A stretch of 64,000 bases of DNA from Daucus carota subsp. sativus (Eukaryota > Streptophyta > Magnoliopsida > Apiales > Apiaceae): positions 31,484,527 to 31,548,526 of the forward strand of contig NC_030384.2 of assembly GCF_001625215.2 (NCBI RefSeq). Direction: 5' to 3'. Numbering within the stretch: the stretch's first letter is position 1; each line of letters opens with the position of its first letter. Positions 1 to 64,000 of the stretch are shown here, one piece after another. A model generated the notes under the pieces. The model saw only the letters and a program-made list of their open reading frames with translations. It had not been told where the DNA came from and did no database searches. The translations under genes and the position numbers were made by a program.

Positions 1-302
1 GTGCTGTTTTATCCTGGGAGCGATATTGCGACTACCCATCACAGCGTAGTGGGGCAATAATCACTTCAAGAACAGTCTAGTCTTCATCGAAGGGCTAGGC
101 GACTCAGCTGTTCTGTATACTAATTCTAGCGACGGTGTAAGGTGCGCCTTTCTCTTCTTTTCTTGTAATTTATCAGTCACTGATTATTGTATATACGATC
201 TTCGTGCATGCTATATTGTTGTGGTTTCGTTGGCCTACACTTGTTTATATAATATAACTGCTCTATACATTGTTGCTGTGATTTTCACTGTGACTCCCAA
301 CA
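1..302 (+). repeat. 5' LTR, right-hand part
   Basis: Bases 1-302 match 5657-5958 without any difference and end in the terminal CA at 301-302. Only the downstream end of the 976-bp LTR is inside the window. Positions 57-72 are the exact reverse complement of the bases just downstream of this LTR (303-318). Confidence 0.97.
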
Positions 303-318
303 TTCTTGAAGTGATTAT
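303..318 (+). promoter_or_regulatory. Primer-binding site, self-complementary to the LTR
   Basis: The minus-strand primer site should start directly after the LTR. The sequence TTCTTGAAGTGATTAT is not the tRNA-iMet complement (TGGTATCAGAGC) used by many plant copia elements. It pairs perfectly over 16 bases with LTR positions 57-72 (5713-5728 in the 3' LTR). The pairing starts at the first base after the LTR and stops cleanly at both ends. That it is the primer site follows from its position; the priming mechanism is inference. Confidence 0.7.
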
Positions 319-342
319 CTGTTATATTGTGTAGTAAGCAAG

Positions 343-3300
343 ATGGTTAATGAGATTGCGGATTCTGTTGTTGGTGGTGGTGCTGGTTCTGGGTCTGGTG
401 TTACTAGTAACATCGATTGGACTACGTATCGTTTTCCACAGCCCATTGATTTATCAGGTATTCCTGATAAATTCGGTGGGGGAGTTTCTTTTTCTCGTTG
501 GCAGAAAAAGATGAAACTGTGGCTTACGGTTAAGGGTCTATGGCCGGTGTTGCAGTATGAGAAACCAGTTGTGGTACAGGAAAAGGCTGAAACCCTTAAG
601 GCCTATGCTATGTGGGAGGAAAAGGATGGGGTGGCTAGGGCTGCTATTCTAGCAGCCTTAACGAACACTCTGTTCGATGTTTACTCATCTGACTCCTACA
701 CTGCTAAGACCTTGTGGGAGAAACTTGATCAGACACACAATACTGACTCGCAAGGGTTGGAAAAGTATTCTGTGGCTAAGTTCCTGGACTTCAAACTGGT
801 GGATACAAAATCCATGACTGAGCAGGTGCATGAGTTTGAGACGTTGGTGCATGCTTTGAAGGAGTCCGGAATGGACCTTCCTGAAAAGTTTTTGGTTATG
901 TCTGTGATTGAAAAACTCCCTAAGTCTTGGGAAGAGTTTGCACTCTCCCTGAAAAGGCAGAAGGGAGAGATCACTTGGACTAGCCTGATGCTGGATATCT
1001 CTGTGCAGGAGCAGCACAAGTCCAAACAGGGACATGTGATGCCAACTGAATCTGGTAGCTCGAAGGTCAATGTAGTGACTGTGGGACAGAAAAGAAAGTC
1101 TGTCGCTAAGAAGGTGAACACTAAGCCCAAAACTGACAAGGGCAAGGCTAAGAAATCAAAGGCCAACAAACCATGTTGGTCTTGTGGACAGGTTGGTCAT
1201 TGGAGTAAGGACTGTCCTGTAAAGAAAGCAAAGAAAGCTGAGGTGGTAGCACAAGCAAATACTGTGCTTGGAACCACTGATGGGCCTGTGCTTAACATGG
1301 TTGTTGGTGAGGCTGTTGCTTCTGAAACCAATGACGGGTATGTTAAGTACAACCCTGAACTATTTTCCACTTATCTGTCTAATGAGTGGTTGATTGATAC
1401 GGGAGCTAATGTGCACATTTGTGCTGATATTACTCTGTTTGTATCTTATCAACAGGCTCATGGGATGACAGTGACGATGGGGAATGCTAGTGCGGCTCAA
1501 GTTCGTGGAATAGGAAACGTGGACCTGAAGTTTGCTTCAGGGCGTGTTCTATCCCTTACTAGAGTGCATCATGTTCCCGAGATTCGTAGAAATATTATTA
1601 GTGGAAGTTGTTTAGTTAAAAATGGCTTTGAACTTTCTTTAAAGTGTAATAAAGTAGTTATTACTCAGACTGGTGTGTTTTTTGGCAAGGGCTACTTGTC
1701 AGACGGCTTGTTTTTAATAAATGTGGAGCCTGTTTTAGGCGGTTTTATTAATGATATTGCTTCTCCTTCTGTTAATAATATTGAATCATCCGATTTGTGG
1801 CACTCTAGGCTTGGTCATTTAAATTTTGGTGCTCTAAAGAATATGATGAACTTAGAGTTGATTCCAAAGCATGCCATTGATAAGACTAAATGTCAAGTAT
1901 GTGTGACAGCTAAACTAACAAGGAAACCTTTTCATAGTGTGGTTAGGGATTCTGACTTGTTAGATTTAGTGCACTCGGACATATGTGAATTTGGTGGTGT
2001 GTTGACTAAGGAACACTGTAGATATTTCATTACCTTTATAGATGATTGTAGTAGATATTGTTATGTTTATTTTCTTAAACATAAAGATGAAGCACTTGAA
2101 AAATTCATTAGATTTAAAACTGAAGTTGAAACACAAACTGGTAAAGTACTTAAACGTTTGAGATCTGATAGAGGTGGTGAATATACGGGAAACACCTTTA
2201 ATGAATTTTGCAAGAGCAATGGTATAATTCATGAGGTGACTCCACCATATACACCTGAGTCTAATGGGGTGGCAGAACGAAAGAACAGAACTTTTAAAGA
2301 TATGATTAACAGTATGTTGATTAATTCGGGGTTGCCCAAGTACATGTGGGGGGAGGCTCTGAATACGGCTTGCCATATTCTGAATAGAGTCCCTCTGAAA
2401 CATATGGACAAGACACCTTACGAATTATGGAAAGGCAGGAAAACTAGTCTAAAGTATCTTCGTGTGTGGGGGTGCCTTGCGAAGGTACTTGTCCCTGAAC
2501 ACAAGAGAAAGAAACTAGGGCCGAAAACTGTTGATTGTATCTTTCTGGGCTATCTCGAAACCACTACAGCTATGAGATTTTTAGTATTAAAATCTGACAT
2601 AGATGGTATAGTGGCAAACACGATAGTTGAGTTTCGTGATGCAACATTCTTTGAGGATGTCTTCCCTATGAAGACTGGTATACCTCAAAGTTCTTCTAGT
2701 GTTGATCCTACTCACACATCTAGTTCTATTCCCGATCAAGTGGAAAAGATGACAAATGTGGGGGCAGATCCTACTAGTAGCTCTACTCCTAATGAAGTTG
2801 AGGAACCTAGAAGGAGCAAGCGTGCAAAGGTAGTTAAGGACTTTGGAAGTGATTTTATCACTTACAATGTCGAGGACGAACCTTTGACTTTCCGACAAGC
2901 CATGGATTCTTCGGAATCTAGGCACTGGAAAGGCGCTGTGAAGAGTGAAATTGACTCTATTGTTTCTAACGGAACATGGGAGTTGGTTGACCTCCCTCCT
3001 GGGTGTTCTACTATAGGATGTAGGTGGATCTTCAAAAGGAAGATGAAACCAGATGGCTCAATAGATAAGTATAAAGCTAGATTGGTTGCTAAAGGTTTTA
3101 GGCAAAGAGAAGGTATTGACTACTTTGATACATACTCTCCTGTTGCAAGATTGACAACGATCCGAATGCTTGTAGCATTGGCTTCCGTACATGGTCTTAT
3201 CATCCATCAAATGGATGTAAAGACAGCTTTTCTTCATGGTGATCTTGAAGAAGAGATTTATATGGATCAGCCTGAGGGATTTGTTGCATCTGGCAATGAG

Positions 3301-4458
3301 AGCAAAGTATGTAAGTTAGTCAAATCCATCTACGGCTTGAAACAAGCACCTAGAGACTGGCACAAAAAGTTTGATGACACTGTTTTGACTTTTGATTTTA
3401 TAGTTAATGATAATGACAAGTGTGTCTACTATAAGGTTAAAGGAAATGAACATATTGTGTTGTGCTTGTATGTGGATGATATACTACTGTTTGGAACCAA
3501 TATTGAGATTATTAACGAGACAAAGAATTTCTTGAAAAGACACTTTGAAATGAAGGACATGGGTGAGGCGAATGTCATTCTTGGACTCAAGCTGACTCAG
3601 TCAACTGAGGGAATAACCTTGTCACAATCTCATTATATAGAGAAATCTATACTTGAGAAGTATGGTTATTCAAATTGTAGAATTGCTAGTACACCATATG
3701 ATCCTAAAGTTGCTCTTATCAAGAATGCTTCAGGTGTACCTGTGTCTCAGTTAAGATATTCTCAGATTATTGGTAGTTTGCAATATCTTGCTAATGGTAC
3801 TAGACCAGATATAACATATTCTGTGTCTAAGTTAGCAAGATATACAAGCTGTCCAAACAGAACTCATTGGGATGCTCTAGATAGAGTACTTAGATATCTG
3901 AAAGGCACCATATATCTTGGGTTGCACTACAGGAGATATCCGAGTGTGCTTGAGGGATATAGTGATGCAAGTTGGATAGCTAAGAAGTCTGGTTCCAATG
4001 GAGTGACTGGATATCTGTTTACCCTTGCGGGTGGAGCAGTATCCTGGAAGTCGACTAGACAGACTATAGTAACTCGGTCTACGTTTGAGGCCGAGTTGTG
4101 TGCATTGGATGCCACGGGTACGGAGGCTGAATGGTTACATGGACTCATGTCTGTGTTACCTGTAGTAAGTCGTCCGCTACCGGCAATTTCTGTTCATTGT
4201 GATAGCCGTACAACTATCGACAAGATCAGAAGTGTCAAGTATAATGCTAAAACAAAGAGACACATCCAAGTTAGACTTAAGTCTATAAGGGGTTTGGTGT
4301 CTGATCGGACTATTGCTATTGAGTTCATTGGAACTCAAGATAACATAGCTGATCCACTGACTAAAGGGCTTGAGCATGCTGTTGTCCTTAAGTCAAGGTT
4401 GGGGATGGGACTGATAACCCATCATGATTCATCTACAGCGGGAACCCAATACATCTGA
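343..4458 (+). CDS. Ty1/copia gag-pol polyprotein, intact
   Basis: One open frame of 1371 residues encodes all retrotransposition functions. In order: an N-terminal Gag region with a CCHC zinc knuckle (CWSCGQVGHWSKDC, about 278-291); an aspartic protease (DTGA at 352-355); integrase with an HHCC zinc domain (about 485-525) and the catalytic triad D546, D609, E645, with exactly 35 residues between the last two; reverse transcriptase with YVDD at 1043-1046; and RNase H with its first Asp near 1208 (YSDASW) and a C-terminal block ending DNIADPLTKGL. All catalytic residues I could check are present and no frame is broken. The start is the first ATG after the LTR leader, 40 bases past the LTR end. 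Gag and Pol share one frame without a shift, as is usual for plant copia elements. The family call is firm; current activity is not shown. Confidence 0.97.
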   Translation: MVNEIADSVVGGGAGSGSGVTSNIDWTTYRFPQPIDLSGIPDKFGGGVSFSRWQKKMKLWLTVKGLWPVLQYEKPVVVQEKAETLKAYAMWEEKDGVARAAILAALTNTLFDVYSSDSYTAKTLWEKLDQTHNTDSQGLEKYSVAKFLDFKLVDTKSMTEQVHEFETLVHALKESGMDLPEKFLVMSVIEKLPKSWEEFALSLKRQKGEITWTSLMLDISVQEQHKSKQGHVMPTESGSSKVNVVTVGQKRKSVAKKVNTKPKTDKGKAKKSKANKPCWSCGQVGHWSKDCPVKKAKKAEVVAQANTVLGTTDGPVLNMVVGEAVASETNDGYVKYNPELFSTYLSNEWLIDTGANVHICADITLFVSYQQAHGMTVTMGNASAAQVRGIGNVDLKFASGRVLSLTRVHHVPEIRRNIISGSCLVKNGFELSLKCNKVVITQTGVFFGKGYLSDGLFLINVEPVLGGFINDIASPSVNNIESSDLWHSRLGHLNFGALKNMMNLELIPKHAIDKTKCQVCVTAKLTRKPFHSVVRDSDLLDLVHSDICEFGGVLTKEHCRYFITFIDDCSRYCYVYFLKHKDEALEKFIRFKTEVETQTGKVLKRLRSDRGGEYTGNTFNEFCKSNGIIHEVTPPYTPESNGVAERKNRTFKDMINSMLINSGLPKYMWGEALNTACHILNRVPLKHMDKTPYELWKGRKTSLKYLRVWGCLAKVLVPEHKRKKLGPKTVDCIFLGYLETTTAMRFLVLKSDIDGIVANTIVEFRDATFFEDVFPMKTGIPQSSSSVDPTHTSSSIPDQVEKMTNVGADPTSSSTPNEVEEPRRSKRAKVVKDFGSDFITYNVEDEPLTFRQAMDSSESRHWKGAVKSEIDSIVSNGTWELVDLPPGCSTIGCRWIFKRKMKPDGSIDKYKARLVAKGFRQREGIDYFDTYSPVARLTTIRMLVALASVHGLIIHQMDVKTAFLHGDLEEEIYMDQPEGFVASGNESKVCKLVKSIYGLKQAPRDWHKKFDDTVLTFDFIVNDNDKCVYYKVKGNEHIVLCLYVDDILLFGTNIEIINETKNFLKRHFEMKDMGEANVILGLKLTQSTEGITLSQSHYIEKSILEKYGYSNCRIASTPYDPKVALIKNASGVPVSQLRYSQIIGSLQYLANGTRPDITYSVSKLARYTSCPNRTHWDALDRVLRYLKGTIYLGLHYRRYPSVLEGYSDASWIAKKSGSNGVTGYLFTLAGGAVSWKSTRQTIVTRSTFEAELCALDATGTEAEWLHGLMSVLPVVSRPLPAISVHCDSRTTIDKIRSVKYNAKTKRHIQVRLKSIRGLVSDRTIAIEFIGTQDNIADPLTKGLEHAVVLKSRLGMGLITHHDSSTAGTQYI

Positions 4459-4982
4459 GAGGAGATCCCTCAAAGTGTATTCAATGTGGTAAACAAGCTG
4501 TAAGGGTGGATCGGTAGTACCTTTAACTACAATATAGATACTTATGCATCTGAGTCTATCCCCTGCAAACCTAAAAGGTACTGACACTGCAAGTATAGCA
4601 AGAGTTTTTAGAACTCTGAATGGGGTCAAGTCATTTGACGAGATGGTTGCAGTACATCTCTGGAGATGCCCAGCTAAGCGAATGTAATTGTGAGGTCGCA
4701 ATTAGAGGAAAGGGTTATTCCTTGAAACATTCGACGAACAGGATCGAGACACGACCATTAATGTCTCAAAGCCGTAGATCGGCACCATAGCCTTTGACTT
4801 GTCGTCGTCTATGGAGTGTGGTTACACCCAACGGATAGAGATTCAAGGTGAAACAATCCATCTATATCCGGTAGCCATCGAAGTAGGGGACTTAGGAGGG
4901 TTCAAACCCGGAAGGGTACCTACTCTGAAAAACAAGTCATGATGAGGACTAATATGCATATCTATATGGAATTGTGGGGGAT
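4459..4982 (+). other. Post-pol untranslated spacer and polypurine tract
   Basis: About 515 bases separate the pol stop codon from the 3' LTR. I see no coding domain or envelope-like frame here. The stretch ends with a G-rich purine run (GTGGGGGA, about 4974-4981) directly before the LTR terminal TG at 4983. That is where plus-strand priming is expected. Confidence 0.75.
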
Positions 4983-5116
4983 TGTTAGAAAATGGAAAGT
5001 TTAAAACATATTTTTAATATGTTCTTGATGTAATTTCCGGGACATTTTCTTAGTGAAATCCATTGAGAAATAGAGTTGAATACAGTGGCTTGAAAGAGCT
5101 TGAAATGAGAATGTGA

Positions 5117-5453
5117 TTCATTTAATCTGGACAAATGAATCTGGTCAGTATATCTGATAGATACAGCTTCATTGAATCTGGACAAATGAATCTGGTCAGT
5201 ATCTCTAACAGATTCAGATTCATTGAATGTGGACAAATGAATCTGGTCAGTATATCTGATAGATACAGATTCATTGAACCTGGACAAATGAATCTGGTCA
5301 GTATGTCTGACAGATACAGATTCATTGAACCTGGACAAATGAATCTGGTCAGAATGTCTGACAGATACAGATTCATTGAACCTGGACAAATGAATCTGGT
5401 CAGAATGTCTGACAGATACAGATTCATTGAACCTGGACAAATGAATCTGGACG
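5117..5453 (+). repeat. 51-bp tandem array in U3 of the LTR
   Basis: The anchor GGACAAATGAATCTGG recurs at 5129, 5180, 5231, 5282, 5333, 5384 and 5435 (the last copy ends ...GGAC), always 51 bases apart. Units at the 3' side are the most alike. Each unit contains two palindromes: CAGATTCAT...ATGAATCTG (9-bp arms) and, in the 3' units, GTCAGA...TCTGAC (6-bp arms). The array lies just upstream of the TATA box. Tandem U3 repeats act as enhancers in some plant copia elements such as Tnt1 and Tto1, so an enhancer role is a reasonable inference. Confidence 0.93.
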
Positions 5454-5471
5454 GTGTGTTGGTGCCTTGGC

Positions 5472-5489
5472 CTCACTATAAATAGTGAG
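5472..5489 (+). promoter_or_regulatory. LTR TATA box inside a palindrome
   Basis: TATAAATA lies at 5477-5484. The flanking bases form a perfect inverted repeat, CTCACTAT-AA-ATAGTGAG, centred on the box. Transcription would be expected to start about 30 bases downstream, near 5510. The corresponding site of the 5' LTR is left of the window. Confidence 0.75.
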
Positions 5490-5958
5490 CCTCGACACTT
5501 GAGTTGCAACACGGGAAAAACACAAACACCATTCTCATTCTTCTCTCTTACACTCTCACCATCTACTCCGATATATACACATATACATACTGTTCTCGGG
5601 CGAACTGAGGTGTTGATCGCTGTTGATCGTACTCGTGTCTGTGAGCGGTTCGGTCTGTGCTGTTTTATCCTGGGAGCGATATTGCGACTACCCATCACAG
5701 CGTAGTGGGGCAATAATCACTTCAAGAACAGTCTAGTCTTCATCGAAGGGCTAGGCGACTCAGCTGTTCTGTATACTAATTCTAGCGACGGTGTAAGGTG
5801 CGCCTTTCTCTTCTTTTCTTGTAATTTATCAGTCACTGATTATTGTATATACGATCTTCGTGCATGCTATATTGTTGTGGTTTCGTTGGCCTACACTTGT
5901 TTATATAATATAACTGCTCTATACATTGTTGCTGTGATTTTCACTGTGACTCCCAACA

Positions 5959-7119
5959 ATAAGAATAGGAAAAACTGTAACGGAGTTTCCTAGTTCCGGT
6001 TCACTACTAGACACAAGACATGACATTGGTTACATAGGTGAGAGATGTGCATGGTACAATTTTTAACTTGTTGCATTAAACGAGCACCGTATGTTTCGTG
6101 GAGTTTTATTTATTGGATATTTTGTATTTGTATATACTTTGAACGTTAAATGTTGTTAAATGTTATTTTCCTAATAATTTACTTATTTTCATAGATATAA
6201 TTGTTTATATTTACTAATCATATATAAGTTACTTACATTTATATATTAGAATATATATATGCAAGGTTGCATAAGAAAGTTTTTTATAATGAGGTATGAA
6301 ATCTAATACTATTCTCATAAATTTAAAATTATATTTGATGTGAGCCATTCATTTGAAAATACTATCCAAGTCTCCAACCACTATTATATTCTCCCTACAA
6401 ACTCCGCCCATATTCTCCATACAAACTCCGCCCACCACCCAACAGCAGGCTTTGGTCGCTCTCTAGCCGTCATGCTCCGTCGACCTCCCCGCCCACCTCC
6501 AATCATTCCCACCAAAAATCTTTGACCATGTTATTCCTCCGACTTAACCTTTAATTATGATCACTTCAATTATACGTATTATTTTTCATCATTGTTGAAT
6601 TTCCAATCTTGATCATTATCATCATTATTTTTTTACTTTCCATGTCTTGTATTTTATATTTCATGAAGACTTTCAAAGATACTTAATGATTACGATCAAA
6701 CTCCCTCGATGAGTATCACATGAAAAGTTAAATTTTTGTATATGGTGGTGAATTTTCTTGAAATTTTAGTGATTTATATTTTTTTTACTGTTTTTGTTTA
6801 TTTTCTAGTGATTAGCGGTAAAAATAGTGATTAGTGGTGGCGGTTCGGTGGTTGTGACAATTTTCACTTAGTTGTGTTGATTAAATTTAAATTATATGAT
6901 TTCAGCACAATGTTAGTGAATATGTGGCGTTGGTCTTTAGGCGGCGAAGTATGATGGTTTGTGACGGTTCGCATATGATTATCTTAAATTGCTTCTAATT
7001 TTATGATATGCGAGTGGCGGTCATAAAAAATGATGGTCGGAGGTTGGTAGGAGCTGGCTGTGGAATAATTAATGTTGGACAATACTACCAATATAAGTAA
7101 TACAATCATCGTTATATAT
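5959..7119. other. AT-rich spacer, no gene seen
   Basis: No recognisable coding region. A C-rich patch at about 6395-6520 contains two copies of ACAAACTCCGCCCA 20-odd bases apart and an unsupported 61-codon frame. The rest is AT-rich unique-looking DNA. Confidence 0.5.
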
Positions 7120-8170
7120 ATAGGGACTGTTATACAGCCACTGTTGGATTGGGAACCCCCAAATGTCAGCTGTTGGATGAGAAGAACTCCCAGCAATATT
7201 TCATTGCGGGGACTTAAGTAAGTCACCGTTGAATAGGGAACCACCAAATTTCAGCCGTTGGATGAGAAGAACTCCCTGCAATGTTTCATTGCGAGGACTT
7301 AAGTACCCGCGATAAAACATGACGGAAACTATTATACCCGTAATGAGACATAGTGGGGACTATTATACCCATAATGAGACATTGCATTGAACACTAAAGG
7401 ATTTTAGCTATTATATCTTATCCAAACTGCCCTTCCACAACTTTTACTTTAGTTAATATTTTTACTTTCATTTTTTTTAAATATTCAATTATCTTCATTA
7501 AATGAAGATAGATATTAAAATTAAAAGATATGTAACTTTTTTCAAATGAATGAATTTATCTATTATATTATTCATACTAAAATAAATTATATCACTAGAA
7601 TGTTTAAAAATATTAACATATTTTTTTGACAGAAAAGGTATTAAAATATTTATTTATTGCGGTACACAAAAATATCCATCCCCGCAATGTATCATTGCGG
7701 GTACACCAAAATATCGTTAAACCTCATGCACAGCTAAAGAACCTACTGCCCAGCTAAAGTACACCGCAATGAATCATTGTAGGTACTATTCATCCCCGCA
7801 ATGTTTCATTGCAGAATATTATTCAATCCCGCAATGTATCATGATCACTAAAAGAACTGATCGAAATTATCATGATTACTACAAGAGTTAAAATCATTAT
7901 CAAATAAATATGCCGTAATATGGTAAAGAGGAGTACCTTTTTTTTATCTTCAAAACGTTCAAAATCAAAGAATGAAATGGGTGACGAAGATGGAGTAATT
8001 TTGATGCGGGGACTTATATACCCGCAATTTTTCATTGCGGGGATGCAATATTTCTTTGCGGAAAGTTTTTTTTCAACCGTAGGATCACAGCAATGGGTGT
8101 ATATAATTTGGTGGCTGAAAACCGGTCCTATCCACTTGTGGCTGTGGACCGGTTTCATATGTGTGTGTGT
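7120..8170. repeat. Palindromic CCGCAATG repeat region, possible non-autonomous element
   Basis: Two degenerate 84-bp direct copies lie at about 7139-7222 and 7223-7307; both contain GTTGGATGAGAAGAACTCCC. Variants of CCGCAATG-n3-CATTGCGG recur near 7190, 7275, 7681, 7763, 7794, 7828 and 8021. The copy at 7681-7701 has perfect 9-bp arms. GTGGCTG blocks near the right end resemble the inverted left end. I could not fix termini or a target duplication, so element class is open. Confidence 0.5.
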
Positions 8171-8505
8171 GTTTTTATGTATAAATTCATAAACCGATAC
8201 TAAATGTTAGACTAATATCATTTATATTTGGACCAAGTCTCTCAAAAGTTTGTATGAAATTATCACTAGAAATATATCGATAATTCTCATATAAATAGAG
8301 TCAACTCACTCCACTAGTATAAAAGAGAATTTTCTCATATTTTTTTTGAATAAATTGGAAAGAATAGATATTAAAATATAAAAGCAAGATTTTATAAGAA
8401 TCAACTTGTCCTTGATGTATGTTTATATAATTATCAAAACACTAATAAGAAAATTATTCTCACAACAGCATTAATATAATAACAAAACTATCTCAAAATC
8501 TTATA

Positions 8506-8551
<46 letters not shown>

Positions 8552-9110
8552 GTATATATATTAGTATCTCTGTCAAATTCAAGAACTTATTCAAGAGTTT
8601 TTCAAACCAAAAATGGGGTAAGATATCTAAATAAATTTAAAGTTACAACCATAAAAATTGAATAAAGAACAATTATGTCACCTAATAGAAAATCTTAACA
8701 AAATTATGATCTACACATATATTTTTAAGAAATACGGGAAAGAAAAATTAATCAAGTGAATAAAAATAAACCATATCATTATAACCAATTGAAATGACTT
8801 TAAAAATATGCAAGAAACGAACGAGTAAGCGAACCCCAAACTAAATCAAATAATCAAAAGTGAAGCCAATTCAAACCGAACTATTTAAAACTAAATTGGA
8901 ATCCATCAAAATTCATAAACTATATCCCAATCCAAATTAAAAATAAAATTGATTTTATATCCAAACTATTTTTGAATCTAACTAAGAACCTAATCAACAA
9001 ATCAAACATAAATCAACAAACTGTAGCCAATTTTAAATTAAACATAAATTAAATTCTTTTTTTTTGAAAAAACATTAATTGAATTCTAATTCACACTATA
9101 TCTAAATTTA

Positions 9111-9205
<95 letters not shown>

Positions 9206-10050
9206 CGTCATTGCTTATGTGTGTGTCATATGTGTGTGTGTCATTGCTTATATATATACATTTCCACTAATAGATAAGAGAAATAAATTAAAATAATCAA
9301 TTCTAAGAAGTTGTCAGTCCCGTTAAAGTGTGAAATATGAAACCATTCAACGAACATCGAGAAATAATCAAGATTAAAACTAAACTCAAATAACAACAAC
9401 AAAAATTATCTTGACTGATTTAAAAAGGAAGCTATTATTAGAAATCAAAAGTAATATCGTCGAAGGAAAATTTGAACCTATATGTGAAGAAGAAAACTTG
9501 AATACCATATAACTAGTCAGGAACCATGTACAATTATCGATGATCAATCTATTCTAGGTAGAATTAATTTAACTGTTGATACCATGATAAAGTATAAAGT
9601 TATTCATATTTTGGAGCATTTGTTACTCCAATATAATTTGATGTAAATTATAGTTGTGATCATTATGATACAGATGATACTTATGTGAAGGTCAATTACC
9701 TAGTTCAATGCAGGTTGGATCGCTCGAGATGTCATTATAATACGTTTTAAATTAAAAAATTGAGATATTCCATGTGTTAGACAATCCACAAACAAAACAA
9801 ATATTGTTTTAGCTCGTGCTTTATTTCACAACCACGTTGTAGTTGACAGTTTGTATCGACCGGATTCAATGCTTTCTTAAAATGTTGTCTTAGTAAAAAT
9901 TATTTTTTTAAAACAAAATGATCTAAACATTAGGTTTTTGAAAGTGTTTTTAAATAAAAAGTTGTTTTCATCGCATTAATGTTCCCTTCCTGCCGCTTTA
10001 TATTAATAATACATTGTTTGTTTCATATTTGATGGGCTCATTAACTTTTA

Positions 10051-10092
<42 letters not shown>
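8171..10092. other. Spacer with three (TA)n microsatellites
   Basis: No gene seen. Dinucleotide TA tracts occupy about 8511-8538 (followed by TATG repeats), 9113-9200 (44 AT units, followed by GCGCGC and GT-rich bases) and 10055-10092. The last tract abuts the end of the putative Helitron at 10093. The rest is AT-rich. Confidence 0.8.
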
Positions 10093-10093
<1 letters not shown>

Positions 10094-11334
10094 TAACTTA
10101 TAACCCATGCAATGCACGGACGGTTAACATATTTGTTATTTTATCGTGTATATTTCAAATTTAAATAATTTTACTGTCAAAATGAAATTGTGATAGGATA
10201 ATATGTTTAAATAAATGTTTTATTTTACGGTTGGATAAATTCTTCATAGTTAAGTCTGACAAATAACTAATTAAAAATTAGGTCGAACAAATATATTTTA
10301 ATGATAATGTTACTATTTTTTTACATGTTATAATTTAAGGAGACCTATAAACTCAGATATAAACTAACCGATCAATTTTTTAATATTTCGTTATTAATAA
10401 TTAATATGGTATAAAATATATTATAAGTTAAAGAGACGCATGAAACCAAATACAAACCCATCATACAACCTAAATTTAATGTTTTGGTTGTTTTTTTTGG
10501 TCATATAATGTTTTGGTTTAATACATAATAAAAACATATACAATAACATGTTATAAATTCAAGAGATCCGTTGGTCGAATACTAACCGGTTCACCAAACT
10601 CAACTACCGACCAACCAACTCTAACTTTTTATATTTCGATTTTAATAGTGTAATAATATATAATATATTATAGATTTGTAATATTTCTTTTAGTGCGAGA
10701 TCATTAGAGTATGTAAAAATATTTTATTAATGTATTTTTGTTGAATAAATCACAAGTTATATATTAATAATTATATATAATATTATTATATTTTTATATA
10801 TATGCCGCCCGTGTTAATTATAAAATATCGATTTTTTTAGTTAGAAAATCTAAAAAAGATAATGTGTTTGGGTAAAAAGGTAATTATTATGTTACTCAAT
10901 GTATTTTAAAATATTGAGTTTTTTAGCTAAAAATATATAAAAGATAATATATTTTAGTTAAAATAATAATTGGTTATACATATAGGCCGGTACTTCGCCC
11001 CAAGTACAGACCGCCTAACCAATATAATAATATATTTAGTTAAAAGGGTAATTACCATGTTTCTCAATTTTATATTAAAAAATTGAGTTTTTTCAGTTAA
11101 AAATATAAAAGAGTAATATATTTCATTAAAAAAAAAATAATTGGTTATATCAATAGGCCCGTACTTTGGCCCAAGTACCGACTGACCAAACTTTTAATGT
11201 TTCGACTTTAATAGTCTAGTTTAGTATAGAAAAAATAATTGGTTATATGGATAGACCCGTACTTTGGCCCCACTACCGACCGACCAAATTTTTAATATTT
11301 CGGCTTTAATATAATAGTATAGTATAGTATATGA
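10093..11334 (-). mobile_element. Putative non-autonomous Helitron, minus strand
   Basis: On the minus strand the right edge starts TCATATACTATACTATAC, like the 5' end of the clearer Helitron at 14817, and is preceded by A. The left edge (10093-10119) shows a short hairpin (CCGTGCATTGCATGG) followed by TTAG and then T. This resembles a Helitron 3' end with CTRR mutated to TTAG. Inside, blocks of about 100-200 bp repeat, each with GTACTT(T/C)GNCCCAAGTAC and a nearby ATTTCGNNTTTAATA. There is no Rep or helicase coding. The non-canonical 3' end keeps confidence moderate. Confidence 0.5.
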
Positions 11335-12200
11335 TAGCGTATATACATACATACATACATACATACATAGATATATATATATATATATAAATTTATTAGT
11401 TATATATCTACATAACTTTTTTAGAATATTATATTATTCAAATAACAATTTATATATAAAATTTTTGTACTAAAGAAATTAGAAAATCCACTATGAAACT
11501 AGAAGTCATTCTAAGTACTGCGGCCAAACTCAATTTTAATAAAATAACATAGTTCATATTCAACAACAATTATTAATTAAAATTATATTAGTTAGTCATA
11601 ATATTAAAAAAAAAAATACTCTCGCACAATGTTTTAGGTATCAACGTCAAAAATGCTAGTAAATGGTTAGGTCACGTATCACTATGTTCCGAGGTCAAAA
11701 ATGTATTTGTGAGTATATTTTACTATGATATTTGTAATATGTATATAATATATATTTGCTTTTATGAGTAAATTATTATTTATTAGTTAGATTATTAAGG
11801 AGTGGCATTCTCAAATAAATTTCGAGTTGAGCACGGTTGAATATCTCAAGTGGTTAATAGTTTATCTTTGTCATTCACTATGAATTATTATATTGCTGAA
11901 ATAAATCCTTATTTTAAATTTTTGTACTTTAATATTCTCTTATTTTCACTCATTTTAATATTATTTTTTCATTAATTGATATGTATATTAAGATATCTAT
12001 AAAATATATTATATAACTTATTTTTAAAAAAATATTTCTAAATAAAAATTTAAATATTAATATTTTATTCAGGAAAATGAATATTTAAAACAAATTTTAA
12101 AAGTACAATTTTTAAAATTTTGGAATAAATACAGAACACTCTCTACCAAACTTACACGATTCCCCGGAACTGAAGGGGTTTAAAACAAATCAATACTTTA
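11335..12200. other. AT-rich spacer with (ACAT)n
   Basis: A short (ACAT)n run at about 11343-11368 leads into (TA)n. No coding signal is seen. Confidence 0.6.
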
Positions 12201-12559
12201 GAGCATGTCCAACGGGCTCCTCAAACAAGCTTCTAAGTCTAAATTTTAGGAGGATTTGAAAAATTAGAGCTCTAATGGGCTCCTAGTAGCTCTTTAAAAA
12301 TTTAAGAGCTTCTTCTCTCTCCCATCTAGGTGCTCTTAACTTATTTTCATTGAATAAAATAATCATTTCATTCTACTTTCATTCACTTCTCTTTAATTCT
12401 CTCTCCAACTTTTCTCTCAAATAATAATAAAATATGAGTTAAGAGCAAATATAAAGAGCATGGTTGGAGTTGTCACGATATTCAATGTATTAACTTACTA
12501 GGAGCCATATATTATATTATTTTTTAAAGAAGGACTTAGGAGCACCATTGGAGATGCTC
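12201..12559. mobile_element. PIF/Harbinger-like (Tourist-type) MITE
   Basis: The ends are inverted: GAGCATGTCCAACGGGCTCC on the left and the complement of GAGCATCTCCAATGGTGCTCC on the right. The element is flanked by TTA at 12198-12200 and 12560-12562, the three-base duplication typical of PIF/Harbinger. It is 359 bp and has no coding capacity. Confidence 0.82.
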
Positions 12560-12562
12560 TTA

Positions 12563-12874
12563 CTTACTTACTCTACTGATTTACTCATTTAATTTAAGGT
12601 AAATAAATAAAAGGGTGGGACCAAGAAATCTTTGCAAATATATTAAAGAGTCATTTTATATCCGGGCCATGGGTAAGAAGCCATGTGTGCGAATTAGAGA
12701 AGAGTATTGCAGAGTAATGAAGTAGGATTTTCCCACGTGTTTTCAGCTTTATGGAGCCCAATCACATCTGATCATTGTTAAATACTGTACTTGTCCTCGA
12801 CTGTTCTTTTTCTATTGTTGTTTGACAGATATATATGTCTCTTGTTCCACTCCATTCACCATTCAAAAACACTG
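12563..12874. other. Promoter-like spacer, no gene seen
   Basis: It contains a CACGTG G-box near 12735 and a TATATAT run near 12830, but no coding region follows. A Stowaway MITE begins directly downstream at 12875. A lost or displaced promoter is possible but unproven. Confidence 0.3.
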
Positions 12875-13109
12875 CTCCCTCCGTTCCATTTTAACTGTTT
12901 TTGACTTTTTTACACGTATTTTAAGATGTTAAAAAAATTACATCTAAACATGATTATTTTTTATAAAATTTATATCAAATAAAAGTTTAGAGTTTAAACT
13001 TCTATTTGATATAAGAATTGAAATTTTTTATTGAGTGTAGATATTATTTTTTTACACCTCAATATACGTGTTAAAAAGTCAAACATCAGTTAAAATGGGA
13101 CAGAGGGAG
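12875..13109. mobile_element. Stowaway-type MITE
   Basis: The termini CTCCCTCCGTTCCATTTTAA and TTAAAATGGGACAGAGGGAG are inverted repeats of the Stowaway (Tc1/mariner) type. TA follows on the right (13110-13111); the left dinucleotide reads TG, probably a mutated TA. Length is 235 bp. Confidence 0.85.
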
Positions 13110-13111
13110 TA

Positions 13112-14816
13112 CCTTCATCCGCTCCTCAAATTTCTCGATTTATTGTCAGGATGTCACAGATTAAACTTCACAAGAGTTTTATTTATGTTTTTTTTTTAAT
13201 TTTATGGATCACTATAAATTATTTTTAATGAGTGTGTTTTCTGGTGAACAATATCAATAAATAAATATTTATTTATATAAAATACAGCAGTAGCGGTTGT
13301 AACCTTTTTCTTGATTAATTTTAAATTATTGATTTATTCCTAATCAATATTTAATAAATATAAATGGGGATTTTAATTTTCTGGGGTTTTATAAGATGAG
13401 AATAGCTGGAGTTGGCATCAACAACTTCTCCGATAGAGTAGACAATATGTTCAACATTAACGATAGTAGTTCGAACGGCTGCAAAAATAATAATAGTCTA
13501 GGCCACTTCTTCTCTAGTCTCATTGTTATCTGAACATCCTTAAAGAAGCTATATGAGATCCCACTTCTTCTTCGTTATCTGCAAGATCATCAACAATTCT
13601 TGCTTCATTTGAGATAGCAATAACATTTGCAGGGATTTTTAAGAGCTGAGGTACAACTTGTGTCCTCACTTACTCTGCAATAACAACGTGGATTGTAGTT
13701 GTGGATCATGTAGGATGATGTTTAGAAAGTGCTAGATTTATATCTTGTTCGCAATGATCATTTTAGTAAATAACAAGAAATTTATCTAAGTGAATAACAA
13801 ATACTGAATTATTTATCTTTTGTTGAACAGAAGATTTATTTATTGGGAAGCAAACGTGATTGTTTAATTTCCGGACAGAGAATTTGTTATGAGGACAGCC
13901 GGGCAAGTTTACTTAATCTCTTCCTTGATGTGTTAAAAAGTGTACCTTTAATTTGTCTAATGCGCTTACTCTTCCTTGATAAAGTGTGCCTTTATCAAGG
14001 GTAAGGACACGGTGTGAGACTGTGGCAAGATGAAGGGTTCGAAGATTTATTCCCGTGACAAGTGTGTTTGTATTAATAATAGTAGAATTTTGTAATTTTG
14101 GACTTGATGTGTGTAAGTGTAATATCGAACTTGGACTTGCGGGCGAGATGTGTATTGTGATACATGTATGCCGAAGTTGTTTGACGGCTTGAATCCGAGA
14201 GCTGCGGATTTGGGGATGTCACACCGATACAAAATATTATATGTGTGTGTGTTATATGTTAAATGTAAAGTGTATATATACTGAAATATTATGAATTATT
14301 TGGTATGTATATTAACATTTTACTTAATTTTTTATGTGCGATACAGAATTTACCTTCATTTCATATATTGTGTTTTTATTTATTATTGTGCATTAAATAA
14401 TCAAAATATAATAAAAATATACATGATAATTTGAATGATTGTGTAAATAATTAAATTAGCATATTTCACTTGTTTATTGTATTAAATGAAACATGTGAAA
14501 CTCTTTTTTTTTACACATATCCAAATTTTTTTAAAAAAAAATCAACAATCACATTCTTGATACATATACAATATTTAATATATTTTTTTAAGTATTTGAA
14601 TTAAACCCGAACCTGAATTGAAACCCAAAAAAATATAACGGATCGGATTTAGATCTTTATTTTAAATATTCCAACCAGGACCCGAATCGAACCGAATATT
14701 ATAATAGATGGAGTCTCGATCTCAAAAATCCAACCCGATCCGACCGTGACATATCTAACAAGTTAATGGTCTTTTTCTCTCTTTGTCCGTCCCTACTTTA
14801 GTCTATCTTTCCCTAA
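13112..14816. other. Spacer with possible gene remnant
   Basis: Mostly AT-rich DNA. Apart from the coding-like remnant at 13526-13657, which is listed separately, I see no gene. A short duplicated motif (CCTTGATAAAGTGTGCCTTTA and relatives) lies near 13920-14000. Confidence 0.45.
13526..13657 (-). pseudogene. Short coding-like remnant, function unknown
   Basis: Read on the minus strand, this stretch gives about 43 codons with protein-like composition (including PQLLKIPANVIAISNEARIV and DDLADNEEE) before a stop at 13526-13528. It has no start codon, no extension upstream and no recognised family. It could be the last exon of a dead gene or a captured fragment. I could not name a parent. Confidence 0.3.
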
Positions 14817-15464
14817 TCTATACTATACTATAAAAAGCCAACATGGGTATAATTTGTAGTCGTACAAAATTTTGGTTTGGTATAGAACTAAAAGTCTGCA
14901 ACATGTAGATATCTATTAAACAGTTTCATATACTAAAAACACTCCTGATGTATATCAATATCTTTTAAATATAATTTATAATTAGTTGAAAAAAGGTGAA
15001 ACTATTGTTAATAACATATATTAATATTAAAAAATACTTATAAATAAATGTATAACTAATTATAAATATACAATTTTGAATATTTTTTGTCTAAAATACA
15101 TATAAATAATTGAAAACGCTATTTTTTAATTATAACGTATTCTACTCGAAATTCAACTCTAACATGTTATATTTTATTACAAATATGAACCATTACATAG
15201 CATATGAAGATATATGATATATGAAAATTTTGATTTAAAATTAATTGAATAATAAACTGTCACATATCAATATCAGAAAAATATTTATAGGTAGATAATA
15301 AATTGTGAAAGCTAAATTTCTGTTAGAAGATATAATCAGTTGGTTAATATAATTTAATTAGAATTCAATTCATTAATACTAAAATACTAATAAAATGACA
15401 TTATCATTTAAATTATAATTAAGAATTATATACGCGCCCGTGCTTTGCACGGGTTAAAGGCTAG
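14817..15464 (+). mobile_element. Non-autonomous Helitron
   Basis: It begins TCTATACTATACTATAAAAA after an A, and ends with a perfect hairpin (CCCGTGC-TTT-GCACGGG, 15437-15453) followed seven bases later by CTAG and then T. A 5' TC, a 3' hairpin plus CTRR, and insertion between A and T are the Helitron hallmarks. Length is 648 bp, AT-rich, with no Rep/helicase coding, so an autonomous partner would be needed for movement. Confidence 0.85.
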
Positions 15465-15973
15465 TAATTTATAAATCATGGTCCGGCTTCTCTTGTTATA
15501 CGGCTTTATAGCTGGGTTTGCTTCCTATACTGGGCTTTGGCCCAACAATAAGAGCTCAAAATATGTCAAGAAAGTTGGCACTGCAGTCTGCAGGAATTTC
15601 GTGAAGGAAACAAAATCATGGCTAAAGATTTAAATCCAAGATGACGGACCATTTCAGCTTCGATATTATCAAAATGAAAGAGCGAGCATATGGGGAAAAA
15701 AAGGAATGCACAAGTTTGTCACGAATCCATGGCGTGTGCAAAAATATTTGAAAACATTCGAAGCCCCTGGGATGATTTTCCAAAACTAGTTTTTTTTTTT
15801 AAACAAAGGTGTTAATCTAATAACTGAAAACCATACGGCATCATCGAGTCGAACAAACACTAATTTGCAATTGCCTGTTCTCGTAAGGAGACAATTAAAC
15901 GAAACGATATTTTGAAGAAAATGTATATACAAATACAAGTACCCGCTTCATCATGCCCTGACAGAGCTATCGT
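15465..15973. other. Spacer, no gene seen
   Basis: Includes the phrase CTGGGCTTTGGCCCAACAAT (15531-15550), often seen near plant promoters, but no coding region follows on either strand. Confidence 0.4.
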
Positions 15974-16466
15974 TTGAGCTATCGATCAAGACGGCGATTC
16001 CATACAAACTTTCATCACCAAATCAAGACCCTACTTACAATTAAGAAGCGAAAAACAAAGCTCTCACCAGGGAGAGAAAACAACCTTAGATCTGAAGTAG
16101 AACCACAGAAACAAGAGAAATCGGACTTAAAATCCACCCGCTTGAAAACAGAGAAGAAAGACAACGAAATCTCCGATGGTTTTAGATCTAAGAATTCTTC
16201 CGAGAATGGATCTGGAGCAGAACCACAAAAATAAGAGAAATCAGACTGAGACTCACCCGCTTGGAAGAGAGACGGTGAAATCTCCGATGGTTTTAGATCT
16301 AAGTTTCCCGAGAAAATGTATTATTCAAAAACTAGAAAGAAAAACAAAGCAATCAACTGACTCGGGGCTTTCCACCGGTGAAAACCGATGGAAGCCCCAG
16401 GCGGCTACGACAAGAAAGAGACTAGAGAGAATTAGGGTTATAATACTACTTGATCAATATTTGTAA
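15974..16466 (-). repeat. GC-richer island with two-copy tandem repeat
   Basis: Two related units of about 111-120 bp share GAACCACA(G/A)AAA (16099, 16219) and CTCCGATGGTTTTAGATCTA (16171, 16282). On the minus strand the stretch reads like a transcribed 5' leader (AACCCTAATTCTC near 16430, pyrimidine-rich blocks), but no long frame follows. The 86- and 96-codon plus-strand frames are weak and frame-shifted between copies. A captured leader or a retroelement leader is possible. Confidence 0.4.
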
Positions 16467-17904
16467 CCTTCAAATATATAATAAAATTCCCAAAACTAGT
16501 TGATGCTTAAGTTTAGGTTTATTAAATATTTATGTATGGGAAGTTGTAACTTATTGATTTTTGACAAATATCGCTTATAGCTTATAAGTAAGTATCTGTA
16601 CACATAAATATACTATGTAACTTCTTATATATATTAGCATACATATATGGATAATATTTTTAAATACAATTTTATTTTAATAAATCGAATAATATACAGA
16701 TATTTTCTAAATATATAATTGTATTAATATTTGTAATATAAAATGTTATTATTTAATTTACTTTATGAATAATTTTTAATATTTTATAAATTGATTTATT
16801 TTTGATTAGAGTTAAGATTTCCAAATGAATGAAAAGAAAAAGATTGAGTGATGATTTAATAATTATATTTGAATTAGAAGAGAGAATAAAAATGGGAAAA
16901 TAGTTAGGAATTTAATAATAAGAATTGGAAAATGCGAGGTACTCAAAAACTTTCCCCAATTTTTTTTTCCAAATCTATTTGGCAAAATATGATTGGTTCA
17001 ACTCACACTAATAATAATACCCCATTTTTTACACATCAATCACCCAATTAAAATTAGTCATCTGTCTACCACTTGAGAAAAAAATTTGGAAACAAAATTC
17101 CGGAGCATTACCCATAATAATAATGTCCCACTTACAAAATCTTCTTTTACTTAGTTTTAAACATTAAAAAAGTAAAAATTATATTCTAATTACAAACCTC
17201 TTTCTTTTTTATTTTAACAAAATCTACATATATTTTGTTTACAACACAAAAAAAAAGAATAAAGAATATATTTTATTTATAAAACATTCTTCGAATTGAT
17301 TTAGATATCTGAAGTGTAAGTTATTTTCATATTTAAATATTATATATAAATATATTTTGCTATTATGAATATAATCATTTGTCAAATAATAAGATCAAAC
17401 GATCTGTATTGATACTGTGATATTTAGAACATACAAAGAATAAAAGTCGTATTATAATAAAAAACCTTACTTTTATTTGAATCGTATAACAACAATTTTT
17501 ATTTTAATTTTACAAAAAATAACTCTATCTAGTTGAGAACATAGAAAAAAAAGGAATGTATTCTGTTATGGCTTGTATTTTATTTATAAAAACTACTTCT
17601 ATCTAATACGAAACAGTATATAAATTTTTATTTTATATTTAAATATTACATATAATCTTTTTTATTTTATATAATTTCAATTATTTATCAAATAATAAGA
17701 TCTAACCTGTTTTCACAAGCTCATAGCTTCATTACTCTTATTATATACATGAATATAATATAATAAGTTTTAAAACATTCACATTATTTGTTCTTTATCA
17801 TTCGAAATAATTTTTACATTGATTTCTATTGAATATAATATTTACCTCATTTTGGAATTGGAAGAGATAAAAATCAAATTTCCAAGATTACAACCCAAAA
17901 TTGC
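16467..17904. other. AT-rich spacer upstream of the TLC gene
   Basis: Very AT-rich, with several short, partly similar stretches (for example TCAAATAATAAGATC at about 17385 and 17689). No gene or clear element ends seen. Confidence 0.6.
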
Positions 17905-17934
17905 ACACGTGTCATTTGTCATGTGTGTATATAT
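17905..17934 (+). promoter_or_regulatory. Probable core promoter of the TLC gene
   Basis: The palindrome ACACGTGT (17905-17912), an ACGT-core G-box-like site, stands 16 bases before TATATAT (17928-17934). The start codon is at 17988, so a transcription start near 17960 would give a short leader. ACGT-core sites are bound by bZIP and bHLH factors; actual regulation is not shown. Confidence 0.5.
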
Positions 17935-17987
17935 TTGTACGTAAACGGAGGATTCGCAACTCGGCATCATCTCCCAGAATAATTTGA

Positions 17988-18737
17988 ATGGAAACCTCAG
18001 CCTTAATTCCCCCACTCCCAGATCTTCTCCTCTTCTTCTCATTCTATCTCACAGTATATCTAACAGCCCACTTCCTCATCTTCAAAAACTGGAGCTCCAA
18101 GCTCCGACCCGAAGCTGCAAGCTGCCTAATCTCCTACTCCCATGGCTCTCCGGCCGTTCTCCTCGCCGGAAAAGCCTTACTTTCCGATCAAAATCGTGGG
18201 TTTGCTTCAGCCAACACTACTTTCCAGACCCTTGTTCTTGAATACAGTATTGCTTACTTTTTAATGGACCTCATTCACTACTTAATTTTTTACCCAACTG
18301 ATGTTCTTTTCATAGCTCATCATTTAGCTACATTGTTTGTATTCATGACTTGTAGATTTGTTGTTTTTCATGGGGCCTATGCTGTTCTTATGCTTTTGAT
18401 TATTGCTGAAGTTACTAGCTTCTGTCAAAACACTTGGACTTTAGCTTGTGCAAGGAGGAAAGATTCTGAGTTTGCTCATAAGGTGTTTGACATTTTGTCT
18501 CCTCCGTTTTATGCTCTATATACTGTTGTTAGAGGTTTTGTGGGGCCTTGGTTTTTGTATCAAATGGGTGTTTTTTATTATAGTGGCAAAGGTGGGGATT
18601 TGATTCCTACGTGGGTTTGGGGTTCTTGGCTTTCAGTTGTTTTTATGGCTATTCTTGTTAGTATAGTGTGGATTTGTAATCTTTGGGTGGAGTTGTATAG
18701 GGAAAGAACTCGGAAATTCGAAACCAAAGTTAGATAG
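17988..18737 (+). CDS. TLC-domain membrane protein (TMEM56/TLCD4-like)
   Basis: The frame encodes 249 residues without introns. It is rich in hydrophobic segments (about 10-32, 85-105, 110-130, 135-155, 175-200 and 220-240) and fits the TRAM/LAG1/CLN8 fold, including the paired-His block LIHYLIFYPTDVLFIAHHLA near residues 96-115. Such proteins lie in the endoplasmic reticulum or other inner membranes and are thought to sense, carry or make lipids; ceramide synthases share the fold. The protein is short and lacks a homeodomain, so it belongs to the small TMEM56-like plant group rather than the LAG1-type ceramide synthases. The basic C-terminus (YRERTRKFETKVR) probably faces the cytosol. The start is the first ATG in frame after the TATA box; the ATG at 17984 opens only an 85-codon shadow frame. 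Function beyond the family is unknown. Confidence 0.9.
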   Translation: METSALIPPLPDLLLFFSFYLTVYLTAHFLIFKNWSSKLRPEAASCLISYSHGSPAVLLAGKALLSDQNRGFASANTTFQTLVLEYSIAYFLMDLIHYLIFYPTDVLFIAHHLATLFVFMTCRFVVFHGAYAVLMLLIIAEVTSFCQNTWTLACARRKDSEFAHKVFDILSPPFYALYTVVRGFVGPWFLYQMGVFYYSGKGGDLIPTWVWGSWLSVVFMAILVSIVWICNLWVELYRERTRKFETKVR

Positions 18738-19597
18738 ATCAATGATGGAGGTGGGTTTGGTTTCTAATTGTTGTATGTACATTGTTCGAAATTTGTGGGA
18801 AATTGATATAAATCTTACGTTCTTGATGTGATGAAGTCATTTGGAAATTTGTGGGAAATTAATATACATGTTCGTTTATATTTTGTTCTCTTGACAATGT
18901 GTTTTCTTTTGGATGAAATATATACTATCGTTCCTGGTTAAGATGTAGTGTTGTTTTGAAAGTCAAACGGAGCATTTGACGATGGCGCCTACCCCGGTCT
19001 CAAATGAAGCTTCAACTTTTCTCCGGAGGAAGACGGTTGATAGCGCAATGCCGCTTTAGTGTTTGAAGCCATATATTCTGGTATACGAATGCTGCCTTTC
19101 TGTATAATGATATATGCATTTAGTTAGTGATCTGAACTTTATTGTTCAGAATTGTTAGAGGTTGTCCCAAATATTAAGTAAACATCTGACTAATTTGTAG
19201 TGCTATATTTTAAGACTTCTGTCATCTAGAAAATATAGACTTTATGGCTTTTCTATACTGAAAGATTCGGCAATGTTTTTGTTAGACATTAAATATATAA
19301 TTTATACATGCTTGAACTAACATTTGCTTTGCTGTCTGAACTAAAAGACACAAAGTTGATTATTATAATTTCCCGTGACTATTACATAAACCTTACAGAG
19401 TATCTTGTAAGATTGATCAACCCGAGAGTAAATAATACTTATAAAGTTTAGGTACAGAAGTTGTTGGTTGAGGTTTGTAGAGGGCTAGGGAGTTTTTTTG
19501 ACATCTTCTGGTAGCATTGAAATTTTCTATATATTCATTGTTCTATGTATCATACTGCAGAAAGTGAATCTTGGATCTTACATGTTGTAGTTTATTA
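18738..19597. other. 3' region of the TLC gene and spacer
   Basis: The first 200 bases probably hold the 3' untranslated region. Beyond that I see no coding signal. Confidence 0.5.
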
Positions 19598-19848
19598 CTC
19601 TCTCTGCACCTCTCATTTCTTTACAGTTTTTCTGCACTGCTCGACACGCATTTTAAGACGCATATAAAACATAGTTTCATAAATTATTTTCAAAAATTTC
19701 CTTTTTTGTATAAAAATTTAAGCATTAAACTTTTATTTAAAAGCAAAAAAAATTCAAAATAATTTATCAAGCTATATTTTATGAGAGCATTAGAATGCGT
19801 GTCGAGTACCCGTCCCCCAATGCAAACAATTGAGGGGGGCGGAAGGAG
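19598..19848. mobile_element. Stowaway-type MITE, 250-bp family copy 1
   Basis: It is flanked by TA on both sides (19596-19597, 19849-19850). The ends CTCTCTCTGCACCTCTCATT and the inverse of GAGGGGGGCGGAAGGAG are decayed Stowaway termini. Internal landmarks GCTCGACACGCATTTTAA and GAATGCGTGTCGAG are shared with the elements at 30636 and 41570. A weak 63-codon frame inside is not a gene. Confidence 0.85.
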
Positions 19849-21099
19849 TATTTGACATACATGTTACTTCTGTTTTTCCCAGTATATTGAAGAAGTGATT
19901 ATCTCATAGCTTACTGTTTTACGAGCAATCTTGAAACTAGTATAAGAAGTCATTTCTGCTGGTTAATACTAGAGATTTCAGCCAACGTTAAAGATTATAG
20001 ACTTGTGGCTTTTTATTCATAAGATATGGAACTGTTATTTTTGTGGAAGAAATTAACTTGGAATGTTTAAATTAATCCAAGTTCGAACGTACTTTTACTT
20101 TGCTGTCCAAACTATCAATGTGTTGGTGCAGAAGTTGTTGGTTGTGAAGTTTGTAGTTATTACAAGTAGGGTTGCAGTGGAGCAGTAGTTTTCTGACATT
20201 GTGGTGGCATTAATATCCGCTGTTATTTATCGTTCCTGGTATATACTGTGGTGGCATTAATATCTGCTGTTATTTATCGTTCCTGCCTTCCTGGTATATG
20301 CTGCAGAAGGTTAATAATATTTGAACTTTTAAGTATATGCTGTTATATCACTACTATTTAACATACATGGTGTGGAATGCTGATTTATTGTGATTTCCCT
20401 GCATATTGGGAAGGTAATGCAGAAGTAGTTGATATACATTATAGGATTAGTCTGCTTCAGTGGTAATAATTTTGTCGCGGTGGAAACTCCGTGCATATGT
20501 TTTATCGTCTACTTGACAGACTTTTCCTTGGACATCTTGAATTTTAAACACTGCAGCTGCTAAATAAGCGAGATGATCATACTATTGAAAGGTTCTCGTT
20601 TGTGGCTAACCCTGATAGACTTTTGTCGTTTTTTTTTGTTTCATTCAAAAGAAAAGAAAAACTGTGAGCCTTTATTGTTCTTCTGAAGAAAGTATGAACA
20701 CTTGTATCAGCTTCAACTCGAACGCAAGGTTGAGTAGATAAGTTTAGTGCCTGAAATGCAATTCATTTGTACTACACAGGTTCCCAACTTCAAGAATTCA
20801 TCAGGATTAACTATTAAGCAAAATTATATACTTTCAATAGAAAACATACCACAAAGTGTAACAAAAGATAAATTATCAGTAATCATTGATGTTTATACAT
20901 ATAAGCAATGCACAATGAAATAGAGGATGTTCAGAAATTGAAATTCCAGCGGCTACTCGTGGTCACTCAAGGATATTATGTACTTAATGACCTCAATCTG
21001 TTTGTAGATACTGCCAGCACGTAAATACGTAATGTTATTCAATATTTCTTATTTGGTAGTTCATTCATATTTGCTGCAGTCCAAGGTCTTGGAAGATGA
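19849..21099. other. Spacer downstream of the LHT pair
   Basis: No gene seen. A short tandem duplication (GTGGTGGCATTAATATC plus about 30 bases) lies at about 20203-20300. CAGAAGTTGTTGGTTG occurs both near 19455 and near 20130, suggesting an older local duplication around the MITE. Confidence 0.5.
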
Positions 21100-23748
21100 C
21101 TAGTTGTAGAACTTGTAGGTTTTAGCGTTGATAATAATATTCCTTAGCCCTCCGATTGGCGATAAGGTCATCAGAAGTAGCCCAAGAACAATGCAGGTCT
21201 GAAAGACATTGCCGGAAAACAGAGCGTTAATCTCAAATACTTGAAATACCCAATTTATGAACATAATTTAGGATTCTACAGCATATCATACCCAATTAGC
21301 GAACCAAGAAAAGCTGAACTTCTTCGGCTTAACGATAGCGAGCCACATCACGCAAGGGAGCTGGAAGACAACATATTGATGTCAGATCAGTAGTTGTACT
21401 AAAATGTCCAAGCTCGAAGCAGGAGATCTATGTAAAAACAATAGGACTTACAAAGTACGTTGTTGGTGCAAAAGCAAAGCCTCCGAAGAATCCAAGGAGA
21501 CCACCGAAGAACGGAAATGTGATTGCGATGAACATTGTAAACGCTGGAAGCAAGGAACACAAGTAAGTGGATTTAAATTACAATGACTTTAGCAATGCTG
21601 TGAATGAATTTACTCACCAACATATGTATTCCTTGTGATAAATCGAAGTGGTCGGCTAGGTTTGAAGTGCAGTTTTTTCACCAGCAAGGTTTCTAACATG
21701 TCGAAGACGGGCATTGCATAAATCTACATTCAAGGATGAAGAAGAAGTCAGGTGAATTTAAACTGATGCACATGAGTAGGATAACTTAATATAGGGGAAT
21801 TTATTTTACCTGATAACTTCCAATAACGTGGATGACAACAAACATGTTGGCTGCTGCAATAAGCCATGCCGGATCCTTTAAAGTGATGAGGATATTGTCA
21901 TCTACGGTGTTTCCAAACATTTTGTAGCCGATCAGCGCTACTGGGAAATAGCACAAGGCGACAACAAAGTATGCAACCATCACTCCTTTCCACATGGGCC
22001 CTTTCGACGGCTTCTCAGGGGTCGAAGGTATTGTTGCCTGTATCTCCAGTACCACATTGTGTCCGGCATATGCAAATGCTACATCACCCAGGGCGGTGAA
22101 GAAGTTGAAGACTGTTCCAATGGAGGATTTAGATCTGTAGCCATATTCAACATCTTGTTGGACTCCTTTGTGCAGAGACGCTGACCAAGCGATTGTGGAG
22201 TAACTGCACAATACCAATAACAAGATGAGCTTACATAGGCCAAGGAAGAGGAACAATAGGTGATCATAATGGAAAATTGATGCGTAAAGAGATGAGGTTT
22301 ACGTCAAAGACATGACTGCAGCTGCCAAAGAGATACCAGAGATAGAGTTGAAATTGGGAAGGTGGGATAGTACAAAATGGACCGAAGCGAAGATCATTAT
22401 GAAGAATGTGAGTTTGATGTCCTTGCAATCAGGGCATACGGTTTGATGGAACTTCTGTAGAGATTTTCCTCCGGTGACCATGTATACTATGTTCACACCT
22501 ACCTCAACGATCAATTGCTGCGGTACCACAATATAAAGGCCTAGCTTTTCACCAAATGCATGTTGGCCTAGCTCATGGTATCTATCGAATCGTTTTCCAG
22601 GAACCATTTCATGCATTTCGACCATTTGCCAGAGGGTGTACAAAGTAATGACCCAGGACAAGATGAGTACCACAATTCCAGGTCCCCTGCATTAGAATCA
22701 GGTACACATCTCTCAATCAAGAAACTTTATTTTAACTTGATAAACTGTGGCAGCATATTAAGTCAAAGATATATCTTAGGGATTTCAAGAGATAAACCCA
22801 TATAAAACTTCTTTTTGTTGTTGTGTAATCAATATGCCAAGAAAAATTATAATCTTCCATTCTTATAACAAATCTGGAGAGTTTATGCATAGCGTTTAAG
22901 TATGTTGCTTGATCTAATTCCTATAACTAACCTTTTCAGGGCTTCTAAAGAATTTTAAATAAATCTTTTAGAGCTTTTAAAGAATTTTGAAATTGTTTTT
23001 GGGATTCCGTTGAAATCAGTTGTAGTATTTGGATTCCTGAAATCTGTTTACTAACCATCCAAGAGCCGCCATAGCATAAGGTAGACTAAGGACTCCGGCT
23101 CCAACCATAGCAGTGACATTGTGGAAAGCTGAGTACCACCATTTTGCATTCCTTGATGAGGTAATTGGAAGCCAATCATCGATCGCCTTTTGCTCTGCCG
23201 TCTTCTCTGCTGCTAGCTTCTCAGCCTGGGATTTGCATCAAAATTTAAGTAAATATATAGACATATATACATGAAAAAAAATAATTCATGGAACAAATCA
23301 GTTGCTCATATGACAGGACTAATATGAAAACTGCAGGCAATCCCTCAAGTGGACCTGCATCTCAAAGAGAAGGAGAAAGCATCCTACTTCAGCTTCTTAA
23401 GCTTGCAAGAATAAAGTGAGTGCATTCTTAACAACAATCTATGTTTCCAAATTTGAACTGCTAGTATTTTAGGTATTATGTCCTGTAAAACTTTTTTTGT
23501 TGTAAATATCTGTATATTACTTTTGCAAATTATTATTTTTTGTGCGATTATAAACCGGAGCTAATATAATGTGTGAGGCAATATAGCAGCCAAAAAAGTT
23601 TAGCAGATTATAAGAGAGATACCTATGAAGCAAATATTCCTATCTCTAGAAAAAAAAAAAAAGAGTTTACATGCAATGGTACTTGAGAGGTTGCTTCTGA
23701 TGGGGCTGAAGCAGCATATGATTTATCATCTTCTGATTGAGTTCCCAT
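21100..23748 (-). CDS. LHT: Amino acid transporter, LHT type (downstream copy)
   Basis: Eight coding exons join to 463 residues: 23748-23671, 23225-23056, 22686-22303, 22203-21810, 21723-21618, 21543-21452, 21360-21292 and 21198-21100. All introns are GT-AG and frames match at every joint. The protein fits the lysine/histidine transporter branch of the AAAP (Aa_trans) family: proton-coupled uptake of neutral and acidic amino acids across the plasma membrane, with about ten membrane spans. Family blocks seen are [20 protein letters not shown] before the first span, [13 protein letters not shown] in it, [56 protein letters not shown] and a C-terminus KTYKFYN. The cytosolic N-terminus ([20 protein letters not shown]) is hydrophilic and variable. 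The gene is a tandem copy of the one at 26011-29032; exons 3-8 have the same lengths in both. It is close to LHT1, but which Arabidopsis LHT it matches best cannot be told here. Confidence 0.95.
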
Positions 23749-23821
23749 GGTGATACCAAAATAGAAGTAGATGAATGATTAGGCAGAAAACAAAGCGATC
23801 ACTATATTTACTTGCATCATA

Positions 23822-23831
23822 GTTATATATA
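23822..23831 (-). promoter_or_regulatory. Probable TATA box of the first LHT gene
   Basis: On the minus strand TTTATATATAAC lies about 75-85 bases upstream of the ATG at 23748, at a spacing that fits a short untranslated leader. No other element is clear. Confidence 0.5.
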
Positions 23832-26010
23832 AACTTGGGAACGATAAAATCAGTGTGAACAGCTGTTGAACTGTGACCTGCCGTTTGTACTACGTTGTAA
23901 GGTGGAATAAAATTATTGAGCAGATTATGTTAATGTTAGTCTTTTGTTTTACCCCTTAACCTGTAGCTAGTTGGAGCAGGATCTTTTGATAAACAAATGA
24001 AGAAAGAAAGTCTCTGTGCCTTAGAAGCTGAAAGGTACTGTATTGAGATATAATTTAGCAGTATTAGAATCAGTTTTAAAATCCATTCTTGTTATTTACG
24101 AACACTATTGATTAGGAAGCTTACACCAATGGCACTGTCTTAGTGTCTTGTATCGAGACCTTAGAGATGTACATCATCTAAACAATGCAAGTAATGTGAA
24201 TCTATGATAATGTAATAAATTGGAAGTTTATATGATTGCGGAGATCCACATTATATATGATTGCACTCTGTCTTCTGATATATATCCTCTTGTCTTTTAC
24301 ATGTCATAGGGATTTGATAAGGGTTTACTGCTTAGAAGGCTATCCAAAATGGAAGTACATGCTCCGAAAATTCATTCTTCTGAGGTACACTGAATAACTA
24401 TTGACAAAAAACGATTAATGTATATTATTACAGCGTGATCTACAAAGTTGTTTTTCTCTCCTGCACTTTGTTCCCCATATCGCTACTTGCAATTTGCAAG
24501 CTGTAGAGATGACTGGAAGAGACATATGGTGTATCAGAGCTATTATTCTTCTGTTTTCATTAGCCTGTATAAAAAGTCTACTGTAAAGGAGTTGGATAAA
24601 AAAAGTCTAATGCAAAGGAGAAGTTGCTTATGCTGACAAGTGCCAAGGCAATAAGCTGTGTCCACTTGGATGATATATGTTGCAGCATTTTAGGGCAACA
24701 AGCCTTTCTAAATGAATTCGAAGCTTCGGTTTTAAAATAAAAATGATGCAGACCAAATTACAAGCAAAGTTTTCATTAGCCTGGTCTTTTTTGTTAGATT
24801 AAGATAATTGTTGAGCAAGACCATGGTTGTGACAATTGGGTATGTGAATGGAGAAATAGGTTTTGTAAGGAGAACACCTAAGTTTGAAGTGTCGTACCAC
24901 ACAACACCGATTAACTCTGAATATAAGGTATTTCCGTTTTGGGCCAAGATGACCAAACCTTCACGAAATTGTTCTTAGACTTCTCCCAAAACATCTCATA
25001 CTAATGAAGTTGTTTGCTTAACTATATTCAAAATAATTGTTATCTTGATTACATAAGACTTGAGTTGAATACCCCTCTACATGAAAGTGCATGAAAAACG
25101 CAACCCTCTTGTTGCATTTTGTTGATTCCAAACACATTATTGACGATCTAGACAAGCTGTGTTTGTAAACAAAATGAGTGTCAAAGTGCCTCTTACCTCA
25201 GTATCATAATCATGAAGCTAACAATAGTCAAAAACTAAAATTGTGATCAGACTGATAAGTAGATGACATTTAGTAGGTCAATAAGTATTTTTTATTTTCC
25301 GGTATCGGTTATAGCATGAATATTAATATTCTACAGAAAGTATGAGAAGAATCCAAAAGGACGGCGTAGAAATGGAAAGATTCAAAGGGTATCTGCACTG
25401 CCGACTCTGCGAATAAGCTGCCGATTGGTGCGATAAAAAGTGGACAGTGGCTACATGGTTTTTACCATTCGGCAGAAAAGGTCACTGTCTCTGTAATCCT
25501 AAGTTCTTTTAGTTTTAAAAATCCTGTGATCGTAAGTTGAATTGCATTAAGTTATGATGTTATAGCATGCCTTGTACTGTTTATGTTTCATACAATTTGC
25601 TGTGCTCTACCATTTCAAACTTGCAGAGACCCTTTGTGTCTCTACAACAATTTGTTCAGCTTCTCAAAGATTATAAATTTGCTTTCATTTATCCATTCCA
25701 AACACTAACTAGAAGTAAAAGCACACAAATGTATATTATACACACAATAAAAGCAAAAAATCAACAGGGAAGGCCTTGTGGAGTATTATGTTGGATCTTC
25801 TCCGCGTTTCCTTCACTGGTATGAACGTTCAATACGATAGTAGTACTCCTGGAATATATATGTATCCTCTGACACAAGGTTTTTGTAGTTGTCTAAGATG
25901 TTTCATCTAAAATGCACAGTATATCTTGCTTCTGATCAGTGTGAATCATCACAAGCTTCTAACTTTTCTTTGAGATACCTATGAAATTCATCTTTTTTGC
26001 TGAGAGACGC
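23832..26010. other. Spacer between the two LHT genes
   Basis: It carries the upstream region of the first gene and the 3' region of the second. Frames of 60-85 codons here (for example 24448-24636, 24732-24956, 25567-25824) have no family features. I found no third LHT copy or exon remnant. Confidence 0.55.
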
Positions 26011-29000
26011 TTATGAGAAAAATTCATAGGTCTTGGCCTGAAGTATGATCTGCCTCAGCCCTCCGATAGGTGCTAACACCATTAGGCATATGCCGATGAA
26101 AATGCATATCTGAAATAAATGATAAAATTTGGATAGAATCAGCTTCAAATTAATGCCAGTCGCAGAAGAGAAGTTAGATTAAATAATTTTGAGAATCACT
26201 TACCCAGTTAGTAAACCAAGACAGACTGAATCTTCTCGGCTTGTAGATAGCGAGCCACATTACACAAGGGAGCTAGATAAAACAAATAAGTCCATGAGTT
26301 TTTTGTTTAAGTTTAGCTTGATCATAAAGTAAATAGACATGAACTTACGAAGTATGTGGTTGGCGCGAAGGCAAATCCCCCAAAGAATGAAAGAAGACCA
26401 CCGAAGAAAGGGAAACAAATGGCGATGAACATCGTAAAAGCTGAAAGCAAAGAATATTGATCTTAACCTCAATTTAAAGAGATCACAACTTGTAATCTAG
26501 TGTTAAAGACATATTTGCTTACCAACGTATATATTCCTTGTGATAAAGCGAAGTGCTGAAGTTGGTCTGAAGTGTAATTTTTTTACCAGCAGAGTCTCAA
26601 TCATATCAAATACCGGCATAGCATAGATCTGCGATAAAGAAAGGCGAAATAAGCAATCAGCATAGATTAACAAACATATGATAAACATCCCAGTTGAACT
26701 CAGTTATAGGCTAGTACCTGATAGCTTCCAATAACATGGAAAACGACGAACATGTTGGCGAGTGCAATAAGCCATTTAGGTTTCTCCAAGTCTATAAGAA
26801 TATTATCTGTAACTGCATTCCCGAAAATATAAAATCCAATAAGAGCAACAGGGAAGTAACACAATGCCACAACTATGTATGCCACGATGACTCCCTTCCA
26901 CATCGGACCCTTGGAAGGCTTTTCGGGGGTGGAAGGGATTGTTGCCTGAATCTCTAGAACCACATTGTGTCCAGCATATGCGAATGCAACATCTCCTAAT
27001 GCACTAAAGAAGTTAAAAACTTTTCCTGCTGTGGACTTAGCCTTATAGCCATAGTCGACATCTGGTTGAACACCTTTGTCGACAGAGGCTGCCCAAGCAA
27101 TAGTGGAGTAACTGCATCAAATATATCAAACCTTAGTTTTCCCCTCACAAATCTATGCTCTGTTTTTTTTTTAAATTTATGATCAGTCATTGAAAAATAG
27201 TGCTTACCTCAAGGACATGATGGCGGCTACTAGAGAAACCCAAGAGATGGAATTGAAGTTGGGGAGATGGGAGAGAACAAAGTGAACGGAGGCAAAGATC
27301 ATAATGAAGTAAGTGAGTTTGATTTTTTTGCAATCATCGCAGACTGTATCATGGAACTTTTTCAGGGATTTTCCTCCAGTAACCATGTAGATAATATTTA
27401 CGCTAACCTCAACAACTAGTTGTTGAGGCACTACGATGTAGAGACCGAGCTTCTCCCCAAAAGCCTGCTGGCCTAGCTCGTGGTATCTGTCAAAACGTTT
27501 ACCAGGTATCATTTCATGCATTTGCACCATTTGCCATAAGGTGTATAATGTGATAACCCATGATATAACCAGCACCGCTACACCAGGACCCCTGAATATC
27601 GTCACAAAACACAGCATTTCAGATAATACTCTACTTCTATATGGACATGTACTTATTTGAAACACAGAATTTTCATTTCCTTAGGAAGAAGCATAAAATT
27701 TTACCATCCAAGTTCCGCCATGGCGTAAGGAAGACTGAGAACTCCGGCTCCAACCATAGCAGTGACATTGTGGAACGCTGAATACCACCATTTTGCGTTC
27801 CTTGCAGACGTTATGGGAAGCCAGTCGTTGATGGCCTTCTCTCTGGCAGCCATTTCATCAACCTAAATGACGATGTCACATTCTTTTACAATTAGGCATA
27901 TAGTAAAAACCACCAAAAAAAAAAAAAAAAACTAAGGTCGATATGGAGATAATAATCTTAATTCCCGAAAATAAAATTCCAACTGTAAAGTATCATATGA
28001 ATTCATATGTGGGCAATTCAACTGTTTCCAAGCTTTAGGGATGGTAGGACAACCACACCCTTGTCTTTACTATGTGGGCTGTCTCATCTCTACACACTTC
28101 AAGAATTTTGAAGATTCTTATTAGTCAACTAAAACTTAAACTATACTAGATTGGTAGCGTAATCAAATTAACTAGTCCAATAGTTTGTATTTTAAGCCTG
28201 AGAATGAGCTGTAGTGTGAAAAATGGACACAGGACATGACTTCTATTGCTATATCAGATAGCAGACTCAGACTGTTGTCTGGAAAATTATTAGTCTATTA
28301 CTATTATCAACTCAACAAGTCATCAAACTGTAAGTAGCAGAGCTTAATGAAATGATTCTTGCTGATAATAACTAATGAGAAACTAGTAATCTTGATGGTC
28401 AAATTAAGATGGAAAGCAAATTAGGAACATGGCAAGCGGATAGAGCGGTTCCTGCGGGCTCTTATATATAAGATTTTGGATGAAACCATGCATGCTCCGA
28501 CTCTTTATTTCATGTCTGATATCAATATCAGAGCCAGAGTCTGTCGCTACCGACACTAGACCCGGCAATTTTTCATACGACACGAAAATTTAGTGTTTGT
28601 ATTTACATTTTGAGTACACGACACCAAAAATACACAAACACGAAGTACACTATATGTAGTGTCGGTCTTGTGTTTATCTTTTGGGTAACGACACGAGACG
28701 GTATGAAAACGGAGGGACACTGAACATGAAAGTACATGAATCCTAAATGGGTTATGTTTGATCTTTGAGCACACGACACGAAAAGATACACGATACGAAC
28801 GAATTGACAGCTCTACCCAACACCTCATATGGTTAATCATGTAATATTTTCAAAATATTTTTATCCGACACTCACGGCCGAGGCCAAATAGTAACAAAAA
28901 AATCGAAGCACTACTAAAGATTAAATTGAGAACAGGAGTATAATGCAGCACTGAGAGAGGGAAAAAAGAGATTACATTGTTGCTGTTGTTGTCATCATAA

Positions 29001-29032
29001 TGACTATCATTATTCCCAGTTTGAGTCACCAT
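26011..29032 (-). CDS. LHT: Amino acid transporter, LHT type (upstream copy)
   Basis: Eight coding exons join to 452 residues: 29032-28976, 27862-27705, 27591-27208, 27111-26718, 26628-26523, 26440-26349, 26272-26204 and 26109-26011. All joints are GT-AG and keep frame. It is the same AAAP/LHT proton-coupled amino acid permease type as its neighbour, expected in the plasma membrane. Shared blocks include [53 protein letters not shown] and [20 protein letters not shown]. Exons 3-8 (384, 394, 106, 92, 69 and 99 nt) equal those of the other copy; only exons 1 and 2 differ in length. The short N-terminus ([19 protein letters not shown]) is Asn/Asp-rich. Intron 1 is long (about 1.1 kb) and holds a hAT-like MITE. 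Exon 1 was chosen because its ATG, frame and donor fit and because its MVTQ start resembles known LHT1 N-termini; it is the least certain exon. Confidence 0.93.
28557..28815. mobile_element. hAT-like MITE in LHT intron 1
   Basis: The inverted ends TAGACCCGGCAATTTTTCAT and, from the right, TAGAGCTGTCAATTCGTTCG resemble hAT termini (TAGnGnTGnCAA). The flanks ACCGACAC (28549-28556) and CCCAACAC (28816-28823) agree at six of eight bases, fitting an old 8-bp duplication. The interior repeats ACACGA and CGACAC words. Confidence 0.6.
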
Positions 29033-29140
29033 GACTTTACACCTGAACGAGCTGGAGTTGCAAGACAAAACAGAGGAAGCAGAAATGGTGAACTTTCAGA
29101 TTAACTTCCAGCCCATAACAAGTGAAATGTCTGGTTGCAT

Positions 29141-29150
29141 GTATTTATAA
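29141..29150 (-). promoter_or_regulatory. Probable TATA box of the second LHT gene
   Basis: Minus-strand TTATAAATAC stands about 110 bases upstream of the ATG at 29032. This gives a leader of about 80 bases. Confidence 0.55.
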
Positions 29151-29879
29151 CGAAAGAGCTTAGAGCTAGCTAGGCTATGCTAGTTAATACAAGACGTACA
29201 ATTCTATCCTTCTTAAGTGTTGACTCCCAATTTTGAATGAACCATCTATTTTTCTACTCTTTCGCCGAAACAGCACACATGAGTCATCAATTGCAACATA
29301 TCTTTATATTTATGTTGAATTTTCAGCTGACTTTACAAAAACATTAAACGTATACACATTAATCTTCTTATGCAACTATTTCAAGTCATTATATCGCACC
29401 TTGTACATTCTTGATATTTCAACATTGAACGTTATCATCATAACTTTTTGACATCTTGCTTCTTTTTGTATTTTTTGAAATTGGATTTTTTCGCACAAAT
29501 ATTCTTGTTAAAACTACTAGTGGATTGCTAGATTTGACTCAATTGCTCAACATGATTCGAAACAAACTATCTTTACATTTATTACATACAGGGAACCAGG
29601 GATCGCGACGTAAGACACTGATATACATAATATTATTCTCATTATTATTTTTTTACAGAATATTATTCTCATTATTGTATCTATGAAATATTATAAAATT
29701 TTCATCTTGAGTTTACCCGAAAAATTCCCCTGAATTTCACTCCAAACAGACGGAGATTTGTTCAAAATTGAGCGTGGAGGATGATTATTGCGATGTGCAC
29801 ACTACAAGCAATTCTAATGGGGGCTGTATCTTGTTTTGTGCAAGTGTATTATATTTTCTCCGTGAATTTTTTTTTTTCA
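29151..29879. other. Spacer upstream of the LHT pair
   Basis: Frames of 72 and 76 codons (29233-29451, 29456-29686) are AT-rich and show no family. TATTATTCTCATTATT repeats near 29628 and 29660. Nothing else recognised. Confidence 0.5.
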
Positions 29880-30300
29880 TTCATTAAATCTGAGGTATTC
29901 AATTTCACATGATTTAAAATTTATTAAAATATTGAGATATTCAATTAAGATTTTAAATTATGTTACAAAATCTTGTGATACTCAATCGGGATTTTAAATT
30001 ATATCCTAAAATCCGATGGTATTTAATTGGGTTAAAATCCTTTAAAACCCGATAGTATTCAAATGCTGATGGATTTTTTTGAATTTCATAAAATGATAGG
30101 TTTTGTAAGATTTCTCGATGTATTTTATGATTTTTGAAATCCCACCAAAATTCATGACATTTTGAAGGATTGTACATAAATTCTAAAGAATATATACCAA
30201 CTCTACTACGACATCCGCACAAAATCAAAATCAGATACAATCCATTAAAATTCATAGATAAAAAATAATTCATCAAAATCTCAATCGAAAACACCTCCTA
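29880..30300. mobile_element. Tourist/Harbinger-like MITE fragment
   Basis: The stretch is built from repeated GATTTTAAATTATNNNNNAAAATC and TATTCAATTGGGATTTTA-like words on both strands, a style common in dicot Tourist elements. The right end AAAACACCTCC is followed by TAA, fitting a Harbinger terminus and target. The left end is not clear, so it may be truncated. Confidence 0.45.
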
Positions 30301-30635
30301 AATGTCATTTTAATTTTTCATACTTAATTTGAGGTTATATTTAATTTTTTAAAATTTTTCTGAATAAAAATTTAATATTTTTGTTCAGAAAAATTTTAAA
30401 GATAACATATAAAATTATATTTTTTACACCTCAAATTACACAAAAAATCAAAACAACACTTATTTTGGGATAACTGAAGCATAAAAAAAACAAAAATCAC
30501 CATTATAATGGTATTTCACATCTTTGTGCTAAAATAGACAAATATCATAATTTATTATAAATATTAAACAATATATATATGGTTAAAATTGTAACCACAT
30601 TAAAAAGTGAAAATAAAAAAATGAGATCTTTAATA

Positions 30636-30883
30636 CTCCCTCTGTCCCTCTCATTTCTTTACAGTTTTTTTACACTGCTCGACACGCATTTTAACGCACA
30701 TATAAACATAATTTTATAGCTTATTTTTAAATTTTTTCATTTTTGTATAAAAATATAAAAATCAAACTTTTATTCAGAAGAAAAAAAAATTAAAATAATT
30801 TGTCAAACTACGTTTTACGAGAGCAAAAGAATGCGTGCCGAGTCCCCGTCTCCAATGTAAACAAATGATAGGGACGGAGGGGG
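30636..30883. mobile_element. Stowaway-type MITE, 250-bp family copy 2
   Basis: TA flanks at 30634-30635 and 30884-30885. The ends CTCCCTCTGTCCCTCTCATT and the inverse of GATAGGGACGGAGGGGG are inverted. The interior (CTGCTCGACACGCATTTTAA ... GAATGCGTGCCGAG) matches the copies at 19598 (same orientation) and 41570 (inverted). Confidence 0.9.
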
Positions 30884-31391
30884 TATAAAGTCTTTTTTTT
30901 TTTTTTAATACGGAAGGGGTATAAAGTTAGTTTGAAAAGTTTGTTTTGTAGTTAAAAAAGTTAGGTACTTGAGAAATAAGTTGAATTTGTAACGAGATAT
31001 AGCACCATTACTGAGGATGTTATTATAGTATCAAAAATCATTTTTTATATTAAATTACAACAATAACCATCTATTTTATGTGCATTAGACTTGCTCTAAT
31101 GATAATTATTTGACTTCATAAATGAAATTATGTTTATTTAAAAATATGAAAACTGTTTTCAGAAAACTAATGTGATGTTTGATCATCTTTTTAAAAATAG
31201 TTCTGAGATGATTTCTCAAAAACAGAACATTTGAAAATATAAATTTTGAAAACAAAAGACAATATCGATGAGACCTTTGTTTTTTCTAACAAGACTCAAA
31301 GAAGTTCTTCCTCTTAAAATTTTTATCAAAAGAGGTGTGACTTGTGAGGTGGTGGTCACCGTATTGGCAATTAGGTTAGTGGCTTCCGTCT
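30884..31391. other. AT-rich spacer
   Basis: Begins with a 16-T run near 30891-30906 followed by a second GGAAGGGGTATAAAG, a short duplicate of the MITE right flank. No gene seen. Confidence 0.5.
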
Positions 31392-31640
31392 AGGGGTGGC
31401 AGTTTCGGTAATGGGTCGTGTTTGTGTCAGCAATCGGGTCGATTTTGAGTCAATTTCGGGTCAAGCTTAAATCACTTAAAATTGAATAAAACTTAAAATT
31501 GAAGTTATTAGAAACGAAATTCTAATTTCAGGTCATGTCGGGTCCAGTTCGTGTCAAAACGGGTCATTTTCGGGTTTTGTATCAGTAAATCGGGTTACAG
31601 GTTCGGGTCGGGTTCGGGTCGTGTCTGATATTGCCAGCCC
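31392..31640. mobile_element. hAT-like MITE rich in GGGTCG, copy 1
   Basis: The ends AGGGGTGGCAG and (inverted) GGGCTGGCAAT are hAT-like. The flanks TTCCGTCT (31384-31391) and TTCCGTAC (31641-31648) agree at six of eight bases. The interior is full of CGGGTC words. The reverse complement matches 53571-53797 closely through most of its length. Confidence 0.78.
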
Positions 31641-31821
31641 TTCCGTACGAGGTATGAAACCTCACTTAATTAAAATATGCAAAAATTATATAAATAAAAA
31701 TTAAATTGTATGTCCAGAATTATAAAGTTTAATAATATGTGCCTATTATTTAAACGTGTGTACGGAGTTCGGGAGAAAGACGGTACATGGTACTTTAAAT
31801 ATCTCAGTTTAATAGTTTCGT

Positions 31822-32311
31822 TTTGCTCAGCCCAACATGTTTCTGTTTATAAGTCAACTTCGATGAATGCATACCAGACGTAATATGAATACATATAGGA
31901 GAAAATTGGGAGCGTGGTGTCGACATCGAGTTCCAACAACTGTCTTAAGAACACATAAGTAGTTAGGCACAACATGAGTTACATCAATTACGGCCAGTGT
32001 TCATGGTGCATTGTTTATGTTATTAGGCAAATTGAAATTTGTTAGCTGTTGTGATGCTTGAAAAAAGGATTTAAGTCAAGGCACGGTGAATTTGCTAGAA
32101 GTTGGTTATATCCAGGAGCAGTGCAGACTCATGCTTCAAGATTCTCCAAGTATTCGTTTATGTCATGTTCGTAAGCAAGCTAATAGGGTAGCTCATTGTT
32201 TGGCAAGAGTTCCCTGTATGTTAAATTGCTTTATTGTGTTTACATCTCCTCCTACTCATTTGGTGGAGATTATTTTGGATGATTTGAAGAAGTAATGAAA
32301 GCCTTTTGTTT

Positions 32312-32344
<33 letters not shown>
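31822..32344 (+). mobile_element. 5'-truncated LINE-type insertion
   Basis: An 11-bp target duplication, AATAGTTTCGT, brackets it (31811-31821 and 32345-32355). It ends in a long A run (about 32311-32346) and contains the tail of an RNase H-like frame. This is the form of a non-LTR (LINE) insertion copied from its 3' end and cut short at the 5' end. Confidence 0.8.
32086..32295 (+). pseudogene. C-terminal fragment of LINE RNase H (RVT_3)
   Basis: A 69-codon frame with LCHVRKQANRVAHCLARV followed by a hydrophobic block with two prolines (FTSPPTHLVEIILDDLKK). This is the usual end of the RNase H domain in plant L1-type elements and the related RVT_3 proteins. The stop at 32293-32295 is followed within about 20 bases by the poly(A) run. 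The catalytic N-terminal part is missing, so this is not a working gene. The decayed frame at 40560-41200 carries the same motif. Confidence 0.8.
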
Positions 32345-32348
<4 letters not shown>

Positions 32349-32355
32349 GTTTCGT

Positions 32356-32578
32356 CCGGCACCAAAAATGCTCAACAAGACAACCACCACCCACTGAATG
32401 TCGAATATATGCTCATAAATAAAAAGGTCAACTAGTAATATTCAATCAATTCGCTAAGCCGTTGCTGTCCGCTGAATATATGAAGAAACTTCTGATCCAA
32501 AACGCAGACGACTTGGACTTTTCAAACACCGTGCTTTTGTTTTTGTGGCAATCTAAACGCAGATATCTTTATAATATT
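32356..32578. other. Short spacer, no gene seen
   Basis: A spacer between the LINE duplication and the Mutator-like MITE. A 63-codon frame that runs into the MITE has no support. Confidence 0.4.
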
Positions 32579-32587
32579 ATGTATATA

Positions 32588-33047
32588 GGGGAGGGTTCTG
32601 GTACAAACTTACAAACTTACAAACTTTTTTTGTTCAACACATATATAACTTGAGTTCAACATTTTTTTAACATATTTTGTTGAACATCGATTAAAATAGT
32701 GGTGGAGAAGTACGTAAACCAATTTTGAAATGTAAGAACTAAGGTAAACATGTTTTATAACTAATATTTATGTTTCTAGACCCTACCCAAACCCTAGAGG
32801 TATAGTTTAAACATCTTTTTAGATATATTCAACACAATGATAATTAGTGTTCAACACCCGATGTTGAACCCGAGTTATAAATGTGTTGAAAACGCGATTT
32901 ATTTATGCGTTATTTTTAAAAATTGTGATGTTTTTTGAAGAATTTTCAACATGGATACCTTATATAACTAAGGATTAACACGATGGGAGAATAAAAAAAA
33001 GTTTGTAAGTTTGTAACTTAAAAAAGTTTTTATTTGATCCTATCCCT
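32588..33047. mobile_element. Mutator-like MITE with exact 9-bp duplication
   Basis: ATGTATATA stands directly on both sides (32579-32587 and 33048-33056), the 9-bp target duplication typical of MULEs. The ends GGGGAGGGTTCTGG and, inverted, AGGGATAGGATCA are imperfect. Just inside, ACAAACTTACAAAC (left) faces GTTTGTAAGTTTGT (right). The interior repeats GTTCAACAC and GTTGAAC words. There is no transposase coding; length is 460 bp. Confidence 0.85.
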
Positions 33048-33218
33048 ATGTATATAATATTATTTTAAATAATAAATAATAAGAAATATATCTATCAAAA
33101 TTATTGGCGTGGACATATTATAAAATAATTTCACAATAAACTAAATATGAAACACCAAATTAACTATTTTTAATATTAATCTAAATAATTTTAATATACT
33201 AAATATCCAAAATTTATA

Positions 33219-33500
33219 CTCCCTCCGTCCCACCCAATTGTTTACATTGGGTTTGGGCACGGAGGTTAAGAAATATGTATAAAGTAGTGAAAAAGAGGAA
33301 GAAAAGTGGGTGAAGTGGTGGGACCCATCGATTTTTAATATATAAAAGAGAGATAGTGGAGTAAAAGTAGTGTGAAAAGGAAGGAAAAGTGATAAAGTGG
33401 TGGGACCCATTAACTATTTTGGGAAAAGTTTTGTAATGTAAAGAAATGGATGGGACGTCCAAAAGAGGTAACTGTAAAGAACCTGGTGGGACGGAGGGAG
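33219..33500. mobile_element. Stowaway-type MITE
   Basis: Termini CTCCCTCCGTCCCACC and GGTGGGACGGAGGGAG form a perfect 16-bp inverted repeat. TA flanks it at 33217-33218 and 33501-33502. The interior has two GTGGTGGGACCCAT blocks. The overlapping 82- and 89-codon minus-strand frames come from this element. Confidence 0.92.
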
Positions 33501-33546
33501 TATATTAATATGAAATATATATACACATATTATATCCTTATATATA

Positions 33547-33848
33547 CTCCCTCCGTCCCAAAAAGAGTGAACTGGTTTGACTTTCACGGAGATTAAGAAA
33601 AATGTAGTAAGTTTAGTTGAAAAGTGGTTAAAGTGGTGGGACCTACCAATATTTAATAATAGATTTGAGATAGTGGAGGAAGATAGTGGGTGTAATAGTG
33701 TTTATATTATTATAGAAAAGAGATAGTGGAAGAAAGTAGTGGGTGTAATAGTGAAAAGTAGTGTTCAAAAATAGTAAGTATTGTAGGTTCATTCTTTTTG
33801 GGACGTCCCAAAAAGGAATAAGGGTCACATAAAATGGGACGGAGGGAG
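33547..33848. mobile_element. Stowaway-type MITE
   Basis: Termini CTCCCTCCGTCCCA and TGGGACGGAGGGAG with TA at 33545-33546 and 33849-33850. It lies only 46 bases from the preceding MITE and shares GTGGTGGGACC and GATAGTGGA words with it. An inner GGGACGTCCCAAAA near 33801 suggests a rearranged or nested terminus. Confidence 0.92.
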
Positions 33849-33850
33849 TA

Positions 33851-35393
33851 ATAAGCATTAAATCCACTTAATAGAGGAATATCGGTATAATATTTTATGA
33901 TGCGCCTTCTCAACGAAAGGACTAGCGCACCAAGCGCAAGGTCAGACCATCAATTAAGATGCATGGCTATGTCTGAAGCGAGTTCGTAACTATTGGCTAA
34001 ATAGTTTGGTTGACAGTAATATGTACAAGATAATTATGATACAATTAGTTGTTCAGCTTATGTGTTTGAGATGAGATGATTCAAGTATCAAGTTAGATGT
34101 TTTCATTTATCTAGTCAGTCAGTCACTCCTATCTTTTACATACTTGTTGACAAGATGATAATAAATAAAATTAGTATTATTTTTCCTTACATTATTTTGC
34201 TAGAAAATAGCCTTATTGAAACATCGATTCTTTCATTGAGTTAAAAAAGTGAACGACTATTTCTGACTCATATTAATAATAAATGAAACACTCAAATAAT
34301 GAAAGACATCATCGTATCGCACTGCAACGATAATGACCCAGACCAAACACAATAATAAACTCTCTATCATTTATATTGTCGAGCGGTGACAAGACTAGAA
34401 ACATCTATGTACTAGTATGAAAACTTGCATGTATGTGCGGGTCGGGCTTGAAAAGATTATGATTCTCATTGAAGACTCTCTGGGGTGGTATGAGGAACAG
34501 TCACATGTCTAGATTCTGTATTCATGTAGGTTAGCCTCATCGGAGGATTGATACGATCTTATGTCCTAATTGTTTAGAGGGAGACCTTACTTTGTATTCT
34601 AAAACGTATCTTTACAAGGGGTAAGGGCTCATCCTTACACCTCAAGAATGATCACGATAATACCAGACGATTCTTTTATTGTACGAAAAGTAGCAGTTAG
34701 TATTATCTTCAATAGTTAGGGATAATGTCGTATCTGTGATGTAATTGGATTAGGCGTCAGGTAGTTGGCCTCAAGGCAATATATACAACATACATTACCT
34801 ACATTAAGGCTATAACTTAGGAAGCTGAATATACATCATGGCTATAATTCAAGAAGCTAAACTATCTCCATAACTAATTACAGGAATAAACTATATCACA
34901 TATATCTTTGACACTAATCTTAACGGAGTAGGACTCTCCTTCCGAGTATATTGAAACCGTCTTGGCAGAAGACTGCTGAAGACCTATGAAGACTAGTAGA
35001 TAAGCCATTGTCTTGGTTGTGGCCTTATTTTCAGAAGGCCTACTTCTATTCGAATTAAGTGTCCTGAATTCTTAGGATTATGTATGACTTGATTCCTATA
35101 AATACAAGGTACGTAGACACATTAAAGAGATATCACTAGTTGAGAGCACGAGAAAAACCATACATCTTCTATCACAGGCACCGATAAACACACTTAACTA
35201 TCATTTTTTTGGTGAATTCCTATAATACCACCACCATGATACACTTTTATTCTGACAACGAACCTCGTTATTGTTGATTATCAAATTCCTCTATCAACGA
35301 TGCCATTTAATTTTGACATGAAAATGACCGATCGCCGAAATTGCAAAACGAGCTGGCTGTTAATGATGAAATTCATAAGCGGTAATTAATTGT
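33851..35393. other. Spacer with possible LTR remnant
   Basis: No gene seen. Around 34726-35308 the sequence has an LTR-like layout: TG start, a strong TATA box (CCTATAAATACAAGG, 35096-35110), then a short leader. I found neither a matching partner nor a target duplication, so a decayed solo LTR is only a suggestion. Confidence 0.3.
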
Positions 35394-35395
35394 TA

Positions 35396-35536
35396 CTCCC
35401 TCCGTTTTGAAATATAGGTCGCTTGACTTTTTTGCACGCATTTTTAAGCCTTTTGATCACATGTTAAAAATGATTTTAAGCATGTGGTCAAAAAGTTTAG
35501 AAGTACGTGCAAAAATGTCAAACGAAACAGAGGGAG
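35396..35536. mobile_element. Short Stowaway-like MITE
   Basis: Ends CTCCCTCCGTTT and the inverse AAACAGAGGGAG. TA at 35394-35395 and 35537-35538. An inner inverted pair TTTTTTGCACG.../...CGTGCAAAAA makes the whole 141 bp a long imperfect hairpin. Confidence 0.85.
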
Positions 35537-35538
35537 TA

Positions 35539-38517
35539 AGATACATGAAAATACATAAACAATTGGATACGCCTCCTTGAGTTTTTAAGGTCTGAAACTT
35601 CAAACAAAACCAGACTAAACGTGGTCCTCTCATGCAACTTGTAATACAATACAGAATCGAAACCGCATGCATAAATCCATACAGTTCCGTCCAAAATTAC
35701 ATTACTAAACTGTTTGAAATGTCAAACGGACTCTAACGTATTCATTACTTTCAATATGATTTCACTTGCTGCCAGTCTAATTTAATTTAGAAATCTCGCA
35801 GATTCGTACGTCTATTCTATTTTGCCGTATATATTGAGTACACATTGTGTGTACAAAATGTCAGCATTAACCATGATTTTTCTTTTTTTTAGTGATGCAT
35901 TGATGTTACGCGCAAGAATCTTGATAGTAGTTCTGAATTCTGATACAGTTTTACATTTGGTATGATAAGGGTTTCAGATATTCCTCGAGTAATTATCAGT
36001 AAGAGAGTAGTGACATTAATCATGTCATTATCTTGGATTGGAAAATTAAAAAAGAGAGCATGAGATTACAAGTTTTACTCGGTCAATAGATTTGTGTGGT
36101 CATTATGATGCTGCGGTACGTGGGAATGACCGGGGTGAACCAAAATGCTGGATTTACTTTTATTGATTTTATTTAGGAATAGGTATTTACATCGACCAAT
36201 TAAGTTTATAGTTTAGGTAAAAACTGAAGTCACACGTAGTTTAAAAAATTGATTAAGTACGATGTTTAGGGAGATTGAGTCAAGTTAGGCAAAAATAAAG
36301 TCACATATATTTTTTGAAAAAATAAAATAATGATTAATCAAATTATTTTATTGAAAGAAGTTGCAACTGTTACGCAGTTGTCCAGAAGTAAACCCATTTT
36401 CTATGTATCTTTCCCATTTTTGTATTTCAAAATTTATTTATAATAATAGATTTTATAACATAAAATTGAATGAATCAACTACTTTTTATTACACCTACGT
36501 AGTTTATAAATTAAGTACTAATCATTTGTATATTAGTTATTAATCATTCCTATATTTTACCATCTTTGTAATTATCTGACATCTTTTATTCGATTTTTTA
36601 ATTTCCGTTCTCATCCAAATGTTAATATTTTATCGAAAAAGCACCGTCATCAACAATAAACCAGCATTTATCTTATCTTGACCATTAAAGCTGCCAGGAT
36701 AGAACAGGAATACAGTAATTATTCTATTTATTTGTGTAAAGATAAGTCGACAGAAAAGGAATCAAACTATTATGATATGATTACTTTAAAAAAAAAGGGT
36801 TGTGAAAAAAATTTGGGAAAACCGATGTTGCAAAGTTTTCTGGAAACAATTTCCCAAGAAAGTATATTTCGGGATCCTTTTTTTTTTTAAAGAAAATTTA
36901 TTCTTAGAAACTTTTTCCAAATATTTTTTGGTAAAATTTTTTGAACCAAATTTTAAATTTTCAATTAATTTATTGAATTTTCATCTAAAGAGGAATGAAC
37001 GAATGGAACGGAATTCAACAATTTTGACGGAGTTAAACATTAGAATGATCCTTCTATTCATTTGATCCAACCTTACAATTTACGTGTCATTCTAACATAA
37101 CAATTTAAACACTGGTGACATCATTTTGTGTTAATATTCATTCCATTCGATGAACGGCACACCAGCACGACTAACTATGGACAATAAATCTTCATCCCAA
37201 ATCGCAACAATGCTATAATCCTTTCACAACATTTTTTGTGGGAGATGAATCGAGTCCATGTTATCTTGATGATGAGAGGAACAAAACACTTTTTTATGGA
37301 AGATGAATCGAGTCCATGCTATCTTGATGATGAGAGGAGCAAATTAACTTTATGACAATTATGTAAAGTTATATTCCTAATGTGTGTTAGCAAAGGATTC
37401 CAAAAAAATGTTAAAACTGTCCTTCCTTTTAAAATTTTCTTTTTTTCTCTTAAGGGGTAGGGGTGTATTTTTGCACGGTCGAGTCATTTACCTAACACGC
37501 CGGATCAAACCCATTTCTTCCGTGTTCAATTTTTTTGGAATTTGCAAACTTCGGGGTCTATCCATTCCATCTGGATTAACTCCAATTTTTATTTCTCATC
37601 TGCTGCAAATTTCACGCGAGAAAAACTCAACCGTCTTATCAACACTACTGTTGTCATGTACATTCGAAATTTGAACTGATTTCTATTACTAGACAAATTC
37701 AAACCGGTTACATACGCTCTCTCACAGGCGTCTTTGTAGTTTCGTTTTTATATTCTGAATTTGTGAAGCACGATCTCCTCTGCCGCTCGGCGTCCTATTG
37801 CTCTTTTTTTCCATTCATGACCTTGAGTTTCATAGAGGTTTTTTGTCATTCCTTTTTGCTTTGATTCTTAGACCAATCCAGATTGCAGCAAGACCCGCCG
37901 GCCTCTGCGAGAATAGGTCGACGAGATCTGCAGGTTATATATTGGATTTAATTTATTTTGATATTTTTTTTATGATTTGTCATGTATGATTTCTAATTTA
38001 TGGTTTGTATAATTGAGAGGTGTTTATTACAAGCCTAAACTAAATTGTTTGTTCTTTGTATTTTTTGATCCATATAATACGTTTTTTAATTCTAACATGT
38101 TACTCTCTTCAAGCTCTATTTGTGTTTCTGGTTGATGTTAAAAGAAATCAATGAAGATTTTATGGTGAAATCTTATTTCACCAAAAAATGGTCATTTTTT
38201 TAACTTACTCAAAAAATATCAAATATTAAAATGATGAAAAATTATACACGACCCATATAAAAAAAAATTATGACACACAATTTGAAATATTATTCATATT
38301 TTTTAATTAGTATTCGATAACATTTTCATATATAATTATATATTCAAAATTAGACACTGATTCTTAATTAATATAAACGTACGTAGACGACAAATATGAA
38401 AGAAAATAGTAAAAACGCAAAATTATATTAACTGGAATATACTACAGGGGTCATGTTCTACGTGGAAACATTAGGCATAAAACCCTTCGACATCTTACCT
38501 TATTTTTAGTATTAGTT
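35539..38517. other. AT-rich spacer, weak frames only
   Basis: No reliable gene. A 57-bp direct duplication with GATGAATCGAGTCCATG lies at about 37241-37345. The 96-codon frame at 37384-37674 and the GC-richer patch at 37770-37935 look transcript-like but show no family motif and no clear splice partners. Confidence 0.5.
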
Positions 38518-38870
38518 TTTTTTTTTTTGAATAGCGAAATTATATTATAAAGTTTCGGAGGATCCTACAAAGACCAAAAGGAGGGCACTGCATAGCTAAA
38601 ACTAAAAACCTATAGAAACTACTGAGAACTATGCAGCCAAAACCTAGACACCCAGATCATAAAGATTTAAAAAGCTAATTCTTAGAAACTCCCAAACCAT
38701 GGAGATAAGCGTTCTCAGGCACCTGAGCTTGGACCTGGCTTGACTTCACCCCTTGACACTTGACTTGCCTCAAAGCCTCTGAATCCTAACAAAACTAACA
38801 CTTCTTCAACCCCCATCAGATTATCAGCATCAGAAGAAGAGCAGAGCAAATTGCACATGAAAAAAATGTC
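38518..38870 (-). mobile_element. 5'-truncated LINE-type insertion, minus strand
   Basis: A 13-bp duplication TTTAGTATTAGTT stands at 38505-38517 and 38871-38883. The left end is a T run, i.e. a minus-strand poly(A) tail, and the body ends in a short 63-codon minus-strand frame (38715-38906) that overruns the border. This is the pattern of a truncated non-LTR insertion; the family is not identifiable from the fragment. Confidence 0.72.
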
Positions 38871-38883
38871 TTTAGTATTAGTT

Positions 38884-40530
38884 AGGGTTCTGTAGCAGAA
38901 TTGCACATGAAAAAAATGTCTTTATGTATCATATTTTGAAATTACTTTTGAACACACACAACGATGCGAAAAAACATGTATTTAGATTTAGATCCTGAAA
39001 ATCTATGAAAAATATAGGGTTGTGCAGTAGAACCTTAGTAGTTTTATGGTTATATTTTAAATACTGATTCTCTCTTGAGCGCGACCCTATAAAGATATTC
39101 AAATTAACTAAAACACATGACAAATTTATCGAGTGCGAAACACATGCAATATCTAATTTAAGTGTGTGTATTCGTTATTATCATTTGTCTACTATTTTGG
39201 GTGTTTAAATAAAATTGCTATGGATGATATAAGAGTGTAAATTAAATTTTTTGTTTTTCTGAGAGTATATATAATATCAAAACAATAGTATATAAAAAAA
39301 AATTTAGTTTACTCCAGTGTTTTTTTTTGTAATAATTCTTTTATAGATATCAAATTCTCTTATTATATAAGTTTAATTTACCGGACTATATAACTAAAAA
39401 CACATAAAATCTTTAAATTTTATATAATCATCGACTAAAATTTTACATAATAATAATCGATAATCGGGAAAAAATCTAATAATATAAAAAAAATATAAAA
39501 TGTAGGACGACATAAACATGCAAACGTTACTATTTACGACTAATGAGAATTCCAATTAAAATAAAAACAACATGATAATGATAATGTCTTCTGACAGAAA
39601 TATATATAAATATAATTTACTGTGTGCGGAGCACGTGCAAGATAACTAGTCTAGAATAAAGAATGCTTATATTGGGCCTGTTTGGTTAGCAGAAGGAGAA
39701 ACTAGCAAAATACTACTTTTTCTTTCACGCCTTCTACTTTTTTTTAAATATTTTATTAACTTATTTACTTCTCACACCGAAACAGCCCCTTTGTTACTGC
39801 AACATTTGCGACTTTTATTCATGCTAAAGTATAATTACGTTGTCACACTTTTTCTATTATTCGTAATTATCTTTGTAATGCTAAAGTACTCCAGTTGTTC
39901 TCATTTTTCTAGACATAATTTAAAATTTTTATAAATTATAAAATTTTAAGTAAATTATATTTTCATAATTTACTTAAATTTATTTATTAAACGATATTTT
40001 TGTAGGAGTGTGTCAAACCTTCTACTGTCCAACTTCAAGAACACGGGGGCAGGCGAGTATACCCCACCAGGCATGTGACGATTTTGAACCAGGACTCGTG
40101 AGAGTTCTTAATAGTTCGAAATCAATTTTATGAAAATTATATAACTCAAAACAAGACAGAGATATTGATGGATCTGACTGCAGAAAATGTTAATTGTGAT
40201 CTCTCAAATTAGTCCGCAAATTGTCAATTGTGGTCTCTCAATAACCACTATGCACTCTTCGTTTTTCATTGATAAATTCTTTTTGAAAATCCCTTATGCA
40301 ACCTGATTATAATAAAATTACATAAAAATAAACCACCTATAAAAAGGAACCTTTTCTGCCACCGACTTCATTGTCACATCACTACCTAGACCGGAAAACT
40401 TATTTTTATCTTTGTCAATACCAGCAGTTCTATTACTCTTGCTAAAGAACCCCGTGTAAAATTCAGTTGATTTTTCTTTAATATAACCTTCAACTATACA
40501 ATCTTCCGGATAAAATTGGTTCCGTACATA
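38884..40530. other. Spacer with Helitron-like end and small MITE
   Basis: At 39619-39650 a short hairpin (GTGC-GGA-GCAC) leads into CTAG followed by T, resembling a Helitron 3' end; no matching 5' end was found. At about 39676-39788 a 113-bp element with ends GGGCCTGTTTGG and, inverted, AGGGGCTGTTTCGG looks like a hAT-type MITE. The remainder shows no gene. Confidence 0.45.
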
Positions 40531-40559
40531 ACTCTTCAATATTTTATTAATCGTTCAAA

Positions 40560-41200
40560 CAAAAACGTCCATCTATACCTGGATTTGGCTGTGGAGAAAC
40601 AGGAAGGTTTGGGAGGAGAAGGTGACGACTGGTCCCATAGTTATGGAAAACAGCTTCATGTCTGTCAAGGAATGGAGAGATACCAAAATGAACAAGGAAA
40701 ATGAACAAAATTTTCATATGTGAAGCACAGGTCAGGAAGGTGGAATCCGCCTGAGGACGGAACATTTAAGGTTAATGTGGATGCATCGTGATTTCGAGGA
40801 GCCGAGATTTTTTCCATTAAAATGGTTATTAGAATTTAGAGGTCACACAGGTCATTTTTCAGAAGACAGAACCCTTGCACTTCAACACACTGAAACTGTG
40901 TTTGAAGCTCAAAGTACCGGCATGCGTGAATCATGCTGAAAGAAAGTCAATAACAAAGACATATTCGAAATTAACGACTGATGCGATAAATGACCAGTGA
41001 GAGTATGTAACAGGAGTTGGGCATACAATTTGATCAGTGTAAAGAATTTCTCCCATTGTTGCCATAAGTTAGTCTCAAACATGTTCGAAAGCAACTAAAC
41101 AAGATAGTTCACGGTTTAGTGATTTAGTTAAATTGCCTCGTAGGATCAATTGCTTTTATATTTTTACGTGTCCTCCTATATATAGTTGATGCTTCTCCTA
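40560..41200 (+). pseudogene. Decayed LINE RT/RNase H fragment
   Basis: Conceptual pieces in shifting frames match the end of plant L1-type elements. These are IWLWRNRKVWEEK near 40575, RWNPPEDGTFKVNVDAS near 40738-40788 (the usual RNase H opening) followed by a stop, and HVRKQLNKIVHGLV near 41080. The last matches the motif seen at 32160. Stops and shifts show it is dead. The 62- and 72-codon frames here are fragments of it. Confidence 0.65.
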
Positions 41201-41206
41201 AATGAA

Positions 41207-41413
41207 AGTTTGCAGTTTGCCTTCAAAAATTTTAAAAGCAGAGAAAAGTTGGAGCTAGTGTTTTTTAGTTAAATTCTTAATTTTATCCACACAGGTGTAT
41301 TATAGGCAAAAGTTTGCAGTTTGCCTTCAAAAATTTTAAAAGCAGAGAAAGGTTGGAGCTAGTGTTTTTTAGTTAAATTCTTAATTTTATCCACACAGGT
41401 GTATTATAGGCAA
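41207..41413 (+). repeat. Tandem duplication, 104-bp unit
   Basis: Bases 41207-41310 are repeated at 41311-41413. I see only one internal difference (AGAGAAAAG versus AGAGAAAGG) plus one at the edge. The near-identity points to a recent local duplication. It lies between the LINE remnant and a MITE. Confidence 0.92.
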
Positions 41414-41569
41414 GGGATATGCTCGGAAGGACATGGAAACCCTCTCAATATTTATTATTACCGAAACTTTTTATATTCAATCTATTTATTAAAAAAATGG
41501 ACTTTTATTTTCGCAAAATTAATATAATAGAAAACCAATGTTCACCATTCATATTCCGGATCCTATGTA

Positions 41570-41819
41570 CTCCCTCCGTCCCCCTCATTTGTTTACATTG
41601 GGGGACGGGGGCTCGGCACGCATTCTAATGCTCTCGTAAAACGTAGTTCGGTAAATTATTTTGAACTTTTTTTTCTTCTGTATAAAAATTTGATGTTTAA
41701 ATTTTTATACAAAAAAGAAAAAATTTAAAAATAAGCTATAGACTATGTTTTATATGCGTATTAAAATGCGTGTCGAGCAGTGTGAAAAAACTGTAAACAA
41801 ATGAGGGGGACAGAGGGAG
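41570..41819. mobile_element. Stowaway-type MITE, 250-bp family copy 3 (inverted)
   Basis: Ends CTCCCTCCGTCCCCCTCATT and the inverse of AATGAGGGGGACAGAGGGAG. TA at 41568-41569 and 41820-41821. It is the reverse orientation of the copies at 19598 and 30636 (GGCACGCATTCTAATGCTCT ... AATGCGTGTCGAGCAG). Confidence 0.92.
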
Positions 41820-41934
41820 TACATAACAAATTCAATATACACGTGCTGCATGAAACCTCAAATGGTTGACCTCAAACTGTTAACAAATTGAAACGAGAGA
41901 ATCATGAGAGAGAATCATAGTAAAAAAGATACTG

Positions 41935-42225
41935 CTAAATTTTAGCCCCAAAAGATTGAAAAAAAACTTCAAAATGGTGAGCCCAAATAAGTAGAAAAGA
42001 AAACAGGCTTATGACATAGATTTTATTTAACAATAAACTTTAGCCCAAAAACATAGAAAACTAGAAATAGGAAAAAGAAAATGACATAAAATTTACTGAA
42101 AAATAAAGTTTAGCCCAAAAACTAAGAAAATTAAAAATAGAAAAAAAAACATGGCATAGATTTCATTTAATAATAAACTTTAGCCCAAGAACACAGAAAA
42201 TAATAAGAATTTTAGCCCAAAATAA
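41935..42225. repeat. Degenerate TTTAGCCC repeats upstream of IDI
   Basis: The block AATAAACTTTAGCCCAAAAA or a variant recurs at about 41939, 42030, 42105, 42174 and 42211. Intervening A-rich stretches include GACATAGATTTTATTTAA (about 42013) and GGCATAGATTTCATTTAA (about 42153). The array ends less than 100 bases before the IDI start codon. Confidence 0.75.
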
Positions 42226-42316
42226 TAGAAAAAACAGAGAGATGTTAACAGATAAATACTACTGGGAGTACAAATCGGTCCCGAGAAGGAAAAAAACAAA
42301 AAAAAAGAACATCATC

Positions 42317-45730
<3,414 letters not shown>

Positions 45731-46582
45731 AAACAACAGAATTGCTCTCCTATGGAAATTCCTGATGAATAAAACTAGTGCCTGGAATTGCATAGGGGTA
45801 GGTTAGGGTTTCAATCCGAACTAGTAGGCACATCTGTGACTTTTGTATTTGAGACTAAAACTGCTGTCCACCGCATAGGAGTAGTTCAGGATTTTCATTT
45901 GAACTCACTATGTGAGTTTGCAACTTTTTTTAAAAAACTCTGTATCATCAGTTTTGACCTATGGTAAATGTCTTGGATTGGAAGCTTATTTTCAACAAGT
46001 TTCACTTTTCAGCTTTTCATAGATTTTAAACTTCTACTTATTCATTATGTGTATTTGCTAGAAAGAGTTGATAGCTTCTTCCAATGCAAAGCACCTCTGT
46101 GATAATATTATGAACAAGGTTGGAACCTATATGAAAAAAAAACATACATTTTTAAACAGCTGAAAGATCATGCTCAGCTACTGCCTTCTTAAATAATTTC
46201 CTAGAAGTCCACACTGCTGATCATTTCTCCATCGTATAAAGTCATGTTCAGAATGCCATAGTGATTGCAGTTATAACAAGGTAGAAGAGGAAACTTTGTT
46301 GTTTGGATTGCAGTTATAACAAGGCAGAAGAGGAAATTTATGCTTAAGACACAGTCCTGTTCCGAACTGTTCTGAACGCCACAGTGATGACAGTTATAAC
46401 AATGTGGAAGAGGAAACTTATGGTTAAGATGCTTTCAATGACATTCTCTGACCGGGAAAAAATTCCAATGTAGGCCTTGATAAGCTCGTCTCTGTTCTTC
46501 AAACTATTTAACTTCATCTCTTCGAGAGTCAATGTTCCATCTCGAAAATTTACTATTAGACATACAACAAAATCCTAACTTA
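45731..46582. other. 3' region of IDI and spacer
   Basis: No gene seen. GCAGTTATAACAAGG-like stretches repeat at about 46267, 46311 and 46389 with AGAAGAGGAAA following each, a degenerate tandem of about 45-75 bp. Confidence 0.5.
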
Positions 46583-46591
46583 TTTAGTTAG

Positions 46592-46793
46592 TTTTTTTTT
46601 TTTTGAAAGGCTGAGCTGACCATTCCGGCTAAATCCATGTGGCAGGACTGAACTGTTAAACTTTACGAGAAGAATTGGCTGATCCTTCTCGATGTAATTT
46701 TTTTTTTTTTTGCTAATTGATTACACACGCACACCAGGAGTTGAATCCCTGACCTCCCGTAAGGGGGCCAAGAGCTCAACCACTGCACCAACC
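46592..46793 (-). mobile_element. tRNA-derived SINE
   Basis: On the minus strand the head reads GGTTGGTGCAGTGGTTGAGC (A-box region) and later GGTCAGGGATTCAACTCC (B-box region). These are the internal polymerase III promoter of a tRNA-like SINE head. The body has an internal A run (about 46697-46709) and ends in poly(A) (T run from 46592). The flanks TTTAGTTAG (46583-46591) and TTTGTTAG (46794-46801) are an imperfect target duplication. It cannot fold as a complete tRNA, so it is not a tRNA gene. Confidence 0.8.
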
Positions 46794-46801
46794 TTTGTTA
46801 G

Positions 46802-47731
46802 CGCTTCCTGCATTTCTGATGCAATCTTTCGATAACAGAAAACATCTTGCTGCATTTTTCAAATTAAAGTAAAAAATTTCGATAGATGTGTTAGCAGATA
46901 GTAAGAAAAACTGACTTGTGTCAGGCATTTCGAATTCATTGGCTTGAACTAATTGATGAACTGAAGCGAAGAACTTCAAATTCCATGTGATGGTCTAAAC
47001 ATCTAATTTAAGTAAATTACTACAAACAGTAGAATATGAAAGATTCAGTGTCCATTACAAGTTTGTACAAAAGAATATATGAATACAATGGAGATCAGGG
47101 GCCGTAATGAATTCAGGTGTGGAACAAAAGGTTCACCTGAACAATATAAGATCATTTTGGATAGTTTGATAATAAACTCGCCATCTGCGTGACCTTTTTT
47201 CAGTTGGTAGATTTCTTTAATAAAAATTTCTCCTTTCTTTTTGTCTTAGAGCGTTTTTTTTCCAATTATGTGGACTTTCCGACATGTCTTATGAAAGATT
47301 TTCATGTATAAAAAAAACTCTTCCCATACTTCTACAATTCATTGACGAGAAAATCTTATAAAAAGTATTAAAAAAATTATCAAACTCAAAAATCGTTCAA
47401 AATTAAATTTGATAAAAAATATAAATTGTCAGAGTATGTAATATAATCAAAATTTGATTTATTATCATGATTCTCATACATTATTAATTAAGAATATTAA
47501 ATTACTAATAAAATGATGTTCAAATTTAGACCGGTGCACTCTAAAATAATAAATTCTTTAATCTCGACTCCATATAATAATATAAACACATTTTTTAATT
47601 ATTTTCTTAAACAATTTAGGCTCTAGGATGAGCGAGAGCCAGGTTCTGCCGCAATTTCATCGGTTTATGTCGCAAGCGGTTTGATTTGACGCATAAACAT
47701 AACCCCATGCACAAGGCAAACCGAGCTCCGA
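46802..47731. other. Spacer upstream of prohibitin
   Basis: AT-rich with no coding signal. Confidence 0.5.
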
Positions 47732-47802
47732 GGCCCATAGTATGGCCCACACCCATTTCTTGTGCAACAATTCAACTTCGCCCGTTTCATCTAAAACCCT
47801 AA
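47732..47802 (+). promoter_or_regulatory. Site II and telo-box promoter of prohibitin
   Basis: Two GGCCCA (site II-type) motifs lie at 47732-47737 and 47744-47749. A telo-box AAACCCTAA follows at 47794-47802, just before a CT-rich leader and the ATG at 47878. This pairing is well known in promoters of ribosomal and mitochondrial protein genes active in dividing cells and bound by TCP factors. It fits a mitochondrial prohibitin. Confidence 0.7.
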
Positions 47803-47877
47803 ACCCTCTCCCTCTTCTTCTCCAACAGTTACTCCCAAACCCTCTCTCTCCCTCTCTCTCCCTTTCTATCTCTCCAA

Positions 47878-48717
47878 ATGGCAGGTAACCAAGCAGCAGT
47901 CATCTCTCTCCTCACCAAGATGGGCCAGGCCGCCTTCGGCCTCGGCCTCGCCGCCACCGCCGTCAACTCCTCCCTCTACACCGTCGATGGCGGGCAACGT
48001 GCCGTCCTGATGGACCGCATTCGCGGTGTTCTCGACAAGCCCGTCGGCGAAGGCACTCACTTCCTCATCCCCTTCCTTCAAACCCCTAATATATTCGATA
48101 TACGCACCAAACCCCACACATTTTCCTCCGTCTCCGGTACCAAAGACCTCCAGATGGTCAATCTGACTCTTCGGGTCTTATCGAGACCCGAAGAGTCCAA
48201 ATTACCCGTTATTTATAAGGAATTAGGCACCGAGTATGATGAAAAAGTGCTTCCTTCTATCGGGAATGAGATTTTGAAGTCTGTTGTTGCCCAATTCAAT
48301 GCTGATCAGTTGTTGACCGAGAGGCCTAAAGTGTCTGCCCTTGTGCGCGATAGTTTGACTACCCGGGCTAAGGATTTCAACATTCTGCTCGATGATGTGG
48401 CGATCACCCATTTGTCGTATGGTAATGAGTTTTCCAGGGCTGTTGAGCAGAAACAGGTGGCCCAGCAGGAGGCCGAGAGGTCTAAGTATGTCGTGGCCAA
48501 AGCGGATCAGGAGCGGAGGGCTGCAATTATTAGGGCTGAAGGGGAGAGTGAGTCGGCTAAGTTGATTTCTGATGCCACGAAGAGTAGTGGCATGGGTTTG
48601 ATTGAGCTCAGGAAGATTGAGGCCCAGAGGGAGATTGCGGCGACTATGGCCAGGAATTCCGGTGTTTCTTACTTGCCTGATGGGAACAGCAATTTGCTTC
48701 TTGGACTTAGTCGTTGA
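47878..48717 (+). CDS. PHB3: Prohibitin, type I (PHB3/PHB4-like), mitochondrial
   Basis: A single uninterrupted frame of 279 residues. It has an N-terminal hydrophobic anchor (about 15-32, [19 protein letters not shown]), the SPFH/PHB domain (about 35-195; [37 protein letters not shown]) and an Ala/Glu/Lys-rich coiled coil (about 190-250; [20 protein letters not shown]). Prohibitins form ring complexes of type I and II subunits in the mitochondrial inner membrane that scaffold and protect membrane proteins. The lack of a long N-terminal extension and the LLLGLSR end fit plant type I; whether it is PHB3 or PHB4 cannot be decided. The start is the only ATG before the conserved MGQAAFGLG block. 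The first 200 bases are much richer in C and G than the rest of the gene. The coding part has no intron. Confidence 0.96.
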
Positions 48718-51700
48718 TTGTGGTATGGCTTTTTGTTTTCATTTTCGGGTTTTACTAAGGTTTTGTCATAAAATGTGTTGCAATGTGCCAGAGTTATAAG
48801 TATGTGTTGTTATGATATATTCTCATGTTCAAGCGTATTTGGTTTTATCTGGCCACATGCTTGTGACTCTTCCAGTTGGGTCAGATGGTTATCAACAATG
48901 ACACCTTTTCAACTTAAATCAATGTATGCTTGGAGTTTATGTAGCTTATTCATGCCATTGATCACCATATGAATCACAGTGTGCTAGTATGTGTACACGT
49001 TTAATGTGTAAAGGTGGATTTGAATGTTCTAATCAACATGAAATGAACCATTTTGGTGTTTTGGTGCTGTAATAATAAGATACAATTTAATTAAACACGT
49101 GCATAGTTTATAATTGACTTGACAGAATGAAGGATGCATGTTATGAATGTTTTTTTGCTCATTTTCGTTAAATGCATCATCATCATGGACTTCCTTTTAT
49201 CTGATATTACAGATTCTTAAGTGTATAGCGATTGCCGAGATGTGATATAGCTGACAAATTGAGTTGCTACTGTTTATGAATTGTACTATAATGGTGCGAC
49301 ATCTGTTAACATCCTTGTTCAATGTATTATATTGTATGATGCTTATAAGCTTCTATAGTTCAAAGCTGAATTCTCCAGGGAAGTCCAACAAAACATCAAT
49401 AAATTTGGAGAGCCAGAAAGTTTGTTAAGGATATGTTGAACTATAACAAACATGCAATTCGAACATAGGAAGCCGAACTATTAGTATTGGATTGAGTTTG
49501 AAGAAAAACGATCATTGAATTTTTTGAAAATTTGCAAGCCTTTGGGAAACCAGAAGTTCAAAATTTCTAGTGACATCTGCTATATACTAAACTACACTAT
49601 ATTTTAATTTTAAAGCATATTAAAAAGTAAAAATGATTCAATATTGAAAATTCTTGTATTTGTTTGATTTATTGTGGAAATTTGTGATTTTGGGCATCCT
49701 TCGACAGACCACTGTTTTTAATAATTTCAAATTTAATCACAGAGTTTCAGGGATTGAGGGAGGAAATACATTATTGTTTGATGGTTAAACAATAGTTGAT
49801 AATATATAGGCTAGGCATTTGTGGTTGAAAAGAGTCGGTTAGTTTAGATTTTTTTTCTTACCCACCCATATCATATTCTATCAAGGTATGCCCTTTCTTT
49901 CTCTTTCCAACACGAACACCTTAATTTTCTTAACTTAAGATCTTTCCTGATCTAGCTCTTTAACTTATAATAACCTGACCCAGTTTTAGATTCTGTCTAT
50001 TAGTAAGATCACCTAGTATTTAGTATTGGGGGTACTATATATGTCTTAGAGCTTCAGTCCTAGACGTCTTTTCTTTATTTTCTTTCCAAGAGCCTTCCCA
50101 TAACATGAACATGGCCCAATAGTTGAGGCTTTATAGTTCGGACACAGTTTCTTTCAACATGGTTTATGTTTATTACATATGGTAATATATAGAAGTTGAA
50201 ACAATTGATGAAACTAGCCTAAATGGAATCCCTTCTATGGGATTATTGCTGCAAACATAAGAGATGGATAGTAGGTTCTTAAACTGTGGTATTAGCTCTG
50301 CACGTACTTATATTGAACTCCTACCTTACTAGCATCTTCCTCTGTGACTTTAATTTGTCATATACTAGAATATTTCTTGTGTTAAAGAGATTTGTTGATC
50401 CCTAAAAAATATTGTGACATGATTTAGTACTTTTTATGTTTGTTGATCACTAGACAGATATGTAACATGATATTGATAAATCGAAACTATTGGGAATTAT
50501 TTAAAATCCTTAATTAGAAGAATTAAAATGATGCATAATTAATGAGTGAATCATGATCACTATTTTATTCGTTGTGACAATGATGATTTCGTCACAACAG
50601 TCCTGCCATGGTGCTTAACCTTTGACACTTCTATATGTATCTCTACAAATTACCTGTTGTATCCTTTAACATTTCCCTTTTAATATCTCAGGGACATATG
50701 GCATGGATGACGGAGCTGTAATAAAGTTACGGTTTTTCTCGGTGCACGGGAGAGATCTCTGCTATTTAGGTACTGAATTATTAGGAAGGAATGATCAGCG
50801 TTTGGGACTTGACTCTGTTGTAATGCAAATATTAGTGCATTGCCTTAAATGACGTCTTTTGGTTGTTGGCAAACATATATACTAGTATGCTTGCGCGCTG
50901 CTTATGGACATATTTTATTTCTTTTTAGTTGAAGATGCAAATAATTAATCATATTTTTTGTGTACGGGATTGTCTACACTGAATTATCTGGATGGTATTA
51001 TCGCCAACTCAGATATACAAGGGTTTTAGCAAATATAATGCTTTTTGTAACTTTTTTTGCAATTTACTATCTTCTGAAAATAAATATGAATATACTGTAC
51101 AACTAAATGCAACCAAACGAACATTCATATTTTTTGCAAAATTATATTATATGATGAAACGATGTTCCGAACTCGACATGATGGGACTTCTGCACTAAAA
51201 TCACACGATTCTCTATTGTTTCTTGTTTTAAAATTGTTTTAAAGAATGAACAATCTGTTCAGCAGAATTTAATTGTGAGTAAAGTATGTTGTAGCTAAAT
51301 TCTCCAAATTAACTTGGAATTTCAAAATCTGCTCCATGGCCAACGCCGAGATAGACGGTTTAGTTTCCTGGTGTTTTGCCAACTTTTTTGTCGTCCTTGG
51401 AGAACACGTTCCTGTATTATTACAGATTTTAAACGGAAAGCACTGCCTAATCATAAGACCTGGCTTCAAAATTTTAAACTTCTGTAATTCGTATTTACCA
51501 TAAATTGTTAATTGTTTTTTCTTTGGTAGAATACTTCAATTGTTATTTGGTGCAGTATTTCGCATAATGTGCATACGTTACTCGAGGGCATTTAGCAGAG
51601 AACTAAAGAAAAAACTTAATTTATGAATGCATAAATTACACAACCTACTACAGGCGGCAAATTTTACATTTCCAGTGTCAACAACATGCACTTCTTTTTC

Positions 51701-51897
51701 TTTCTTGAACTGATTCCACCCGATACGGGAATACTTGATTAAAGTACACATTAGGAAAGCATCAAATAAATTTCACGTTTAAGATCAAGTAGAAAGTCTC
51801 AACAGATTCAAATTTTGGAAATTGAGCAAGTACACGAGTATCTGCTTATCTATTTTCATAGATAGGCCCTGCAGCCAAAAAGACAGCACCAGATGTC
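48718..51897. other. Intergenic space between convergent genes
   Basis: It holds the 3' regions of prohibitin (+) and NBP35 (-). I found no further gene. Frames of 65-68 codons are AT-rich shadows. Confidence 0.6.
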
Positions 51898-54768
51898 TTA
51901 AGCATCATTTATCATATCTGGCATTTGTGTTGCTACCAGTTTCTCTATGATCCGCTTTAATGCAGGTGCACTCGCTCTACACTTGCTATCCGAAAAGCAG
52001 GACCTGCCTTCCTCTGCTGCTTTACACAACTGAGGGTCTAATGGTACCTTGCCAAGAAAAGGTACACCCATGTCTACACACATTTTTTTAGCACCACCAC
52101 CACTGCTGTCGAACACTTCACTGCAAGCAACCAAATTCAGAAGTTCCGGTGCTCTCTCTTTTATGAGATTTATTGCCCACTCTGTCACGTCTACTTCTTC
52201 ACCTATAGTTGACATCCGTGCAAATTTGAAATCTGGAACCGACTGAGACAATCCACTCATATTTTCAACTACCCCTAGAACTTTTATTCCAACTTTCTTG
52301 CAGAAACTAACCTCTTTCCTGACATCTATCAGGGAGACCTGTTGTGGCGTAGTGACTATTATAGCACCATCGATTCCTGTTTCTTGAAGGAACTGAACAA
52401 TTGATATATGTTCATCTGAAGTCCCTGGTGGAGCATCAACTACCAGGAAATCAAGCTCCCCCCAGTAGACGTCCTTCAGGAATTGCTTGATGATTCCGTT
52501 TTTGCGAGGGCCTCTCCATATGACAGCATCATCTGGATTGGGGAGCATGAACCCAATTGACATGACACCGAGATTGGACTCCACATAGACAGGAGACCAT
52601 CCAAGATTACTCTGGTGAATCTCTTGGCCTTCAAGGCCAAGCATTTTGGGAATGCTTGGACCACATATATCAATATCAAGGAGACCCACTTGAAAGTCCA
52701 TAGCTGCCAGTGCATATGAAAGTTGAGCAGAGAATGTGCTCTTGCCAACCCCACCCTTTCCAGATAACACTAGTATCTTGTGTTTTACAGTAGCCATTCT
52801 TTCTGCAATTGCAACCAAATCTGCGAAACAAATTCAGCAGTAAAATGAGATTGTAGCATTAACAATGGGCAAGTAAATCTTCAACTAGAATACCACTTTT
52901 AAGGAAATAGTAATCACAAGACACTAAATTTTACTTTTATAATTAAACTTAGTTGCATGAATCAACTGTGAAAGGTTACCTATACATATTACACAATGCT
53001 CATCAACTATTACAAATTTTGAATAAAATACTAAATATCAAAGGCACGTCAAGAAACTATAATAGCATAAACCATCCTCTGAAATGTTTCATGAAAAAAT
53101 TATTGTCATAGATCATCTATCAATATTTTGCCTAGCAGTTGAAGCCTTCATAGCTACTAGAAGGCAATGCAGCCATTAAAAAAGGTTATATAAGAACCCG
53201 TCGCTCTACTTTCTTTTAGTGGGCAACAAAAACAAAAAGAGATTGTTTTGAAAGTGAACTACTTCAGGGTGATCTTTCCAGGAAAGAAAGAACTATAACA
53301 AATTTTACATATTAAAGAAGTTGTGAACACCAATATGCCACAATACTAGAGGCCAGAGGGAGGCACCAAATTCGACATCCAGATGAAATACACGTATGGA
53401 AAATCATCCTGGTAGAGAGTAAACAAATATTGCACGAGAATAGGCCTATTTAATCTGTGTTGGGAGATTTGCATCTCATAAAAGAATTTTATAAAATAAT
53501 ATTATACACAAGTCCCACAATAAGAACCCTGTGTTTTTCTGTAAACATATTGAATTGGGATAGTTTGGCGAGGGGTGGCAATATCAGACACGACCCGAAA
53601 CCCGACACGAACCCGACCCAACCCGAAACCCGATTTACTGAGACAGAAACCCGAAAGTGACCCGAAAATCACCAGATTGACCCGAAATGGACCCGAAATG
53701 AGAATTTCATTTCTAATAACTTCAATTTTCAGTTTTATTCAATTTCAAGTGATTTTAGCTTGACCCGAAATCGACCCGATTGCTGCAAAGAGGGCTATAA
53801 CCAGAGGGGGCTGTTCTGGCATGCCAAAAGGGAACAACCCTTGTCCCTACTGAAAGAACCACAATTTGCCACAATGGCTTCTATTTATTCTAGTGTGGTT
53901 GGATTCTGGTCGAGTAAATCTAGTGCAATCTCTGTTCAAGCACTCTCTCTTGTATGAAGTTAAAGCATTACTCGAAAGAAAAGACATGAGAATGTACATA
54001 TATGTATACATACACAAAAAAACTAAGAGACTGTGAGCTAGATGATTCTTCATCTTTAAAACTTATAAAAGCATATTAACAGATATGCCCCATCAAGCTC
54101 TTCAGACTGAGAAGGGGCCATAACTAATATCATGAAATTTAAGTACCATAGGTGCACCAAATCTCAGAAGGTTATCTCCAATAAATTTGTGAGGCAGTAA
54201 GTAATAATCCAGTACTGCAGTGCTAACAAGGAGGTTATTTCCAATTGTGAAATCCTATGCTTTGAGTCCTGCAGAGGATGGGTGCAGCAGGCTAGGGATA
54301 TTTAACTCGACTGATATTCACATAATAGCATGATTTGAATATTAGGCCACGTCTCAAGGTTTCGGAACAGCCATATAACTAAAAATGAGATCAAAAAACA
54401 TTTGAGTCATTACTTGAAATGATCTTAGATGACAATATCCTCAAATTACTTAATTTGGACACTACTTAAGTATTGCCTCATAGATGAGCAACTAGTGATC
54501 GACCCCCAAAATAAGTTTCAGAGAACATATTAACAAGCAAGCAAAATATACATAATTAGTTAATTACTACATTAGCACACAACAACAATTGGAACTAGTA
54601 ACAACAATAATTAATATACCTCTTAAGCTTTTAGGTGAACTAGTAACTTAACAATTGGACTCGAGCTGCTTTAAATGCAAAAACATCAACACACACAAAT
54701 ATACATATACAGGCAAGGGCAAGTTAATAGGGGGGGGGGGGGGGGGGGGGGGGGAGAGCGAGCGAGCG

Positions 54769-54805
<37 letters not shown>

Positions 54806-55066
54806 CAGGGTCAGGGCCTTTGGGGGCGGAAGCACAAGCATCCTGATTAGGGCAGCCAGCACAAGCATCAGATTTACCAGCAGACTCCGATGCAGGACCT
54901 GGGCAATCTGTGGTATACCAAACATAAATTCCCCAATCAATAAACACATAATCATATAAAACATACATAAGAGAGACAGATTCTCAAGTTACTCACGTTC
55001 ATTGGCATCTTCAGGGATATTATTGTCACCGTTCTCTCTAGCACCCTTCGCCATATCATCTGCCAT
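51898..55066 (-). CDS. NBP35: Cytosolic Fe-S cluster scaffold NBP35
   Basis: Three exons join to 364 residues: 55066-54997, 54907-54806 and 52820-51898. This Mrp/NBP35-class P-loop ATPase builds and passes [4Fe-4S] clusters in the cytosolic CIA pathway. N-terminal cysteines C25, C39, C42 and C48 (HCPGP...[10 protein letters not shown]) form the ferredoxin-like cluster site. The deviant Walker A is GKGGVGKST at 78-86, followed by [25 protein letters not shown] and [12 protein letters not shown]. After ENMSG there is no Cys-x2-Cys pair, unlike the yeast form; this is as I recall it for plant NBP35. The second intron (about 2 kb) begins at a CT microsatellite and carries a hAT-like MITE. Its donor is GG|GTTCTC, far from the usual GTAAGT, yet the joint restores [15 protein letters not shown] exactly. 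Confidence 0.96.
53571..53797. mobile_element. hAT-like MITE, copy 2, inside NBP35 intron 2
   Basis: The left end AGGGGTGGCAATATCAG and the series of GACCCGAAA words match the reverse complement of 31392-31640 closely. The right terminus has decayed after CGACCCGATTGCTG. The copy sits within the intron and does not touch exons. Confidence 0.75.
54730..54803. repeat. G25 / (GAGC)n / (GA)n compound microsatellite
   Basis: On the plus strand 25 G residues (54730-54754) are followed by four GAGC-type units and then about 13-14 GA units that run up to the NBP35 exon 2 donor at 54804-54805. The small frames on both strands here are low-complexity artefacts. G run length in such tracts is prone to sequencing error. 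Confidence 0.95.
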
Positions 55067-56131
55067 CTTCTCTTCTTCTTTCTTTTTTGTTGACAAACAA
55101 ACAATTAAAATTTGTAAGCTTTGCACTTCCCTTCTAAACAAAATATCTCCGCCGACTAGCTGCCTTCCCCGTTCCCACGATATCTTTTTCTCTTGTGAGC
55201 TATGACTAACCCATATATTTCGAAAAACATACGAAAAATCAATTTATTTAGGTTTGACTTTTAACTTGGAGGAAAATTTCTCTCTGCAAAAAAATATCAA
55301 AAAGTATATATAAGATTATTTTTCAGAAAAGAATAATCAGAAAAGCGAAGTTCTTAAAGTTAATTTTCCATGTTCTATTATTTATTGTTATTAAAATTGT
55401 TGAGAATATTTTTAAATCTAAAAATATTATCATATTAACATAGGAAAATTGTTTTGAAAATTTCAGAACACTCTTTTAGAGAAATTTTCAATAAAAATAT
55501 TTTGTTTTATAAAGATCATATAATATATAAATAATTTACTTTTTAAGTCCGGAAAATATGTATGATCATGTTTAAGTTGAAACATACCGGAGCCGTTTGG
55601 GTGAGCTTAAAATAAGTTCTTCTTTCTTAATATAAAAAAAGCGAAGTAAAAGTTAGAAATTAGTTAAGACTTATAAGTGATTAAAGTGTTTGGGCAAAAA
55701 GTAGAATTCATGAAACAAAAGTTAGGAATCCTAATTTTCTATAAGTGCTTCTCGACTTTTTACATAAACGGTACGAATAGGTGCTTCTAACTTAAAACAT
55801 CAAGAAACCGGACTTAAAACCCCACCCAAACCCCACGCAGGTTGGAAGTTGGAATATAGTTTTTTCCTTTTTTTTTTTTTTGCGTTATAGTACCAACATA
55901 GGAAATGTTTAAAAGTACACAATCAAAACCACATTCATGATTAATGTATCACATATTTTTCATTATTTATTAATGCATCTCTCTGAAAGTGCCTCTATGA
56001 GTACCAATTCTGCATTTTTTTCAATCATCCATTACTTCTGCTTCAACATAAAACATACAAACCAAATAAAAAAGACAAGAACGTTACAATATCACAGCAA
56101 CTCAAGTGACTAATTTTTATGGTAAGGAAAT
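55067..56131. other. Spacer with foldback element
   Basis: It contains the NBP35 promoter (minus-strand AAATATATGGG near 55210) and the G6PDH 3' region. At about 55588-55835 an element with ends GAGCCGTTTGGGTGAGCTTA and, inverted, GGGTTTGGGTGGGGTTTTAA is a probable hAT-type MITE. Its interior has AAGTGCTTCT/AGAAGT words typical of that group. Confidence 0.5.
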
Positions 56132-59100
56132 CTATAAGGTAGGAGGGATCCATATGTAGCCATGTGTTTGAACATAACCGGCCTTCTCAAGCAGCTTATC
56201 CGCTTCCGCTGGCCCTCTGCTGCCTTGCTTGTATGGAATTGATTTGAACTCTCCCCTGTCGATTCTGTGCAAGAGAGGAGTGAAAATCTCCCAGGCCGCC
56301 TGGTAGACAGAACATAAAATAAATATTTAGTACTATGTTGTGGTACACATGAGTATTGGTATAAAAGCATCAGGAGATCTGATAACATGTACCTTTAGTT
56401 CATCTCTCCGAACAAAATGTTGTTGATCGCCCCTTATCCTGTGGTGATAACATGAAAAAGGTTTCAAAAAGACGATTAGAGAAAAAATTAATTTATTGGC
56501 CAGTATTATATAGGGTGGGGGCTAGTAGCGAAATACACCAATTTGTATGAAGCCTACGTTTGTACAACAGGAATCATGATCTAGTATGCAACGTGAATGT
56601 TTGATAACTATCCGTCTATGCTTTTGAGAAATGACATGTTATAACATTAGTTTTGTGAGTTCATTGTATAAAATATACTTTATACTCCTGCTTCTGGATA
56701 GCTGCTAATATTGGCGACTCTGTAAATTCAAGATGCATACTTTATATTATAAATTTATAATCCAGCTTGCATATGCTCCAAAAGTATATTGCTGTCGTTA
56801 ACATGACCGCCCTTGGCGCAACTCTTATTGGTGGATTTTAGACACTAAGAGAGTGTAATCAGATAAAAGGAAGTTTTATTTGGTAGATTATAAGAAGGGG
56901 AAACATACGTGTCAAGAATTAGACGTTCATAGGCTTCTGGAATGGTAACTTCCTGATAACGTTGCCCGTATGACAAGTCCATCTCACTTTGAACAGTTGA
57001 CATCTTAAGTCCAGGTTGTTTGACCTACAGTAAAAAAGATATTAGCAAATTTATATAATCGCTGACATTTAAGAAGCTTATAATTCGATAAAATTCTACC
57101 TATAGTTGGGTTTATAAATCAAAGTGGAAGGTTAGAAACTTGTACCAAATTATAATTCAGTTTATATATGTGTATATATCTTATAACTAAATGAATCGCA
57201 AAATTTCTGCATAAGCAAATATAATCTTTCAATTTTTAAAATATATGAAATTCTGATTGCGAAGCAATCATAGGCAACTTATTACTAAACAATTTAAACA
57301 CTTTACCTCGAATTCTAGGTATGTGCCTAAAACAAATATGTCCAGAAACTAACTTTTATAAAAAGTTTAAGACGCATAAAGAAAAATCGGTCGCTTACTG
57401 TAAGCTTCATATACATTGCCTCTGATGGTTGTAGGCGGATTACAAATTCGTTTCTTCCTTGCTTATTACCTGCACAATAAGGTATTTGGTTATTCAAGTT
57501 CAGAAATCAATTTAAAACAACCAACTTAAACTTTGCTACAGAGATGCACCTAGTTCTAGTATATTATTTGTATGTTTCAGCTATTTTCGCGGTTGCTCTG
57601 TGATAAGAGTTAAAATTTTTAAGAATCTATCAACAAATAAGACTTCCATATTATCTTCACTTAACATATATCCAGTTTTGAAATGATAAGAATTTGTAAT
57701 GGAGATGTCGTGTTATTAGATTTATATCCTACTAAAACGTGTTGACATAAATTCAAAGTGATAATATACCCATTTTCAGACACCTAATGCTAACTGGGGA
57801 GGTGAAAGGAATTCTTTTAAACAATATTGCAATCATAGTATCAGTATCCTCAATCCTAAGATTTCATGATATGTTCAGCGAAAATCAAACAGAGATGATT
57901 ATAGAACTACATCTTCAAACTTAAAAGTCATTTAAGGAAATGCTCTGAGCGAGATCAGTGGGACTATAGTCTAATTTCTTGAGGGGAGACTCAATAAAAT
58001 TGTCAGCGGTTGCAATTGACTTGGTAGAAAATAGGAAGTGATGGCAAGTTATAAATAAATTACAGAATATGCATAGAACTCAGATGCCATACTTTTGAAT
58101 ATATCACCAGGAACATCCTTGAACTGCACTCGGATTTCTGCCTTTCTAGAATTCAAAGCTTTCCCAGCCTTGAGTATAAAGGGTACACCTGAAGCAATAA
58201 TAAATAAATGTTATTGCTTGCAAGAACAATAAATTGTATATGATATATTAAGCCAATGATGATGCTGAAAAAACTAAGAAGCTGGTCACAAGCCTCTAAA
58301 GTACACCCTTATTCTGTAAAAGACTTTTCCGCACTCTAGTACGAGGAAACATTTCTTTTGTTAAACTTAACTTGCAGATTTGTCTCGGTTTACTTGCTAA
58401 AGCTTTTATCTGTCCTTGCACTAGTCACATAACGTGCCCTTTTTATACTTAAAAAAGAAATACTTTAGTTTAGAAAATCTCACTTAATTTAAAATTGTTA
58501 ATTGGATTTTATAACACAAATCTTAGCACAGAAATCTTAATCATTACTTTCGGTACTGCTGGGGTACACAAATTTTCCATGCTGTAAAAGATTCTTCATT
58601 TTTGCCTAATTCAATGAGCAAACTCAAACGGAACTGTACTATTAAGAAAATGCATGAATCTATTTCCGTACCTTCCCATCTTTCGTTGTGTAATCTTAAA
58701 ACCATAGTAGCAAATGTAGGAGTATACGAGCCGTCAGGAACTGTTGGATCTTCTAAATAGCCCTCGTACTGCCCGAGAACAACCTCTTCATCTTTAATAG
58801 GAACTACAGATTGAAGAACCTGAATTTGCATAATATTTGTCAAGTAAATTGCTAATATTAAAAGAAATGAAAATTAATCGAAATAAAAGATGATAACAGA
58901 TATGAAAACTTTAAATGAAATTAGAAGTCTGACTGAGAACTATAAAACAATGAAAATTTATGTGGGCACTTTTTGCTTGTATGGATTATTATATAATAAG
59001 ATAGCAATAACTGTGCTGTATGGGTTATGGTGAAACAAGATGGAGTTGAAGGAAGTTTTAGTATAATTTACTCATGTAAAGGGATCAGAGGCTCTCTCCT

Positions 59101-60920
59101 TGGACCAAATAAATGAACCTTCTCTTTTCATTTTGCAAGGGTCAATTTTAATTCTTTTAAAATAAAATTGGAACTGTATAATCAAGAGAGCGAAAACTTG
59201 CTGAGGATCACATACAAAGAATAAAAAAGAAACATTAAAAGACTCAAACACACCTTTACTTTCTCATCTCGAATGTGCTCAGGTTTAAGAGAGACAGGCT
59301 TCTCCATAGCGACAAGGCATAGAACCTACATTACATAGAGAACTACATTAAAAATACAATTCATTTTGGAAACTGCAACAGAAGAAGAGATGGGAGGAAA
59401 AAATATGCTCTATACTGAGAACCGGTAAAGGTAGTAGTCTCTTGACTGCAGGCTGATACTCATAGTGAAGTTCAAAAAAAGTTTTGTAACTTGAATCGTA
59501 GTCATTTAGGTGTTAAAAAAAATTCAAAAAGATATTTATGAGACAAGTGCAGAAGGGTTTATATAACTCCTGGTTTCTATTTGAGTTAATGTCCTCACCT
59601 GCAATAGATGGTTTTGGATGATATCACGGATAATTCTGCATATATAAAGAAACAAAGGAGTGAATTAACACATGCATTACAAGTTACAATGAAGATTATG
59701 TATCAACAAATAACTGCCATTGTCACACAACATACCCATACTGATCAAAATATCCACCACGACCATCAGTTCCAAAATCTTCTCTAAATACAATCTGCAA
59801 GTGAAAGCGTAGAATCGAGAAGAAAAAGTTGAGCAAATTGATAATCGTCAAATACCATACTAAATAGGCAAAAAACAATAAGCCGCGTTATACAAAGAAG
59901 CAATGTTGTATCAAATAATGGAATCATGTTATGAACGCGATCAGTACCAAGTACCAACCCCAATAATTAGTTTCCATCTGGGAAATCTTATGTTTTAATT
60001 TTTTTAAAGATCTGTCAACCTATTTATTTGGAAACATATAAGATTATAAAAGATATGCAGTTCCCGAATTCTTCTGAAAAGAAATTAAACACTGTGACCC
60101 CCTCTGTTATGTAGACTCGGCTGGAAATGTCCACATAGATATGCGTTCAGGTGCCAGATTAGGAAATATGTAGAAAATTTTGTATGTTTGCAGCCCAAAA
60201 TGATGTATAGAGTCATCCCTGTCTATGTCGAGTATCCGACAAGGTACTTAAGGTAATATGCTTAGTTGAGGGTGACGCAAGTCACCACAAAGCAGGAAAA
60301 ATCGGGATCCTTTGGTATTTGTGTCCATATAGAAATGTGTTCAACAATTCAAGTGTCAGACTAGGAGATATTTCAAAATTTTTGTACATTTGTGGCCCAA
60401 AATGAAGTGAAGAGACGTAAATGTCCGAGTTTTGAGTGTCCGACACGGATTCGCGGAGTGAAATAAAAATTTGGAGGTTATGCAGCCACATAGGTCCCCA
60501 CAAAGCAGGAAAATTAAAATCTTTTGGTATTTTGTAATATAAAATCATGAAAAAAGATAGAAAGCTACAATTGACACGCAAGGTTGCAAGCTTAGCTACG
60601 ATGCAAATGCATTTAATTAGGAAAGAAAAAAGAATCACCAACCCACCTGAATATTATCAATGTTGTCACGATTCCAGAGTGGCATGAAGAAACGATTTGC
60701 GAATCGAAGTACCAGCTGCACAGGAGACATCCAAATACAATAAGGATAACAATACACGACAACTAAAGCATTGAATGTTGAAACTATCTCGACATTTATT
60801 ACCAAGTTCTGCACCAATTCTTTTCCCAGATAATGATCAATACGGTAAATCTGGGGCTCTTCAAACAATTCCCCTATCTGGTTACTGAGTTGCTCAGCCG
60901 ATTCCAGATCCCTGCCAAAG

Positions 60921-60958
<38 letters not shown>

Positions 60959-62226
60959 AGCTGAAATGGTACATAGACATATTGTAACTTATATTACTTA
61001 AAATAGCATATACAAGTATTTGATAATAATTTGTTTTAACTTAGGCTTCAGATTCCCTGTTAATTCCCTAAACATAAAGCTCTTTCCATATTAACCTTTT
61101 CTAGGATTTTCTTACATAACCATATTTAAAAGTCTGGATAAAACATTTAAACCTGACAAAGTTTAGTTCAATTAAAGGACAGACAGACTACTAACTAAGA
61201 GGAAACAGTAGACTAATCAGAAGACAATTGTGTCATGTTGAAACATACATTTATTCATGCAGCATTTCTTGATCATCTTGCAGACAGGAGGATATACTGA
61301 TGGAGGTAGAGCAAGGTAAAAGAGTCTGCGGGATGATCCTTCTGTGCTATTTCTGTATATCTCGTGCGCAGATATTTCCTTGTCCAGTAATTGATAACCC
61401 TCCTCGGTATCATAAGATCCGCAAACATATTTGATCTGCGTGATTGGTAAGGAGTCAATAAAATTGACACAAATAGATTATGTAGCCATGTAGGTGACCA
61501 TTTGATAAACAAAGTGACAACTTCTTTACTAACCAATTGCAGAAAGTTAGTCAAATCTTCTTCATGCCCCTTAACAGTATTCTTGCTTGGAACAAGATAT
61601 CTGCAGTTACCATTATACAAATCAGTTGATCCATCATAGTTACTCCAATGTGTTACACTCAATATCAACTGGACTATAAGATACATATTAAGTCGCAAAT
61701 AATTTTGGCGCTGAAAAGTATCAGAATTGATTCTTAACATATATTTTCACTCCGAGTAAGTAGTAACTTATGAGCCTGATATACAGCTCTTACCCACGAA
61801 TTCGTTCTCTCAACTCTTCGTCTGATATTTTTGTCCTTGCATACCCGAAAATGTAAACTTCATGTGATTGCAAAAACCCCTGTGCATATCCATTCAAGTT
61901 CCAAGTCAGCACAAACCAAATTAGATATAAATTACCATCTACAGCACAAGCTTCCATGAATATGTTAAAACAGAACTGATATCATCTCAGCCTACTCATC
62001 AAATAAAACCCCCATATTCATTAAACAAGAAACTTCAAGGCAATTTTGAGCAAACCTGCCGATAGAGATTAAACAGTGCAGGAAAAGTCTTCTTCTTGGC
62101 AAGATCACCAGAAGCACCAAGAACAACAATGGAAAGACACCCAATTTCAGGCACATTCTCTTCTTTCAAAACAGAATCATTTCTAAGAGGTGCTCTTTTT
62201 TCAATACTCCATTTTTCAGATGTCAT
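56132..62226 (-). CDS. G6PD: Glucose-6-phosphate 1-dehydrogenase, cytosolic
   Basis: Fifteen exons join to 516 residues: 62226-62056, 61879-61794, 61600-61534, 61435-61249, 60960-60803, 60715-60647, 59794-59736, 59635-59599, 59325-59254, 58819-58672, 58188-58093, 57469-57399, 57024-56909, 56438-56393 and 56299-56132, all GT-AG. The enzyme oxidises glucose 6-phosphate with NADP+, the entry step of the oxidative pentose phosphate pathway. GASGDLAKK (37-45) is the coenzyme-binding loop. EKPFGRD (182-188) and RIDHYLGKE (210-218) are the substrate and catalytic signature, with catalytic His213. The protein starts [11 protein letters not shown] with no transit peptide, and the length of 516 is that of the cytosolic class (plastid forms are longer). 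The C-terminus ...GYIWIPPTL is typical of the cytosolic class. Intron 6 holds a degenerate repeat. No broken motif was seen. Confidence 0.97.
60130..60420. repeat. Degenerate direct repeat in G6PDH intron 6
   Basis: A block of about 95 bp (near 60130-60225, with GGAAATATGTAGAAAATTTT and CAGCCCAAAATGATG) recurs at about 60320-60417 (GGAGATATTTCAAAATTTTT, GTGGCCCAAAATGAAG). The spacing is about 190 bp. CACAAAGCAGGAAAA also repeats at about 60287 and 60498, so the duplicated stretch is longer than the first block. Confidence 0.6.
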
Positions 62227-62800
62227 CTTCTATCTGATTTCACATACAACCACCAAACGTTACAATAAAAAACCATATTTGACTAAATATTCAGTAACAT
62301 CATTATCAATAATTCAAAATTTAATAACTAATATTAAGGAAAAAATCAAGAAAGCTCAAGCCTCAAAAGGGTATTTAAAATCACTCCGTTTGAGCTCAAT
62401 TCGCATCATTTGCATACAAAATAAACATAAAGATCAAAACTTTGTGACAGTTCTTGAACAAAAAATCATCACCAATAAATATAAGATCACAACATTAAAA
62501 AAATGAACATAAAGAGCAAGAAGATCAGACCTGAAAGCAAATGATGCTTAAAGAAAAATATTAATGTTGCAGGGAGCAAAAAGTCTGGGAGAGAGATGTA
62601 GTACCTAAAACAAATGATCTTGGTATGTATATATACACACGAGTAGAAAGAAAGATAGATACAAAGAGAGAAATGTAAGCAATAAGACTTTTATTTTCAA
62701 GCAGGGGTTGATGATTCATTCGATTTTTACAGCATTCTAAGCACCAACTAACTTTGTCCTCGTGTCTGCTGTTTTTTTAATTGTTTCATTTATCATTGTT
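62227..62800 (-). promoter_or_regulatory. G6PDH leader and probable promoter
   Basis: Minus-strand TATATATAC near 62625-62634 could be the TATA box, about 400 bases upstream of the ATG. A pyrimidine tract ending in TTTCAG at about 62531-62540 is a possible acceptor of an intron in the leader. The 136-codon plus-strand frame at 62096-62506 runs antisense to exon 1 and is rejected. Confidence 0.4.
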
Positions 62801-63298
62801 TTTCCTCCAAGCCGCCATAGTCGACACGACTAGAATAAAATTTACGCCTATATATTCGTGTGTTTACATTTCCTGTAAATTTGTCATATTTCTTTTAGTC
62901 TATCTCAAATTTATTTATAACAAATATTACTCCAAATAATAATAATTATAATTAATTATATATATATATATATATTTATAACTACGATTATCTCTTTTAT
63001 TTTGTAACACAGGACTTCCTTGTACATACATGTCTTAAAACAATATGAGATAGTATTCGTTAAAAATAGACATGTAGAATATTATATAAAATTTATAAAA
63101 TATGTATAGGATTGTGTTTCTCATTTATTTTATTTTATTACGCAAGACGATTGTACTACCTTGCACATACATGTCCCGCACCAGCCTCGGAAGATAATGT
63201 TTGTTCAAAATGATTGGTTAAATTAGACCCGTGAAATATTATATAAAATTTATTAAATATATATAAATTGTGTTTCGACGAGGTTGTCTGCAAAGCTA
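62801..63298. other. AT-rich spacer
   Basis: GTACTACCTTGCACATACATGTC near 63152 resembles CTTCCTTGTACATACATGTC near 63013, followed in both by TAGA(C/G) and AATATTATATAAAATTTAT. This marks an old duplication of about 130 bp. No gene seen. Confidence 0.5.
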
Positions 63299-64000
63299 TC
63301 AATATACTTATATAAAGGAGAAGCGAGGGGCGTGTAGGTGGCGCCTCTCAAATCGCTCCGTTCTATTTTTCTAATTTTCTGAATTTTTTGGATGAAAAAT
63401 ATCAAAAATTAGAACTACCTTTTTTAGTTTCGGGTATATTAGAAGCAAATTTCAGAATCTGATTTTGTTTCAGATTATTTATGGAATATAGTCGTTTAAA
63501 AGTTTTAATTTGATTTTGTTTCAAATTATTTAATTATGGGAAAGAGTAGCACGCAAGTCTCTCTGCAGTTATAAATACCCCTATAGATTGTAGGATTTTG
63601 GATCATCTAAACACAACCTATTCTCTCTCAATACCACAACTCTAGCTCTCTCTGGTGATAGTTCTCTTGCTTGATTTCTAACTCAGTGATGCCGTTTTTC
63701 TGCAACGACAAGTGAAGGCAGTTTATATAGTTTTAAAAAAAATAAAGGTTGTTGCAAGCAAAGGTATCGCTATGTGGGAGTCGACAAATTGAAACAGGGG
63801 GGAAAAATATAGTCTTGACATGATATTGATGGATGATATCAATAAATTAACTAATAGTGATGTATGTTTGTTGGTTATTCTTTTATAATATTTGTTTTGT
63901 TCATCGGACATGTTTGTTGTTTTTAATTTTTATATGATTTACTTTGTATATAACACAGTATGGTGAAGTGAGGGGCGTGTAGGTGGCGCCTCTCACATCA
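63299..64000 (+). mobile_element. Putative Helitron 5' part, continues past the window
   Basis: TCAATATACTTATATAAAGG follows an A at 63298 and resembles Helitron 5' ends (TC plus short TATA words). A 26-bp sequence, GAGGGGCGTG plus 16 bases ending CCTCTCA, occurs both near the start (about 63325-63350) and at the window end (about 63970-63995). The second copy suggests a tandem or nested element beginning just before the window ends. The 3' end is outside. Confidence 0.5.

What the first reader, a model, noticed from the sequence alone, without database searches (positions are those of the whole stretch)
57..318. Copia primer-binding site is a perfect 16-nt complement of its own LTR: candidate self-priming
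Seen: bases 303-318, exactly abutting the 5' LTR, are the reverse complement of 57-72 inside the LTR. The pairing begins at the first post-LTR base and no tRNA-iMet complement is present. Known: the fission yeast element Tf1 primes reverse transcription from its own mRNA, and Drosophila copia uses an internal tRNA fragment. Inference: the transcript folds so that nucleotides 57-72 pair with the primer site around a loop of about 230 nt, and cleavage after position 72 gives the primer. This differs from Tf1, since the TATA box puts the segment about 200 nt inside the leader rather than at the mRNA 5' end.
Basis: partly seen in the sequence, partly recalled or inferred. Interest (0 to 1): 0.8.

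Follow-up and report, generated by a model that had tools for sequence, protein, structure and literature searches.

The report
Plant retrotransposon that primes itself
A young plant jumping gene most likely starts copying its RNA into DNA from a piece of its own RNA instead of a cell tRNA; this was already predicted for one group of plant elements, and sister families in this genome now back it with matching double changes.

Summary
A Ty1/copia element (LTRs 976/976 identical, 5-bp TSD ATAAG, one 1371-aa ORF) has a 16-nt post-LTR sequence exactly complementary to its own LTR. The LTR-abutting base is private to this copy: 29 of 30 family copies have A at 303, so the shared design is a 1-nt spacer plus 15-16 paired bases.

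Related families whose LTR ends are 55-66% identical carry different PBSs, each fitting its own LTR. Five PBS types pair 16/16 with their own LTR and 12-15/16 with each other's. In 13 aligned sequences, 5 of 16 primer:PBS pairs changed on both sides. A covarying 10-bp hairpin starts 3 nt after the predicted primer 3' end. One conserved host tRNA cannot explain this.

Self-priming is the best explanation, but not a new idea: Neumann et al. 2019 predicted it for the TAR lineage of plant Ty1/copia. New here, as far as I read: covariation, hairpin, TATA-anchored internal position. TAR membership and the cleavage chemistry were not tested.

The parts
1..302 (+). 5' LTR, cut by the window start (LTR positions 675-976)
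   Evidence: 0 mismatches to 5657-5958; whole 5' LTR in L001, 976/976 identical to the 3' LTR
56..71 (+). putative self-primer, 5' LTR copy (AATAATCACTTCAAGA; given as 57-72 in the finding)
   Evidence: 15 of 16 complementary to 304-319; 16 of 16 if 57-72 is paired with 303-318; covaries between families
75..100 (+). conserved 10-bp hairpin beginning 3 nt after the predicted primer 3' end
   Evidence: 3 of 10 pairs with changes on both sides, 96.9% of cells paired, 13 sequences
101..110 (+). nearly invariant GACTCAGCTG after the hairpin
   Evidence: alignments A1 and A2
303..303 (+). spacer base between LTR and PBS; T here, A in 29 of 30 family copies
304..318 (+). primer-binding site of the family (303-318 in this copy)
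343..4458 (+). gag-pol ORF, 1371 aa, order gag, zinc knuckle, integrase, reverse transcriptase (Ty1/copia order)
4974..4982 (+). G-rich polypurine-tract-like run before the 3' LTR
   Evidence: read from the sequence
4983..5958 (+). 3' LTR (976 bp, TG...CA)
5477..5483 (+). TATA box (TATAAAT) in the LTR, about 235 nt upstream of the primer segment
   Evidence: LTR position 495; aligned with TATAAAT of families C and C'
5712..5727 (+). 3' LTR copy of the putative self-primer
   Evidence: pair I25, 5713-5728
5959..5963 (+). target-site duplication ATAAG (also directly before the 5' LTR in L001)

Best explanation
The element starts minus-strand DNA synthesis from a 15-16 nt segment of its own transcript. 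Shown: the LTR segment 56-71 is complementary to the PBS that follows the LTR after one spacer base, and the two co-vary between families; a conserved hairpin sits 3 nt 3' of the segment. Inferred: in the particle RNA the segment pairs with the PBS around a loop of about 230 nt; a nuclease, most likely the element's own RNase H as in Tf1, cuts after ...TTCAAGA; reverse transcriptase extends that 3' end across the spacer into U5 and R. Plus-strand copying of the primer then rewrites the PBS from the LTR each cycle, which would keep the two in step. If the 5' copy is used, the cut also ends the template at base 72, so the first DNA can reach only about 230 nt, and R must extend past the primer (poly(A) site downstream of 5728) for the first strand transfer. 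Use of the 3' LTR copy or of a second RNA in the particle is not excluded.
For: 16-nt exact complement flush with the LTR end. In 30 of 30 close family copies the LTR segment 57-72 and PBS 304-317 are unchanged. Among 76 further loci (L051-L126) 49 pair at 13-16 of 16, 36 of them 16/16; the other 27 reach only 8-12. PBSs of the 49 against the 27 unrelated upstreams: 1323 comparisons, 14 once, 13 in 25, the rest lower. Five PBS types: 16/16 with own LTR, 12-15 with the others'. Two-sided changes in 5 of 16 primer:PBS pairs and 3 of 10 hairpin pairs; covariation score 0.275 against 0.117 +/- 0.015 in shuffles (0 of 500 as high) and at most 0.046 in slid registers. Predicted helix probability 0.74-0.93 in 5 of 6 leaders of 486 nt. 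Precedent: TAR lineage predicted to self-prime.
Against: No experiment; no mapped 5' end of strong-stop DNA, transcript start or poly(A) site. One family-B leader (L051) folds without the helix (P 0.01); in shorter pieces of 304-309 nt the six values are 0.93, 0.92, 0.00, 0.79, 0.41, 0.89. The window piece 40-342 is only modestly more stable than shuffles (z -1.96; 5 of 100 as stable). Seven of 16 helix pairs never vary and say nothing, and the number of further pair types is no higher than in shuffles (14 against 13.6; 262 of 500 as high). L115 has the family-D PBS but only 9/16 upstream, L074 and L081 have PBS-like sites without partner, L093 has 13/16, which 26 of 1323 controls reach, and L120 has 15/16 but lacks the hairpin context. 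The window family's own 16th pair (C319 against A56) is mismatched. Covariation shows selected or copied pairing, not priming itself. A tRNA-primed control family from the same genome could not be fetched, and the host tRNA set was not listed.
Confidence: 0.82

Rival explanations
1. A host tRNA, half-tRNA or other small host RNA primes, and the LTR copy of its sequence is incidental.
For: Other Ty1/copia lineages use tRNA-Met, half-tRNA-Met or half-tRNA-Ile (PMC6317226 passages). A full host tRNA list was not searched.
Against: No TGG between LTR and gag ATG. The PBS differs between five types and each fits its own LTR; one conserved host RNA cannot follow that. The 15-mer primer not preceded by A occurs 32 times in the genome; 31 places lie at the PBS of family copies and one at the PBS of L044. 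Places preceded by A, which include the LTRs, were not examined. ARAGORN found no tRNA in the window.
Confidence: 0.05
2. The pairing is a regulatory or packaging structure (PBS masking, RNA dimer, circularised leader) and the true primer is something else.
For: Covariation and folding support pairing as such; retroviral leaders hold comparable long-range helices (recalled).
Against: The helix starts 1 nt after the LTR end in each of the families aligned, where a primer must sit, and no tRNA-type PBS is present in the window element. The end of the LTR is set by the primer 3' end, so its fixed offset is what priming predicts.
Confidence: 0.1
3. Self-priming, but with the primer from the 3' LTR copy (5712-5727) or from a second RNA in the particle.
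For: The 3' copy is identical; particles carry two RNAs (PMC12786077 passage). The hairpin is present in both LTR copies (identical LTRs).
Against: Intramolecular folding of the 5' leader is predicted strongly in 5 of 6 cases; Tf1 uses its 5' leader (PMC7175516 passage).
Confidence: 0.25
4. Chance match.
For: None beyond base composition (34% GC).
Against: Next-longest internal complement 10 nt; repeated with changed sequence in sister families.
Confidence: 0.001

Closest known systems
TAR lineage of plant Ty1/copia elements (Houba, Osr-1, Fourf)
   Same: Plant Ty1/copia; no tRNA PBS; at least 10 bp directly after the 5' LTR complementary to a site in the 5' LTR (their search rule allowed a 0-5 bp gap); predicted self-priming (PMC6317226, passages).
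   Different: Lineage membership of this element not tested (no labelled TAR sequence at hand). The passages read give no covariation, hairpin or leader position; their supplements were not read.
Tf1/sushi group (Ty3/gypsy, fission yeast and others)
   Same: Self-primer in the 5' LTR part of the mRNA pairs with the PBS; additional duplexes near it (PMC10085805 and PMC7175516 passages).
   Different: Tf1 primer is the first 11 nt of the mRNA with the cut between 11 and 12; here about 190-205 nt inside a TATA-predicted leader, 15-16 nt long, other superfamily. Tf1's extra duplexes join PBS-adjacent sequence to the LTR; here the extra element seen is a local hairpin.
Half-tRNA users: Osser, Bryco, part of Gymco-II, Bianca (PMC6317226 passages); Drosophila copia (recalled)
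   Same: Ty1/copia with a non-standard primer.
   Different: Primer is a host tRNA fragment and not encoded in the LTR.
Fungal GalEa Conserved Hairpin Site
   Same: Ty1/copia without tRNA PBS, structure at the PBS position (PMC5445492 passages).
   Different: Local palindrome; the authors report no complementary U5 inverted repeat.

Membership tests
Ty1/copia superfamily | gag-integrase-reverse transcriptase order in pol | tested here: met
   Pfam order gag_2, zf-CCHC, gag_pre-integrs, rve, RVT_2
LTR retrotransposon with intact layout | TG...CA LTRs, TSD, open polyprotein | tested here: met
TAR lineage (plant Ty1/copia) | clusters with TAR in RT/RH/INT trees | not testable with these tools
   no labelled TAR reference sequence available
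TAR lineage (plant Ty1/copia) | PBS complementary to own 5' LTR, at least 10 bp, 0-5 bp after the LTR | tested here: met
   16 bp, 0 bp after the LTR in the window; 15-16 bp after 1 bp in relatives
[quoted passage not shown]
   TATA about 235 nt upstream of the segment argues against, but no transcript start is mapped
Tf1-type self-priming | RNase H cut of the RNA duplex frees the primer | not testable with these tools
   needs biochemistry
Self-priming in general | LTR segment and PBS co-vary | tested here: met
tRNA-primed element | TGG plus tRNA 3'-end complement after the LTR | tested here: not met
   no TGG before the gag ATG

The most novel reading that the evidence does not exclude
An internal self-primer: a 15-16 nt segment about 190-205 nt inside the leader, marked by a hairpin 3 nt downstream, is freed from the RNA by the element, and the PBS is rewritten from the LTR each cycle, so that primer and PBS drift together and found new families with private primers. 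This copy's private T303 would then record one cycle primed from a 3' end one base longer (A72).
Probability: 0.4. Interest if true: 0.65.

Novelty: new member of a known kind. Interest (0 to 1): 0.45.

Why it matters
Self-priming in plant Ty1/copia elements rests on sequence prediction in what I read. The covarying families give a stronger, testable case, name the exact primer 3' end (after TTCAAGA), and give families with partly incompatible primers in one genome, in which priming in trans could be told apart from priming in cis. An element that brings its own primer would not depend on, or be targeted through, host tRNA fragments.

Tried and rejected
Close relatives of the polyprotein in viral contigs and genome contigs, one single-protein scan each: none. 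Rfam at gathering threshold on the window: no match. T303 as a templated base: in families C and C' the spacer is T although the LTR base after the primer is G, so the spacer is not generally copied from the LTR; the T303 reading stays a guess. The repeated site CCAACAATCTTGAAAATAGTAGC has no LTR complement; its loci stay in the counts as misses, as do chance sites of the pattern. A tRNA-primed control family and more distant relatives (queries P0016, P0059 and a tRNA-Met PBS pattern) were not obtained: the genome search machine did not answer (P0016; P0059: 81, 84, 86, 89, 91, 93, 95, 97, 99, 101; pattern: 104, 106, 109, 111, 113, 115, 119).

Full report
What it is. The window opens inside the 5' LTR of a Ty1/copia element. 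The 3' LTR is 4983-5958 (976 bp, TG...CA); the full 5' LTR, read in locus L001, is identical in 976 of 976 bases, and both sides carry the 5-bp duplication ATAAG. One ORF, 343-4458, encodes gag, zinc knuckle, integrase and reverse transcriptase in copia order. The genome has 441,086,747 bases in 11 contigs; the nine contigs seen (C1-C9) hold nearly all of it. The best-matching proteins that carry a species name are from Apium graveolens and Sesamum. From recall this fits carrot (nine chromosomes, similar size); no call names it.

Observation. Bases 303-318 are the exact reverse complement of 57-72 and of 5713-5728. Outside this helix no internal stretch of the element has more than 10 nt complementary to the LTR, and same-strand matches also stop at 10. 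There is no TGG between the LTR and the gag ATG.

Correction. Of 30 family copies fetched (the closest matches; 41 matches listed, 40 of 237 candidates scored there), 29 have A, not T, at 303; 3 of 30 differ at 318; the LTR segment is unchanged in all 30. In one search (101 sites, 100 listed) 27 listed sites have the full family PBS after CCAACA and one base: 26 with A, the window alone with T. So the family has one spacer base and 15 pairs (304-318 with 57-71); the sixteenth pair of the finding is private to this copy. Its LTRs are identical, so the change may stem from the last copying cycle, for instance from a primer one base longer; this is a guess, since families C and C' have T spacers that do not match the LTR base after their primer.

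Covariation. A protein search of the host genome (query P0003) and a pattern search led to 76 short loci, L051-L126. They cover the 73 listed sites that do not have the plain family-A PBS, except two already in L001-L030 (L017, L019), plus L051 and four plain family-A sites. For each I took the 16 nt after the spacer and the best ungapped complement in at most 446 nt upstream. 49 of 76 reach 13 or more (36 have 16, 9 have 15, 3 have 14, 1 has 13); 27 of 76 reach 8-12. By inspection, 48 of the 49 are followed by the start of the hairpin described below; L120 is not. The 27 are chance sites of the pattern and one unrelated repeat, but include L115 (PBS of family D, 9/16), L074 and L081, which may be elements that lost their partner. 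The PBSs of the 49 tested on the 27 unrelated upstreams gave 13 in 25 and 14 in 1 of 1323 comparisons, so L093 (13/16) alone proves nothing. Five PBS types have members at 16/16 and match the other types' LTRs at 12-15; the window family itself stands at 15/16 in this register. On six representatives, the LTR ends are 55-66% identical between the groups A/F, B and C/C'/D and 84-94% inside them. Reverse transcriptase pieces from six loci are 85-95% identical to the window's, so these are families of one clade, not distant lineages.

Structure. On 13 aligned sequences (one per type plus diverged copies, chosen by me) the primer:PBS helix has 95.2% of cells paired, 5 of 16 pairs with changes on both sides and 7 that never vary. 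The hairpin at 75-100, 3 nt after the primer, has 96.9% paired and 3 of 10 pairs with two-sided changes. For both together the covariation score is 0.275, against 0.117 +/- 0.015 after shuffling (0 of 500 as high) and at most 0.046 in slid registers; the number of further pair types is not above shuffles (14 against 13.6). An 8-sequence alignment gave the same picture. The hairpin was drawn from the window's fold, which favours the unslid register on cells paired, and related sequences can exceed shuffles without structure. Folding 486-nt leaders predicted the primer:PBS helix with mean probability 0.74-0.93 in 5 of 6, and 0.01 in L051; in pieces of 304-309 nt the values were 0.93, 0.92, 0.00, 0.79, 0.41 and 0.89. 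Window 40-342 folds at -78.2 kcal/mol, z -1.96, with 5 of 100 shuffles as stable.

Place in the transcript. TATAAAT lies 483, 476 and 471 nt before the PBS in families A, C and C'; family B has TATATA at the aligned place. With a start about 30 nt downstream (recalled rule), the primer is about 190-205 nt inside the leader. No transcript end is mapped.

Mechanism. Shown: complementarity, covariation, hairpin, place after the LTR. Inferred: pairing in the particle, a cut after ...TTCAAGA, extension across the spacer, rewriting of the PBS from the primer. A cut in the 5' copy leaves a template that ends at base 72, so R must reach beyond the primer; the conserved TATATAA run 46-58 nt before the PBS could be a poly(A) signal, which is a guess.

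What is known. Neumann et al. 2019 (PMC6317226; passages, outline and part of the reference list seen; supplements not read) predict self-priming for 12% of their plant LTR elements, among Ty1/copia for the TAR lineage including Houba and Osr-1, by a blastn rule of at least 10 bp complementary to the 5' LTR, 0-5 bp after it. Tf1 pairs the first 11 nt of its mRNA with the PBS, cut between 11 and 12 (PMC7175516 passage), within a three-duplex structure (PMC10085805 passage). A 2025 review describes plant elements as primed by tRNA fragments; the term self-prim was not found in its main text (PMC12786077, passages). Six paper searches listed no paper, by title or start of abstract, that tests self-priming of a plant Ty1/copia element by experiment; subscription journals are mostly not held.

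Verdict. Real, very unlikely to be chance, and best read as self-priming; a new member of a predicted kind, with stronger evidence and a sharper anatomy than the passages I read. Membership in TAR is likely but untested.

Noticed in passing
5064-5522: 51-bp tandem repeats in U3 of the LTR; LTR lengths of many family copies step by about 51 bp (about 977, 926, 875, 824, 773), so repeat number varies between young copies.
   Followed up: partly
window 3-17 (LTR 677-691) and the same place in families F, B, C, C' and D: The motif GCTGTTTTATCCTGG upstream of the primer is identical in six representatives whose LTR ends are otherwise as low as 55-66% identical; function unknown, perhaps packaging.
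   Followed up: no
L069, L070, L077, L087, L088, L090, L092, L101, L114, L121: Ten genome sites share CCAACAATCTTGAAAATAGTAGC or close variants but have no upstream complement; an unidentified repeat that looks like an LTR end plus PBS.
   Followed up: no
L017 2344-2454 and L100 (C5:34997651): A second LTR-end-like junction about 640 bp inside one family copy, fused to other sequence.
   Followed up: no
L030 (C6:13136436-13137065): Two LTR-end matches head to tail in one copy, a possible tandem LTR structure.
   Followed up: no
47878-48717 and 51898-52818: Host genes: an SPFH/Band 7 (prohibitin-like) ORF and a NUBPL-type P-loop NTPase ORF.
   Followed up: no
7136-7305: Two 85-bp direct repeats, 88% alike, near the element.
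   Followed up: no
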